A stretch of 53,594 bases of DNA from Bacillota bacterium (GTDB taxonomy: Bacteria > Bacillota > Clostridia > Acetivibrionales > DUMC01). Made by a program: the position numbers and the translations under genes. Within the stretch, counting starts at the first letter, position 1. Every line of letters begins with the position of its first letter. Below the pieces are notes generated by a model that was not told the DNA's origin, did no database searches, and saw nothing but the letters and a program-made list of their open reading frames with translations. Where the stretch lies: NCBI GenBank assembly GCA_013314855.1, contig JABUEW010000011.1, forward strand, positions 1 to 53,594. The letters run 5' to 3'. Shown here in pieces: positions 1-53,594 of this stretch.

Positions 1-123
1 TCTACATTAATTTCTATAGACCAGTAAAGTAAGCACAATTTTATTTTCCAATCTCGTATTTTTTTCATTACTTGTCCCTGAAGTTTATCTTGTCTAAACT
101 ACTGCAAATTAGCTTGTCTCACA
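1..123. other. AT-rich trailer flank of CRISPR array
   Basis: This sequence lies beyond the oldest, degenerate repeat of the array. I see no open reading frame with a ribosome binding site, no cas gene and no further repeat unit. It is the trailer side, because the array is read leftward from the leader at the other end. Confidence 0.6.
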
Positions 124-3100
124 ACATCAATTCCTTATAGGTACGATAAAAACTATTGTATAGTTCTAGCGTATTTCCTTCAATCCTGTGTTTCAATTCC
201 TTATAGGTACGATAAAAACAGGCGGTCAGGATGCAGAATGATTTGAAGTTCCCACGGTTTCAATTCCTTATAGGTACGATAAAAACGGCGAAGGTTACGC
301 AAGAAAAATGAACAAATCGAAAGTTTCAATTCCTTATAGGTACGATAAAAACGAAGCCGAACAAATCATATCGGAAATATACTCACTCTGTTTCAATTCC
401 TTATAGGTACGATAAAAACACTGTTGAAGATGTTGATGCAAAAGAATTATAAAAGTGTTTCAATTCCTTATAGGTACGATAAAAACTTAGGCCGTGAATA
501 TGTTGATTACAGCATGCACGACCGTTTCAATTCCTTATAGGTACGATAAAAACTCAGGGATTTGATAGAAAAATACGTTATTGGCTTGGGGTTTCAATTC
601 CTTATAGGTACGATAAAAACGGAAAAGCGGAAAAACCAGGAATACAAGGAATACCGGTTTCAATTCCTTATAGGTACGATAAAAACCCATTCAGAAGAGT
701 CAGAATTTATAAGCCGATTTTCGTTTCAATTCCTTATAGGTACGATAAAAACAATAAACAAAAGTATGTCTGAACATGTGCGGAGTAACCTGTTTCAATT
801 CCTTATAGGTACGATAAAAACTTGTTTTTAGCCTCGGCTTCAATTTGCGTATTCATAGTTTCAATTCCTTATAGGTACGATAAAAACATTGAAGATTGGG
901 GGGTGAACCTTGAACTATGAAGTGGCGTTTCAATTCCTTATAGGTACGATAAAAACACAACCTCCTTTAGGCTGATTTGTCCTTGTAATAGTGTTTCAAT
1001 TCCTTATAGGTACGATAAAAACGCAGAAAAAATTGAAGAAGCTTACAAGGAATTGGAGTTTCAATTCCTTATAGGTACGATAAAAACCTTGAGTATTCTT
1101 ATCATGGGAATACTCATGAAGAGCTGTTTCAATTCCTTATAGGTACGATAAAAACTTTTCCGTATCAACATAGTATGTGCTTATCTTGTTAGTTTCAATT
1201 CCTTATAGGTACGATAAAAACTCCAACGTTGAATTATGTGTTCCTCCGGGAGCGAGGTGGTTTCAATTCCTTATAGGTACGATAAAAACCTACGTATAAC
1301 TTGACATCTATAGACCTGCAACCGTGGTTTCAATTCCTTATAGGTACGATAAAAACTTAGATCGTCCCTTCTTGTGATATAAGACTGATCTGGTTTCAAT
1401 TCCTTATAGGTACGATAAAAACTTTCCGTCTTTAATCTCTGGAGCACCTACTCCATCTTGTTTCAATTCCTTATAGGTACGATAAAAACTTTTCCGTCTT
1501 TAATCTCTGGAGCACCTACTCCATCTTGTTTCAATTCCTTATAGGTACGATAAAAACGTGGTTGTTGACTGGTCATGCCCCAATGCTTCCTGGTTTCAAT
1601 TCCTTATAGGTACGATAAAAACTGTTACGCCACATTTGCCCCGTTTACAGTTAAACGTGTTTCAATTCCTTATAGGTACGATAAAAACCATTATACATTT
1701 ACCGGACGGAAAGCGGATTGTCAGTTTCAATTCCTTATAGGTACGATAAAAACTTTCCGTCTTTAATCTCTGGAGCACCTACTCCATCTTGTTTCAATTC
1801 CTTATAGGTACGATAAAAACATATGTTCATGAAAGGTCATAGCAACGCAGGAAGCGGGTTTCAATTCCTTATAGGTACGATAAAAACCCCCTGCCGGCAG
1901 GCGAATGAGAGCCGGCAATAAAAGTTTCAATTCCTTATAGGTACGATAAAAACTACAAGGACGATATTTGTGAGTATTTCAACAAAATGTTTCAATTCCT
2001 TATAGGTACGATAAAAACATTAAAATCTACAAGTTGCTCATCTTCAATAGCTGATAGTTTCAATTCCTTATAGGTACGATAAAAACGGAGATAGGGATTG
2101 ATACTGGATTTTTCAACCGAAGTTTCAATTCCTTATAGGTACGATAAAAACGTGAATGCATGGAACAATATCGGACAGTGGATTTCCGAGTTTCAATTCC
2201 TTATAGGTACGATAAAAACAGACAAGAGAATGCAAACATGCTCTATAAGTTCCATAGGTTTCAATTCCTTATAGGTACGATAAAAACCCACAGCAGACAG
2301 CAGACAGCGTGGACACCGTGCCACAGTTTCAATTCCTTATAGGTACGATAAAAACGGACAATACTTTGCTCTACACAAAGACCGTGACCGGGTTTCAATT
2401 CCTTATAGGTACGATAAAAACGTGGCATTTTCTAGCTGCTAGGTGGACTACAAGTGAGAGTTTCAATTCCTTATAGGTACGATAAAAACCAAAGGCACAT
2501 ACCAAAGTTCACAGGTGCAGACAAACGGTTTCAATTCCTTATAGGTACGATAAAAACAAAAAAATCTTGGGCGGCTTCTATTGAAGATGGCTAGTTTCAA
2601 TTCCTTATAGGTACGATAAAAACTTTCAGGTATCTTTTCTGCTTCCTGTTTGTAACGGGGTTTCAATTCCTTATAGGTACGATAAAAACGAAGGAGGTTG
2701 AATAACGTGACGTGGTATAAAAAAGGTTTCAATTCCTTATAGGTACGATAAAAACCCTGCCATATTGTTCTTCTTTTATTCTTTCATTAGTAGGTTTCAA
2801 TTCCTTATAGGTACGATAAAAACTAAGAACAAGAGCAAAAACAAAGACCCGACAGCTCAGTTTCAATTCCTTATAGGTACGATAAAAACGGAAGCTTTTA
2901 GACTTGTTTTAGGCAAGTCTAAAGCGTTTCAATTCCTTATAGGTACGATAAAAACGTTATACCACTTACCAAATCTGCAAACATTTCAGCCGGTTTCAAT
3001 TCCTTATAGGTACGATAAAAACACAGTTACTGTATCTCTTGTTGTCCCTTCAATATCAGTTTCAATTCCTTATAGGTACGATAAAAACAAAACCACCTCT

Positions 3101-6100
3101 TACAAAGTATTTACTAATATAAGTTGTTTCAATTCCTTATAGGTACGATAAAAACCTACAATTATAACCGCTGATATGTTATCTTCATTGGGTTTCAATT
3201 CCTTATAGGTACGATAAAAACTTAGGTGCTTGGGAAAAGAAGGAGCAAGGGTTTGGCAGTTTCAATTCCTTATAGGTACGATAAAAACTATATCTCCTGC
3301 TTACTTTTATTATTTATGGAGGTGTGAGTTTCAATTCCTTATAGGTACGATAAAAACAAACGTGTATCCGGCGGGGGAAATACGACGGGTAAGTTTCAAT
3401 TCCTTATAGGTACGATAAAAACGTTCAATAACCTCTTGCATCGCCCCAATCGCTACCAGTTTCAATTCCTTATAGGTACGATAAAAACCCTTAAGTACCA
3501 ACTCTTCCTCCAGAAATAAGTCGATATGTTTCAATTCCTTATAGGTACGATAAAAACGAAGGAGCAAGTTGATGTATTTCTAAGCATACATCAGTTTCAA
3601 TTCCTTATAGGTACGATAAAAACATGCAAAGCCGCTCACGATACAGAACAAAGAACGAGGTTTCAATTCCTTATAGGTACGATAAAAACTGACTAATGAT
3701 GCACTTGTTGTACCAACTGTATTATCAGTTTCAATTCCTTATAGGTACGATAAAAACGGAGGATGCTTTATGAAAAAGTGGGGAGAAAAGGATTTGTTTC
3801 AATTCCTTATAGGTACGATAAAAACGCAACAACATATACCGCCCCGCTTACAAGAAAATTCTGTTTCAATTCCTTATAGGTACGATAAAAACTATTCAAT
3901 ACCAGCTTAACTAAAAAAGTTAATGGAGGTGGTTTCAATTCCTTATAGGTACGATAAAAACATAGGGATAATTTGATAAAATCAGTTTGTGAAGTGTGTT
4001 TCAATTCCTTATAGGTACGATAAAAACTTCACAGCATTATCTATTTTCTGCAGTACCCTCTCATGTTTCAATTCCTTATAGGTACGATAAAAACATATGT
4101 TGTGGTATACTGGAGGGTTTGCTATATGCCGTTTCAATTCCTTATAGGTACGATAAAAACGTACCTCAATCCTATCTTCTGTATATCTTTGCAATTGGTT
4201 TCAATTCCTTATAGGTACGATAAAAACGTAAATATGACGTACCAGACAAATATCGTCAAACACTGTTTCAATTCCTTATAGGTACGATAAAAACTATGAA
4301 ACTGGGGCTTTTGTATATTATTCTGAAGGGTTTCAATTCCTTATAGGTACGATAAAAACTATCAACTAGATCCTGCTCCTTAATTTGTAACAAAGTTTCA
4401 ATTCCTTATAGGTACGATAAAAACTTTTACTAATTATACAAAATAACAGAACTGTAAAATTAGTTTCAATTCCTTATAGGTACGATAAAAACTGGAGCAT
4501 ATCACTTGTTATCAAAATATCACCCCCCGTTTCAATTCCTTATAGGTACGATAAAAACTAATTTACACACAGTATATAAATAAAGGAATAACCAAGTTTC
4601 AATTCCTTATAGGTACGATAAAAACTCAAGAATATGCTTCTTTCCTTTCTCTTGATTATGAGTTTCAATTCCTTATAGGTACGATAAAAACATAATTTAA
4701 TCAATTGGTAATTTTCATAAATATTATATGTTTCAATTCCTTATAGGTACGATAAAAACACAGGATATATGATGAGCCAGTATGGGACTACTACGAGTTT
4801 CAATTCCTTATAGGTACGATAAAAACATGGGCACTGTCCGTCAAAATAGGAAAAACGGAGCTTTGTTTCAATTCCTTATAGGTACGATAAAAACTTGATG
4901 AATATTTTGCCTATTGTGATAGCTTTAATAGTTTCAATTCCTTATAGGTACGATAAAAACGATTTGGCGTTTGTTGGTCTTCGAAAACAGGAAAGCGTGT
5001 TTCAATTCCTTATAGGTACGATAAAAACGGATAGAAGCATATACCTTAGAATTGGCTTCTACCAAGTTTCAATTCCTTATAGGTACGATAAAAACAGTTT
5101 TGGTGCGAGGAAATAGCGGCGCAATACCACATGTTTCAATTCCTTATAGGTACGATAAAAACTAAAGAGCCGATTTTTTTTGGCTCTTATCAAACCCCGT
5201 TTCAATTCCTTATAGGTACGATAAAAACCAGGGCAACCAATGCCATCGAGAGCCTGTAATATGAGTTTCAATTCCTTATAGGTACGATAAAAACTATGCG
5301 GGATCAGATTTCTTCCTTTCATTTGAATTAGGAGTTTCAATTCCTTATAGGTACGATAAAAACTACGTATTTCACCACTACCAGATATTTTTACAGAATG
5401 TTTCAATTCCTTATAGGTACGATAAAAACAAGTAGATGGGAATATATATACCGTTAGCATGTTAGGTTTCAATTCCTTATAGGTACGATAAAAACTTTGT
5501 TTCCATTCATACCTTCCATTTGGTCTTTTGGTTTCAATTCCTTATAGGTACGATAAAAACGTTGGCGGCCAGGAAGATTTCATCCGGAGCAACTGGCGTT
5601 TCAATTCCTTATAGGTACGATAAAAACGTTGCCGCTCGGCAAAGTATTCGCCGGCATATCGTAAGTTTCAATTCCTTATAGGTACGATAAAAACTATCCT
5701 TTGGGCTCACAGCTTCGATACCAAACCATTCGGTTTCAATTCCTTATAGGTACGATAAAAACTTGATGGAAATAGTAAACACAACGGACCAGGGCATAGG
5801 TTTCAATTCCTTATAGGTACGATAAAAACCTGCCGAACACTTTATTTGCTGTATCAAGTGCAAGCGGTTTCAATTCCTTATAGGTACGATAAAAACCCTC
5901 GAAGCTGCATTATGGCAGGGATTGGCTAAAGGCGTTTCAATTCCTTATAGGTACGATAAAAACTATCGGGCTGGACTTGCGTTTTAGACTTGAACGACAG
6001 TTTCAATTCCTTATAGGTACGATAAAAACCTGCTGCGCTTTCTACGTCAATATCGTCTGTTTCAAGCCGGTTTCAATTCCTTATAGGTACGATAAAAACT

Positions 6101-9100
6101 ATCCTCGCAATCGCCATCAGTACCCATGAGGTTAGGTTTCAATTCCTTATAGGTACGATAAAAACAAGATAATGCTAGATGTGGGACACGGTGGGGATGA
6201 GTTTCAATTCCTTATAGGTACGATAAAAACGTAATGGTTCAATTTTAATAAATTATTTAAAAATACGAGTTTCAATTCCTTATAGGTACGATAAAAACTT
6301 GATGCTTGTCCTGCTTAATTTTTTAATCTTCTGCCGGTTTCAATTCCTTATAGGTACGATAAAAACTACCAAGCCGCCGGACGTAGGCTTTGTGCCGTTG
6401 TGGGTTTCAATTCCTTATAGGTACGATAAAAACCATACAGTGACCTCATACCACTCGTCATTTATTTCTTGTTTCAATTCCTTATAGGTACGATAAAAAC
6501 AAGAAATGAAGTCTTACGGCCAAATATTCAGCAGGGGTTTCAATTCCTTATAGGTACGATAAAAACTATGCTCAGGATAATACCTTGCTCTATACAAAGA
6601 CAGGTTTCAATTCCTTATAGGTACGATAAAAACTGTCAATGCTGTTATTGTATTTCCAGAAAATTTTGTCGAGTTTCAATTCCTTATAGGTACGATAAAA
6701 ACTATCCCTCCCTTCCTTCCTGGAGATGTAGTCCAGCAGTTTCAATTCCTTATAGGTACGATAAAAACGTTTTGTCACCATTAATACTTATTTTGCTTAC
6801 CTTTTGTTTCAATTCCTTATAGGTACGATAAAAACGTTATTCAAACTGATGTCAATTGAAAATATGAAGCAGTTTCAATTCCTTATAGGTACGATAAAAA
6901 CTGTACAAGATGACGAATTACGAGAATCTTACGATAGTTAGTTTCAATTCCTTATAGGTACGATAAAAACGCATACAGGATAAGGCGTATGCATTAGGTA
7001 TTACGGGGTTTCAATTCCTTATAGGTACGATAAAAACTTAGTTTTTTCCCATTTCCTCAATATCCTCCGGCCTGTTTCAATTCCTTATAGGTACGATAAA
7101 AACGTAACTTGTGCGAATAATGCAACAGCACCTTCCTCAGTTTCAATTCCTTATAGGTACGATAAAAACTGCAGGGATTAGAGCGTATGCGGGAAGTCGC
7201 ATGGATGTTTCAATTCCTTATAGGTACGATAAAAACGTAATGAAGTATATTGGTTATTTGGTAGAGGCGGAAGTTTCAATTCCTTATAGGTACGATAAAA
7301 ACGTCTAAACTCAATATGTGTGTTGTGTTGAAGATTGAGTTTCAATTCCTTATAGGTACGATAAAAACGGAGGAAGGTATATGATTAAGGTTGTGATGGA
7401 AAATGAGTTTCAATTCCTTATAGGTACGATAAAAACAAAACTATATTATCCTTACTAATATCCTGATTCGTAGTTTCAATTCCTTATAGGTACGATAAAA
7501 ACCCTGATAATATCCATACCGCCACATGCATAAAATAGTTTCAATTCCTTATAGGTACGATAAAAACTTTTGTAAATGCTTGGGGATATATGAAAATTGG
7601 AGCGCGTTTCAATTCCTTATAGGTACGATAAAAACCTGAATACAGAAAACATAAAGCAAAGATAACAGCTAAGTTTCAATTCCTTATAGGTACGATAAAA
7701 ACCTATGTATAGTATGTCTTCTAGCTTTTCCGCTCTGTGTTTCAATTCCTTATAGGTACGATAAAAACCAGGCGGACCAGGAACGAGGGTATATATGAGG
7801 GCAGCAACGTTTCAATTCCTTATAGGTACGATAAAAACTTTAGACATTTTGTATATTATCATATCTACACCTCCTGTTTCAATTCCTTATAGGTACGATA
7901 AAAACATGGCAAGTGGCAAAATGGCAATGGAGATAATTGCCGGTTTCAATTCCTTATAGGTACGATAAAAACTTGCGAAGAAGATACACGAATAAACCCA
8001 AAAGTCTCGTTTCAATTCCTTATAGGTACGATAAAAACTGGAAAGTCTGATAGAAAAACGATATATGGAGATATGTTTCAATTCCTTATAGGTACGATAA
8101 AAACTTCACCTATTCCGTCAACATAAATCATAATCGCACGGTTTCAATTCCTTATAGGTACGATAAAAACACACCCTGATTAAGAGTCAAAATTTTTTAT
8201 TTCCCGCGTTTCAATTCCTTATAGGTACGATAAAAACTTATTGTCATCTGATCCTGGGAAAACATACTTACTTTGTTTCAATTCCTTATAGGTACGATAA
8301 AAACACAATGAGGCAAAAGTATGTCTGATACCGTGGGGTGGTTTCAATTCCTTATAGGTACGATAAAAACTCTTTCCGGCGAAGCAGGAGCATAAGTATG
8401 AGACAAAGTTTCAATTCCTTATAGGTACGATAAAAACCAAAAAATACTTTTTTTGCGCTTTATGTTGTACAATATGTTTCAATTCCTTATAGGTACGATA
8501 AAAACGCTAATAAAAAGTTACGGCGTAATTGATGATGATACGTTTCAATTCCTTATAGGTACGATAAAAACTGTTTTCCAGAGCAAGTTCTTGCTGGTCA
8601 AAAGGCAAGTTTCAATTCCTTATAGGTACGATAAAAACAATTGATATGCCTAATACGACTATATTCAAACTGCTTTGTTTCAATTCCTTATAGGTACGAT
8701 AAAAACGGAAAAATCGATTGTTGAAGCTGCAAGCCTTGACGGTGCGTTTCAATTCCTTATAGGTACGATAAAAACAAAGCACTTACTGAGGCAGGATTTT
8801 CATACCGTAAGGGTTTCAATTCCTTATAGGTACGATAAAAACCTTGGGGACTGGTTGCGGCACAAAAAGCAGCTTTGAGTTTCAATTCCTTATAGGTACG
8901 ATAAAAACAAAAATAAACAATTGGGCCATAAATACAAAACTTGCTGGTTTCAATTCCTTATAGGTACGATAAAAACTTATTACTTTGTCGCCTTGTTTGA
9001 AAGGCGTATTGTGTTTCAATTCCTTATAGGTACGATAAAAACCAATATTACGCAATTTTCGGTTAATTGAGCGTCGATAGTTTCAATTCCTTATAGGTAC

Positions 9101-12100
9101 GATAAAAACGGAGATCGATTATTTCTCCGCCTCGCTCGTTTATCCATGGTTTCAATTCCTTATAGGTACGATAAAAACTTCCTGAACTCCATATAAAGGT
9201 ACGGCATGTAGAAAGTTTCAATTCCTTATAGGTACGATAAAAACAGAACTTTTGCCTTTATTGTCGTGTGAAGCATTAAGGTTTCAATTCCTTATAGGTA
9301 CGATAAAAACTCATGGGCGGGCAAAAATTCATCTTGGACGGGCTTGGTTTCAATTCCTTATAGGTACGATAAAAACATAAAATGATTAGGATATTCAATA
9401 AATACGCAACAATGGTTTCAATTCCTTATAGGTACGATAAAAACTAATTAAATCCATCCTTGAGTTTATCCATAATTTCCTTGTTTCAATTCCTTATAGG
9501 TACGATAAAAACCTTGCGCTTGCGCCGACCTATGGGGGGGGGTATTGCCGGTTTCAATTCCTTATAGGTACGATAAAAACTTTTTATCGTTACTCCACCA
9601 ACTACCTTGTGTTAGAGTTTCAATTCCTTATAGGTACGATAAAAACATAAAATGATTAGGATATTCAATAAATACGCAACAATGGTTTCAATTCCTTATA
9701 GGTACGATAAAAACTGAATATGAAGCTGAAAAACTTGCTTATGTGTTCGTTATGTTTCAATTCCTTATAGGTACGATAAAAACATAGAATTGTTCGGGGG
9801 TGTTATCTTTATATCCATAGTTTCAATTCCTTATAGGTACGATAAAAACAATTATTTCATCAAGATTTTTTTCTCTAATTTCCATGTTTCAATTCCTTAT
9901 AGGTACGATAAAAACCTCGCTTTACCCATTACAATTTTTCCTCCAATTCCTGTTTCAATTCCTTATAGGTACGATAAAAACGATTAGAGTTAATTAATAT
10001 ATAATAATAAAGGAGTGTTTCAATTCCTTATAGGTACGATAAAAACACAATATTTGTATCCCACTTGCCTTTCTATTTTGAGTGTTTCAATTCCTTATAG
10101 GTACGATAAAAACGGAAGCTAACCGAGGCGGCAATAAAATTTTCGACCCGGTTTCAATTCCTTATAGGTACGATAAAAACTCGTTTGCCATACCTTATCC
10201 CTCCTTTACCCTTTCAAGGTTTCAATTCCTTATAGGTACGATAAAAACTATAGTGAAGATGATATATTGAGAATGATATTCGAGGGTTTCAATTCCTTAT
10301 AGGTACGATAAAAACCTTGCGTTTTATCTCGGCTTGCTCCATAGATATTTCAGTGTTTCAATTCCTTATAGGTACGATAAAAACCGAAATCCCTACTAAA
10401 ACCATTTTGTTCGCATAAATCGTTTCAATTCCTTATAGGTACGATAAAAACTTTAGTATATTTTCAATACTCTTTGATATATTGGTAGTTTCAATTCCTT
10501 ATAGGTACGATAAAAACCTGACTTGGAAATATGCTATACCTATACCTGCACCACATGAAGTTTCAATTCCTTATAGGTACGATAAAAACTATTCCTGTCC
10601 GCAACCGCATTTATACCATCTACAGGTTTCAATTCCTTATAGGTACGATAAAAACTCTTCATGTGGTATGAGTTGACAGAATTTACCATAGTTTCAATTC
10701 CTTATAGGTACGATAAAAACCTATAACTATTGTAAACATCTTGTTCAGTCAAAACACCGTTTCAATTCCTTATAGGTACGATAAAAACTAATCCAGGTGG
10801 TTTACCTGGATTATTTTTTGCCTATGTTTCAATTCCTTATAGGTACGATAAAAACTTTCTGGTATCCCAGTTATATGATTATACTTATAATCAGTTTCAA
10901 TTCCTTATAGGTACGATAAAAACATATACTTTAATTTGTCAACAATTATTTGCATATTAGTTTCAATTCCTTATAGGTACGATAAAAACTAGCTTCCACC
11001 TTCATCTTGACTTTCACAAAATGCTATGTTTCAATTCCTTATAGGTACGATAAAAACACACTCTCCCAAGTGGTAGTGAGTCTTTTGTTCTAAGGTGTTT
11101 CAATTCCTTATAGGTACGATAAAAACTTGCACATACCTCCTTCAAAATTTTTATAAATAGTATTGTTTCAATTCCTTATAGGTACGATAAAAACTGAATA
11201 TGGGACCTATTGAGGGAGGTGACAAACCAAGTTTCAATTCCTTATAGGTACGATAAAAACAGGACGTTCTCCACCCTCTAAATATAAATAAACTTTAGTT
11301 TCAATTCCTTATAGGTACGATAAAAACGGGAATTGTTAGGATTAGACAAAATGTATCTTTTGGTGTTTCAATTCCTTATAGGTACGATAAAAACTGCCTA
11401 AGACTTTGTAAGGCGTAAGGCAATATTGGAGTTTCAATTCCTTATAGGTACGATAAAAACTAACTATACATTAACTTTACCTCTTATCCCTGGTATGTTT
11501 CAATTCCTTATAGGTACGATAAAAACTCAGTTACACTATATCCATACTGATACACACTATAGTTTCAATTCCTTATAGGTACGATAAAAACGATAGGACG
11601 CTGAAAGTCCACATGTTGGCAAAAGATGGTTTCAATTCCTTATAGGTACGATAAAAACCAAAAGTCGGGGGAACAAAAAAGTATATAAAGGCGCGTTTCA
11701 ATTCCTTATAGGTACGATAAAAACCAGGCGGGACAGCAACTATGACCTGTTATGCAGGCGATAGTTTCAATTCCTTATAGGTACGATAAAAACAATAACC
11801 TCAAAGCCTTGGGACAGTAGAATATTGCAGAGTTTCAATTCCTTATAGGTACGATAAAAACAAATGCGTATCAATAGATAAATGCCTATTGCCAGAAAGT
11901 TTCAATTCCTTATAGGTACGATAAAAACTATATATACCGGCATCAGGAAGGCAGATATACAGATGGCGTTTCAATTCCTTATAGGTACGATAAAAACTTT
12001 GCGATAGAAAGGGGGTTGAGACTGTGGACGCAAGTTTCAATTCCTTATAGGTACGATAAAAACTTACTACAAATGGTGAAGGAACTTTTACAGTTGCAAG

Positions 12101-15100
12101 GTTTCAATTCCTTATAGGTACGATAAAAACAGACTGGGATAGTCCGGATGATACGCTTGAGGCTACGGGTTTCAATTCCTTATAGGTACGATAAAAACGG
12201 ACAAACAGAAGAAACAATATTATTTGGAGAAACAAGTTTCAATTCCTTATAGGTACGATAAAAACTTTGTATTGGAAGTTATAAGGTTACTAACTACGAA
12301 TCGTTTCAATTCCTTATAGGTACGATAAAAACATAGGAGCAGCGTTAATCGTTTATGAGGAGGTCGAGTTTCAATTCCTTATAGGTACGATAAAAACGCT
12401 CTTCCAAAAGCCGCAAGCTCACTATGTCATCGTGTTTCAATTCCTTATAGGTACGATAAAAACTGCCAGGAGGCAGGCCATCAAAACCGATTGAATTAGT
12501 GTTTCAATTCCTTATAGGTACGATAAAAACATTGTATGCCAAAGTGAAGTGATTATATCGCCTGCAGTTTCAATTCCTTATAGGTACGATAAAAACACGT
12601 GGATCCGGAACTGAGGGAATACATGGAAGGCAGTTTCAATTCCTTATAGGTACGATAAAAACACAAAGAAACTGCCATGGCGCAAGACGATACCAGCAGT
12701 TTCAATTCCTTATAGGTACGATAAAAACTCAGTTTTAAATCGTCATCCTTTATCATTTTCCACGGTTTCAATTCCTTATAGGTACGATAAAAACTTGCAA
12801 TATGTTGCCAGCTATTCAACGGGAATGTCCCACGTTTCAATTCCTTATAGGTACGATAAAAACGGCCCTGTATTGCTTATATTTATTTTCCCGTCAACGG
12901 GTTTCAATTCCTTATAGGTACGATAAAAACTAGGCGGCTCTTTTATGCTTACCGTTGACGGGAAAAGTTTCAATTCCTTATAGGTACGATAAAAACCTAT
13001 TGCTCAATAAAAGGTATCGAAACTTCTTTCCAAGTTTCAATTCCTTATAGGTACGATAAAAACAATGTATTATCTCGTCTGTATTCATATCTTTTAGAAG
13101 TTTCAATTCCTTATAGGTACGATAAAAACTTGCGGCTGCTTGAATTCCGAGCCATATCCATTTGCCCACGTTTCAATTCCTTATAGGTACGATAAAAACC
13201 TATACACTGGCAGAGCAGGTGCTTCAAGATGCCGGATGTTTCAATTCCTTATAGGTACGATAAAAACCGAAAAAATAGCAGCAATTATTACCAGTGGCGG
13301 CGCGGGTTTCAATTCCTTATAGGTACGATAAAAACGGGCAGAAAGATGCTACGAAGGAGTGAAAGGAGTGAGTTTCAATTCCTTATAGGTACGATAAAAA
13401 CGGAAAAAGTGAACAACCAAACAATGTATGCGCTCACACAGTTTCAATTCCTTATAGGTACGATAAAAACACTGTTGTAGAAGAAACAGAAACGTATCCT
13501 TTCGTAGTTTCAATTCCTTATAGGTACGATAAAAACAAGGAATTATAGATAGAATGCTGGCAATGCAAAAATGTAGTTTCAATTCCTTATAGGTACGATA
13601 AAAACCATTTGTAAATATCTGGTCTTCAACCATTTTTATTGGTTTCAATTCCTTATAGGTACGATAAAAACATTTTTTCTCCAACCATAATTGCCAGAGT
13701 GCCTGTCAGTTTCAATTCCTTATAGGTACGATAAAAACCTATAAATGAAACTTTAGGAGAAGGAGGCAAATAATGTTTCAATTCCTTATAGGTACGATAA
13801 AAACTACGGGCCTGAAAAGAAACTCATTGAAATTAGGCCTGGTTTCAATTCCTTATAGGTACGATAAAAACTATAAATGAAACTTTAGGAGAAGGAGGCA
13901 AATAATGTTTCAATTCCTTATAGGTACGATAAAAACGAAGGGCAGCTATATGGCGCAGCTGCAACGGTTAACAGTTTCAATTCCTTATAGGTACGATAAA
14001 AACGATTTTTCCACGTCCAAGCTATGAATAGTAGACAGCAGTTTCAATTCCTTATAGGTACGATAAAAACTCTATCTCCAAAAGACAAACTAAATTCAAA
14101 TGACATGTTTCAATTCCTTATAGGTACGATAAAAACTTAGGAGGATACAAATTCACTACCGGAGCTCCAGCATGTTTCAATTCCTTATAGGTACGATAAA
14201 AACTTGCATCTGCTACATTAGATACGCCTTCTGATACGGAATGTTTCAATTCCTTATAGGTACGATAAAAACTTGATTGTTAAAGTAAAATCTTTGAATT
14301 TTGCTGAAAGTTTCAATTCCTTATAGGTACGATAAAAACAAATAAAAAAATATTACGAAGGAGATGGGAAAAATGTGTTTCAATTCCTTATAGGTACGAT
14401 AAAAACTGAAATTTAAGATTAAGGATTAGGGATTAGGGAGGCGGTTTCAATTCCTTATAGGTACGATAAAAACGGGGATATACGAAGCGTGAAGGATTTC
14501 AATATGGATAGTTTCAATTCCTTATAGGTACGATAAAAACCGTGGCAGCGGTAATGGATATAATCATTCAGGCTACTGAGTTTCAATTCCTTATAGGTAC
14601 GATAAAAACGATGATATGATTTGATATTTGGAGAATCGGAAAATCTGTTTCAATTCCTTATAGGTACGATAAAAACCAAAACTCGTTTCACGGGATGCTT
14701 TGCGCCTTCCCAAAAGTTTCAATTCCTTATAGGTACGATAAAAACTTAGAAGTGCAAACTTTGATCCATCAGGGCCGCACTTGTTTCAATTCCTTATAGG
14801 TACGATAAAAACAAACCTCCAGGAATTGTAAGCAAAATTGCGAAAAAAAGTTTCAATTCCTTATAGGTACGATAAAAACTTGTTGTTTATATTCGTTTTG
14901 CATTTTAATATACTGGTTTCAATTCCTTATAGGTACGATAAAAACGGATGAACGCCACACCTAAGAAGCCAGCAAGCATGAGTTTCAATTCCTTATAGGT
15001 ACGATAAAAACTAAAACTCAAAAAAGGTTACGCAGTACGTTTTTACGGTTTCAATTCCTTATAGGTACGATAAAAACGTCTACTTGTTCAAGTACTTCTA

Positions 15101-17017
15101 AATCGATATATATAGGTTTCAATTCCTTATAGGTACGATAAAAACTGCATTTGTAAATATCTGGTCTTCAACCATTTTTATTGGTTTCAATTCCTTATAG
15201 GTACGATAAAAACCCTAATCCTGATACAGCGCCAAGCATTTCTGCGGCAAGTTTCAATTCCTTATAGGTACGATAAAAACCTAAAGTTGAATCAGAAATA
15301 TTAGTTACGTTGCAAAAGTTTCAATTCCTTATAGGTACGATAAAAACCGATTTTTCCACGTCCAAGCTATGAATAGTAGACAGCAGTTTCAATTCCTTAT
15401 AGGTACGATAAAAACTAATTGCCTAAAGCAGGAATAATATGCAAACGGAGTTTCAATTCCTTATAGGTACGATAAAAACTTATACATCTTTATCTCCCTT
15501 TAAATGACGTTTTTTGGTTTCAATTCCTTATAGGTACGATAAAAACTAAGATTCATCAATCCTCCTAGCATGGCTATCACTAGTTTCAATTCCTTATAGG
15601 TACGATAAAAACTACAAAAGGCATGGAGGAAGATTTTAGGCGGTGGCCGTTTCAATTCCTTATAGGTACGATAAAAACTGATAACTGGAAATTAAAGATG
15701 GGCAACGAAAAAGGTTTCAATTCCTTATAGGTACGATAAAAACGCATTAGTCATTATTTCTTCTTCGATGTAGCGGGGTAGTTTCAATTCCTTATAGGTA
15801 CGATAAAAACTGTTCTTGTTCTAGTAACATCTACAACCACCTCCCAGTTTCAATTCCTTATAGGTACGATAAAAACTTTTCGATATACTCATACTGCATG
15901 TCCAAGCCAACGGTTTCAATTCCTTATAGGTACGATAAAAACGATTTTCCCGTGATAGCTTTTATCATCGACACGATAGTTTCAATTCCTTATAGGTACG
16001 ATAAAAACCTTCTTCTTCTATCGCCTTGATGATGCGAACGACTTGTCGTTTCAATTCCTTATAGGTACGATAAAAACTTTGGTCGATAGGATTACGTATA
16101 TCCGTATGACCAAGTTTCAATTCCTTATAGGTACGATAAAAACACGTATTTCAAATTGACGAAATCAGGAACATCGACAGTTTCAATTCCTTATAGGTAC
16201 GATAAAAACTCTAGCTGAAAAAATACATCAATATGCACAGCAACAAAAGTTTCAATTCCTTATAGGTACGATAAAAACTTTCTGCTTTTTCCTCCGTCGT
16301 CAACGCCGGATATTCTGCGTTTCAATTCCTTATAGGTACGATAAAAACAGTATGACGATGGAAGAAAATATCCAAAAAGTAAAACAGTTTCAATTCCTTA
16401 TAGGTACGATAAAAACTATGAAGAATTTATTAACCCTGAACAACAAATTGAGTTTCAATTCCTTATAGGTACGATAAAAACGCTAAAGTTGTTCCAGAAT
16501 ACCGTTGATTAAAAATCAAGTTTCAATTCCTTATAGGTACGATAAAAACTTATACCACATCGGTATAATAGGCGCAAGAGGGGGTTGTTTCAATTCCTTA
16601 TAGGTACGATAAAAACGACAAACAATATTATTGTGGGCATAACGGATCCCAATCGTTTCAATTCCTTATAGGTACGATAAAAACATATAAGCCTTACGCC
16701 GTTTTCTTTGAGTTTGCGCTTGGTTTCAATTCCTTATAGGTACGATAAAAACGCTTGCTGAGATGTACTGCAAACAGATATTCGGGGAGTTTCAATTCCT
16801 TATAGGTACGATAAAAACTCTCCATATGTTCACAAATAGGTACAAATATTTCATGGGTTTCAATTCCTTATAGGTACGATAAAAACTTACTTTAGCACCA
16901 AATAAATTCATAACTTTCCTAGTTTCAATTCCTTATAGGTACGATAAAAACTATCTCCTCCACTCCCACAACAACCGAGCCAACCGAGTTTCAATTCCTT
17001 ATAGGTACGATAAAAAC
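124..17017 (-). CRISPR. Giant type I-B-like CRISPR array, about 253 repeats
   Basis: A 30-bp repeat recurs with a mean period of about 67 bp. On the + strand it begins GTTTCAATTCC and ends CGATAAAAAC. By hand I count 253 repeats and 252 spacers, mostly 35-38 nt with one of 42 nt (10518-10559); the count could be off by one or two. On the minus strand each repeat ends in ATTGAAAC, the usual 8-nt 5' handle of type I-B crRNAs, so transcription runs leftward. Two facts agree with that direction: the cas genes are also on the minus strand and abut the right end, and the leftmost repeat (124-153) is degenerate in its first four + strand bases, as trailer-end repeats usually are. I noticed no variant among the other repeats. 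Many short open frames cross the array, but they are repeat translations (FQFLIGTIKT, SIPYRYDKN, FYRTYKELK) and not genes. Five spacers occur more than once. Confidence 0.99.
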
Positions 17018-17182
17018 CCGTAAAAACTGCATAATATAATATCTTAATTTTAAAACACTTTTGCAAAAAATGCAAGGGTAAATTAGGAAAAAATAGAGTA
17101 ACCTTTATAATATCAAGCGTTTATATGTTTTCTGTTTATTCGTCGATTTCCTAGGGTTTTTGCACTATCGGACACCGACGAA
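17018..17182 (-). promoter_or_regulatory. CRISPR leader with pre-crRNA promoter
   Basis: This AT-rich stretch lies between the first repeat and the cas2 stop codon. On the minus strand it contains TTGCAT (17070-17075), a 17-bp spacer and TAAAAT (17047-17052), a well-spaced sigma-A-type promoter. Transcription would start near 17040, about 20 nt before the first repeat. The -35 box is part of a small palindrome, TTGCA-A5-TGCAA. The stretch has the position and composition of a type I leader, where new spacers are inserted. The promoter is inferred from sequence only. Confidence 0.75.
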
Positions 17183-17446
17183 CTACAACATTAAATCTGT
17201 AGGATTTTTTTCCAATCCCATAATTTCCCTATCTGTATATTTGGTTGTTCTAAAAGTATAAAAAATAACTGAATCCTCATCCTTATCTATTTTTGCTGAT
17301 AATTCATGCTTCAGCTTTTTGAAATTGGCATCACTGATTTCTCCTTCAAAAACTGAATTTTGTACCCAATGCAAATATTTTCTGCATATTTTAAGAATTT
17401 TCCCTACTCTTTTTTCACCTACATCATACACTAAGATAACAAAAAT
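17183..17446 (-). CDS. cas2: Cas2, CRISPR adaptation protein, probable ATT start
   Basis: Cas2 is the small ferredoxin-fold partner of Cas1 in the integrase complex that inserts new spacers. The protein carries VYDVGEKRVGKILK and HWVQNSVFEGE, which are typical of Cas2 in type I-B/III systems. The first conventional start (GTG, 17431) would remove most of the first beta strand. Extending in frame by five codons to ATT at 17446 gives MFVILVYDVGEKRV, the expected family N-terminus, and places a perfect GGAGGAG ribosome binding site (17452-17458) 5 nt upstream. I therefore call an 87-residue protein with a rare ATT start. It lies about 115 bp downstream of cas1 and directly before the leader, so it closes a cas6-cas1-cas2 operon. 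The family is certain; the start codon is likely but unproven. Confidence 0.93.
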   Translation of the reverse strand: MFVILVYDVGEKRVGKILKICRKYLHWVQNSVFEGEISDANFKKLKHELSAKIDKDEDSVIFYTFRTTKYTDREIMGLEKNPTDLML

Positions 17447-17560
17447 TGCTACTCCTCCTCACTCTATTTCTACTTTATTTCTACTTTATTTCTGGCACTT
17501 TGACCAATTTCCATTTTTGGCTGTATATAGTTGAAATTTTAGCTATACTGATAAAGCAAA

Positions 17561-18553
17561 TTACCACATGCTTATATAAGGCTCGTATAATTTTTCTCCT
17601 ATTAAATGCTTTTCAAGTTTATACAGCTCGAGCCTGATTAAACGCCGGTATGACACTGAACGCCCAAGAGGTTTATATGAAAGTGTACTGTTCAATTTCT
17701 CATTTAACTGATTTATAAATATTTTCTTTCCATCATCATTTAGAATAATTCCTCCCATTTTATTTTCAAAGTGTTTTTGATTAAGCATCTTCTTTCCGAG
17801 AATTGTAAATATAGTGCGATCTACCAATAATGGCTTAAATATTTCGGCTATATCCAGATTTAACGTAAACCTTCTGTTATTAGTCGTATGCAAAAACCCA
17901 ATCCTCGGATCAAGGTGCGTTTTATAAATCTCACTTAATACTATAGTATATAAAACGCTATTACCAAAGCTGATAAGAGAATTTAAACGATTTAAAGGAG
18001 GTTGTTTTGTACGTTTTTCAAATAAAAAATCCGAATCATCCAAAATTGTGTCAAAACTACTGTAATATATATCCCTAGTGTTTCCTTCAATAGCCATCAT
18101 TTGATTTATATCCATATTCTTGCTCAGCTTTGATTTAAGTTCCTCTATCTTTTGTATGCCATATTCAAGATTTTTACCTCTATTATTATAATATTTTAAA
18201 ACAGTCAAAATATTTCTTATACTTCCCTCAACAATCCTGTATGCTATATCCTTCCTTTTTTCTTCATCAAGATAATACTCTGCCTGTTTCAAAATCATAT
18301 ACCCTGAATTGTAATGTTCCCTTGGGTAATATGTACCAGTGTAATATTCATGGTAATTGAAGAAATGCAGTAATATTTCCTTTTGTGATGCCAGTTCTAA
18401 GAATTTCTTTGTAACAGTAACTTCACCAAAAACATATAACTCATTAATATCTTCTATGGGCAAGTATTTATTACCCTCTTCACTTTCAAAAAATACAGTA
18501 TTATCTTTTCTTTTAAGTTCACCATCATTAAAAATATATGCGCTTTTTTTCAT
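17561..18553 (-). CDS. cas1: Cas1, CRISPR spacer integrase
   Basis: Cas1 is the metal-dependent integrase that, with Cas2, inserts protospacers at the leader end of the array. The 330-residue length is typical for type I-B Cas1. Likely metal ligands are Glu156 in MMAIEGNTRD, His222 in IGFLHTTNNRR and Glu237 in LDIAEIFKPLLVDR. The N-terminal beta-rich domain (about 1-75) and the helical catalytic domain (about 90-320) are both complete. Its ATG overlaps the cas6 stop codon (TAATG), which indicates translational coupling, and an AGGAG-type site sits about 7 nt upstream. No cas4 accompanies it, although many type I-B operons carry one. Cas4 may therefore be supplied from another locus or be absent. 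Confidence 0.97.
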   Translation of the reverse strand: MKKSAYIFNDGELKRKDNTVFFESEEGNKYLPIEDINELYVFGEVTVTKKFLELASQKEILLHFFNYHEYYTGTYYPREHYNSGYMILKQAEYYLDEEKRKDIAYRIVEGSIRNILTVLKYYNNRGKNLEYGIQKIEELKSKLSKNMDINQMMAIEGNTRDIYYSSFDTILDDSDFLFEKRTKQPPLNRLNSLISFGNSVLYTIVLSEIYKTHLDPRIGFLHTTNNRRFTLNLDIAEIFKPLLVDRTIFTILGKKMLNQKHFENKMGGIILNDDGKKIFINQLNEKLNSTLSYKPLGRSVSYRRLIRLELYKLEKHLIGEKLYEPYISMW

Positions 18554-19299
18554 TAGCTTCTCCTCTTACTATCTTCACACTCTATAAACTCAAAACACCC
18601 AAATCCCTGCGAATTCTTGCCTCCAAGGCCCGTGTTATATGCCAGAGTTATTAGGTCGGTATCCCCCTTTATAAGATACTCTCCCATCCAGCCTTTTATT
18701 ATAAAGTCTTTATACTTTGTTGTTACTTCTCTTTGTGTTTCAATAAATGCTTTTATTGTAAAGTTAATATTGTCAATGCTGGAACCATTAAACGCCTGAT
18801 ATTTTTTCTTCAAATTTTCTTTAACAAGTTCATAGAATTTTTCATCTCCCGGACCATAATAATATGTCTTTTTATTCTGATCAGTTGAGTAGACTACTAT
18901 AGGTGAAAGCATTCTTATTCTTGATTCAGGATTTATATTTGGAAATTTAACCTTTATATTCTCAAGATATATATTCTGGTCATAAAGCACAAGGTTATTC
19001 TTAATAATAGAAGTAGAGAAATCAATGAAGAAATCATCATAATGGGAGGATACCTCCAGGGTTACAGGAGAGTCATACTTAATTATTTTATTGTTATTAT
19101 CAATTCTATACGTACCCATTAACCTGGAAAAAGTGAATAGCTTGTAACGCCTTTTTTCATAGGTAAAGCCTTTATCATGTATAAATTTCTGTGTTTCTTT
19201 ATCTGTAATATTATTGTAGATAAAACCCTGCAGGATTTGATTATAGTATATGGGCAAAACAAGCTTCCCATTAAAAGTAAATTCAAACACAATTCTCAT
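18553..19299 (-). CDS. cas6: Cas6, pre-crRNA endoribonuclease
   Basis: Cas6 cuts the long pre-crRNA inside each repeat and leaves the 8-nt ATTGAAAC handle. The 248-residue protein has the family's opening (LPIYYNQILQGFIY), a candidate catalytic His41 in KFIHDKGF, and near the C-terminus the glycine-rich RNA-binding loop NTGLGGKNSQGFGCFE. It begins with ATG preceded by AAGGA and is the first gene of the cas6-cas1-cas2 operon. No effector gene (cas8, cas7, cas5, cas3) lies upstream: about 400 bp of non-coding DNA separates it from rnfB. The locus can therefore acquire spacers and process crRNA but needs an interference complex encoded elsewhere. Confidence 0.95.
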   Translation of the reverse strand: MRIVFEFTFNGKLVLPIYYNQILQGFIYNNITDKETQKFIHDKGFTYEKRRYKLFTFSRLMGTYRIDNNNKIIKYDSPVTLEVSSHYDDFFIDFSTSIIKNNLVLYDQNIYLENIKVKFPNINPESRIRMLSPIVVYSTDQNKKTYYYGPGDEKFYELVKENLKKKYQAFNGSSIDNINFTIKAFIETQREVTTKYKDFIIKGWMGEYLIKGDTDLITLAYNTGLGGKNSQGFGCFEFIECEDSKRRS

Positions 19300-19602
19300 A
19301 TTTACTATTCCTTATTTTAAATTTTTGTTTTTATGTCTTTTTATATTTCTCAACAGTATTTTCATTCTGTATTTCATCATTCTGTATTTCATACTTGCAA
19401 ACAGTAATAAAATATGCTAAAAATGTGAATATTAAGTATTATTAAGTATAATATGTTATTCTACACAGTATATAGAAAATCCTTCTTTTTCTCAAAATTT
19501 TATATTTTTTTACATAAAATTTTAATAAGGAAGGGTTTGGAGTGTATCGGTTTAGACTAAATCTGGAAGTTTAAACTTGTATAAATAATAACATATATAA
19601 TT
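19300..19602. other. Intergenic region upstream of cas6
   Basis: No gene is visible here. The stretch is very AT-rich and should hold the cas operon promoter, but I could not pick a convincing -35/-10 pair. It includes a perfect tandem duplication of 15 bp (CATTCTGTATTTCAT at 19363-19377 and 19378-19392). Confidence 0.5.
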
Positions 19603-19667
19603 AATAATAATAAAAACAGCCTTGTATAGAATTAATATTATATTTCATTTCTTATACCCAGGCTGTT
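19603..19667 (-). terminator. Putative Rho-independent terminator of rnf operon
   Basis: On the minus strand, 40 bp beyond the rnfB stop codon, AACAGCCT (19660-19667) pairs with AGGCTGTT (19615-19622). TATA/TATA pairing continues inside the loop. A TTTTTATTATTATT-like tract follows immediately. The loop is large, so efficiency is uncertain, but position and T tract fit the end of the rnf transcript. Confidence 0.6.
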
Positions 19668-19706
19668 CTTAAGACGAGCAGTCACCTGATTTATTTTGAC
19701 ATGTTA

Positions 19707-20522
19707 TTAAGATATATACTCCCCTGCCATGTTATAACACCTTATAGCACCTGTTGGGCACACCTTTACACATTCTCCGCAATTTGTGCATGTTGGGGGG
19801 TCAATTTTCGCCAGCGAGCCTTTCATACTTATAGCCCCTACAGGACAAGCCTTAACACACCTGGTACAACCTATACACCCTACACTGCAGACCTGCCTTA
19901 CAATATTACCTTTATCCAGACTGCTGCATGTAACGGTATGCCTTGAATATCTTGGCACTAGTTCAATTATTTTTTTGGGGCAGGCTTTTACACACATGCC
20001 GCACCCTGTACATTTCCATTCCAGGACCCTTGCAAGTCCATTTTCTATTACTATTGCATCAAAGGGACAGGCACGAACGCATGTACCTAATCCTATACAT
20101 CCGTATAAACATGCGGACGGTCCTCCATATAAAGCTGCTGCTGCATTACAGTCTTCTATTCCGTAATAATTGTATTTCACTTTGCTGTTTTCAAAAGTCC
20201 CGCCGCATATTACTCTTGCAGTTTTATCTTCTACAGCTTCTGCTTCAAGTCCTAGTATTTCACCTATTTTTTTTGCCACATCGGCCCCGCCAACAGGACA
20301 TCCCGTCACTGCAACTTTTCCCTCTGCAACAGCTTCTGCAAAAGCATCACAACCGGTCTGTCCACATGCGGCACAATTGGCGCCGGGAAGTACATCCCTT
20401 ACAAGCTTGACCTTTTCATCAACCTTTACCTCGAATTTTTTCGAAGCAAAGGAAAGCCCTATTCCAAAAAATAATCCCAAACCTCCAACTACAGCAACGG
20501 GTATTAATATTTCAGACATCAT
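19707..20522 (-). CDS. rnfB: RnfB, iron-sulfur subunit of Rnf complex
   Basis: RnfB is the ferredoxin-interacting subunit of the membrane Rnf complex, which couples ferredoxin oxidation and NAD+ reduction to ion export. The 271-residue protein has one N-terminal membrane helix (about 5-27). It then has a domain with CAACGQTGCDAF, followed by four ferredoxin-like motifs (CIGLGTCVRACP, CTGCGMCVKACP, CIGCTRCVKACP, CTNCGECVKVCP), so it carries many 4Fe-4S clusters. The first of two adjacent ATGs was chosen because GGAGGG lies 8 nt upstream. It is the last gene of the rnfCDGEAB order that is usual in clostridia and acetogens. Confidence 0.97.
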   Translation of the reverse strand: MMSEILIPVAVVGGLGLFFGIGLSFASKKFEVKVDEKVKLVRDVLPGANCAACGQTGCDAFAEAVAEGKVAVTGCPVGGADVAKKIGEILGLEAEAVEDKTARVICGGTFENSKVKYNYYGIEDCNAAAALYGGPSACLYGCIGLGTCVRACPFDAIVIENGLARVLEWKCTGCGMCVKACPKKIIELVPRYSRHTVTCSSLDKGNIVRQVCSVGCIGCTRCVKACPVGAISMKGSLAKIDPPTCTNCGECVKVCPTGAIRCYNMAGEYIS

Positions 20523-20603
20523 AAAATATACCCTCCACTACCATGTTTCATTATTATTATTATTATTAATGTATACTTAATATACAAATAAAACCAAATC
20601 AAT

Positions 20604-20670
20604 AATCACTTGAATCTATACTAATATAAATCTATAATCTATAATCTATAATCACCTGAATCTGTACTAA
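20604..20670. repeat. Short tandem and direct repeats between rnfB and rnfA
   Basis: TCTATAA is repeated three times in tandem (20631-20651). It is flanked by two near-identical 21-bp copies (about 20604-20624 and 20650-20670) with two mismatches. The block begins 6 bp past the rnfA stop codon and fills much of the 154-bp gap before rnfB. It may set mRNA spacing within the operon or may simply be slippage-prone DNA. Confidence 0.8.
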
Positions 20671-20676
20671 CTACAA

Positions 20677-21258
20677 CTACCTTGTAAACAATCCCTGGAA
20701 TCCGAAGAATGCCAGTGATACTAATGCTGCAGCTATAAGGGTTATAGGTAACCCCTTCAGAGCTTCAGGTATATCGCACATCTCAAGCTTTTCCCTTATA
20801 CTGGAAAATAGCAAAAGTGCAAGTGTGAAACCCAGGCCAGCCCCACAACCATATACCAGCGACTGCACAAAGTTATATTCCCTTCCAATGTTAAGAAGGG
20901 AAACGCCGAGCACTGCACAGTTTGTTGTAATCAGCGGCAAGTATATTCCCAGGGATTTGTAAAGAGGAGGGAACATTTTTTTCAACACTATTTCAACAAA
21001 CTGGACCAGGGCTGCTATAACCAGGATAAATGCAATTGTTTGCAGGTACCCAATTCCAAATCTTTTAAGAAGGAATTCGTTTACGACCCATGTAGCTCCT
21101 GATGCTATAGTCATTACAAAAACTACCGCACCGCTCATGCCCATTGCAGATGACATGTTTTTGGACACTCCCAGGAAGGGACATATGCCTAAAAACTTTG
21201 TCAATACAAAATTTTCTACAAGGATTGCACTTATTATAATAATTATCATTTCCCTCAT
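20677..21258 (-). CDS. rnfA: RnfA, membrane subunit of Rnf complex
   Basis: RnfA is one of two related integral membrane subunits that form the core of the Rnf ion pump. The 193-residue protein has about six hydrophobic helices. It carries family sequences NFVLTKFLGICPFLGVSKN near the N-terminus and TTNCAVLG in the middle; the cysteines in these two segments are, in the family, associated with a membrane-embedded iron-sulfur centre shared with RnfE. It lies 16 bp downstream of rnfE and 154 bp upstream of rnfB in the operon. Length and topology are normal. Confidence 0.97.
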   Translation of the reverse strand: MREMIIIIISAILVENFVLTKFLGICPFLGVSKNMSSAMGMSGAVVFVMTIASGATWVVNEFLLKRFGIGYLQTIAFILVIAALVQFVEIVLKKMFPPLYKSLGIYLPLITTNCAVLGVSLLNIGREYNFVQSLVYGCGAGLGFTLALLLFSSIREKLEMCDIPEALKGLPITLIAAALVSLAFFGFQGLFTR

Positions 21259-21274
21259 TTACTTTAAAACCTCC

Positions 21275-21919
21275 TTAGGGACTTTTATTGCACATACCGC
21301 ATGACGCGCAATTTCCATACTCCATTTTCTTTCTCTTGGAAAGCTTATTGACAATAGCAATAACTATGCCAAATACAAAGAACCCACCCGGCGGCAGAAT
21401 CATAATAACTGCCGGATCTATCAAGCCTGCATTGATATTAATTCCAAACCAGGTCCCATTGCCGAATATTTCCCTTACTGAGCCTATTATGACAAGGGCA
21501 AGGGTAAAACCGAGGCCCATGCCTATTGCATCAAGCACAGACAAAAATACGCTATTCTTACTTGCAAACATTTCAGCTCTGGCTAAAATTATGCAATTTA
21601 CCACTATCAGTGGTATAAATATTCCTAAGGCTTTATTTAATGCAGGCACATATGCTTCCAGTAAAAGTTGTACAATAGTAACGAAACCGGCTATTATGGT
21701 AATAAATGCAGGTATTCTAACCTTATCGGGTATTAGCTTTCTCAACAAAGAAATGACGATATTAGACCCAAGCAGTACAACAGTTGCTGAAATACCCATA
21801 CCAAGGCCGTATAAAGCTGATGTGGTTACCGCCAGGGTAGGGCAGGTACCCAGTACAAGCCTTAAAGTGGGATTTTCCTGTATTATTCCGTTAGTAAGTG
21901 TTTTTAACTTCTTCCCCAT
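21275..21919 (-). CDS. rnfE: RnfE, membrane subunit of Rnf complex
   Basis: RnfE is the second core membrane subunit, homologous to RnfA with inverted topology. Family sequences include ENPTLRLVLGTCPTLAVT at the N-terminus and VVNCIILARAE in the middle, with about six membrane helices. After the last helix the 214-residue protein ends in a short cytoplasmic tail, GNCASCGMCNKSP. Its C-x2-C-x2-C motif could bind metal or be redox-active, and the minimal RnfE fold does not need it. The gene sits between rnfG (133 bp upstream) and rnfA (16 bp downstream). The ATG is preceded by a GGAGG-type site. Confidence 0.96.
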   Translation of the reverse strand: MGKKLKTLTNGIIQENPTLRLVLGTCPTLAVTTSALYGLGMGISATVVLLGSNIVISLLRKLIPDKVRIPAFITIIAGFVTIVQLLLEAYVPALNKALGIFIPLIVVNCIILARAEMFASKNSVFLSVLDAIGMGLGFTLALVIIGSVREIFGNGTWFGININAGLIDPAVIMILPPGGFFVFGIVIAIVNKLSKRKKMEYGNCASCGMCNKSP

Positions 21920-22052
21920 TTACAGCCTCCTCCTTTTGCTTCTATCCCGTCTATTTATTGGAGATACTGCTTCTCCTATCCATATAATTCATTCAACACA
22001 TTCAATACCGCGGATATCTCGCACATGCACATATACACATATAGAATTCTAC

Positions 22053-22685
22053 CTAAATATCCGACTTCTTCAATTCACCCGATTCCTCCAACTTATCCAA
22101 TTCTACCGACATATCCAATGCCGCCTGTACTGCGCCGACAACCGCTTTTGAAGTTACTGTAGCGCCACTGACAGCGTTTATCTCTTCCGGTTTTCCTTTT
22201 TGCCCTTTTACAACCTTTAAACCCTCTTTTGGAGTTATATCAACCAATTGTGAAAGAAAAGCTTTGTCTGTTGCCTTTGAGCCCAAACCGGGAGTTTCAG
22301 AATGTTTGACAATTTTCACTCCTGTAACCTTTCTACTTTTATCTACTCCCACCATTACACTAATATCGCCGCCGTAACCTTTATTTACAACTAAAAACAC
22401 ATATCCTAACTCTTTTTCCGCCTTCAATCCCACATACGCTTCCTTGATAAGTTTTAATTCTGTCCTGTGTTCAGCAATATCCTCAATATTTTCTACCTTC
22501 ATGAAGCTATCTGCATCAGATAAAATTTCTTTTCTCGCGTTTTCAGCATCCAGGGCAGCTCTCTCTCCTATTTTATCTTTTGTTAAATTGTAAGTAAGAG
22601 CAAGTCCGCAAGTTACTATTAAACATACCAAAAAAAGCACCGTAGCCGGTTTAAGTATGCTACCCACCTCTGCCTTCACCTCCAA
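22053..22685 (-). CDS. rnfG: RnfG, covalent-FMN subunit of Rnf complex
   Basis: RnfG carries a covalently bound FMN in the electron path of the Rnf complex. The protein has one N-terminal membrane helix (about 12-32) and an extracytoplasmic domain. The FMN attachment motif SGATVTS follows EINAV near residue 180; the threonine of SGAT is the attachment residue in the family. The frame opens at TTG 22685 and overlaps rnfD by 26 bp. A GTG at 22667 is an equally plausible start because GGAGG lies 11 nt before it, and the hydrophobic helix is complete either way. The overlap suggests coupled translation with rnfD. Confidence 0.95.
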   Translation of the reverse strand: MEVKAEVGSILKPATVLFLVCLIVTCGLALTYNLTKDKIGERAALDAENARKEILSDADSFMKVENIEDIAEHRTELKLIKEAYVGLKAEKELGYVFLVVNKGYGGDISVMVGVDKSRKVTGVKIVKHSETPGLGSKATDKAFLSQLVDITPKEGLKVVKGQKGKPEEINAVSGATVTSKAVVGAVQAALDMSVELDKLEESGELKKSDI

Positions 22686-23625
22686 AAGTCCTCGGAACGG
22701 TATATTTATCGATAAGAGGGACCAGTAAATTCATTAGTATTATTGAAAAAGAAACTCCTTCAGGATAATTGGCATAAAGCCTTATTATTATGGTTATTAT
22801 TCCACATCCTATACCCATTATAATTTTCCCTTTAGTGGTAACAGGAGAGGTAGAGTAGTCTGTAGCCATAAAAAATGCACCCAGCATTATTCCCCCGGCC
22901 AATATATGGTAAAGAAAATCCCCTGTAAAAGGCCTGTTTCCTCCAAATATCCAGGAAAACAGCGCTGCGCTTCCTATAAAACTAAAAGGTATGGCCGGTG
23001 ATATTACCTTCCTATAAAGCAAATAAGCTCCGCCTAATAATAAGGCCAATACAGAGGTTTCTCCTATTGAACCCATTGCATGGCCTAAAAGAAACTCGAT
23101 ATAATCAGGCCTATTAATACCTTCCATTATCTCTTGCCCTTTTTTTATATAAATAAGCGGTGTAGCGGAAGAAACTGCATCAGGCACCTTGGGGTTTATC
23201 CAGTTTGTCATGTGTTGCGTCCATGAAAGCATTAGAATAACCCGGGCTCCCAGGGCAGGGTTCATAAAATTCTGTCCAATACCCCCAAACATCTGCTTTA
23301 TTATTACAATAGCAATAATTCCTCCCACGGCTGCTATCCATAAAGGTATCGCCGGAGGTAGGTTTAAGGCCAGTAAAACTCCTGTGACCACAGCACTGAA
23401 ATCTGATATGGTAATATTCCTTTTCATAATTTTTTGAGATGCATATTCGGATATCACGCACGAAATAACGGTAATAAGCACAACCATTATAACTCTTGAG
23501 CCAAAAAAATAAATCCCTGAAATAACAGCAGGTACTAGGGCTATTACCACATCTATCATTATCCTTTGAGTAGTGTCCCTACCCCTTATATGGGGTGATG
23601 AGGACAACAGCAAGGTATTATTCAA
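22660..23625 (-). CDS. rnfD: RnfD, FMN-binding membrane subunit of Rnf complex
   Basis: RnfD is a polytopic membrane subunit of the Rnf pump, homologous to NqrB. It opens with LLLSSSPHIRGRDTTQRIM and has many membrane helices. It contains DYSTSPVTTKGK, the segment in which a threonine bears covalent FMN in this family. I place the start at TTG 23625, because an AGGGGG site lies 7 nt upstream. The earlier in-frame TTG (23643) falls inside an 11-bp tandem repeat and has no proper ribosome binding site. The resulting length of 321 residues is normal. Confidence 0.95.
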   Translation of the reverse strand: MNNTLLLSSSPHIRGRDTTQRIMIDVVIALVPAVISGIYFFGSRVIMVVLITVISCVISEYASQKIMKRNITISDFSAVVTGVLLALNLPPAIPLWIAAVGGIIAIVIIKQMFGGIGQNFMNPALGARVILMLSWTQHMTNWINPKVPDAVSSATPLIYIKKGQEIMEGINRPDYIEFLLGHAMGSIGETSVLALLLGGAYLLYRKVISPAIPFSFIGSAALFSWIFGGNRPFTGDFLYHILAGGIMLGAFFMATDYSTSPVTTKGKIIMGIGCGIITIIIRLYANYPEGVSFSIILMNLLVPLIDKYTVPRTFGGEGRGG

Positions 23626-23636
23626 ATTCTTTCCCC

Positions 23637-23680
23637 CTTCCAAATAGCTTCCATATAGCTTCTAAATAGCTTCCAAATAG
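23637..23680. repeat. Four 11-bp tandem repeats between rnfC and rnfD
   Basis: The unit CTTCCAAATAG is present four times with single-base differences, filling most of the rnfC-rnfD junction. An 11-bp period is about one helical turn. The array ends just before the rnfD ribosome binding site. A second 11-bp tandem array lies at 37667-37699 with a different unit. Confidence 0.85.
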
Positions 23681-23685
23681 CATAT

Positions 23686-25005
23686 TCATGTTTTATTCAT
23701 GCTTTCTTTCTTAAGCAGTGCTTTTCCAAGCCGTATTGAATGTACAAGATGCCTTTTGGCCGGGCATACGTACGAACAACTGCCGCACTCAATACAATCC
23801 ATAGCATTATATTTTTTCAAACCATCTATATTACCATGAATAGCATTAAGGTTCAAAAAAAGAGGCAATAAGTTCATGGGGCAAGCTTTTACACACTTTC
23901 CGCACCTGATGCATGGACTTTCTTTAGGAAGCTCCCCACTTTCGCGGTCAAATGCCAGAAGGGCATTAGTATATTTTAGAACCGGATTTTGTAGTGAAGG
24001 CTGGGCCACTCCCATCATAGGCCCCCCCATAATAATTTTATACGGTTCTGTTTTAAATCCGCCGCAAAACTCGAATACATCACCCAGAGGAGTGCCAATT
24101 AGAACTTCCACATTGGAAGGATTCATAACTGCCGGTCCGTCTACCGTAACCCTCTTTTTTATTAACGGCATGCCTGTTTTTACATATTCAGCCACAAATG
24201 AAACACTGTTTACATTCATTACCACAACTCCTACATCTAGCGGCAACTTTCCGGGAGGCACCTTTCTCCCTGTCAATGAATATATAAGCATTTTTTCTGC
24301 ACCCTGGGGGTAGCGGGATTTAAGCTTAACCACATTAATTTTATCACTTGTATTTGCAAGGTCTGTCAGCACCTTTATGGCTTCAGGCTTGTTATCTTCA
24401 ATGCCTATTAAAACATTGTCCACCTTCAGTAAGTCCATAAGGATATTTATACCGCTGATAATATTCCATGAGTTCTCCACTATTTCCCTGTAGTCTGCAG
24501 TTATATACGGTTCACATTCTGCCCCATTTACAATTAAAATATCTATTTTTTTGTCCACCTGGGGGGCAAGCTTGACATGGGTGGGAAAACCTGCACCTCC
24601 AAGTCCAACAAGGCCGGATTCTTTTATTAACTCAAGCAGTTCTGCATCATTGGAATATACAGGAGGTTTAACGCTTTCATGAATCTCCTGTTTGCCATCT
24701 GCCTTTATTTCTACAGCATCAATATACATACCTGATGAATTAATTACCTGGACAATGTTTGTTACTGTTCCGGATACGCTTGAATGAATTGGAGCGGAGA
24801 CATATTTACTAGATATACCTATTACCTGTCCCACCCTTACTATATCCCCTTTTTTAACAACAAGTTGACATGGTGCCCCTACATGTTGAAGCATTGGAAT
24901 TACTACCTTTTCAGGCACATCCATTTTTACAGTTTCGCATTGTGCAGTGTTTTTTCTGTGGGGTACTGTTACCCCTCCGCCAAATATCTTTTTCGAAATT
25001 AACAT
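23686..25005 (-). CDS. rnfC: RnfC, NADH-binding subunit of Rnf complex
   Basis: RnfC is the peripheral subunit that exchanges electrons with NAD(H) through FMN and iron-sulfur clusters. The flavin/NADH-binding loop GLVGLGGAGFPTHVKL is visible near residue 130. Two C-terminal 4Fe-4S motifs are CIRCGKCVKACPMN and CIECGSCSYVCPAKR. I start at ATG 25005 (MLISKKIFGGG) because a GAGG site lies 9 nt upstream; the first possible ATG (25020) lacks one. It is the first gene of the operon and directly follows a strong promoter with an embedded palindrome. About 439 residues is normal for a clostridial RnfC. Confidence 0.96.
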   Translation of the reverse strand: MLISKKIFGGGVTVPHRKNTAQCETVKMDVPEKVVIPMLQHVGAPCQLVVKKGDIVRVGQVIGISSKYVSAPIHSSVSGTVTNIVQVINSSGMYIDAVEIKADGKQEIHESVKPPVYSNDAELLELIKESGLVGLGGAGFPTHVKLAPQVDKKIDILIVNGAECEPYITADYREIVENSWNIISGINILMDLLKVDNVLIGIEDNKPEAIKVLTDLANTSDKINVVKLKSRYPQGAEKMLIYSLTGRKVPPGKLPLDVGVVVMNVNSVSFVAEYVKTGMPLIKKRVTVDGPAVMNPSNVEVLIGTPLGDVFEFCGGFKTEPYKIIMGGPMMGVAQPSLQNPVLKYTNALLAFDRESGELPKESPCIRCGKCVKACPMNLLPLFLNLNAIHGNIDGLKKYNAMDCIECGSCSYVCPAKRHLVHSIRLGKALLKKESMNKT

Positions 25006-25037
25006 ATCATTTGACCTCATTTTTCTACTAGTAATTT

Positions 25038-25066
25038 ATTATAATTATTACCAGGTAATAAGTCAA
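25038..25066 (-). promoter_or_regulatory. rnf promoter with palindromic operator in its spacer
   Basis: On the minus strand TTGACT (25061-25066), a 17-bp spacer and TATAAT (25038-25043) form a near-consensus sigma-A promoter about 30 bp before the rnfC start. The spacer is filled by the perfect palindrome TTATTACCTGGTAATAA (25045-25061), which also overlaps one base of the -35 box. A repressor bound there would block RNA polymerase. A related half (TTATTACCTGG) recurs at 25147-25157. The palindrome does not match the Rex consensus as I know it. Confidence 0.8.
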
Positions 25067-25088
25067 ATAAATAACCTCTATATATTAA

Positions 25089-25130
25089 ACAGTAAACATC
25101 TATTTATTAGTCTTTTAATTAGTTTACTGT
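25089..25130 (-). terminator. Inverted repeat downstream of hom, weak terminator candidate
   Basis: ACAGTAAAC (25089-25097) pairs with GTTTACTGT (25122-25130) across a 24-nt AT-rich loop. On the minus strand it lies about 165 nt beyond the hom stop codon and upstream of the rnf promoter, and TTAATATATA follows it. The stem is AT-rich and the T tract is poor, so this could instead be a regulatory element of the rnf promoter. Confidence 0.35.
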
Positions 25131-25295
25131 CGTTTTCCTCTTAATTTTATTACCTGGCTACAAATTTCAATAATGTTAATTTTACTAAGTTTGCTGCAAC
25201 CATTGTTAGTGCTGCATTATAACTACCATATGTTGTACTTTGTATACAATCTGAATTTCCACATTTAAGATATCACCCTACCATAATAAAATATA

Positions 25296-26579
25296 TTAAC
25301 TTTCAACCCTTATTACATTGTCCACCCTTACTACAACCGGCTCATTTTGCATATCTTCGATTGCCTTTTTCATTGAAAGCTCTTTTGCCTTATGGGTTAC
25401 AAATATTATCGGGGTGCTATCTCCATTACGGCCTTTTTGTATAACTGAAGCAATACTTACCTCATGTTTTCCGAAAATACCGGCTATTTTTGCAAGCACC
25501 CCTGGCTTATCCTTCACTGTCATGCGAATAAAATATTCGGTTTCCCAATTATCGTTAAAACTTACATTATCCGCTACCCTGTTTCCATTGCTTAAAGTGG
25601 AATAAGTATGCCTGGACTTATTAATACAGGCAGTTATAATATCCGAAACAATAGCACTTCCTGTAGGTAAGTCTCCTGCACCTTTACCATATAGCATCAG
25701 GTTTCCTACAGCATCACCCCTGATAAATATACCGTTGTATGAATCCCGTACTGCTGCCAGGGGATGATTCGTTGGAATAAAAGTAGGGTGGACTCTCACC
25801 TCAACCTCCTGCCCCCGTTTTTTAGCTATTGCTAAAAGGCGTATGGTATAGCCCAGTTCCTTCCCGTAATTTATATCATCAATAGCTATGCCGGTGATAC
25901 CCTCTGTATATATTCTATCCACATGGACCCTGGTATGGAAAGCCAGGGTAGAGAGAATAGAGAGTTTAAACATGGCATCCAACCCTTCAATATCAAAGGT
26001 TGGATCAGGTTCTGCGTATCCCAACTGTTGAGCCTCAAGCAAAACGCTCTCAAAACTCCTGCCCTCTTCAGACATTTTGGTAAGTATATAATTGGTTGTC
26101 CCATTTATAATTCCCATAATCTCAAATATGTTATTAGCCTGCAAGGATTCTCTTATTACTTTTATAATTGGAATTCCACCTGCAACACTTGCTTCATAAT
26201 ATAAACCTGCCCCATTTTCTCTTGCAGCATCTTCCAATTCAGTCCAGTGCCTGGCCATAACTTCTTTGTTCGCCGTAACTACAGTTTTTTTGTTTTTAAG
26301 TGCAGCAAGAATATACTGCCTTGCCGGTTCTTCTCCTCCGATAAATTCAGCAATTAATGATATTTCAGGGTCTTCAACAATATCTTTTACATTATCTGTA
26401 AGCAAGCCTGGCTCTACATCAATCTTTCGCTTTTTGTTTATATCCCTTACAAGTATTTTTTTTATTTTGACTTTAATGCCTTCTCTTTTAAATATATCTT
26501 CACCGTTTTTTTCAAGTATCTGATATACTCCGGTACCTATATTCCCAAATCCAAAAAAGCCTATATTTATTTCCTGCAA
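25296..26579 (-). CDS. hom: Homoserine dehydrogenase with ACT domain
   Basis: This enzyme reduces aspartate semialdehyde to homoserine in threonine, methionine and isoleucine synthesis. The NAD(P)-binding motif GFFGFGNIGTGVYQ is at the N-terminus. NGTTNYILT and GLDAMFKLSILS belong to the catalytic domain. The last about 80 residues, beginning YFIRMTVKDKPGVLAKIAG, form an ACT domain, normally the site of threonine feedback. The frame is open to TTG 26588, but GGAGG abuts that codon. TTG 26579, 9 nt downstream of GGAGG, is the better start and gives about 427 residues. The gene has its own promoter and is separated from rnf by about 290 bp. No thrB, thrC or aspartokinase is adjacent. Confidence 0.95.
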   Translation of the reverse strand: MQEINIGFFGFGNIGTGVYQILEKNGEDIFKREGIKVKIKKILVRDINKKRKIDVEPGLLTDNVKDIVEDPEISLIAEFIGGEEPARQYILAALKNKKTVVTANKEVMARHWTELEDAARENGAGLYYEASVAGGIPIIKVIRESLQANNIFEIMGIINGTTNYILTKMSEEGRSFESVLLEAQQLGYAEPDPTFDIEGLDAMFKLSILSTLAFHTRVHVDRIYTEGITGIAIDDINYGKELGYTIRLLAIAKKRGQEVEVRVHPTFIPTNHPLAAVRDSYNGIFIRGDAVGNLMLYGKGAGDLPTGSAIVSDIITACINKSRHTYSTLSNGNRVADNVSFNDNWETEYFIRMTVKDKPGVLAKIAGIFGKHEVSIASVIQKGRNGDSTPIIFVTHKAKELSMKKAIEDMQNEPVVVRVDNVIRVES

Positions 26580-26620
26580 AATGTTCAACCTCCAAAATTG
26601 CGTGATAATAGTCTTGAATA

Positions 26621-26650
26621 ATTATACCTCATTTTATGGTACTTTTACAA
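26621..26650 (-). promoter_or_regulatory. hom promoter
   Basis: On the minus strand TTGTAA (26645-26650), an 18-bp spacer and TATAAT (26621-26626) precede the hom ribosome binding site by about 30 bp. Its position between prmC and hom indicates that hom is transcribed at least partly on its own. Confidence 0.65.
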
Positions 26651-26731
26651 TAGACACTTCACTATATATAGGAACGTTATCCATATACAATGGCATTTTT
26701 TTAAAGTGAAGAAATATATTCCCAAGAACAT

Positions 26732-27589
26732 TTAATACCAGCCCATCACAACTCTATCAATTTTAGCTAAATCTTTAATGATTTTTATTTTTTTAAAGTG
26801 CCTTTCTTCCATCAACCTGGCAACCTCACGGGCCTGGTTGTAACCTACCTCAAATGCAAGCAGTCCATTACTTTCCAAAAAACAAGGCGCTTCTTCTACT
26901 ATCTTCTTATAGTAATAAAGGCCGTCTTCTCCTCCGTCCAGGGCAATAATAGGTTCATGGCCTTTTACTTCAATTTGAAGATTTTCTATTTCAGGGGATG
27001 GAATATAAGGGGGATTTGAAACAATTATGTCGAATACCATACCATCTAATTTTTCGAATAAGTTACTAAGGACAAAAGTAATTTTATCACTTACTCCATT
27101 TGCAACTGCGTTAAGGCAGGCTGTATGCAAGGCCTCCTCAGATATGTCCAGAGCCGTTATACGGCAATTTTTAATTTCAATATAACAGGCGAGACTTACT
27201 GCTATACACCCTGAACCGGTGCCCATATCCAATATGCGGACATATTTATCACAATTATAGTTGCCAACATAGTTTAAAACGGTTTCGACAAGTATTTCAG
27301 TTTCCGGTCTTGGAATTAAGACATGGGGATTTACATTAAAATTAAGTGACATAAATTCCTTGTGACCGGTTATATATTGAACAGGGATACCACTGGCCCT
27401 TAAATTTATAAGGTTAAAATATTTTTCTTCTTCATCCCTGCTAAGCTCATAATTATAATGTGACAAAAGGTATGCCCTGTCGCAGCTTAGTACAAAACAT
27501 AAAATAACCCCGGCATCAACTGCTGGGGATATCTTTTGAGCGTTTTTCAGTATGTTTATTGCTTTACTTAAAGCCGTTTCAATGTTCAT
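26732..27589 (-). CDS. prmC: Peptide chain release factor glutamine methyltransferase
   Basis: PrmC (HemK) methylates the glutamine of the GGQ motif in peptide release factors. The SAM-binding motif ILDMGTGSGCIAVSLA and the catalytic VSNPPYIPSPEI are both present; NPPY is the signature of N-methyltransferases acting on planar amides. The N-terminal helical substrate-recognition domain (about 1-75) is intact. The length is 285 residues, normal for the family. The ATG lies 6 bp past the stop codon of the upstream yqhQ-type gene, so the two are co-transcribed, and the context rpmE-yqhQ-prmC is common in Firmicutes (where prfA often follows; here hom follows instead). Confidence 0.95.
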   Translation of the reverse strand: MNIETALSKAINILKNAQKISPAVDAGVILCFVLSCDRAYLLSHYNYELSRDEEEKYFNLINLRASGIPVQYITGHKEFMSLNFNVNPHVLIPRPETEILVETVLNYVGNYNCDKYVRILDMGTGSGCIAVSLACYIEIKNCRITALDISEEALHTACLNAVANGVSDKITFVLSNLFEKLDGMVFDIIVSNPPYIPSPEIENLQIEVKGHEPIIALDGGEDGLYYYKKIVEEAPCFLESNGLLAFEVGYNQAREVARLMEERHFKKIKIIKDLAKIDRVVMGWY

Positions 27590-27595
27590 CCACCA

Positions 27596-28522
27596 TCACC
27601 AGTTATCTGCATCTTTATCTTCCACCAATACACTTTTCAAAGCCTCAATAGCTACACCAATCTGTTTATCGTCAGGTTCTTGTGTTGTCATAAGTTGAAG
27701 AGCCAACCCTGGAGCATTGATTACTTTCATTATTTTTCTTTCACTTCTGCCTGCAATTTTCAGGAGTTCATATGAAATCCCTGCAACAAGGGGAATCAAT
27801 AATATCCTCAATAGAATATTTATCCATCTCCCGTGCCATCCCACAAGAGAAAAAACTATAATGCTTACTATCATAACAAGAAACAGAAAAGAAGTACCGC
27901 ACCTGGGATGTTTTGTAGAGTATTTCCTGACATTTTCGACAGTGAGTTCTTCAGCATGTTCATAGCAGTGTATTGTCTTATGTTCTGCTCCATGGTATTG
28001 CCAGATTCTTTTTATATCCTTTATTTTAGACGCTAAGGCAATGTAGGTAAGAAACAATACAATTCTTATTATACCTTCGACTAAATTGCGAAGTATTACT
28101 CCACCTCCGGTTGTTTTACCTGCTTTTATAAAACCTGCCAGGAAATTGGGGAGCAGGATAAATAAACTTACACCAAGAATTATTGCTATAATAACTGAAA
28201 AATAAATAACTACGTCTTTTAGTTTATCTCCCAGTAGGCGTTCTATAAACTTATCAAATTTTGTAGGTTTATCAGCTTCTTCTTCAATGTCCACAAATTC
28301 AGCAGAATACATTAATGCTTTCATTCCTAAAACCATTTGCCTCACAAAACCGGTTATTCCACGTATAATAGGAATTTTTGATAATACGCCCTTTGGAGGC
28401 AATTCTTTTTTTTGAATTATTATTTCGTCATTTGCTTTTCTTATCGCAGTAACAGCACTTTTAGGGCCAATCATTAGTAAACCTTCAATAAGGGCTTGCC
28501 CCCCTATATTTGTTTTTTTCAT
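27596..28522 (-). CDS. YqhQ-type DUF1385 membrane protein
   Basis: This is a DUF1385 (YqhQ) family protein, an integral membrane protein of unknown molecular function. The signature opening NIGGQALIEGLLMIGPKS is followed by about four hydrophobic segments in two clusters. A conserved polar stretch between them, WQYHGAEHKTIHCYEHAEE, resembles a metal site. I start at ATG 28522, preceded by GAGGAAGA. The open frame continues 27 codons further upstream, but without the family's usual beginning. It lies between rpmE and prmC, which is its normal neighbourhood in clostridia and suggests a housekeeping rather than accessory role. About 308 residues is normal. Confidence 0.9.
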   Translation of the reverse strand: MKKTNIGGQALIEGLLMIGPKSAVTAIRKANDEIIIQKKELPPKGVLSKIPIIRGITGFVRQMVLGMKALMYSAEFVDIEEEADKPTKFDKFIERLLGDKLKDVVIYFSVIIAIILGVSLFILLPNFLAGFIKAGKTTGGGVILRNLVEGIIRIVLFLTYIALASKIKDIKRIWQYHGAEHKTIHCYEHAEELTVENVRKYSTKHPRCGTSFLFLVMIVSIIVFSLVGWHGRWINILLRILLIPLVAGISYELLKIAGRSERKIMKVINAPGLALQLMTTQEPDDKQIGVAIEALKSVLVEDKDADNW

Positions 28523-28583
28523 GGTACATCTTCCTCTATTCCATCTACTATGGTATTTATCCGGATACTTTATTTTTACCCCT

Positions 28584-28641
28584 TTAGCCGATTCACCCTC
28601 CACTCGTAAGCATTAACGAAAGTGGAGGATAAACCGGCTAA
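28584..28641. repeat. 58-bp imperfect palindrome between rpmE and yqhQ-type gene
   Basis: TTAGCCG followed by CCCTCCACT on the left mirrors AGTGGAGG and CGGCTAA on the right. The result is a long hairpin with one internal mismatch region and a loop of about 18 nt. No T tract follows on the minus strand, so it is not a classic terminator. It could be an RNA processing or stability element between two cotranscribed genes, or a small mobile palindrome. Confidence 0.7.
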
Positions 28642-28669
28642 GAATAACGTAGTCCCCATTAGTACCATT

Positions 28670-28879
28670 TTATTCATTATCTTCCAGTCCGTACTTCTTT
28701 TTAAACTTCTCAACTCTTCCTGCAGTGTCTACAAATTTCTGTTTCCCTGTAAAAAATGGATGGCATTTGGAACATATCTCTACACGTAATTCTTTTTTTG
28801 TAGAGCCTGTAGTAAAAGTCTCTCCACATGCACACCTTACCACTGCTTCACCGTATTTTGGATGAATTCCCTTTTTCAT
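28670..28879 (-). CDS. rpmE: 50S ribosomal protein L31
   Basis: L31 is a small protein of the large ribosomal subunit. The sequence [20 protein letters not shown] and later [17 protein letters not shown] is diagnostic. The C-x-C and C-x2-C pairs make it the zinc-binding (C+) form. I start at ATG 28879, 8 nt after an AAGG site, giving 69 residues; an in-frame GTG three codons upstream lies within the ribosome binding region. It lies downstream of rho on the same strand, a common order in Firmicutes. Confidence 0.97.
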
Positions 28880-28998
28880 GTGCTTCACCTTCTTTCAAAA
28901 AACTTTTGCAACAAGTCACATTCTAACACAAAAATACTCAGTAAAGCAAGTCTTATTATTACCTGTTATTTTAAGTGCAAGTTTTTTAATCGACACAC

Positions 28999-29032
28999 GT
29001 AACTTATGCCATCAAGGTAACTTATGCCATCA
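28999..29032. repeat. Tandem duplication spanning the rho stop codon
   Basis: GTAACTTATGCCATCA occurs at 28999-29014 and again at 29017-29032, an 18-bp period. The right copy contains the end of rho (ATG GCA TAA on the minus strand), and the left copy repeats these codons just downstream of the stop. Confidence 0.85.
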
Positions 29033-30923
29033 TATACTTTTCAACAAATGCCAGATTAATACTATTTATAAACTCTTCATTACTTTTTGTCTGCATAAGT
29101 CTATTAATGAGCATTTCCGTTACTTCCGCCGTACCCATATTACTTACTGCCTTCCTAATAGCCCATATGGCATCCAGTTCTTTCTGGTTCAAAAGCAATT
29201 CTTCTCTCCTTGTACCTGACTTATTTACATCAATGGCAGGGAAAATTCGTTTTTCTGAAAGTCTTCTGTCTAAATGAATTTCCATATTTCCTGTCCCTTT
29301 GAATTCTTCGTAAATAACATCATCCATCCTGCTTCCGGTATCAACCAGGGCAGTAGCAATTATTGTAAGGCTTCCTCCATTTTCAATATTTCTTGCCGAA
29401 CCAAAGAACCGCTTTGGACTGTGAAGTGCACCGGGATCAAGTCCACCTGAAAGCGTTCTTCCTGTTGGAGGAATTGTCAGGTTATATGCCCTTGCCAGTC
29501 TTGTTATGCTATCCAATAAAATTACTACGTCTTTTTTATGTTCTACCAGCCTCTGAGCCCTTTCAAGTACCATTTCAGCAACTTTTATATGATGCTCCGG
29601 GACCTTGTCAAAAGTTGAATACACAACCTCTCCTTTAATTGAACGCTGCATATCAGTTACTTCTTCAGGCCTTTCATCTATCAGCAATACAATAAGCTCA
29701 ATCTCAGGGTAATTTGCAGTTATACTATTGGCTATTTTTTGTAAAAGAATAGTTTTACCGGCTTTTGGAGGTGATACAATCATACCGCGCTGGCCTTTGC
29801 CAATAGGAGCAATAAGGTCAATCAGCCTTGTAGATAATTCCTTTGGTATTGTTTCAAGGGTTATTCTCTTGTTAGGATATATTGGAGTGAGATATTCGAA
29901 GGGGATCCTTTTAGATGCCACTTCCGGCGCATCTCCGTTTACTGTCTGTACATAAAGCAGCGCCTGAAATTTCTCTCCTTCCTTCGGTATTCTTCCCTTG
30001 CCTCTAACTTTATCACCGGTCTTCAATGAAAACCTTCTTATTTGTGATGGAGATACATATATATCCTTTGAACCGGGAAGATAATTATCGCTCCTTAAAA
30101 ACCCATATCCGTCAGGCAATACTTCCAATACGCCTTCAACAGGGTCATCACTTTCAATTTTCTCTAAACCATTAATCCAACTATCCCGCTTTTGTTGGTC
30201 ATACATTCTTCCGGACAGTTTTTCTTCAAACCTTTTAGGCTCTTCCTTAGCCTGATCTTTTGTTTCTGTCCGCGTATCAACGGGAACGTCGGTTATTTTT
30301 GCTGCTACATCAAGTTTTAATAAGGGTTTTTCCTCTTCAACTCTTTCTCCTTCTTTTTCTTCTTCTGCTGCTTTTTTCTCTTCACCTATTTCTACTTCTT
30401 CTGTTTTTTCTTTTACTGTTGTTGCATCTTTTTCTTCTTCTTCCTTGCTTTTTACTACCGTCTTTTCCTCTTTTCCAGCCGTTTTCTCCTTAGTCTCAGC
30501 CTCCGGCTCCACCTTTGCAACTTTTTCTGCAAGGCTTTCTTCTTCTTTGATTTTTGGCGGTCTGCCTCTTCTCGTTTTTTTAGGCTTTGCCTCTTCCTCT
30601 TCAAATTTCGGCGCAGTAACTTCGGTTTCAACAGCTTCAGGTTCTTTTTCTTCATCTAAACCTTTATCTTCTCTTGTTTCTTGTACTTCCCTAATTTCTA
30701 CTGTCTTTTCGTCAGTTTCCTCTTCTTCCGGCCTTTGTTTGGCCTTTTTAGGCTTTTCTTCTACAGGCTTTATATAATCCTGGCCTGATGACTGTCTGCC
30801 TACTTCAAGAATTTTTTCAATGAGTTCATCCTTCTTATACCTTGTAACACTCTTAATTCCCATCACTTTCGCAATATAGCGCAAATCTTGCAACTTTTTA
30901 CTACGTAAATTGACTTCTTCCAT
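29022..30923 (-). CDS. rho: Transcription termination factor Rho with charged insertion
   Basis: Rho is the hexameric RNA-dependent ATPase that terminates untranslated transcripts. The C-terminal two thirds is canonical: cold-shock RNA-binding domain ([17 protein letters not shown]), Walker A ([12 protein letters not shown]), Walker B ([17 protein letters not shown]) and secondary RNA-binding loop ([14 protein letters not shown]). The N-terminal helical domain ([19 protein letters not shown]) is followed by about 180 residues very rich in Lys and Glu (about 55-235). These raise the length to 633, against roughly 420 in E. coli. Such disordered insertions are known in Rho of several bacterial groups and may bind RNA or modulate termination. 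A promoter lies about 340 bp upstream, so the mRNA has a long leader. Confidence 0.97.
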
Positions 30924-31390
30924 AATCCACCACCTTACTTATCTTAGTAACTTATTCTTAGTAAATATTCTCATCTTTTTATTATGCCTTCTTAACTTTA
31001 ATTAACCCCTCTTATTTAAATTTGAGCCTCTACATGGAAACTTACAGACAAAAATACTCTCCTTTTAAACGCACAAATAAACCCCACCATCCAATAGTAA
31101 CTATTAGCAACTATATTAGTAACTATTAGCAACTATTAACTTATGAAATTCTGAATAGAGAAGAATTTTTGAACTCTATTATACTCAAATTCTTGCACTT
31201 CCTAACATACTTCCAAGCAAATACTCCGGGGATTTATACCTGAACTTCGTAGTTTAATTCTAGTATAACATTTACCAACATTCTGTGTCAACACTTTTTT
31301 CTTTTTTTACCTATTCTTTTACCTGTCCAACCTCACACTCATATATATTATATACCTTTTTCGGCTTATTTAAACCATAAAATCAATAAA
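30924..31390 (-). promoter_or_regulatory. rho promoter and long 5' leader
   Basis: On the minus strand TTGACA (31286-31291), an 18-bp spacer and TATACT (31262-31267) predict a start near 31255 and therefore a rho leader of about 330 nt without a coding region. Long leaders are known in rho genes of other bacteria, where Rho terminates its own mRNA early. The leader here contains AACTATTAG-type short repeats (about 31099-31140). I see no other gene in this stretch. Confidence 0.65.
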
Positions 31391-31434
31391 AAAGGAAGTA
31401 CTTCTTTTTTATAATTTTAAGAAATACTTCCTTT
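31391..31434 (-). terminator. Rho-independent terminator after the SLH protein gene
   Basis: On the minus strand AAAGGAAGTATTTC (31421-31434) pairs with GAAGTACTTCCTTT (31391-31404), with one mismatch and a 16-nt AT-rich loop, followed by TTTTATT. It lies about 55 nt beyond the stop codon of the SLH-domain gene and separates that gene from rho. Confidence 0.85.
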
Positions 31435-31487
31435 ATAAATTCCCTTTCTATAATTCAGTTTTATAAAAACGTATATAAATCTTTTTA

Positions 31488-33743
31488 CTATTTTTTTAGA
31501 TAATTATATATCATGACGGCTGCTTCAGCCCTTGTAAGATTGTTCTTCGGGTAGAACTTCCCGCCTGCTCCCGATATAATTTTAAGGCCACTGGCAATAG
31601 CCACATATCCTATAAGTCCCGGGTCGATTTGATCTTCATCCTTAAAAGGCACTGTAAATATCCCCGGTATATCGGCAACTTTATCGTACTTAAGAGCCCT
31701 TATTAAAAATTTTATTGCATCTTCTCTCGTAACTGAAGATTCGGGAGATTTTTCCCCTTCCTTTATTATCCCTTCCCGCAATAGCTGTTTGTACATATCA
31801 TCAATTTCATCCGCGTCGCTATCTTCTGATACAATTGTTCCATAATATTTGTCTATTATTTTTGACAATATTATGAAAAAGTCTTTTTGAGTAATTTCTT
31901 CATCAGGCCTGTATTCAGGGCCATTAAAGTTAATAATTCGGTACTTTGCCAGTGTTTTAATTTGTTCCTCGGCAAAATGCCCTGCAATATCAGTATACTC
32001 TGCCGGTTTATTTTCTTTGTATGGCTTGCCGTTATAATCAAGAATATCTCCTGTATAGGCATCAAGAATTAAGGGTTTTCCTGATTTTAAAGCATACACT
32101 AGTTTAATTTGCGGCAGATTGCTTTTCTCGTTATTTTCATCAATTTGAGCTTCAGTTTCTGCCACAGGTTTAGGCAGTGGTACAACATCATTTCCCCTTG
32201 ATACCTGCTTATACTGAAGCTCCAGGCCTATTTTTTCAAAAAGGGCTTCATGGGCATCTTCATTGGAAATCACGTTTTCCAGGCTGGGGAAGTCTACATC
32301 AAACCAATTCATGCTGAAATTTGTAACTTTTCCGTTTACTGCATCAAAGCCTATATAAAGGCCATTATCCGGAAAAGGTATGCCGTTTACCTGTCTTATA
32401 TATCTGAAGTAATAATATCTCTGCGGTTTCTGTTCTGAAGTTTTGTAGATTTCATACTCTTCCTTGCTTTCATCAAGCTCTGTTTCTGCAAATTTCTCGG
32501 GCTTAAAGCTCTTCAGGAATTTTTCAACCTCTGCTTTTGCAGCTTCTTTGTCAAACTTCGGCTCTTCTTCAGAGTAAATGTTATCAACATAAAAACTTGT
32601 TATTTCACCGGTTTTGGCATTAACACTTGCTGAAGCATACAGAGTTCTGTAATCTTCTTTTGTTTCTCCCTGCACTTCTTTTCTGAAACTTAAGTTGTAT
32701 ATAAATTTATCCCTTTCAGGCCAGCCTTTGTTTAAATAGACATTTGTCAGCTTATAGCCATCGTCAAGCCCGATTTCGGGGGCCTCTCTCACAATCTTCC
32801 CTGCCTCTGCTTCAGTCAGAAGCTCAGCCTGTTTCTTAGCTGCTTCAAGTTCCTCTGGAGTAAGTACCGGCCCCATGCTTACTCCTGCAGCTTTAGCGAC
32901 CATCTCTTTCTGCACAGCTAATGAACTTTGATCTCCTAAACCGTAACCGTCATAGCCGTAATAGTATGTCCCTATCCGTATTTTTTCACCAGTTATTGCA
33001 TCAACGACGTATGTTCCATTATCATATTTCGGTACATATACGGGATACACATTGATTTTTTCTTTTTTTGAGTCATAATAGTATTTGTATATGAGTTTTA
33101 GACCGAGGTTATTCTCATATGCCTTTTCAGCATCCTCAAGAGATATAACATTTTCTAATGCAGGGAATGATAGGCTGTCGTCCAAGTTATAATAGTAGCT
33201 TGTTATTTTTCCCGTCTCGGCATTTACATCAATACCAATGTTATTGGCATAATAAGGTACTCCGTTAACAACCCTGTAATAATTGAAGTAATAGTTTCTT
33301 TTTAAAAACAGAATCTGACCGTCGACTTCATCCTGTTTTCTTATTTTTGCAAGAGTACCGGCAGGAGCTATCCTCCTTATAAAATCTTCCGCTTTTTCTG
33401 TAGCTTCCTCTTCAGTAACTTTGGGAAACTTTTTTTCCACTTCCTTATAAGGCTCATAATAGTAATATCTTGTGATAACTCCTTTGTCTGTTATACCAAC
33501 GCTCATGCTGATATCCTTTTCTTTATCTCTCCAGGTTAAGCTCCATGTTTTTACTCCTCTTTCATTAGTGCTGGCATAATAGTCTGTAAATTTAAGTTCT
33601 TCAGGAATATCAAATTTTCTTCTGACTGCCTTAATTACTTCTTCCAATTCGCTTTCATTTTCCGTTTGGGCGAAAGTCTGCACCGGAATTACTATTAATA
33701 CAGCCATCAAGACCGATAAAACCAAAGCTATTATCCGTCTCAT
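31488..33743 (-). CDS. Secreted YcdB/PepSY-type protein with SLH domains
   Basis: This is a secreted cell-surface protein of 751 residues. A signal peptide (MRRIIALVLSVLMAVLIVIP, cleavage probably after TFAQ) follows ATG 33743, which has GAGGGGTGA 7 nt upstream. The body (about 35-560) consists of two YcdB/YcdC-like halves with PepSY-like repeats: YYYNLDDSLSFPALENVIS and FSMNWFDVDFPSLENVISN are clearly duplicated segments. The C-terminal about 170 residues carry two to three S-layer homology segments (DIAGHFAEEQIKTLAKYRI, and LTRAEAAVMIYNYLKK at the end), which would anchor it to secondary cell wall polymer. The PepSY portion may inhibit proteases, but the function is not established. It has its own terminator and is not part of the upstream catabolic cluster by any visible feature. 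Confidence 0.9.
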   Translation of the reverse strand: MRRIIALVLSVLMAVLIVIPVQTFAQTENESELEEVIKAVRRKFDIPEELKFTDYYASTNERGVKTWSLTWRDKEKDISMSVGITDKGVITRYYYYEPYKEVEKKFPKVTEEEATEKAEDFIRRIAPAGTLAKIRKQDEVDGQILFLKRNYYFNYYRVVNGVPYYANNIGIDVNAETGKITSYYYNLDDSLSFPALENVISLEDAEKAYENNLGLKLIYKYYYDSKKEKINVYPVYVPKYDNGTYVVDAITGEKIRIGTYYYGYDGYGLGDQSSLAVQKEMVAKAAGVSMGPVLTPEELEAAKKQAELLTEAEAGKIVREAPEIGLDDGYKLTNVYLNKGWPERDKFIYNLSFRKEVQGETKEDYRTLYASASVNAKTGEITSFYVDNIYSEEEPKFDKEAAKAEVEKFLKSFKPEKFAETELDESKEEYEIYKTSEQKPQRYYYFRYIRQVNGIPFPDNGLYIGFDAVNGKVTNFSMNWFDVDFPSLENVISNEDAHEALFEKIGLELQYKQVSRGNDVVPLPKPVAETEAQIDENNEKSNLPQIKLVYALKSGKPLILDAYTGDILDYNGKPYKENKPAEYTDIAGHFAEEQIKTLAKYRIINFNGPEYRPDEEITQKDFFIILSKIIDKYYGTIVSEDSDADEIDDMYKQLLREGIIKEGEKSPESSVTREDAIKFLIRALKYDKVADIPGIFTVPFKDEDQIDPGLIGYVAIASGLKIISGAGGKFYPKNNLTRAEAAVMIYNYLKK

Positions 33744-33854
33744 ATAAAAATCACCCCTCAAATTATGTATTTTTTGTTATTCACATAATTAGACGGATGA
33801 TTTTCACAAAAGTTCCTGACTCGATGAGCCAAGAAAAAAGTTTTAAAGGGGGAC

Positions 33855-35339
33855 TCACCTTGAACCGTTTGCCTCGAGTATCTTCTCAAACTTCGCGTAA
33901 GCTTCTTTCCAGGAAGCTGTATCAGCCGGAGTATATACTCTCGTCGGAAAAGATTTTTCTACCAGGGTACGGGCCTCTTTAAGCCCTGAGACCTCCTTTA
34001 AGGCCATCAACTGGCACAAAATATTTCCTAACGATGTGGCTTCTACAGGTCCCGTCACTACCGTTTTCCCGCATGCATCTGCAGTAAACCGGCAGAGTAT
34101 AATATTTCGGGTACCTCCCCCCACAATATGCAAAACCGGTATTTCGTATCCAACTATCTTTTCCAGCCCTTCAATTGTTTTATTATACTTAAGCGCCAAA
34201 CTTTCCAGCACACACCTCACAATAGAAGCCTTGTCTTCAGGAACCGGCTGCCCCGTTTTCCTGCAGAACTCCATCACCTTTTCAGGCATATTCCCCGGGC
34301 TGTAAAATACATCATCGTCAGGGTCAATAAAAGCACTAAAGGGTTTTGCTTCCTCTGCCATTTCTTCCAGTTCATCATAACTATGGGTCTCACCTGCTTT
34401 GTCCCATGTCCTTTTGCACTCCTGCAATATCCATAATCCCATTATATTCTTCAAAAGCCTTGTGGTCCGGTTATAACCGCCCTCATTTGTATAGTCCAGG
34501 CTGAATGTAGTTTCATTTATCATCGGTGCCGGCAATTCTACCCCGAGAAGCGACCAGGTCCCGCTACTCAAATAGGCAAATTTCCCTTCGGCCGCAGGTA
34601 CAGATACAACAGCGCTGCCTGTATCATGCCCTGCAACAGCAATTACAGGCACATCTTGTACATTAAGCTCATCTTTGATATTTTTATTTACTTTGCCGAT
34701 TACTGTACCTGCATCTATTATATCCGTAAGTATGTCTCCCGGTATTCCCAACTTATCGATAAGGGATTTGGCCCAATTTCCTGTTCTCGGATTCATCATC
34801 TGGGTAGTGCTTGCTATTGTATACTCTGAAATTTTTTCACCTGTAAGGAAGTAATTGAACAAATCGGGCATGAGAAGCATGGTTTTGGATTTTTCAAGAA
34901 TAGGAGAGTTGCCAAGTTTCATTGACAGAAGCTGGTATAAAGTATTAAACTTCATAAACTGTATACCGGTCTCTTCATATATTTCCCTCTTCGGAACAAT
35001 TTTACATGCTTCTTCAATCATACCTTCCGTCCGATCGTCCCTGTAATGAACAGGATTTCCCAGGAGTCCTCCCGAAGCATCCAGGAGTCCAAAATCAACT
35101 CCCCACGTATCTACTCCTATACCTGATATATCCCTGTCGCCCCTATGTACACACCTTAGTATCCCCGTCTTCATTTCATGAAAAAGTCTCAGGACATCCC
35201 AGTATAATGTCTCATTGACCATAACCGGGTCGTTGGAAAACCTATGCACTTCATCTAACGTCACTCTTTCTCCGTCATATTGGCCAAGTATGGCACGCCC
35301 GCTGCTTGCCCCGTAATCAAAGGCCAAAAGTTTCAGCAT
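33855..35339 (-). CDS. rhaB: Rhamnulokinase-like FGGY sugar kinase
   Basis: This is an FGGY-family kinase that phosphorylates a sugar, in the closest family L-rhamnulose at O1. Rhamnulokinase signatures are visible in order: FDYGASSGRAILG, IGVDTWGVDFGLLD, PVHYRDDRT, YEETGIQFMKFNTLYQL, AGHDTGSAV and YLSSGTWSLLGVE, followed by VVGGGTRN-like HIVGGGTRNIILC for ATP binding. ATG 35339 is preceded by AAGGAG; 494 residues is normal. It is the last gene of the ten-gene cluster. No rhamnose isomerase, aldolase or transporter is present in the window, so the true substrate could be another deoxy sugar or ketose. Family assignment is firm; specificity is inference. Confidence 0.85.
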   Translation of the reverse strand: MLKLLAFDYGASSGRAILGQYDGERVTLDEVHRFSNDPVMVNETLYWDVLRLFHEMKTGILRCVHRGDRDISGIGVDTWGVDFGLLDASGGLLGNPVHYRDDRTEGMIEEACKIVPKREIYEETGIQFMKFNTLYQLLSMKLGNSPILEKSKTMLLMPDLFNYFLTGEKISEYTIASTTQMMNPRTGNWAKSLIDKLGIPGDILTDIIDAGTVIGKVNKNIKDELNVQDVPVIAVAGHDTGSAVVSVPAAEGKFAYLSSGTWSLLGVELPAPMINETTFSLDYTNEGGYNRTTRLLKNIMGLWILQECKRTWDKAGETHSYDELEEMAEEAKPFSAFIDPDDDVFYSPGNMPEKVMEFCRKTGQPVPEDKASIVRCVLESLALKYNKTIEGLEKIVGYEIPVLHIVGGGTRNIILCRFTADACGKTVVTGPVEATSLGNILCQLMALKEVSGLKEARTLVEKSFPTRVYTPADTASWKEAYAKFEKILEANGSR

Positions 35340-35462
35340 GGTATACACTCCTTTCCGGTAACACTTTTTTCATAAATTTATATCTTTATATCAAGTGGTT
35401 TATTTATGACTCATTTATGGACTCCTTTGAGTCATTTCATTTATGGATGCTTATATGGATGC

Positions 35463-36785
35463 TTATAAGTCACTATTGCTCACTTTAAAGGCGTTAAGCC
35501 CCATTTCCTTGTAAACCCGAATTCTTTCATTCAAATCAGGATATTTTTTAATAGTTTCATTAGAAAACATGGCATCCTTAATGTTTACAGTAGCAAGCTT
35601 TTCATGTCCTATCAGGGCCCAGGTTGAGTCGATTAGGTTCTTGAATTCTTCATTTCTCATTGCAGTACAAACGAATGGCTGCCTGGGTGAATTAATATCC
35701 TCGCCGCTTATTTGGAAAAGTTCATATTCCCAGCATAAAGCCTTTACCCTTTTAAGCTGCTCCATAGTATTCCTGGAAGGCATGTATGTAACGGCATTAA
35801 ACCCGAGTTCTTTTATAACCTGGAAGAGTAATTCAATGTAATCATCCTCAAACTTCTGGGTTTTTTTATCTCCAGTAACAGAATCTGTCACATCTCCAAG
35901 ATATGCATAGGCAGATATGGCGCCGATACTGTTTGAGAAACCAATCACTTCCTTTATATCAGGGCATTCCAGTGTTGCATCTATATAGAATTTGCCTAAC
36001 AGGTCGCTTTTCAGTACCCCAAGCAAGTCATATTCATAAAACTCATTCGATACATCAAGGAGGTATCCCTCCAGTCTGGGTTTTATATTAATTTTTAAAT
36101 CATTTTTTAAAAAATCAACTAATTTTTCCCCTCTTTTAAACCTATCTACCAGCACATTAGCTAATGCAAAAAGTATGTGCCTTTCTGTTATGCTTCCGCC
36201 TTCATGGCTTTTTGAGATAGGTACTATATCATTTTCATAGTCAACGCTTATATTATAGGGTTTTAGTAAACGGTTCAGTCTGCCAACCATAAGACTGTTC
36301 CGATTATTCCTTTCTCTAGTATATGGCACAAAAAAACTTTTGACATCGTTTATCTTATTATGGGGTATTCCGTGTAAAGCTACATAAGCAACGGAATCCT
36401 GGTCGGGATTATTGATTTTTCTCCCTTTTAATGGTGTCCGCGAAAAGTCTGCCCTGCATTCCACCCCGATAGTCGTAGCTATTCCTAATATTTCTCCCGC
36501 TTCTATAAACTCCAGCGCTCCGCTGATAGAATCGTGGTCCATAATACCGGCAGTCATTAACCCTGCATTATATGCCATCCATATTGCCTTAGACGGAGAA
36601 TAGGGAGAAAAGGAATAAAAAGTATGGATGTGATTGTTTACGTCACTTCCTCTTTCAGATACGGGAATTTTACCGCTTTTCACCAATCCGGACAATTTTC
36701 TCAAACTTTCCAGCCTTGTCTCAACATTTTCATGGTTTAAATTTTCAATAAGATCTTCAATAATATAAAGGTAGTTATTGTCCAT
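35463..36785 (-). CDS. PHP-domain metal-dependent hydrolase
   Basis: The protein belongs to the PHP (polymerase and histidinol phosphatase) superfamily of metal-dependent phosphoesterases. After an N-terminal helical segment of about 45 residues come the metal-ligand motifs VNNHIHTFYSFSPYSPS and GIMDHDSISGALEFI, then TTIGVECRADF. Further His and Asp residues follow in the C-terminal half. Its 440 residues make it much longer than stand-alone PHP phosphatases. It is the ninth gene of the catabolic cluster, 60 bp after the short-chain dehydrogenase, so I infer a sugar-phosphate or related phosphoester substrate. The molecular role is not known. Confidence 0.75.
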   Translation of the reverse strand: MDNNYLYIIEDLIENLNHENVETRLESLRKLSGLVKSGKIPVSERGSDVNNHIHTFYSFSPYSPSKAIWMAYNAGLMTAGIMDHDSISGALEFIEAGEILGIATTIGVECRADFSRTPLKGRKINNPDQDSVAYVALHGIPHNKINDVKSFFVPYTRERNNRNSLMVGRLNRLLKPYNISVDYENDIVPISKSHEGGSITERHILFALANVLVDRFKRGEKLVDFLKNDLKINIKPRLEGYLLDVSNEFYEYDLLGVLKSDLLGKFYIDATLECPDIKEVIGFSNSIGAISAYAYLGDVTDSVTGDKKTQKFEDDYIELLFQVIKELGFNAVTYMPSRNTMEQLKRVKALCWEYELFQISGEDINSPRQPFVCTAMRNEEFKNLIDSTWALIGHEKLATVNIKDAMFSNETIKKYPDLNERIRVYKEMGLNAFKVSNSDL

Positions 36786-36845
36786 TATATCGCTTCCCCC
36801 AAATGATAAATCAAATGATGAATAGTTCAGCGCGTTTCCAATGGT

Positions 36846-37637
36846 TCAGCGCATTTCCTGTCCACCTGTCACATTAATTGCCTGGCCTGTCATATAACTT
36901 GCTTCATCCGATGCAAGAAATACTAAAACATTGGCAACATCTTCATATGTGCATCCCCTGCCCAGGGGAACCTGGCTTAAATATTTCTTCCTTACCTCTT
37001 CAACAGTCAGCCCCTGGTTCCTTGCATACTGCTCATACAGGCTGTTAACCCACAGTGGAGAATCCAGCAAATTACCGGGGCATATGGCATTCACCCTTAT
37101 ATTAAATTCCGCAAGTTCAAGGGCAAGGCTCTGTGTAAAACCTATTCCGCCGAATTTGGATGCTGCATATGCTGAATTCTTATACGACCCTTTTTTGCCC
37201 GATTTACTGTTAATTTGAATAATATTTCCTTTCCTGTTAGGGATCATGACTTTTGCTGCAGCCTTTGCACACAGGAAATAACCTACAAGGTTTACATCTA
37301 TCATTTTCCTCCACTCGTTTGCCGGAAATTCGACTACAGGTTTTGCTATAAGAATAGCCGCATTCGAAACAAGCAAATCTAACTTGCCGTATTTATCAAC
37401 CGCTGTTTTAACCATATTTTCAACTTGCTCTTCATCGGTTACATCTACTTTTACTGCTATTGCATCTGTTAGCCTTGCTGCAACCTCCCCTGCTTTTTCG
37501 ATGTTAATATCGGCCACAACCACCTTACAGCCTTCTTTATCCAGCCTTTCGGCAAGGGCTTCGCCCAGGCCTTGTGCTGCACCTGTAACTATAGCCACCT
37601 GGCCTTCCAATCTTTTATAATAACTGTCCGATGACAT
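36846..37637 (-). CDS. Short-chain dehydrogenase, sorbitol-6-phosphate dehydrogenase-like
   Basis: This is a classical SDR oxidoreductase of 263 residues. Cofactor motif VAIVTGAAQGLGEALAE, acidic residue VVVADIN (favouring NAD over NADP), NAAI motif LVSNAAILIA, and the catalytic Ser in INSKSG with YAASK (Tyr-x3-Lys) are all present. The overall pattern, with the long region LLDSPLWVNSLYEQYARNQG, resembles sorbitol-6-phosphate 2-dehydrogenase and related polyol dehydrogenases. ATG 37637 follows GGGGAGGG; an upstream in-frame ATG lacks a ribosome binding site. It begins a sub-block (SDR, PHP, kinase) preceded by 235 bp of repeat-rich DNA. The substrate is inferred to be a polyol or sugar (phosphate). 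Confidence 0.85.
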   Translation of the reverse strand: MSSDSYYKRLEGQVAIVTGAAQGLGEALAERLDKEGCKVVVADINIEKAGEVAARLTDAIAVKVDVTDEEQVENMVKTAVDKYGKLDLLVSNAAILIAKPVVEFPANEWRKMIDVNLVGYFLCAKAAAKVMIPNRKGNIIQINSKSGKKGSYKNSAYAASKFGGIGFTQSLALELAEFNIRVNAICPGNLLDSPLWVNSLYEQYARNQGLTVEEVRKKYLSQVPLGRGCTYEDVANVLVFLASDEASYMTGQAINVTGGQEMR

Positions 37638-37666
37638 AAACACCCTCCCCATTATATTCCTCTGTA

Positions 37667-37699
37667 TATATTCTACATATATTCTACATATATTCTACA
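37667..37699. repeat. Three 11-bp tandem repeats upstream of the SDR gene
   Basis: The unit TATATTCTACA is repeated three times exactly, then partially. It lies between the SDR start and the direct repeats at 37738-37772. Confidence 0.9.
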
Positions 37700-37737
37700 T
37701 ATTATTATACTTAATTTCATTCTATCTATCTATCTAT

Positions 37738-37772
37738 ACTATCATACTGTCATGACTATCATACTGTCATGA
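37738..37772. promoter_or_regulatory. Tandem palindrome-bearing repeats, candidate operator
   Basis: ACTATCATACTGTCATG occurs twice in tandem with a 17-bp period. The second copy continues into ATGATA, creating the inverted repeat TATCAT-6-ATGATA, and further TATCAT follows at 37782-37787. The site lies in the gap between the deoR-type gene and the SDR gene, where an operator of the adjacent DeoR regulator could be expected. This is an inference from position and symmetry. Confidence 0.5.
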
Positions 37773-37872
37773 TATGATAACTATCATAGGCATCATCTTG
37801 AGCCGATATTGGCAAACTCACAAACTTCTCTCCTCACCTCTGTTATCCTATAATTCCTCTACCTCCGGTATC

Positions 37873-38637
37873 TCATAAAACCTCTACATCATGTCTTCTT
37901 ATTTCCTCCATTAAATCTTCCGGCAGAGGTTTTTCACACACCCATATGTCAATATCTTCCAGCGTTGCATAGGTAAAGGGCAAATTTTTATTTATTTTAC
38001 TTGTATCCATCAACATTATTACTTTCTTCGCCCTTTTAACAACCTTTCTCTTCAGCTCACACTCATAAATATTCCCTACGGTAAAGCCACTATCGACTGA
38101 AAAACCCGATGCAGACATAAATGCCAAATCAATATTTACCAGATCCAAAAGGGAATTAGCATATGGGCCTGACATTGAAAGTGTATTTCTGTTAATCTGT
38201 CCCCCCAAGGTTACAACTGAAGGCCTGAGTTTTTTTACAAGTTCCAATGCAATATTGGCCCCGCTTGTCAGTATGGAAAAACTATCATCAGGAATAATTC
38301 TGGCAAGGCACATCAATGTACTTCCGGCATCAAAATAAATGGAACGTCCCGTTTCAACCATACCAACGGCTTTTTCCGCTATTTTCATTTTAGCCTCGAC
38401 ATTTTCAGTAGCCCTTATGGAATAAGCATCTTCTTCCTTTTGGGTAACCCCGACCTTTTTAACACTCACTGCCCCTCCGTAAGTACGTATCAAGTATCCT
38501 TCATTTTCAAGGTTAATAAGGTCTCTCCTTAATGTCATGGTTGAAACATCGGGAAACATTTCCTTTAACTGCTGAAGCTGAATTTCCCCTGTATTTTCCA
38601 TTATGTTCAATATTTGTTGTTGCCTTTCATTTAACAC
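37873..38637 (-). CDS. DeoR-family transcriptional regulator
   Basis: DeoR-type regulators repress sugar catabolic genes and respond to a phosphorylated sugar. The N-terminal winged helix is clear (NERQQQILNIMENTGEIQ, then STMTLRRDLINLENEGYL and RTYGGAV). The C-terminal sensor domain has the family motifs YFDAGSTLMCLAR and TSGANIALEL, and later MLMDTSKINKN. It is 254 residues, full length. The start is GTG 38637 with AGGA about 9 nt upstream. It is embedded in the cluster 24 bp after the E1 gene and is the obvious candidate for its local regulator. The effector is probably a phosphorylated intermediate made by the cluster's kinase. Confidence 0.92.
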   Translation of the reverse strand: MLNERQQQILNIMENTGEIQLQQLKEMFPDVSTMTLRRDLINLENEGYLIRTYGGAVSVKKVGVTQKEEDAYSIRATENVEAKMKIAEKAVGMVETGRSIYFDAGSTLMCLARIIPDDSFSILTSGANIALELVKKLRPSVVTLGGQINRNTLSMSGPYANSLLDLVNIDLAFMSASGFSVDSGFTVGNIYECELKRKVVKRAKKVIMLMDTSKINKNLPFTYATLEDIDIWVCEKPLPEDLMEEIRRHDVEVL

Positions 38638-38661
38638 AAAATCACATCCTACTATTTTATG

Positions 38662-41133
38662 TTATACTCCCAGTTTATTCCTTCTTAACTGTTCATTCAG
38701 GGTAAAGTTTGTAGTCGGGATATGTCCCTTCAAAGGTATAATTTTTTCATGGACTGCATCAACAATCCACTCAGGCTGCGGGAAAAAGTATGTCTCAAGC
38801 TCGTGTGCAGGAGTAATCCAGTTTCTTGAACCTACCACCACGGGAGGGGCATCAAGGTAATCGAAGGCAACTTCACTTATTGTTTGTGCCATATTCTTCA
38901 AGTAGGACCCCCTCTCACATGCATCACTTGTTAATAAAATTTTACCTGTTTTTTTAACAGATTCCAATACTTTTTCATAATTAAACGGCACCAATGTACG
39001 GGCATCAATAATTTCAACTGAAATCCCATACTTTTCTTCAAGTATTTCTACCGCATCCAAAACCCTGTAGAGAGTTGCACCTATAGTCAGGATTGTAAGA
39101 TCCTTACCTTCTTTCTTTATGTCAGGCTCACCTATAGGCACTTCATAATAACCTTCCGGAACCCCTTCAGGATGGAACAATTCCCCTATATCATATATTC
39201 TCTGGCTCTCAAAAAATATTACCGGGTCTGTTCCCATAAGGGCACTGTTCATAAGCCCCTTTGCATCATAGGGTGTAGCAGGGAATACTACCTTTAATCC
39301 AGGTATATGCGCCACTAGGGATGTCCAGTCCTGAGAATGTTGAGCCCCATACTTGGAACCTACAGATACCCTTATAACAACAGGCATTTTAAGCAACCCG
39401 GCACTCATGGCCTGCCATTTCGACAATTGGTTGAATATTTCATCTCCTGCCCTTCCCAGGAAATCGCAGTACATCAATTCTGCAATAACCCTGCCGCCAC
39501 ACATTCCATACCCTACTGCCGAACCTACAATTGCGCCTTCGGAAATTGGCGTGTTAAAGAGCCTATGATATGGCAGCGCTTCGGTAAGTCCCCGGTATAC
39601 GGCAAAAGCTCCTCCCCAGTCTCTGTTTTCTTCCCCGTAAGCTATCAATGTAGGATCTGTATAGAACTTATCAAGTATAGCCTCAAAAATAGCGTCCCGC
39701 AACTGTAATACCCTGTTCTTGGGCACAGGTTTGCCATTTTCAATTCCCGCTCTTACCTTCTTTTTAATTTGCTGCACTCTCGGATTTTCTTCTTTAGATA
39801 TTAATACCTCACATTCTCCGTCTTCCATCTTTTCAATCCGCTGATTCGAGAACATCAGCCTGCCTATGGCATCAGAATCCTTGATCAAATCCATCCTAGG
39901 GGAAACATTGTCATCCGTGGCAAGTTTACATGTCTTTGTTATCAGTTCCCTTACATTTTCAAGAATTTCTTCAAATTCATCATGGCTTGCAACGCCAGCT
40001 TTGACCAGTTCATTTCTATAACAAACAAGGGAATCGTCTGCCATCCAGGCTTCAATCTCTTCTTTTGTCCTATAACTGGAGGCATCTGATGGAGAATGGC
40101 CTGTAAACCTGTATGTTAATGTATCAAGGAGGACAGGACCGTCTTTTTGTTCAAGTATCTTTTTCTTCCTGCGTATAGCATCAATAACCGCTAAAGGATT
40201 ATACCCATCTACTCTTTCCGCATGCATCTGTTCAGGGTTGACACCCGCCCCTACACGGGCAAGTATCTTGTACCCCATGGTCTCTCCACAGGTTTGTCCT
40301 CCCATGCCGTACTGGTTGTTAAAGAAATTAAATATTAATGGCAGTCCCCCCTTATATTCTCCTTCCCATAGCAGCTTGTACTGGTCCATTGTGGCAAGGC
40401 AAATGGCCTCCCATACAGGCCCGCACCCCATGGAACCGTCTCCTATATTTGCTATAACTATGCCTTTTTTCCTGTTTATCTTCTTATATAATGCCGCGCC
40501 TACTGCAATATCAGCAGATCCTCCTACTATGGCATTGTTTGGGTATATACCGAAGGGTGGGAAAAATACATGCATTGAACCTCCCAATCCTTTATTAAAT
40601 CCCGTTTCACGGGCAAAGTTCTCTGCCAGGACTCCGTAGACCAGAAAATCTATTGCCAGTTCTTTAACATTACCCTTATCTTTTTGCTTGCCTTCAACCA
40701 CTTTCAGAATCCTGCCGTCAAAAAAGTTTTCCATTATGTCCAGAAGCTCATCGTCACCTAACTTTTCAATAGCCGAAAGCCCCTTTGCCAGGACTTCGCC
40801 GTGGCTTCTGTGGGAACCGAAAATAAAATCATCTTTGTCCAGAAGATATGCCTGCCCTACTGCCGATGCCTCCTGCCCCAATGAAAGGTGCGCCGGCCCC
40901 GGGTGATTATACTTTATGCCGTTGTATTCACCTGTAGTTTTAATGGCATTTAGCATTGTTTCAAATTCACGGATAATGGCCATATCCCTGAATATTCTCA
41001 AAAAATCTTCTTTCGTATAATTTTCTTTTTCTTCCTCAATGGTTTTATTGTATTGGTTTACAGGAATGTCTTTAAAAGTTATATTTCCGCTTTTTCTTAC
41101 TTCCTTTGGATCAATGAATTGTGATTTCGGCAT
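38662..41133 (-). CDS. Fused E1 alpha-beta 2-oxo acid dehydrogenase
   Basis: This single 823-residue chain joins both subunits of a thiamine-diphosphate E1 component that decarboxylates a 2-oxo acid and acylates lipoyl-E2. The alpha half (about 40-430) has [23 protein letters not shown] and the ThDP site GDG (231-233) with NNQY (272-275). The beta half (about 470-823) has [35 protein letters not shown] and [16 protein letters not shown]. Two insertions are unusual. One is about 40 residues between HRSHG and [13 protein letters not shown]; the other lengthens the GDG-to-NN distance to 38 residues against the usual 22-30. Natural alpha-beta fusions exist in some bacteria. Substrate may be pyruvate, a branched 2-oxo acid, acetoin or something specific to this cluster. 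E3, E2, lipA and lipB lie directly upstream. Confidence 0.9.
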
Positions 41134-41160
41134 TTAACTCCCTCTTTTCATATTCTATTT

Positions 41161-41258
41161 CTATGTTTTAAGTAAATTTTCATGTTTTAGGTGATATTTC
41201 TTTTTTTTGGTAATTTTCTATGTTTTAGGTAAATTTCCCATGTTATAAGTAAAATATG
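41161..41258. repeat. Four imperfect 20-bp repeats between E3 and E1
   Basis: Units resembling CTATGTTTTAGGTAAATTTC occur at 41161-41180, 41181-41200, 41219-41238 and 41239-41258, as two tandem pairs. The last unit includes the stop codon and final codons of the E3 gene. They fill most of the 109-bp E3-E1 junction. Confidence 0.75.
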
Positions 41259-42607
41259 CCTTCCCTTATAATCTCCGACACTGTTGGATGAGGGAATACA
41301 ATTTCCTTAATGTCATCAACCCTCATCTCCATCTCAATCATAGCAGCTGTGCCGTATATAATCTCCGATGAATAGTTACCAATCATGTGAAGGCCAACCA
41401 GCCTCCGGTATTTCTTATCTATAAGGATTTTACAAATACCATCCCCACCTTCATTTTCAGCAAGGTATCTTCCGCTATACCTCATTGATATTTTGGAAAC
41501 CTCGACCTCTATTCCCTTTTGCCTGGCTGTTTCCTCAGTTTCACCAACGCCTGCAACCTCAGGATTTGTATATATGACGTAAGGAATGGCATTGTACCGC
41601 ATAACATCCTTTTTACCAAGGATGTTGTTTATACATACTTCAGCTTCCCTATAGGCGGTATGGGCAAGCATTGAATAGCCATTCACATCCCCTGCGGCAT
41701 AGACTCCCGGTACATTGGTTCGGCCTCTTTCATCCACCTTTATACGTCCATTTTCAATCTCAACGCCAATCCTTTCAAGTCCATAGCCATCCACTACCGG
41801 CTTCCTTCCTATACTCATTAAAATCTTATCGGCTTCAACCGAGGCTCTTTCTCTATTATATTCATAAAGGACCATCCCCTCTTTTACCTCAACAACTTTC
41901 GAGCTTAACTTAAATACAATTCCCTTTTTTTCATAGGTTTTCATCAAAATATCCGATATTTCTCTCTCATTATTGCCGGCAATGTGATCCAGCATCTCAA
42001 TAATTGTGACCTTGCTTCCGGCAGAATTGAAATAGGAAGCCATCTCAAGGCCTATAACCCCTCCCCCTACAATTACCAGGGAGCCGGGCACTTCTTTTAT
42101 GTCCAGTATTTCCCTGTTAGTGAGGACAAAGCCCTTTTCCATCCCCTCTTTAACCCCAGGAATTGAGGGCAATATGGGCATGGAGCCTGTTGCAATAAGA
42201 AGCCTTTTACCAATAAAGCTTTCGTTATTTATCCTTACTTCATACCCTTCGCTGCTTCTTCCGGCTATCTCTCCCGTCCCTTCTAATATGGTGACATTGC
42301 TTTTTTTAAGTTGAGCCTTGATTCCTGCAACAAGGGTTCTTACCACTTTGTTTTTTCTCTCGATAACTTTGTCATGGTTAAATTTTACATTTTCCGATAC
42401 TACTCCGTATTTCTCACTATACCTGGCATTATCGTACATCTTTGCCGAATACAACAGGGTTTTGGATGGAATACATCCTTCGTTAAGGCAAACTCCCCCC
42501 AATGCCCTTTTCTCTATTAAAAGCGTATTCAGCCCTGCCTGCCCTGCCCTTTCTGCACCGAGGTAGCCTGCAGGACCGCCTCCGATGACTATTAAATCAT
42601 ATACCAT
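41243..42607 (-). CDS. lpdA: Dihydrolipoamide dehydrogenase (E3)
   Basis: E3 reoxidises dihydrolipoyl groups of the E2 component and passes electrons to NAD+. The FAD-binding motif IVIGGGPAGYLGAERAGQAG, the redox disulfide GGVCLNEGCIPSK (Cys40, Cys45), the NAD motif VIVGGGVIGLEMASYF, the second FAD motif VYAAGDVNGYSMLAHTA and the C-terminal FPHPTVSE with the catalytic His are all present. ATG 42607 (MVYDLIV) follows GGAG by 9 nt and gives 454 residues, normal for the family. It sits between E2 and E1 in the cluster, so it is probably dedicated to this complex. Confidence 0.96.
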   Translation of the reverse strand: MVYDLIVIGGGPAGYLGAERAGQAGLNTLLIEKRALGGVCLNEGCIPSKTLLYSAKMYDNARYSEKYGVVSENVKFNHDKVIERKNKVVRTLVAGIKAQLKKSNVTILEGTGEIAGRSSEGYEVRINNESFIGKRLLIATGSMPILPSIPGVKEGMEKGFVLTNREILDIKEVPGSLVIVGGGVIGLEMASYFNSAGSKVTIIEMLDHIAGNNEREISDILMKTYEKKGIVFKLSSKVVEVKEGMVLYEYNRERASVEADKILMSIGRKPVVDGYGLERIGVEIENGRIKVDERGRTNVPGVYAAGDVNGYSMLAHTAYREAEVCINNILGKKDVMRYNAIPYVIYTNPEVAGVGETEETARQKGIEVEVSKISMRYSGRYLAENEGGDGICKILIDKKYRRLVGLHMIGNYSSEIIYGTAAMIEMEMRVDDIKEIVFPHPTVSEIIREGIFYL

Positions 42608-42734
42608 ATTTCTCAACTCCAAATTGCATTATTTAAAATTATTTTAATATTCTATGTATCTATTTTTATTCCCGCAGCTTGCAAGCCGGCAAAACCGTTT
42701 TAAATTTTCCGGTAAAATGCCGACACCGGCATGT

Positions 42735-44216
42735 TTACTTCGCCAGTAAAATACTGAAATTTTCGAGGTTTGTTTTTAAATCCTTGAGGAATCTTGCCGC
42801 AGGAGCACCATCCACCGCCCTGTGGTCAAATGTCAGGGATAACCCCATTGCAGGATAATAAACATACTGGCCGTTAACTTCCTTAACACGTTGAACAATA
42901 TTATTGACTCCAAGGATACCTGTTTGTGGAGGATTTAAGACCGGGGTAAAGGATTCTATGTCTAACATGCCCAGGTTTGTTACAGTGAAAGTGCCTCCTT
43001 TTAGCAGGTCGGGATTGATTGTACCCTTCTGGCATTCTTCAGCAAGTTCTTTAACTTCAGCAGATATCTCGTTTAGTGATTTATGATTTGCATAGAATAT
43101 AGTAGGTACCATTAAACCCCTTTCAGTATCAACAGCCACTCCCAAATGGACAACATTGAATAGCAACATCCTGTCATCGAGGAAATGGGCGTTTAATGGT
43201 TTATGTCCAGGTAAGGTCCTGGATACTGCAAAAAGTACTATATCATTAATAGTTATATTCCGGAGTCCTAATTTTTCTTTGTTCTCCTTTAGTTTCTTCC
43301 TGTATTCCAGTATTTCAGTAGCATCAAAGGTAGTATTCAAGGTAAGTTGGGCTGTTGAAGACAAGGAATGGTGCATTGCCTTTGCTATTACTTTTCTTAT
43401 ATTGGTAAGTTTTACTTCAGTAAACTCCGCCTCTCCTGGCACAACTCCAGGTGAATAAGATGCATGTGCTGCCACTTGGGATTCTGATTGTACTCTTCCT
43501 AAATCACCGGTTGTTATTCTTCCTCCTATGCCGCTACCTTCCTCAACAATTTTTGTTTCGGATTTCAGGCTTTCATCTTTAGCTGCAAAAGTAAAAACAG
43601 GACCTTTTTCCATTAAAGAAATAATATCTCTTTCAATTATTCTTCCGTGAGGTCCCGTGGGTTTTGCATAACGGTAGTCAATCCCCGCTTTTTCAGCAAG
43701 ATTTCTAGCCCTTGGCGAAATTCCAATCTTTCCGTCGCCGGTATCGCTTCTAATGAAACCGGTTTCTCCACCTGTGCCTATGCCTTGCTGTTTCGCTGCA
43801 TCTGCCGCTGTATCTGCTGCCGCCTCTATCGCCGCATCTGCCGCTACATTTGCTGCTACATTTGCCGCATATGCTTCCCCTTCCCCTTCAACACCAACCT
43901 TATCTGCTACCGTTGTCTTAGTCACCTTATCCTCCCGGCCGATTTGTGTGCGGGGGTCAAACTCTGAAACATCATCTCCTTCCCGGCCGATTACGCAAAC
44001 ATTTGTTAGTACCGGTACATCGTCACCCTCCTCAAAAAATATCTCAAGAAGTATTCCATCTTCTTTAGCTTCTTCATCGAAGGTAGCCTTGTCGGTCTCA
44101 TATGTAAATAGAATATCCCCGGCTTTTACCTGGTCACCCTTCTTTTTATGCCACTTTGCAATAATACAGCTTTCGACTGTTTGCCCCTGCTTGGGCATGA
44201 TTACTGGTATAGCCAT
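42735..44216 (-). CDS. Dihydrolipoamide acyltransferase (E2)
   Basis: E2 is the lipoyl-bearing core that transfers the acyl group to CoA. Domains in order are a single lipoyl domain (1-80, lipoylated Lys43 in ETDKATFD), an alanine-rich linker with repeats such as AANVAANVAADAA (about 115-145), and a peripheral subunit-binding domain (ISPRARNLAEKAGIDYRYA, about 170-200). A second flexible linker and the catalytic domain (about 265-493) follow, with FDHRAVDGAPAARFL holding the His and Asp of the active site. The length of 493 residues is normal. It lies between lipA and the E3 gene, so its lipoylation enzymes are encoded in the same transcript. Sequence alone does not settle whether the acyl group is acetyl or branched. 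Confidence 0.94.
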   Translation of the reverse strand: MAIPVIMPKQGQTVESCIIAKWHKKKGDQVKAGDILFTYETDKATFDEEAKEDGILLEIFFEEGDDVPVLTNVCVIGREGDDVSEFDPRTQIGREDKVTKTTVADKVGVEGEGEAYAANVAANVAADAAIEAAADTAADAAKQQGIGTGGETGFIRSDTGDGKIGISPRARNLAEKAGIDYRYAKPTGPHGRIIERDIISLMEKGPVFTFAAKDESLKSETKIVEEGSGIGGRITTGDLGRVQSESQVAAHASYSPGVVPGEAEFTEVKLTNIRKVIAKAMHHSLSSTAQLTLNTTFDATEILEYRKKLKENKEKLGLRNITINDIVLFAVSRTLPGHKPLNAHFLDDRMLLFNVVHLGVAVDTERGLMVPTIFYANHKSLNEISAEVKELAEECQKGTINPDLLKGGTFTVTNLGMLDIESFTPVLNPPQTGILGVNNIVQRVKEVNGQYVYYPAMGLSLTFDHRAVDGAPAARFLKDLKTNLENFSILLAK

Positions 44217-44314
44217 ATATTACCCACCTTTTAATATGTTAGATTATTTCATCTATATGTTATATATTATCATCACACGTGATAAAAGTCAACAATGTCT
44301 TTTACTCTAACGGA

Positions 44315-44342
44315 CGCATTTTCTTCATAAAAATAAAATGCG
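44315..44342. repeat. Hairpin between lipA and E2 genes
   Basis: CGCATTTT (44315-44322) pairs with AAAATGCG (44335-44342) across a 12-nt loop. Outer pairing TAACG/CGCTAA is partly possible. There is no T tract after it on the minus strand, so it may be an intercistronic stability element rather than a terminator. Confidence 0.5.
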
Positions 44343-44361
44343 CACTTTACGCTAACTATTC

Positions 44362-45216
44362 TCATTTATTTTCAAGTGCTTTTTCGGCCATATAGGAGCT
44401 TCTTACAAGAGGCCCGGAAGCCACGTATTTAAAACCCATCTCATAGCCTATGCTTTTATACTCCTCAAATACATCGGGATGTATATATTCAACTACAGGG
44501 TGGTGTTTTTTAGAAGGGGCAAGATATTGCCCTATTGTTAAGAAATCACAGCCTGCGCTCCTTAAGTCCTCCAAAACCTCAATCACTTCATCCCTTTTTT
44601 CACCCAACCCCAGCATAATACCGGATTTTGTCCGGATGCTGCTATTTTCCTCTTTGACATTTCCAAGCAAACCCAGTGACCTTTCATAAACAGCCATAGG
44701 CCTTACTGAGGGATAAAGTCTGGGTACCGTTTCAATATTATGGTTGATTATTTCAGGCATGGCATTTATTACTTTGGCGAGAGCTTCCCTGCTTCCTTTA
44801 AAATCCGGTATCAATACCTCTATTACAACCTTTTTATCCAGGTTCCTGATTTCCTCAATTACCCTTGCAAAATGCCCGGCTCCTCCATCAGGCAGGTCAT
44901 CCCTGGTAACAGAAGTTATTACCACATGGTGCAGGTTTAGTTCTGCAACGGCATGGGCTATATGCAGGGGCTCATCTTTATCAACCGGCTGAGGCTTGTT
45001 TTTTTCCACGTTGCAAAAAGTGCAGTTCCTTGTACATGTTCTCCCTAGTATCATGAATGTGGCAGTTTTTCTGTTAAAACACTCCATCCTGTTTGGACAG
45101 TTGGCCTCTTCACACACTGTATTAAGGGATAACTTCCTCAGGATGTTTTCCACCTCTGCATACTTGCTGTCCCCCTGTATCCTGATTCTCAGCCAATCGG
45201 GTTTTTGTTCGTACAT
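44362..45216 (-). CDS. lipA: Lipoyl synthase
   Basis: LipA is the radical-SAM enzyme that inserts two sulfurs into the octanoyl group on E2. The auxiliary cluster cysteines are in [16 protein letters not shown], the radical-SAM cluster is [12 protein letters not shown], and the C-terminal serine ligand is in [13 protein letters not shown]. All key motifs are intact and 284 residues is typical. Its ATG follows GAGGAG by about 8 nt. That region is a duplicate of the end of lipB. Its place directly upstream of the E2 gene shows that the cluster supplies its own cofactor. Confidence 0.97.
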
Positions 45217-45258
45217 TGTATAATCTCCTCTTCACATTATTGTATAATCTCCTCTTCA
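45215..45258. repeat. Tandem duplication covering lipB end and lipA RBS
   Basis: ATTGTATAATCTCCTCTTCA occurs at 45215-45234 and 45239-45258, a 24-bp period with 20 identical bases. On the minus strand the left copy holds the lipA ribosome binding site and start. The right copy encodes the last residues of LipB (EEEIIQ). Confidence 0.9.
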
Positions 45259-45902
45259 TACTCAAGATTGAATATTTGGCAAAAATAATCAATAACCAAA
45301 TCGTTTAATCTTTCAAAATCCTGATGAACCCCTGTTATTTTCTTAAGCGATGTTACTCCCCTGTCTGCAAGTCCGCATGGTATTATCCACTTGAAATGCT
45401 CGAGGTCCGTGTTTACATTAAATGCAAAACCGTGCATGGTAACCCAGTGTTTTACTGCAATCCCTATAGCAGTAATTTTTTCTTCCCCTATCCATACGCC
45501 GGTATACTTTTTTTCTTCCCTGTGGGCTTCAATACCATATTCTTTCTTGAGAAGCCGGATAAATACCTCCTCAATTTTCCAAACAAAGTCTTTTATATCC
45601 CTTCCATGTCTCTTCAAATCCATAACCGGATAACCCACTATCTGTCCGGGGCCGTGGTAGGTAACATCTCCACCCCGGCTCACTTCGTATATGTTAACGC
45701 CACTGGATTTCAGTACATCTTCAGGCACTATTATGTTACTATATTTTCCGCTTCTTCCTATGGTAAGTACCGGGGGGTGTTCCACCAGCAACAATATATC
45801 TTCCCTTTCACCTGATTGTACCTCCTTCATCATCTTTTCCTGAAGCTCAAGGGATTCCTGGTAGTCCACCATTCCCAGTTTTGCAACATTTATCTTTTTC
45901 AT
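45237..45902 (-). CDS. lipB: Octanoyl transferase
   Basis: LipB moves octanoate from acyl carrier protein to the lipoyl domain of E2, the step before LipA. The family motifs RGGDVTYHGPGQIVGYP and later WIIPCGLADRGVTSLKKI (with the catalytic Cys) and the Lys in EKITAIGIAVKHW are visible. It is 221 residues, of normal length. The gene ends 20 bp before lipA. Its last residues derive from a copy of the lipA ribosome binding site, so the C-terminus may be recently altered. Confidence 0.97.
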   Translation of the reverse strand: MKKINVAKLGMVDYQESLELQEKMMKEVQSGEREDILLLVEHPPVLTIGRSGKYSNIIVPEDVLKSSGVNIYEVSRGGDVTYHGPGQIVGYPVMDLKRHGRDIKDFVWKIEEVFIRLLKKEYGIEAHREEKKYTGVWIGEEKITAIGIAVKHWVTMHGFAFNVNTDLEHFKWIIPCGLADRGVTSLKKITGVHQDFERLNDLVIDYFCQIFNLEYEEEIIQ

Positions 45903-45985
45903 CGTCTCATTTACAGCTATAGCATCTCCCTCATATTATTTATCATATTATTTAAAGTATTATTTATTTATAGTGCCACCAACCC

Positions 45986-45999
45986 GTAACTTAAGTTAC
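45986..45999. repeat. 14-bp perfect palindrome downstream of the SorE-like gene
   Basis: GTAACTTAAGTTAC is a perfect palindrome in the 146-bp gap between the SorE-like gene and lipB. It has no loop and no T tract, so it is more likely a protein-binding site than a terminator. Confidence 0.5.
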
Positions 46000-46048
46000 A
46001 GGTACATACCCTATTATTTAGTACGAGCACATACTCTATTATATGGCA

Positions 46049-47314
46049 TTATATAGCTTTGGCATGCGTCAACAAATACTTTTCAGCTTCTACACACCAC
46101 AAACCATTGTTGTTCTTAACAATTTCAGCCAACTTTGCGAAAAGAGGTTCTATCTTTCCTTTTTCCTCAAAATCAGCTATGGCCGTAAGTTCCATTTGGA
46201 TATTAGTGTAAATCAGTTTCTTCCCGCCTGGTATATTCGGTAATTTTAATGTAGTTTCAACAACACTGTCAAGGCCTCCTATATGAGTAACCATTGCTGC
46301 AGGGTTTATCAAACCCTTCTCCATCATTTCCAGGGACTCAACCATATCATCGGTATTTCCTCCACTTGTGCCTACAATATGGGTCGAGTTGTAATGCACG
46401 TTATAGAAGTTCAATTCTGCCGTAAAGTTAGGATTTGTAGGTCCTGCAAAAAAGTTTAAGCACCCGTCCTTGCCCAGTATTTTGTCTCCCTGTTCAACAA
46501 CTGCCCTTACAGGAGCAAATACAAAAACATCATCATATCCTTCCCCGCCTGTAAAAGAGGTAAGGTATTCCGGAACGTTTTCTACATTGGCTGTGTTTAC
46601 GTATTTGAGGGTAACACCATTTTTCGCGGCTTCTTCAACAGTATAAATAGAAGCCGCCCTTTTTAACCTGGCTTCATCTATGTCGGTTACGACAAGAAGT
46701 CCAGGCCTCCTGTCACAATGAATAACATAGTCAATAGCACCAAGTCCCATTGGCCCTACACCTGCCAATATAGCCATATTACCCCCTTTTTTAATACCCA
46801 TGCTGTGTATATATGAACCTGCCGTGGTATGATAACTGGCATGGAACGCACCCACTATACAGGACATGGGTTCAGCAAGAGAACCGTAAAAGTAGGCTTC
46901 ACCGTCATAATTCAAAAGGCAATTCTTTTCCATAACTTCGTTAGGTATTATTATATAAGTGGCAGCTCCCCCAATATATTGGAATGTATATCCGGGAGCA
47001 GCATAGGGGTTGCTCTCCAGATTCAGGGCAGGTTGGATGGAAAACTTGTTTCCCACCTTGAATTTGTGATGCCATTTTTTCCCTACTTCCACTATTTCCC
47101 CGCAAAATTCATGCCCTATTATAATAGGGTTCTTATCCACATCCTTCGGCACTCTTTTATGGTCGGCACCCTGTATTGCTGCCTTGTAAGAGGACATGCA
47201 TATACTGTCTGAAACTACCCTGGCCAGGATTTCATCATCTTTAACCTTAGGAAGTTCAAACTCTTCCATCCTTAGATCATTTTTTCCATATAGCCTCACT
47301 GCTTTTGTTTTCAT
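46049..47314 (-). CDS. SorE-like zinc-dependent dehydrogenase
   Basis: This is a medium-chain zinc-type dehydrogenase of 421 residues, longer than simple alcohol dehydrogenases. It most resembles the L-sorbose-1-phosphate reductase (SorE) branch. Visible are ICMSSYKAAIQG near the catalytic zinc ligand (Cys), GHEFCGEIVEVGKKW, and the Rossmann segment MAILAGVGPMGLGAIDYVI. The segment GTSGGNTDDMVESLEMM follows further on. The structural-zinc four-cysteine loop is not evident. It opens the ten-gene cluster and has an AAGGTGGG site before its ATG. I infer oxidation or reduction of a polyol, sugar or sugar phosphate feeding the pathway. The name is by resemblance only. Confidence 0.8.
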   Translation of the reverse strand: MKTKAVRLYGKNDLRMEEFELPKVKDDEILARVVSDSICMSSYKAAIQGADHKRVPKDVDKNPIIIGHEFCGEIVEVGKKWHHKFKVGNKFSIQPALNLESNPYAAPGYTFQYIGGAATYIIIPNEVMEKNCLLNYDGEAYFYGSLAEPMSCIVGAFHASYHTTAGSYIHSMGIKKGGNMAILAGVGPMGLGAIDYVIHCDRRPGLLVVTDIDEARLKRAASIYTVEEAAKNGVTLKYVNTANVENVPEYLTSFTGGEGYDDVFVFAPVRAVVEQGDKILGKDGCLNFFAGPTNPNFTAELNFYNVHYNSTHIVGTSGGNTDDMVESLEMMEKGLINPAAMVTHIGGLDSVVETTLKLPNIPGGKKLIYTNIQMELTAIADFEEKGKIEPLFAKLAEIVKNNNGLWCVEAEKYLLTHAKAI

Positions 47315-47625
47315 TTTAATCCCACCTTATTTTTATTTTTGTATTTACTGCTTTATTTTTGCGTTTACTGTTCAGGTTTTGCCTTTAAATTTTACAATAT
47401 TATACAAAACAAACATATTAGTAAAATTTCATTTACTTTTTTAATTATATCAAAAAAATGATATTTTTGAACATGATTCTGTTAAAATTTATTATAAATG
47501 CACATATATTATAATTATAAATCCTGCACTTCGCATCCATAGTTTATTTACCATCATGTTTTAATATGGCAGTATGCGATTTCCTATATTCACAAATCCG
47601 CTAACAATCATTTCTTTTCAATCTC
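47315..47625 (-). promoter_or_regulatory. Promoter region of the ten-gene catabolic cluster
   Basis: This very AT-rich gap should hold the cluster promoter. On the minus strand a TATAAT (47444-47449) is preceded at 16-17 bp by the weak GTTCAA/TTCAAA. The inverted repeat ATATCA-6-TGATAT (47447-47464) overlaps that -10 and could be an operator. A second TATAAT lies nearer the gene, at about 47397-47402. I cannot decide between them. No gene is visible. Confidence 0.45.
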
Positions 47626-48378
47626 TTATGATTCAAATACCTCTTTGAGTGGTGCCTGCAGGCCATCAAACCAATACGATTTTACAACTTCACTGTTTTT
47701 ATACGTTACAAACGAGTCAATCTGAAAATCTTTGAACCCGTAAACCAGTACGGTTCTTCCCTCAGGGTCTACTACCCAGAATTCCTTTACACCCGACAGC
47801 ATATAAGTATTCAATTTATCTACCATGTCTTTAGACCTGGTACCAGGCGATAATATCTCTACCACCAGCGTTGGTGTTCCCATATACCGCCCCCTTTCGT
47901 CCACAGTATGCTCCAAGTCACAGGCAATAAGCAAATCAGGCTGCATCACATCCGGATCTTTAAAATCTTTTTTATAAAAGTGTACATCAAAAGGTGAATA
48001 GAATACCTTACAAGGCTTTCCCTTCAGATAATTTCTTAACAGGATATATAGATTTCCGGAAATATCCTGATGATAGGTGCTTGGGGACGACAACAGGACA
48101 ATCTCCCCATTGATGTACTCCATACGCAGATCGCTTTTTTCATAAATTTCCATGAATTCTTCATAGGATACCTTTTTTCCACCGTACTGATAATCCGGAG
48201 CTTTTTCCCGTACGGTAAAATACCTCTCAATATCCGTAATATACGGTGTCATGCGAACTACTTTCTTGCCGTTTTTTGTAATTACTACCTCGTTATCATC
48301 ACATACATAATCCAGGTATTTCCCAAGGTTGGACTTCAATTCTGTGGCTGTGATTACCACTTTATTTTCCTTTTCCAT
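47626..48378 (-). CDS. Phd/YefM antitoxin domain fused to Uma2 nuclease-like domain
   Basis: This protein of 250 residues joins two families. Residues 1-50 (VVITATELKSNLGKYLDYV, then VVITKNGKKVVRMTPY) form a Phd/YefM-type DNA-binding antitoxin domain. Residues about 65-250 form a Uma2 (DUF820) domain with the PD-(D/E)xK-like residues Asp148 (MQPDLL), Glu174 (LVVEILSPGT) and Lys188, and GVKEFWVVDPEG. Uma2 proteins are abundant in cyanobacteria and some clostridia and are considered putative endonucleases; their role is unproven. ATG 48378 was chosen because GGGGTG lies 8 nt upstream. The upstream DNA has regularly spaced GTAC palindromes, as expected for autoregulation by the first domain. Confidence 0.85.
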   Translation of the reverse strand: MEKENKVVITATELKSNLGKYLDYVCDDNEVVITKNGKKVVRMTPYITDIERYFTVREKAPDYQYGGKKVSYEEFMEIYEKSDLRMEYINGEIVLLSSPSTYHQDISGNLYILLRNYLKGKPCKVFYSPFDVHFYKKDFKDPDVMQPDLLIACDLEHTVDERGRYMGTPTLVVEILSPGTRSKDMVDKLNTYMLSGVKEFWVVDPEGRTVLVYGFKDFQIDSFVTYKNSEVVKSYWFDGLQAPLKEVFES

Positions 48379-48390
48379 ATTCATATCACC

Positions 48391-48469
48391 CCGTACTATA
48401 GTTTTATTTCGTACAATATAGCTTTTGGTTTTGTACATATATAATATTATATCGTACGATTATTTGCAA
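48391..48469 (-). promoter_or_regulatory. Promoter and GTAC operator array of the Phd-Uma2 gene
   Basis: On the minus strand TTGCAA (48464-48469), a 17-bp spacer and TATTAT (48441-48446) form a promoter. Four GTAC cores lie at 48393, 48411, 48433 and 48454, spaced 18, 22 and 21 bp; one falls in the promoter spacer and the rest downstream. YefM-type antitoxins are known to bind palindromes with a TGTACA core, so an autoregulatory operator is likely. Confidence 0.65.
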
Positions 48470-48511
48470 TATTATACTGCAATGCCACTATTTAAAATAC
48501 AGGGTTCATAA

Positions 48512-48901
48512 TATCATAAAACCGCCGTTTATGAAACATCGGATCTTTCCTTAAGGAAGATACCTCAAAATTTCTGTGATGAAAATAATAAAATAGCGCA
48601 TAGCACAATTTACAGGGCTATATATGGGTTTGGCAAAAGTATAGCCGACAGCGATAAAATAAGAGGCAGTATCAAGGAGCTTAAGGATAGGTATTTATCT
48701 TCAAGCGAGGGATATATACCTGAAAAGTCCCTGTATGAGAATACCTTCCGGCGAGAATCCGCATTAAGGGAACTGCTTTTACCCCTTGCAAACTTAAGGT
48801 TTGAACCAAATTTATGCAAGACATTCTACATATATATAAAAGTTTCAAGAACAGTATTATCAGGATTGGACCCACTTGTCAGCTCAATATATGCAAGATG
48901 A
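48512..48901 (+). pseudogene. Remnant of a transposition-related HTH protein
   Basis: A 129-codon open frame lies here on the + strand without any start codon near its beginning. It includes DLSLRKIPQNFCDENNKIAHS, shortened in family style by STIYRAIYGFGKSIA and later LKDRYLSSSEGYIPEKSL. The phrase HSTIYRAI resembles helix-turn-helix recognition segments of insertion-sequence accessory proteins. The N-terminal half and any ribosome binding site are missing. I read it as a 5'-truncated decayed gene of an insertion element; the family name is uncertain. Confidence 0.4.
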
Positions 48902-49120
48902 TTTTTACGTTAAAAAGTGAAACACCAATAGTGCTGCCGGAAGTGATATATTGAAAAATACAGAGGGTGGAAATTAAAATTTGCTATCAAATGTAAAAAA
49001 AAGAGAGTTGATGCTGTTTCCCAGGTAGTAAAAAAGTAAAATCAGTTAGTAAAAAAACGGCCTCTTAAAAGGAAAACTTGGTAATCAAACAAACGATAAA
49101 ATTGTTGTGTTTGTTTATCG
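48902..49120. other. Intergenic DNA with weak hairpin
   Basis: No gene is visible. AAACAAAC (49087-49094) and GTTTGTTT (49109-49116) form a hairpin just beyond the response-regulator stop codon on the minus strand, but the following T tract is poor, so termination there is doubtful. The rest is A-rich and looks like decayed element DNA. Confidence 0.4.
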
Positions 49121-50599
49121 TCATAGCTTGCTACTATTCTTATATAGAATTGGAGATACACCAATATATTTTTTAAAAACTCTTGAAAAATGTTCTACAT
49201 TTGCATAACCAACTTTCTCGGATATTTCTGTCATTTTCATATTTGTAGTTGTCAAAAGCTTTTTAGCTTTTTCTAACCGCAAAAGACTAATATACTCTTT
49301 GATTCGGACTCCGGTTTCACTTGCGAATTTTCTACTTAAATAACTCTCATTGAATCCAAACTTTTGTGCAATTTCTCTAAGTGATAAATTCTTTCCAAAA
49401 TTTTGCTCAAGATAAAGTTTTATTAGAGTGATTGGTTGTGTACCTTTTAATGATAAGAAATAGTTCTCTATTTCATTAATTTGGTTCGAGATCCACTTTT
49501 CTAATTGGGTAAAGGAAGTAAAGTTGCTGATTTGTTGTTTTACATGGATACTATCCCCTTTGAATTTGTTTGGAAGAAGTCCAAGATCGAAAATATGGTT
49601 GATAAGGTATAAATATAGCTCTAATGTTACTTCCAATACAACTTTTTTATCAATCCGATGGAATTTTAGTAATTCCAAAAAGCTAATCAATACTTCTTTA
49701 ACTTTATTAAAATCTATGTTGTTTATATGATAACGCAGGTCATCCTTGAATTTTATAGTATTTACCTCATAGATCTCGCTAGATGAAAATTGACTTTCAT
49801 GGAAGAATTTATCATCAAGATAGAATTTTAGAGATTCGATTCGTTCAATTGCCTGTGTGCATAACGAATCTAATGTATGCAGTGTTCCAATATCGCTAAT
49901 TCCAACTAAGTAATTGTGGGTCGTTTCTTTGAGAATTTGTTCCCTTACAATGTTTTGTATTTTTCTAAATAATAGATTTTCTTTTGAGGAAACCTTGAAA
50001 CTAGCAATGTCAAAAACCACTATAATCCCTTTAAGGAATACTAGCCATATGATGGAATATTCCTGTTCCATATTTTTTAGATTTAACTTTATACAATCCT
50101 CATACTTATTTTGACAGTGATTAATTACTAAAACTATATACTGACTATTTAACTTCAGAGTAGTATTCTTTTGTGCTGTTTCTCTAAAGTAAGTTTCTAA
50201 ATATTTTTTTCTCTTTGGTGTTTCCAGAACTAGTTGTTTATAACGTTCAAGCGCATCAAGCATGTTTGTTGAATCAATATCCTCTTTTAGAACATAATCA
50301 AGTGCACCGGCTTGAAAAGACTTTTTTACAAGATGAAAATCACTATAGGAGCTTAAAACAACAAATTTGGTATCGGGCTTAATTGCCAGAGCCTTTTCAA
50401 TTAAAATGTATCCATCCATATGAGGCATTTTTACATCAGTGAAAACAATATCAACATCATTTTGTGCTATAAATGATAAAGCAGTATATCCATCGTAAGC
50501 AAGGCCAATGATTTCCATATCAAACATTTTCCATGGAACTTTCTGTTTTAATACCTCTAACACAATGGGTTCATCGTCTACCAGCAAAATTTTGATCAT
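49121..50599 (-). CDS. YesN-type response regulator with AraC DNA-binding domain
   Basis: This is a two-component response regulator of 492 residues. The receiver domain (1-120) has the acidic pair in ILLVDDEP, the phosphorylated Asp55 in DIVFTDVKMPHMDGY and a Lys in DYVLKED. The middle (about 130-380) is a variable linker domain typical of YesN. The C-terminal 100 residues are an AraC double helix-turn-helix (LSLREIAQKFGFNESYLSRK and MTEISEKVGYANVEHFSRVF). Such regulators usually control carbohydrate uptake genes next to them. Its partner kinase is 1.15 kb upstream, separated by an insertion element. A small perfect hairpin (50632-50649) sits in its leader. Confidence 0.94.
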   Translation of the reverse strand: MIKILLVDDEPIVLEVLKQKVPWKMFDMEIIGLAYDGYTALSFIAQNDVDIVFTDVKMPHMDGYILIEKALAIKPDTKFVVLSSYSDFHLVKKSFQAGALDYVLKEDIDSTNMLDALERYKQLVLETPKRKKYLETYFRETAQKNTTLKLNSQYIVLVINHCQNKYEDCIKLNLKNMEQEYSIIWLVFLKGIIVVFDIASFKVSSKENLLFRKIQNIVREQILKETTHNYLVGISDIGTLHTLDSLCTQAIERIESLKFYLDDKFFHESQFSSSEIYEVNTIKFKDDLRYHINNIDFNKVKEVLISFLELLKFHRIDKKVVLEVTLELYLYLINHIFDLGLLPNKFKGDSIHVKQQISNFTSFTQLEKWISNQINEIENYFLSLKGTQPITLIKLYLEQNFGKNLSLREIAQKFGFNESYLSRKFASETGVRIKEYISLLRLEKAKKLLTTTNMKMTEISEKVGYANVEHFSRVFKKYIGVSPILYKNSSKL

Positions 50600-50836
50600 T
50601 GCCTTAATCCCCCCGATAAATTATAAGTTCTCTCGGAAACCATTCCGAGCATTGAAAAATAATGTATCAATAAAGTTGACATAAAGCTATTCACTCCAAT
50701 TCTGACCATATATTAACATCTTATATAATATATCCCTAATTGCAAAAATGGCTGATTTTAGAATATATTATCAGATATTTAATAATATACAGCCATAAAT
50801 TGTGCTAATAGCCATATATCAAACTTGATTTTGGCA
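50600..50836. other. Leader and flank of the response-regulator gene
   Basis: There is no gene. A perfect hairpin, CTCGGAA-4-TTCCGAG (50632-50649), lies 33 nt before the response-regulator start and would be in its mRNA leader. A second inverted repeat, ATGGCTG/CAGCCAT (50748-50754 and 50790-50796), lies near the insertion-element end. I found no convincing promoter for the response regulator here, which raises the question of how it is expressed. Confidence 0.5.
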
Positions 50837-50898
50837 AAACCACTCCAAAATGGAAATAGATACTATTTTTATTCAATAATACCAAAAAGGAGTGGTTT
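50837..50898 (+). promoter_or_regulatory. Inverted repeat that can hide the transposase RBS
   Basis: AAACCACTCC (50837-50846) pairs with GGAGTGGTTT (50889-50898), whose GGAG is the ribosome binding site of the transposase at 50902. A transcript entering from outside the element would fold this site shut. A transcript starting inside the 42-nt loop would not. This is a known strategy of several insertion sequences to limit transposition. Confidence 0.6.
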
Positions 50899-50901
50899 GC
50901 T

Positions 50902-51591
50902 ATGCTGTTCTCTAAATCTACACATAAGCAGTATCAGGATTTTGTATTGTCTTTCATCAATGCCTTCTACATCAATGTGAATAAACTTATTCCTGTACTG
51001 CGCTATGCCAAACACATTGTCGCCTTCTTCATTTCCGACCTGACAGGCCTCTATGACATCATCAGGCATGCTTACACCAATTCACCCTGCGGAGCCAAAC
51101 CCAAAGACCCTCTTGCCTTGTTCCGCTCACTTATCCTTATGACTTACTGTAAATTTACAAGCATCGATGCATGGATAAAAGAACTCCGCAACAATGACCT
51201 GCTCGCCATACTGAGCGGCTTTCTCCCCTGGGGCTATAAACCCTCAGGCAATGAGTCCTATCTCCCGGATACCATACCAGGCGTCGGTACCTTCTACGAC
51301 TTCATGGACCGTCTCGTAATTATTGATAAACTCTTCCACAAATCCCATTACAGAAGGCCAAGAAACTCGGATCTCTGGAACACCCTTTACAACAAGCGGC
51401 CTTCTACAGAACGCTGCAACGACCGTATTAAAAACGACTTCGCCATAAAGCATGCCGGCGTGCGTTCCATCCAGCGCTGGACAGTCAGGGTTTTCCTCGG
51501 CGCTTTTTGCATGTATATCGATGCCTGGTACAAAAACTGTGATTTGAAAATCACTGACTTGTTCCCGGTTTTAAAAGATATACCTGCCTAA
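50902..51591 (+). pseudogene. Internally deleted IS4-superfamily transposase
   Basis: The 229-residue frame begins like a full transposase (MLFSKSTHKQYQDFVLSFIN, then PLALFRSLILMTYC). It ends with the IS4-superfamily signature Y-2-R-3-E-6-K: Tyr163, Arg166, Glu170, Lys177 in LYNKRPSTERCNDRIK. The central catalytic part with the two Asp of the DDE triad is missing, with a join near residue 135-150, so the reading frame is preserved but the protein should be inactive. GC content is higher than in the neighbours, which suggests foreign origin. It stands between a sensor kinase and its response regulator, on the opposite strand. It could still be mobilised in trans by a full-length relative. Confidence 0.8.
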
Positions 51592-51751
51592 ATGCCCATA
51601 AATTTATCCCTTCATTAGAGAACCTGTCATCTTCCAGGTTCAGCTTCGCTATGCACATTTTCAAGGTCCAATTCTTAACTCCTTGCCATTTTTTTCTTTA
51701 TATTGGTATTTTAAGGCTTATTTCCTCTAATTCCTAAATCTGTTTTCAAGT
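51592..51751. other. Right flank of the insertion element
   Basis: Contains a small hairpin, GAACCTG/CAGGTTC (about 51618-51639), probably part of the element's 3' end. I could not define the terminal inverted repeats or a target duplication with confidence. Confidence 0.4.
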
Positions 51752-53500
51752 TCACTTATTTTTGTTTTGAATAGGTAACTTAATTATTATAGTTGTTCCC
51801 GAATCAATTTTGCTCTTTATCTCCAGACTGTAATCTGCGCCATAGATTAGTTTTAATTTTTCATGAATTCCCCTGATACCAAGATTACTGAAGTTGTTTT
51901 TGTTGCTACTGCTATTTATAATTTCATTCATTTTCTGCTCATCTATACCCTTGCCGTTATCTTCAACTTCAAAGAATAAATTATTATCTATTCGATAATT
52001 ACGAATAGTTATAATACCTTCATTGCTATTCGGGTTGACACCATGGAAAATGCAGTTTTCCACCAGCGGTTGTAATATAAAATTAGGGACATAATACTTA
52101 TCCAATTCGCTATCAAGTTCATATGAAAAATGAATTTTATTTTCATAAATAATGCTTTGAATATTTATATAGTGCTTCACATTTGAAATCTCATCTTGTA
52201 CCGTGATAAATTCACCTTCCCTGCTAATACTATTTTTCAATAGCTTTACAAGAGAAGTGACAAGTTCACTGATCAAATCCTGGTTGTTCTTTAGAGCAAT
52301 ATATTTTATAGAATTTAATGTGTTATATAGAAAATGGGGGTTAATCTGAGCTTGGAGTTTTGCCAGCTCCATTTTTTGACTCTTCTTTTCTGTTTTTTCA
52401 AGTTTTTCCACTAATGAAATAACTCCGGAACTGATTTTTAGTAATTCATAACATGAAAACTTTCTTAGATCAACTTTCTCAGTTCCAGACTCAATCTCAT
52501 TGATAAAGTTGATAAGATATTGAAGTGGCTTAGAAATATTTCTGTATATTATATATAGGAAAAACGCAAATATCGTAATACAAATAAGAATTATAATAAA
52601 AGCCGAATCCCTAACTATAGTTAGTTCCTTAAAAATAGAATTAAGCGGTATTTTATTTACAATCCTCCACCCGTACTTGTTAGAAGATGAATATATGCAT
52701 AAATATGCTTCTTTGCCATTTGATACTTGATATGAACCTGCCGGATCTTTAGGGGATATTGCATGCGGAAAATCTGACAATTGTTTTCCAAGTGTGTTAT
52801 GCTGTGAGGCGATAATAATACGATTTTTATCATCAATTACAAAAAATTGACTATTATTAGGTATATTAGAATAGATTCTCCTAAAGTTTGCTTCTTCTAT
52901 AGCTATAGATATTACCCCAATTGATTTGAAGCTTTTTTTATCCAGTATAGCCCTGCTAGCAAAAAATAAATAACTATTCGGGTTAATAATACTTCCACTG
53001 TTTTTCATACCAATCCAATTAGTTTTTCCTTGCATAGACACTGTGCTTTTATACCACTCGTTATTTCTTATATCATCTTCGTTTAAATATATAATTTCTC
53101 GATAATGATAAAACCCTTTAACAGGAGAAATTAAAAAAACATTATTGATTTTGTTTCGAAAGAATAATTTGTCAAAATATTTATCCCAGTTATCAAATAG
53201 CACTTTTAAATTGTAATCAATATAGTCAAATCTTGCACTTTTTATCTGGCTTTGAATATTGGAATCATTAACAATTTGGTCAAAATAATTATCAATTCTT
53301 ATAGCTTCATTCTCAATGTTTATATTGATCTGTTCCAACATATTTATGGCATTATCGGTAATTTTTGTTTTTATGATATCCATTATATAAAAATAGCTTA
53401 AAAGGCTAAAGCATAAAACCGGGATTATAATGAAGAACAAAAAGGAGGCTATGAGTAAATTCTTTGAAAGGGCCTCTTCATAAAATTTTTTATACAGCAA
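51752..53500 (-). CDS. YesM-type sensor histidine kinase
   Basis: This membrane histidine kinase of about 582 residues is the likely partner of the YesN-type regulator. It has membrane helices at about 14-37 and 299-318, flanking an extracellular dCache-like sensor domain. A HAMP-like segment, the His_kinase domain with His388 in LQAQINPHFLYNTLNSIK, and an HATPase domain (VENCIFHGVNPNSNEG and EVEDNGKGIDEQ) follow. The first usable start is TTG 53500, for which I see no good ribosome binding site, so the exact N-terminus is uncertain. The family usually senses oligosaccharides or solute-binding proteins. Confidence 0.93.
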   Translation of the reverse strand: MLYKKFYEEALSKNLLIASFLFFIIIPVLCFSLLSYFYIMDIIKTKITDNAINMLEQININIENEAIRIDNYFDQIVNDSNIQSQIKSARFDYIDYNLKVLFDNWDKYFDKLFFRNKINNVFLISPVKGFYHYREIIYLNEDDIRNNEWYKSTVSMQGKTNWIGMKNSGSIINPNSYLFFASRAILDKKSFKSIGVISIAIEEANFRRIYSNIPNNSQFFVIDDKNRIIIASQHNTLGKQLSDFPHAISPKDPAGSYQVSNGKEAYLCIYSSSNKYGWRIVNKIPLNSIFKELTIVRDSAFIIILICITIFAFFLYIIYRNISKPLQYLINFINEIESGTEKVDLRKFSCYELLKISSGVISLVEKLEKTEKKSQKMELAKLQAQINPHFLYNTLNSIKYIALKNNQDLISELVTSLVKLLKNSISREGEFITVQDEISNVKHYINIQSIIYENKIHFSYELDSELDKYYVPNFILQPLVENCIFHGVNPNSNEGIITIRNYRIDNNLFFEVEDNGKGIDEQKMNEIINSSSNKNNFSNLGIRGIHEKLKLIYGADYSLEIKSKIDSGTTIIIKLPIQNKNK

Positions 53501-53594
53501 TAGAGCATATTTTAAAAAAGGGCTGGTTTTTTTAAGAGCAGCATGTTATAATAAAAATATGGAAACAGGTGTATATAGCAAGGATAAGAAAATT
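53501..53594. other. Upstream region of the sensor kinase
   Basis: On the + strand TGTTATAAT (53544-53552) is an extended -10 promoter. An ATG at 53559 opens a frame to the window edge (METGVYSKDKKI). Without a ribosome binding site it would be leaderless, so it may not be a gene. No clear minus-strand promoter for the kinase is visible. Confidence 0.3.

Follow-up and report, generated by a model that had tools for sequence, protein, structure and literature searches.

Overlapping spacers from opposite strands of one target point to a TTA PAM in a clostridial type I-B1 CRISPR array

Spacers 61 and 62 of a long CRISPR array in a draft clostridial genome appear to stem from opposite strands of one target site, with each spacer recording the TTA that serves as PAM of the other, a reading that we hold with a probability of about 0.93. 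The array lies within the window analysed here, a stretch of 53,594 nucleotides (positions 1 to 53,594 of contig JABUEW010000011.1, assembly GCA_013314855.1) from a Bacillota bacterium of the Acetivibrionales (DUMC01). A first-pass annotation had already proposed a single target sampled from both strands next to 5'-TTA; its coordinates, its letters and the 15-nt reverse-complementary spacer ends proved exact, and the proposal itself is supported by a second overlapping spacer pair, by the flanks of homologous phage sites and by a depletion of TTA inside the spacers.

The array spans positions 190 to 17017 and is read from the minus strand, which is the crRNA sense; the repeat then reads GTTTTTATCGTACCTATAAGGAATTGAAAC and ends in ATTGAAAC. 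It comprises 252 perfect 30-bp repeats and one degenerate terminal repeat just before position 190, which bears out the 252 spacers counted at first pass, 251 of them flanked by perfect repeats on both sides. The leader-proximal end is position 17017, where a putative A+T-rich leader region (17018 to 17182, minus strand) separates the array from cas2, and the degenerate repeat marks the opposite, leader-distal end at low coordinates. Numbering the spacers from the leader end as 1, spacer 61 (12931 to 12966, minus strand) reads TTTTCCCGTCAACGGTAAGCATAAAAGAGCCGCCTA in crRNA sense and spacer 62 (12864 to 12900, minus strand) reads CCGTTGACGGGAAAATAAATATAAGCAATACAGGGCC. The former consists of TTTTCCCGTCAACGG followed by TAAGC and further bases, the latter of CCGTTGACGGGAAAA followed by TAAAT and further bases, and the two spacers begin with 15 nt that are reverse complements of each other. 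Joined at this stretch, the two give a target of the form ...GCTTA-CCGTTGACGGGAAAA-TAAAT... (in full, the predicted site TTACCGTTGACGGGAAAATAA), in which TTA precedes the protospacer of spacer 62 and the TTA of the other strand precedes that of spacer 61.

A shared 15-mer could in principle arise by chance or from a motif that two unrelated targets happen to carry, in which case the deduced flanks would not be real. Spacers 130 and 243 indeed have an internal 15-mer in common without any end-to-end overlap and, since a 15-nt match alone thus occurs elsewhere, the case for spacers 61 and 62 rests on their end-to-end geometry and on the flanks. Their match reaches the exact 5' end of both spacers, and in 2000 first-order Markov simulations that modelled the genome's full set of 299 distinct spacers, no run produced a 5'-5' overlap of at least 15 nt (the longest was 13 nt) or one of at least 11 nt with TTA on both sides. 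With TTA on both flanks here and independently in the second overlapping pair and in phage homologues, we consider coincidence very unlikely even though the joint target was not found in the phages and genomes that were searched. The pair might also be an assembly artefact, given that a 17-kb repeat array had to be assembled in a draft genome of 252 contigs and that long arrays are hard to assemble. Yet an artefact would not align a common stretch exactly with the 5' ends of both spacers and leave TTA next to it, and the spacer-repeat-spacer unit of 103 nt could presumably be bridged by one read, which makes this explanation hardly credible.

Within one transcript, the region from 12834 to 12996 holds spacers 61 and 62 with their 15 nt of complementarity, and the pre-crRNA could form a stem, or the mature crRNAs could pair, with mutual interference as the outcome. 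The 15-bp stem between the two spacers forms in the predicted pre-crRNA fold; the segment that carries them is not unusually stable in that prediction (z -0.85).

A second overlapping pair is formed by spacer 67 (12531 to 12566, minus strand) and spacer 79 (11725 to 11763, minus strand), which overlap 5' to 5' by 11 nt on opposite strands and give TTA on both sides, each spacer providing the flank of the other. The joined 64-nt site translates as GGTATMTCYAGDIITSLWHT, and a codon-degenerate pattern derived from this peptide matched nine phage contigs. In eight of these nine (IMG/VR; L062 and L064-L070), the whole joined site is continuous, with 39-47 of 64 nt identical and the same reading frame (..TMTCYAGDI.TSLWHT..), and the join therefore represents a real contiguous locus. 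It lies in a phage gene of around 114 codons that follows the tape-measure gene, and spacer 60 maps to the end of that same gene. A 25-nt match beside the join, found among relatives by DNA search (genome G092), deviates from the site by an inserted base and has unlike flanking DNA, and was judged to be a chance match.

This second site also bears on whether spacers 61 and 62 might derive from opposite arms of an inverted repeat within a single target, without physical overlap. A short imperfect palindrome within the 15-mer (CCGT-TG-ACGG) makes a hairpin in the target conceivable, but such an arrangement would need TTA beside both arms and spacers that stop exactly at the arm ends, and the analogous site of spacers 67 and 79 is a single site according to its homologues; we regard this as most improbable. 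If, as we prefer, protospacers 61 and 62 overlap on one site, a single DNA molecule cannot have supplied both as duplexes, and we infer that the target was sampled from at least two copies.

Further overlaps were of no use for reading a PAM. Spacers 106 and 239 overlap by 10 nt, but their flanks (ACA and TCC) disagree and the overlap is probably due to chance; the flanks of 8-nt overlaps likewise disagree, and their number is as expected by chance. The sister arrays of Fonticella and of a related genome, G045, which we take to be probably Acetivibrio thermocellus, held no informative overlapping pairs, and no overlapping pair of any kind was found among the 143 distinct array spacers of G045. 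Separately, when the array at 190-17017 was considered together with a second array on contig C29 (L009:149-6040, spacers prefixed B), three near-coincident pairs on opposite strands were observed, B11/B18 (33 nt exact) and the diverged 58/B44 and 169/B26, which reflect sites bounded by TTA on each end or else spacers that were inserted flipped.

Flanks of other protospacers were accessible through phage homologues. Two spacer pairs, each made up of diverged versions of one site (87/B27 and 169/B26), yielded two more codon-degenerate patterns, NMGPIEGGDKP of a portal protein and EWFGIEAVSP of a Clp-like prohead protease, and these patterns match siphophage contigs, in two of which both sites are 130 bp apart (phage proteins of these contigs were checked with Pfam). 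Mapping all spacers on these phages at a minimum of 74% identity gave 25 matches compared to 1 for a control of reversed spacers. The nearest homologous flanks of 16 spacers of this genome (IMG/VR) were TTA in eight cases, TTG in three, and TAA, TGA, CAA, GTA and AAA once each, with T at position -3 in 13/16, T at -2 in 12/16 and A as last base in 13/16; these flanks were read from homologues (73-92% identical) rather than exact targets, and single flank bases may have drifted. Among the eight spacers of our 13-spacer table that had not been used to find the contigs, four show TTA (binomial p 5e-5 against 3%). TTA is the commonest flank among these homologous protospacers. Three spacers of G045 also match these phages (34-36/36 or 38/40), and their flanks are TTA, TTA and CCA/TCG.

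The spacers themselves carry a corresponding signal. TTA is their most depleted trinucleotide (209 observed versus 308 expected) and, when pooled with G045, a genome of the same repeat family, the most strand-asymmetric one (289 TTA versus 364 TAA, z -3.96). For this genome alone, the asymmetry is modest, at 209 TTA versus 242 TAA (plain binomial p 0.13) or, after correction for base composition, z -2.3 at rank 4, and the Fonticella array with its different repeat shows no such TTA signal. A similar pattern is known from the E. coli type I-E system, where AAG is depleted on the PAM strand and its complement less so (PMC6282206) and where the avoidance of internal AAG has been linked to primed rather than naive adaptation (PMC6282206). 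The E. coli avoidance was however observed experimentally and concerns AAG, while the TTA avoidance of this I-B system comes from natural arrays and has weaker statistics. Protospacers that were acquired more than once (25/45, 28/51, 47/49 and 228/232/233) keep an identical 5' end and vary only in their 3' end, by 1-2 nt, which is what a fixed PAM end would produce, and the same-strand diverged pair 156/219 implies TCA. Repeat acquisitions of equal length were also seen (110/114 and B6/B8), and the fact that re-acquisitions outnumber partly overlapping pairs suggests hot acquisition sites. As a separate observation, 41% of the spacers in arrays A and B start with T and 11% with G, and G makes up only 8% at the third base from the spacer 3' end (p around 1e-5 for each bias in array A).

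Our searches for the target of spacers 61 and 62 itself covered phages, plasmids, IMG/VR, 21 related virus records and 58 genomes of the order and did not recover it. The phage and plasmid search that the first-pass annotation had proposed was run with blastn, megablast and tblastn and returned only chance-level or repeat-like matches, with no target for the pair; in the 21 full phage records and 58 genomes, the two spacers were matched only by themselves, and neither joined site (61/62 or 67/79) had an exact match in IMG/VR. Three contigs (L019-L021), retrieved with a codon-degenerate pattern of FMLTVDGK, a peptide encoded by the 61/62 site, have nothing but this stretch in common and were rejected as the target. 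Among the phages, Paenibacillus phages Scottie and SV21 and Parageobacillus phage JGon-2020a have stretches that resemble the CRISPR repeat of this array and are possibly phage-borne mini-arrays or single repeats.

The position of the pair in the array provides some insight into its acquisition. Seven of the 23 spacers 57-79 match one siphophage family compared to 4 of 228 others (Fisher p 6e-6; permutation p 1e-4), spacers from both strands are present in this block, and spacers 61 and 62 are located within it. The block extends over approximately 11725-13230, and the siphophage family is that of contigs L062-L070. This points to successive acquisitions from phages of one kind, and leaves the first-pass idea of one infection or primed adaptation suggestive only: the enrichment for one phage family stands, but the timing is unreadable and the target was not found. 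Spacers 61 and 62 may therefore also have entered by naive acquisition in separate infections and be adjacent by chance, with the site correctly deduced and the timing uninformative. Neither order nor interval of acquisition can be read from the array, and where one protospacer was sampled repeatedly elsewhere, its duplicates lie at distances of 2 to 23 spacers; on the other hand, the pair sits in a block enriched for one phage family, and TTA avoidance inside spacers resembles the signature of primed adaptation in type I-E (PMC6282206). We consider separate infections a realistic possibility that we nonetheless rather doubt. Similarly tentative is the broader idea that a natural I-B array reveals its PAM without a known target, through overlapping opposite-strand spacers and strand-specific depletion of the PAM triplet, and that this depletion would reflect Cas3-coupled primed adaptation, as in type I-E, as the origin of most spacers of this repeat family.

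The system is an ordinary type I-B1 with a gene set that is intact in the genome. Its Cas1/2/4/6 complement is complete and split over two contigs, with cas2 (17183 to 17431; TIGR01573, Cas2b), a type I-B cas1 (17561 to 18553; TIGR03641, E 1.7e-135) and cas6 (18553 to 19299; TIGR01877, Cas6b according to PADLOC) on the minus strand of the window and Cas4 on contig C29 (L009:12731-13264). The latter contig further encodes cas8b, cas7 (Csh2), cas5 (Cas5h) and cas3 in one operon (L009:6630-12621), and its Cas8b1 (TM1802/Csh1) scores above the cut-offs of both TIGR02556 (E 1.7e-56) and TIGR02591 (E 2.7e-51). The second array lies beside this cas8b1 operon, has the same repeat as the window array and is interrupted by a transposase ORF resembling the IS110 family (L009:4506-5729). 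The sequence of the repeat contains the predicted crRNA 5' handle, ATTGAAAC. Adjoining the I-B operon, genes for Cmr1-like, Cmr6-like and Cas10c proteins (L009:13373-19214) come without cas1, cas2 or cas6 of their own, and this type III module probably shares the arrays with the I-B1 system, an arrangement that has been described before (PMC8482600). By manual assessment, 15 of 19 phage-mapped spacers appear to be antisense to phage genes (p 0.02, a count that assumes that neighbouring phage genes run in the same direction), a bias that would suit a type III module targeting RNA.

Taken as a mechanism, Cas1-Cas2, probably together with Cas4, would take up prespacers directly 3' of TTA and insert them so that the PAM-facing side becomes the 5' end of the spacer in the crRNA. 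A single phage site carrying TTA-N15-TAA would then have yielded spacers 61 and 62 from its two strands, which would explain the 15-nt overlap of their PAM-proximal ends and why each spacer holds the PAM of the other. Cas8b1 may read TTA during interference and Cas4 may set the PAM end, while the two spacers and their neighbours may share one phage family as their source, and acquisition may have proceeded in bursts that were possibly primed.

A clostridial I-B1 system that was previously uncharacterised, with an array of 252 spacers, gains a well-supported PAM here, and TTA could serve native genome editing. More generally, the array by itself can disclose a PAM when no genome of a target is at hand, either through spacers that overlap end to end or, by a second route, through diverged spacer pairs, whose codon-degenerate patterns lead to homologous phages. 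The first-pass PAM of TTA is supported, although one pair amounts to two readings rather than a complete PAM and, to judge by the phage flanks, TTG and further T-rich triplets seem to occur as well; TTA is probably the dominant PAM, beside which some variants are tolerated.

Such a PAM is ordinary and expected for the Cas8b1 family. Published Cas8b1 systems recognise TTN/TNA (A. thermocellus), YYD (T. maritima) and TTB/CCC (H. hispanica; PMC13199841), and TTA as read from two overlapping pairs and phage homologues fits their range of pyrimidines at -3 and -2. The first-pass comparison with TTN-like clostridial I-B PAMs is right for this Cas8b variant (PMC13199841, PMC10551041); other clostridial I-B systems have CC-type PAMs, as in C. 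difficile (PMC13199841) and T. kivui (PMC12044746). The I-B1 system of Acetivibrio (Clostridium/Hungateiclostridium) thermocellus has the same Cas8b variant, and its TTN/TNA, determined by depletion assay in another genus with another set of spacers, covers TTA (PMC13199841). The repeat of G045, GTTTTTATCGTACCTATGAGGAATTGAAAC, is one base off the repeat studied here. Our Cas8b also matches the TM1802 family of the Thermotoga maritima I-B1 system (Cas8b1), whose measured YYD is broader and includes TTA (PMC13199841), while our readings come from sequence and are mostly TTA. A further parallel is Parageobacillus thermoglucosidasius NCIMB 11955, a member of the Bacillota from another class with an experimental rather than sequence-derived PAM: there too, a Cas8b1 system stands beside a type III locus with a common repeat, and TTA was the best of all 64 triplets tested for its I-B1 system and flanks newly acquired spacers (PMC10551041).
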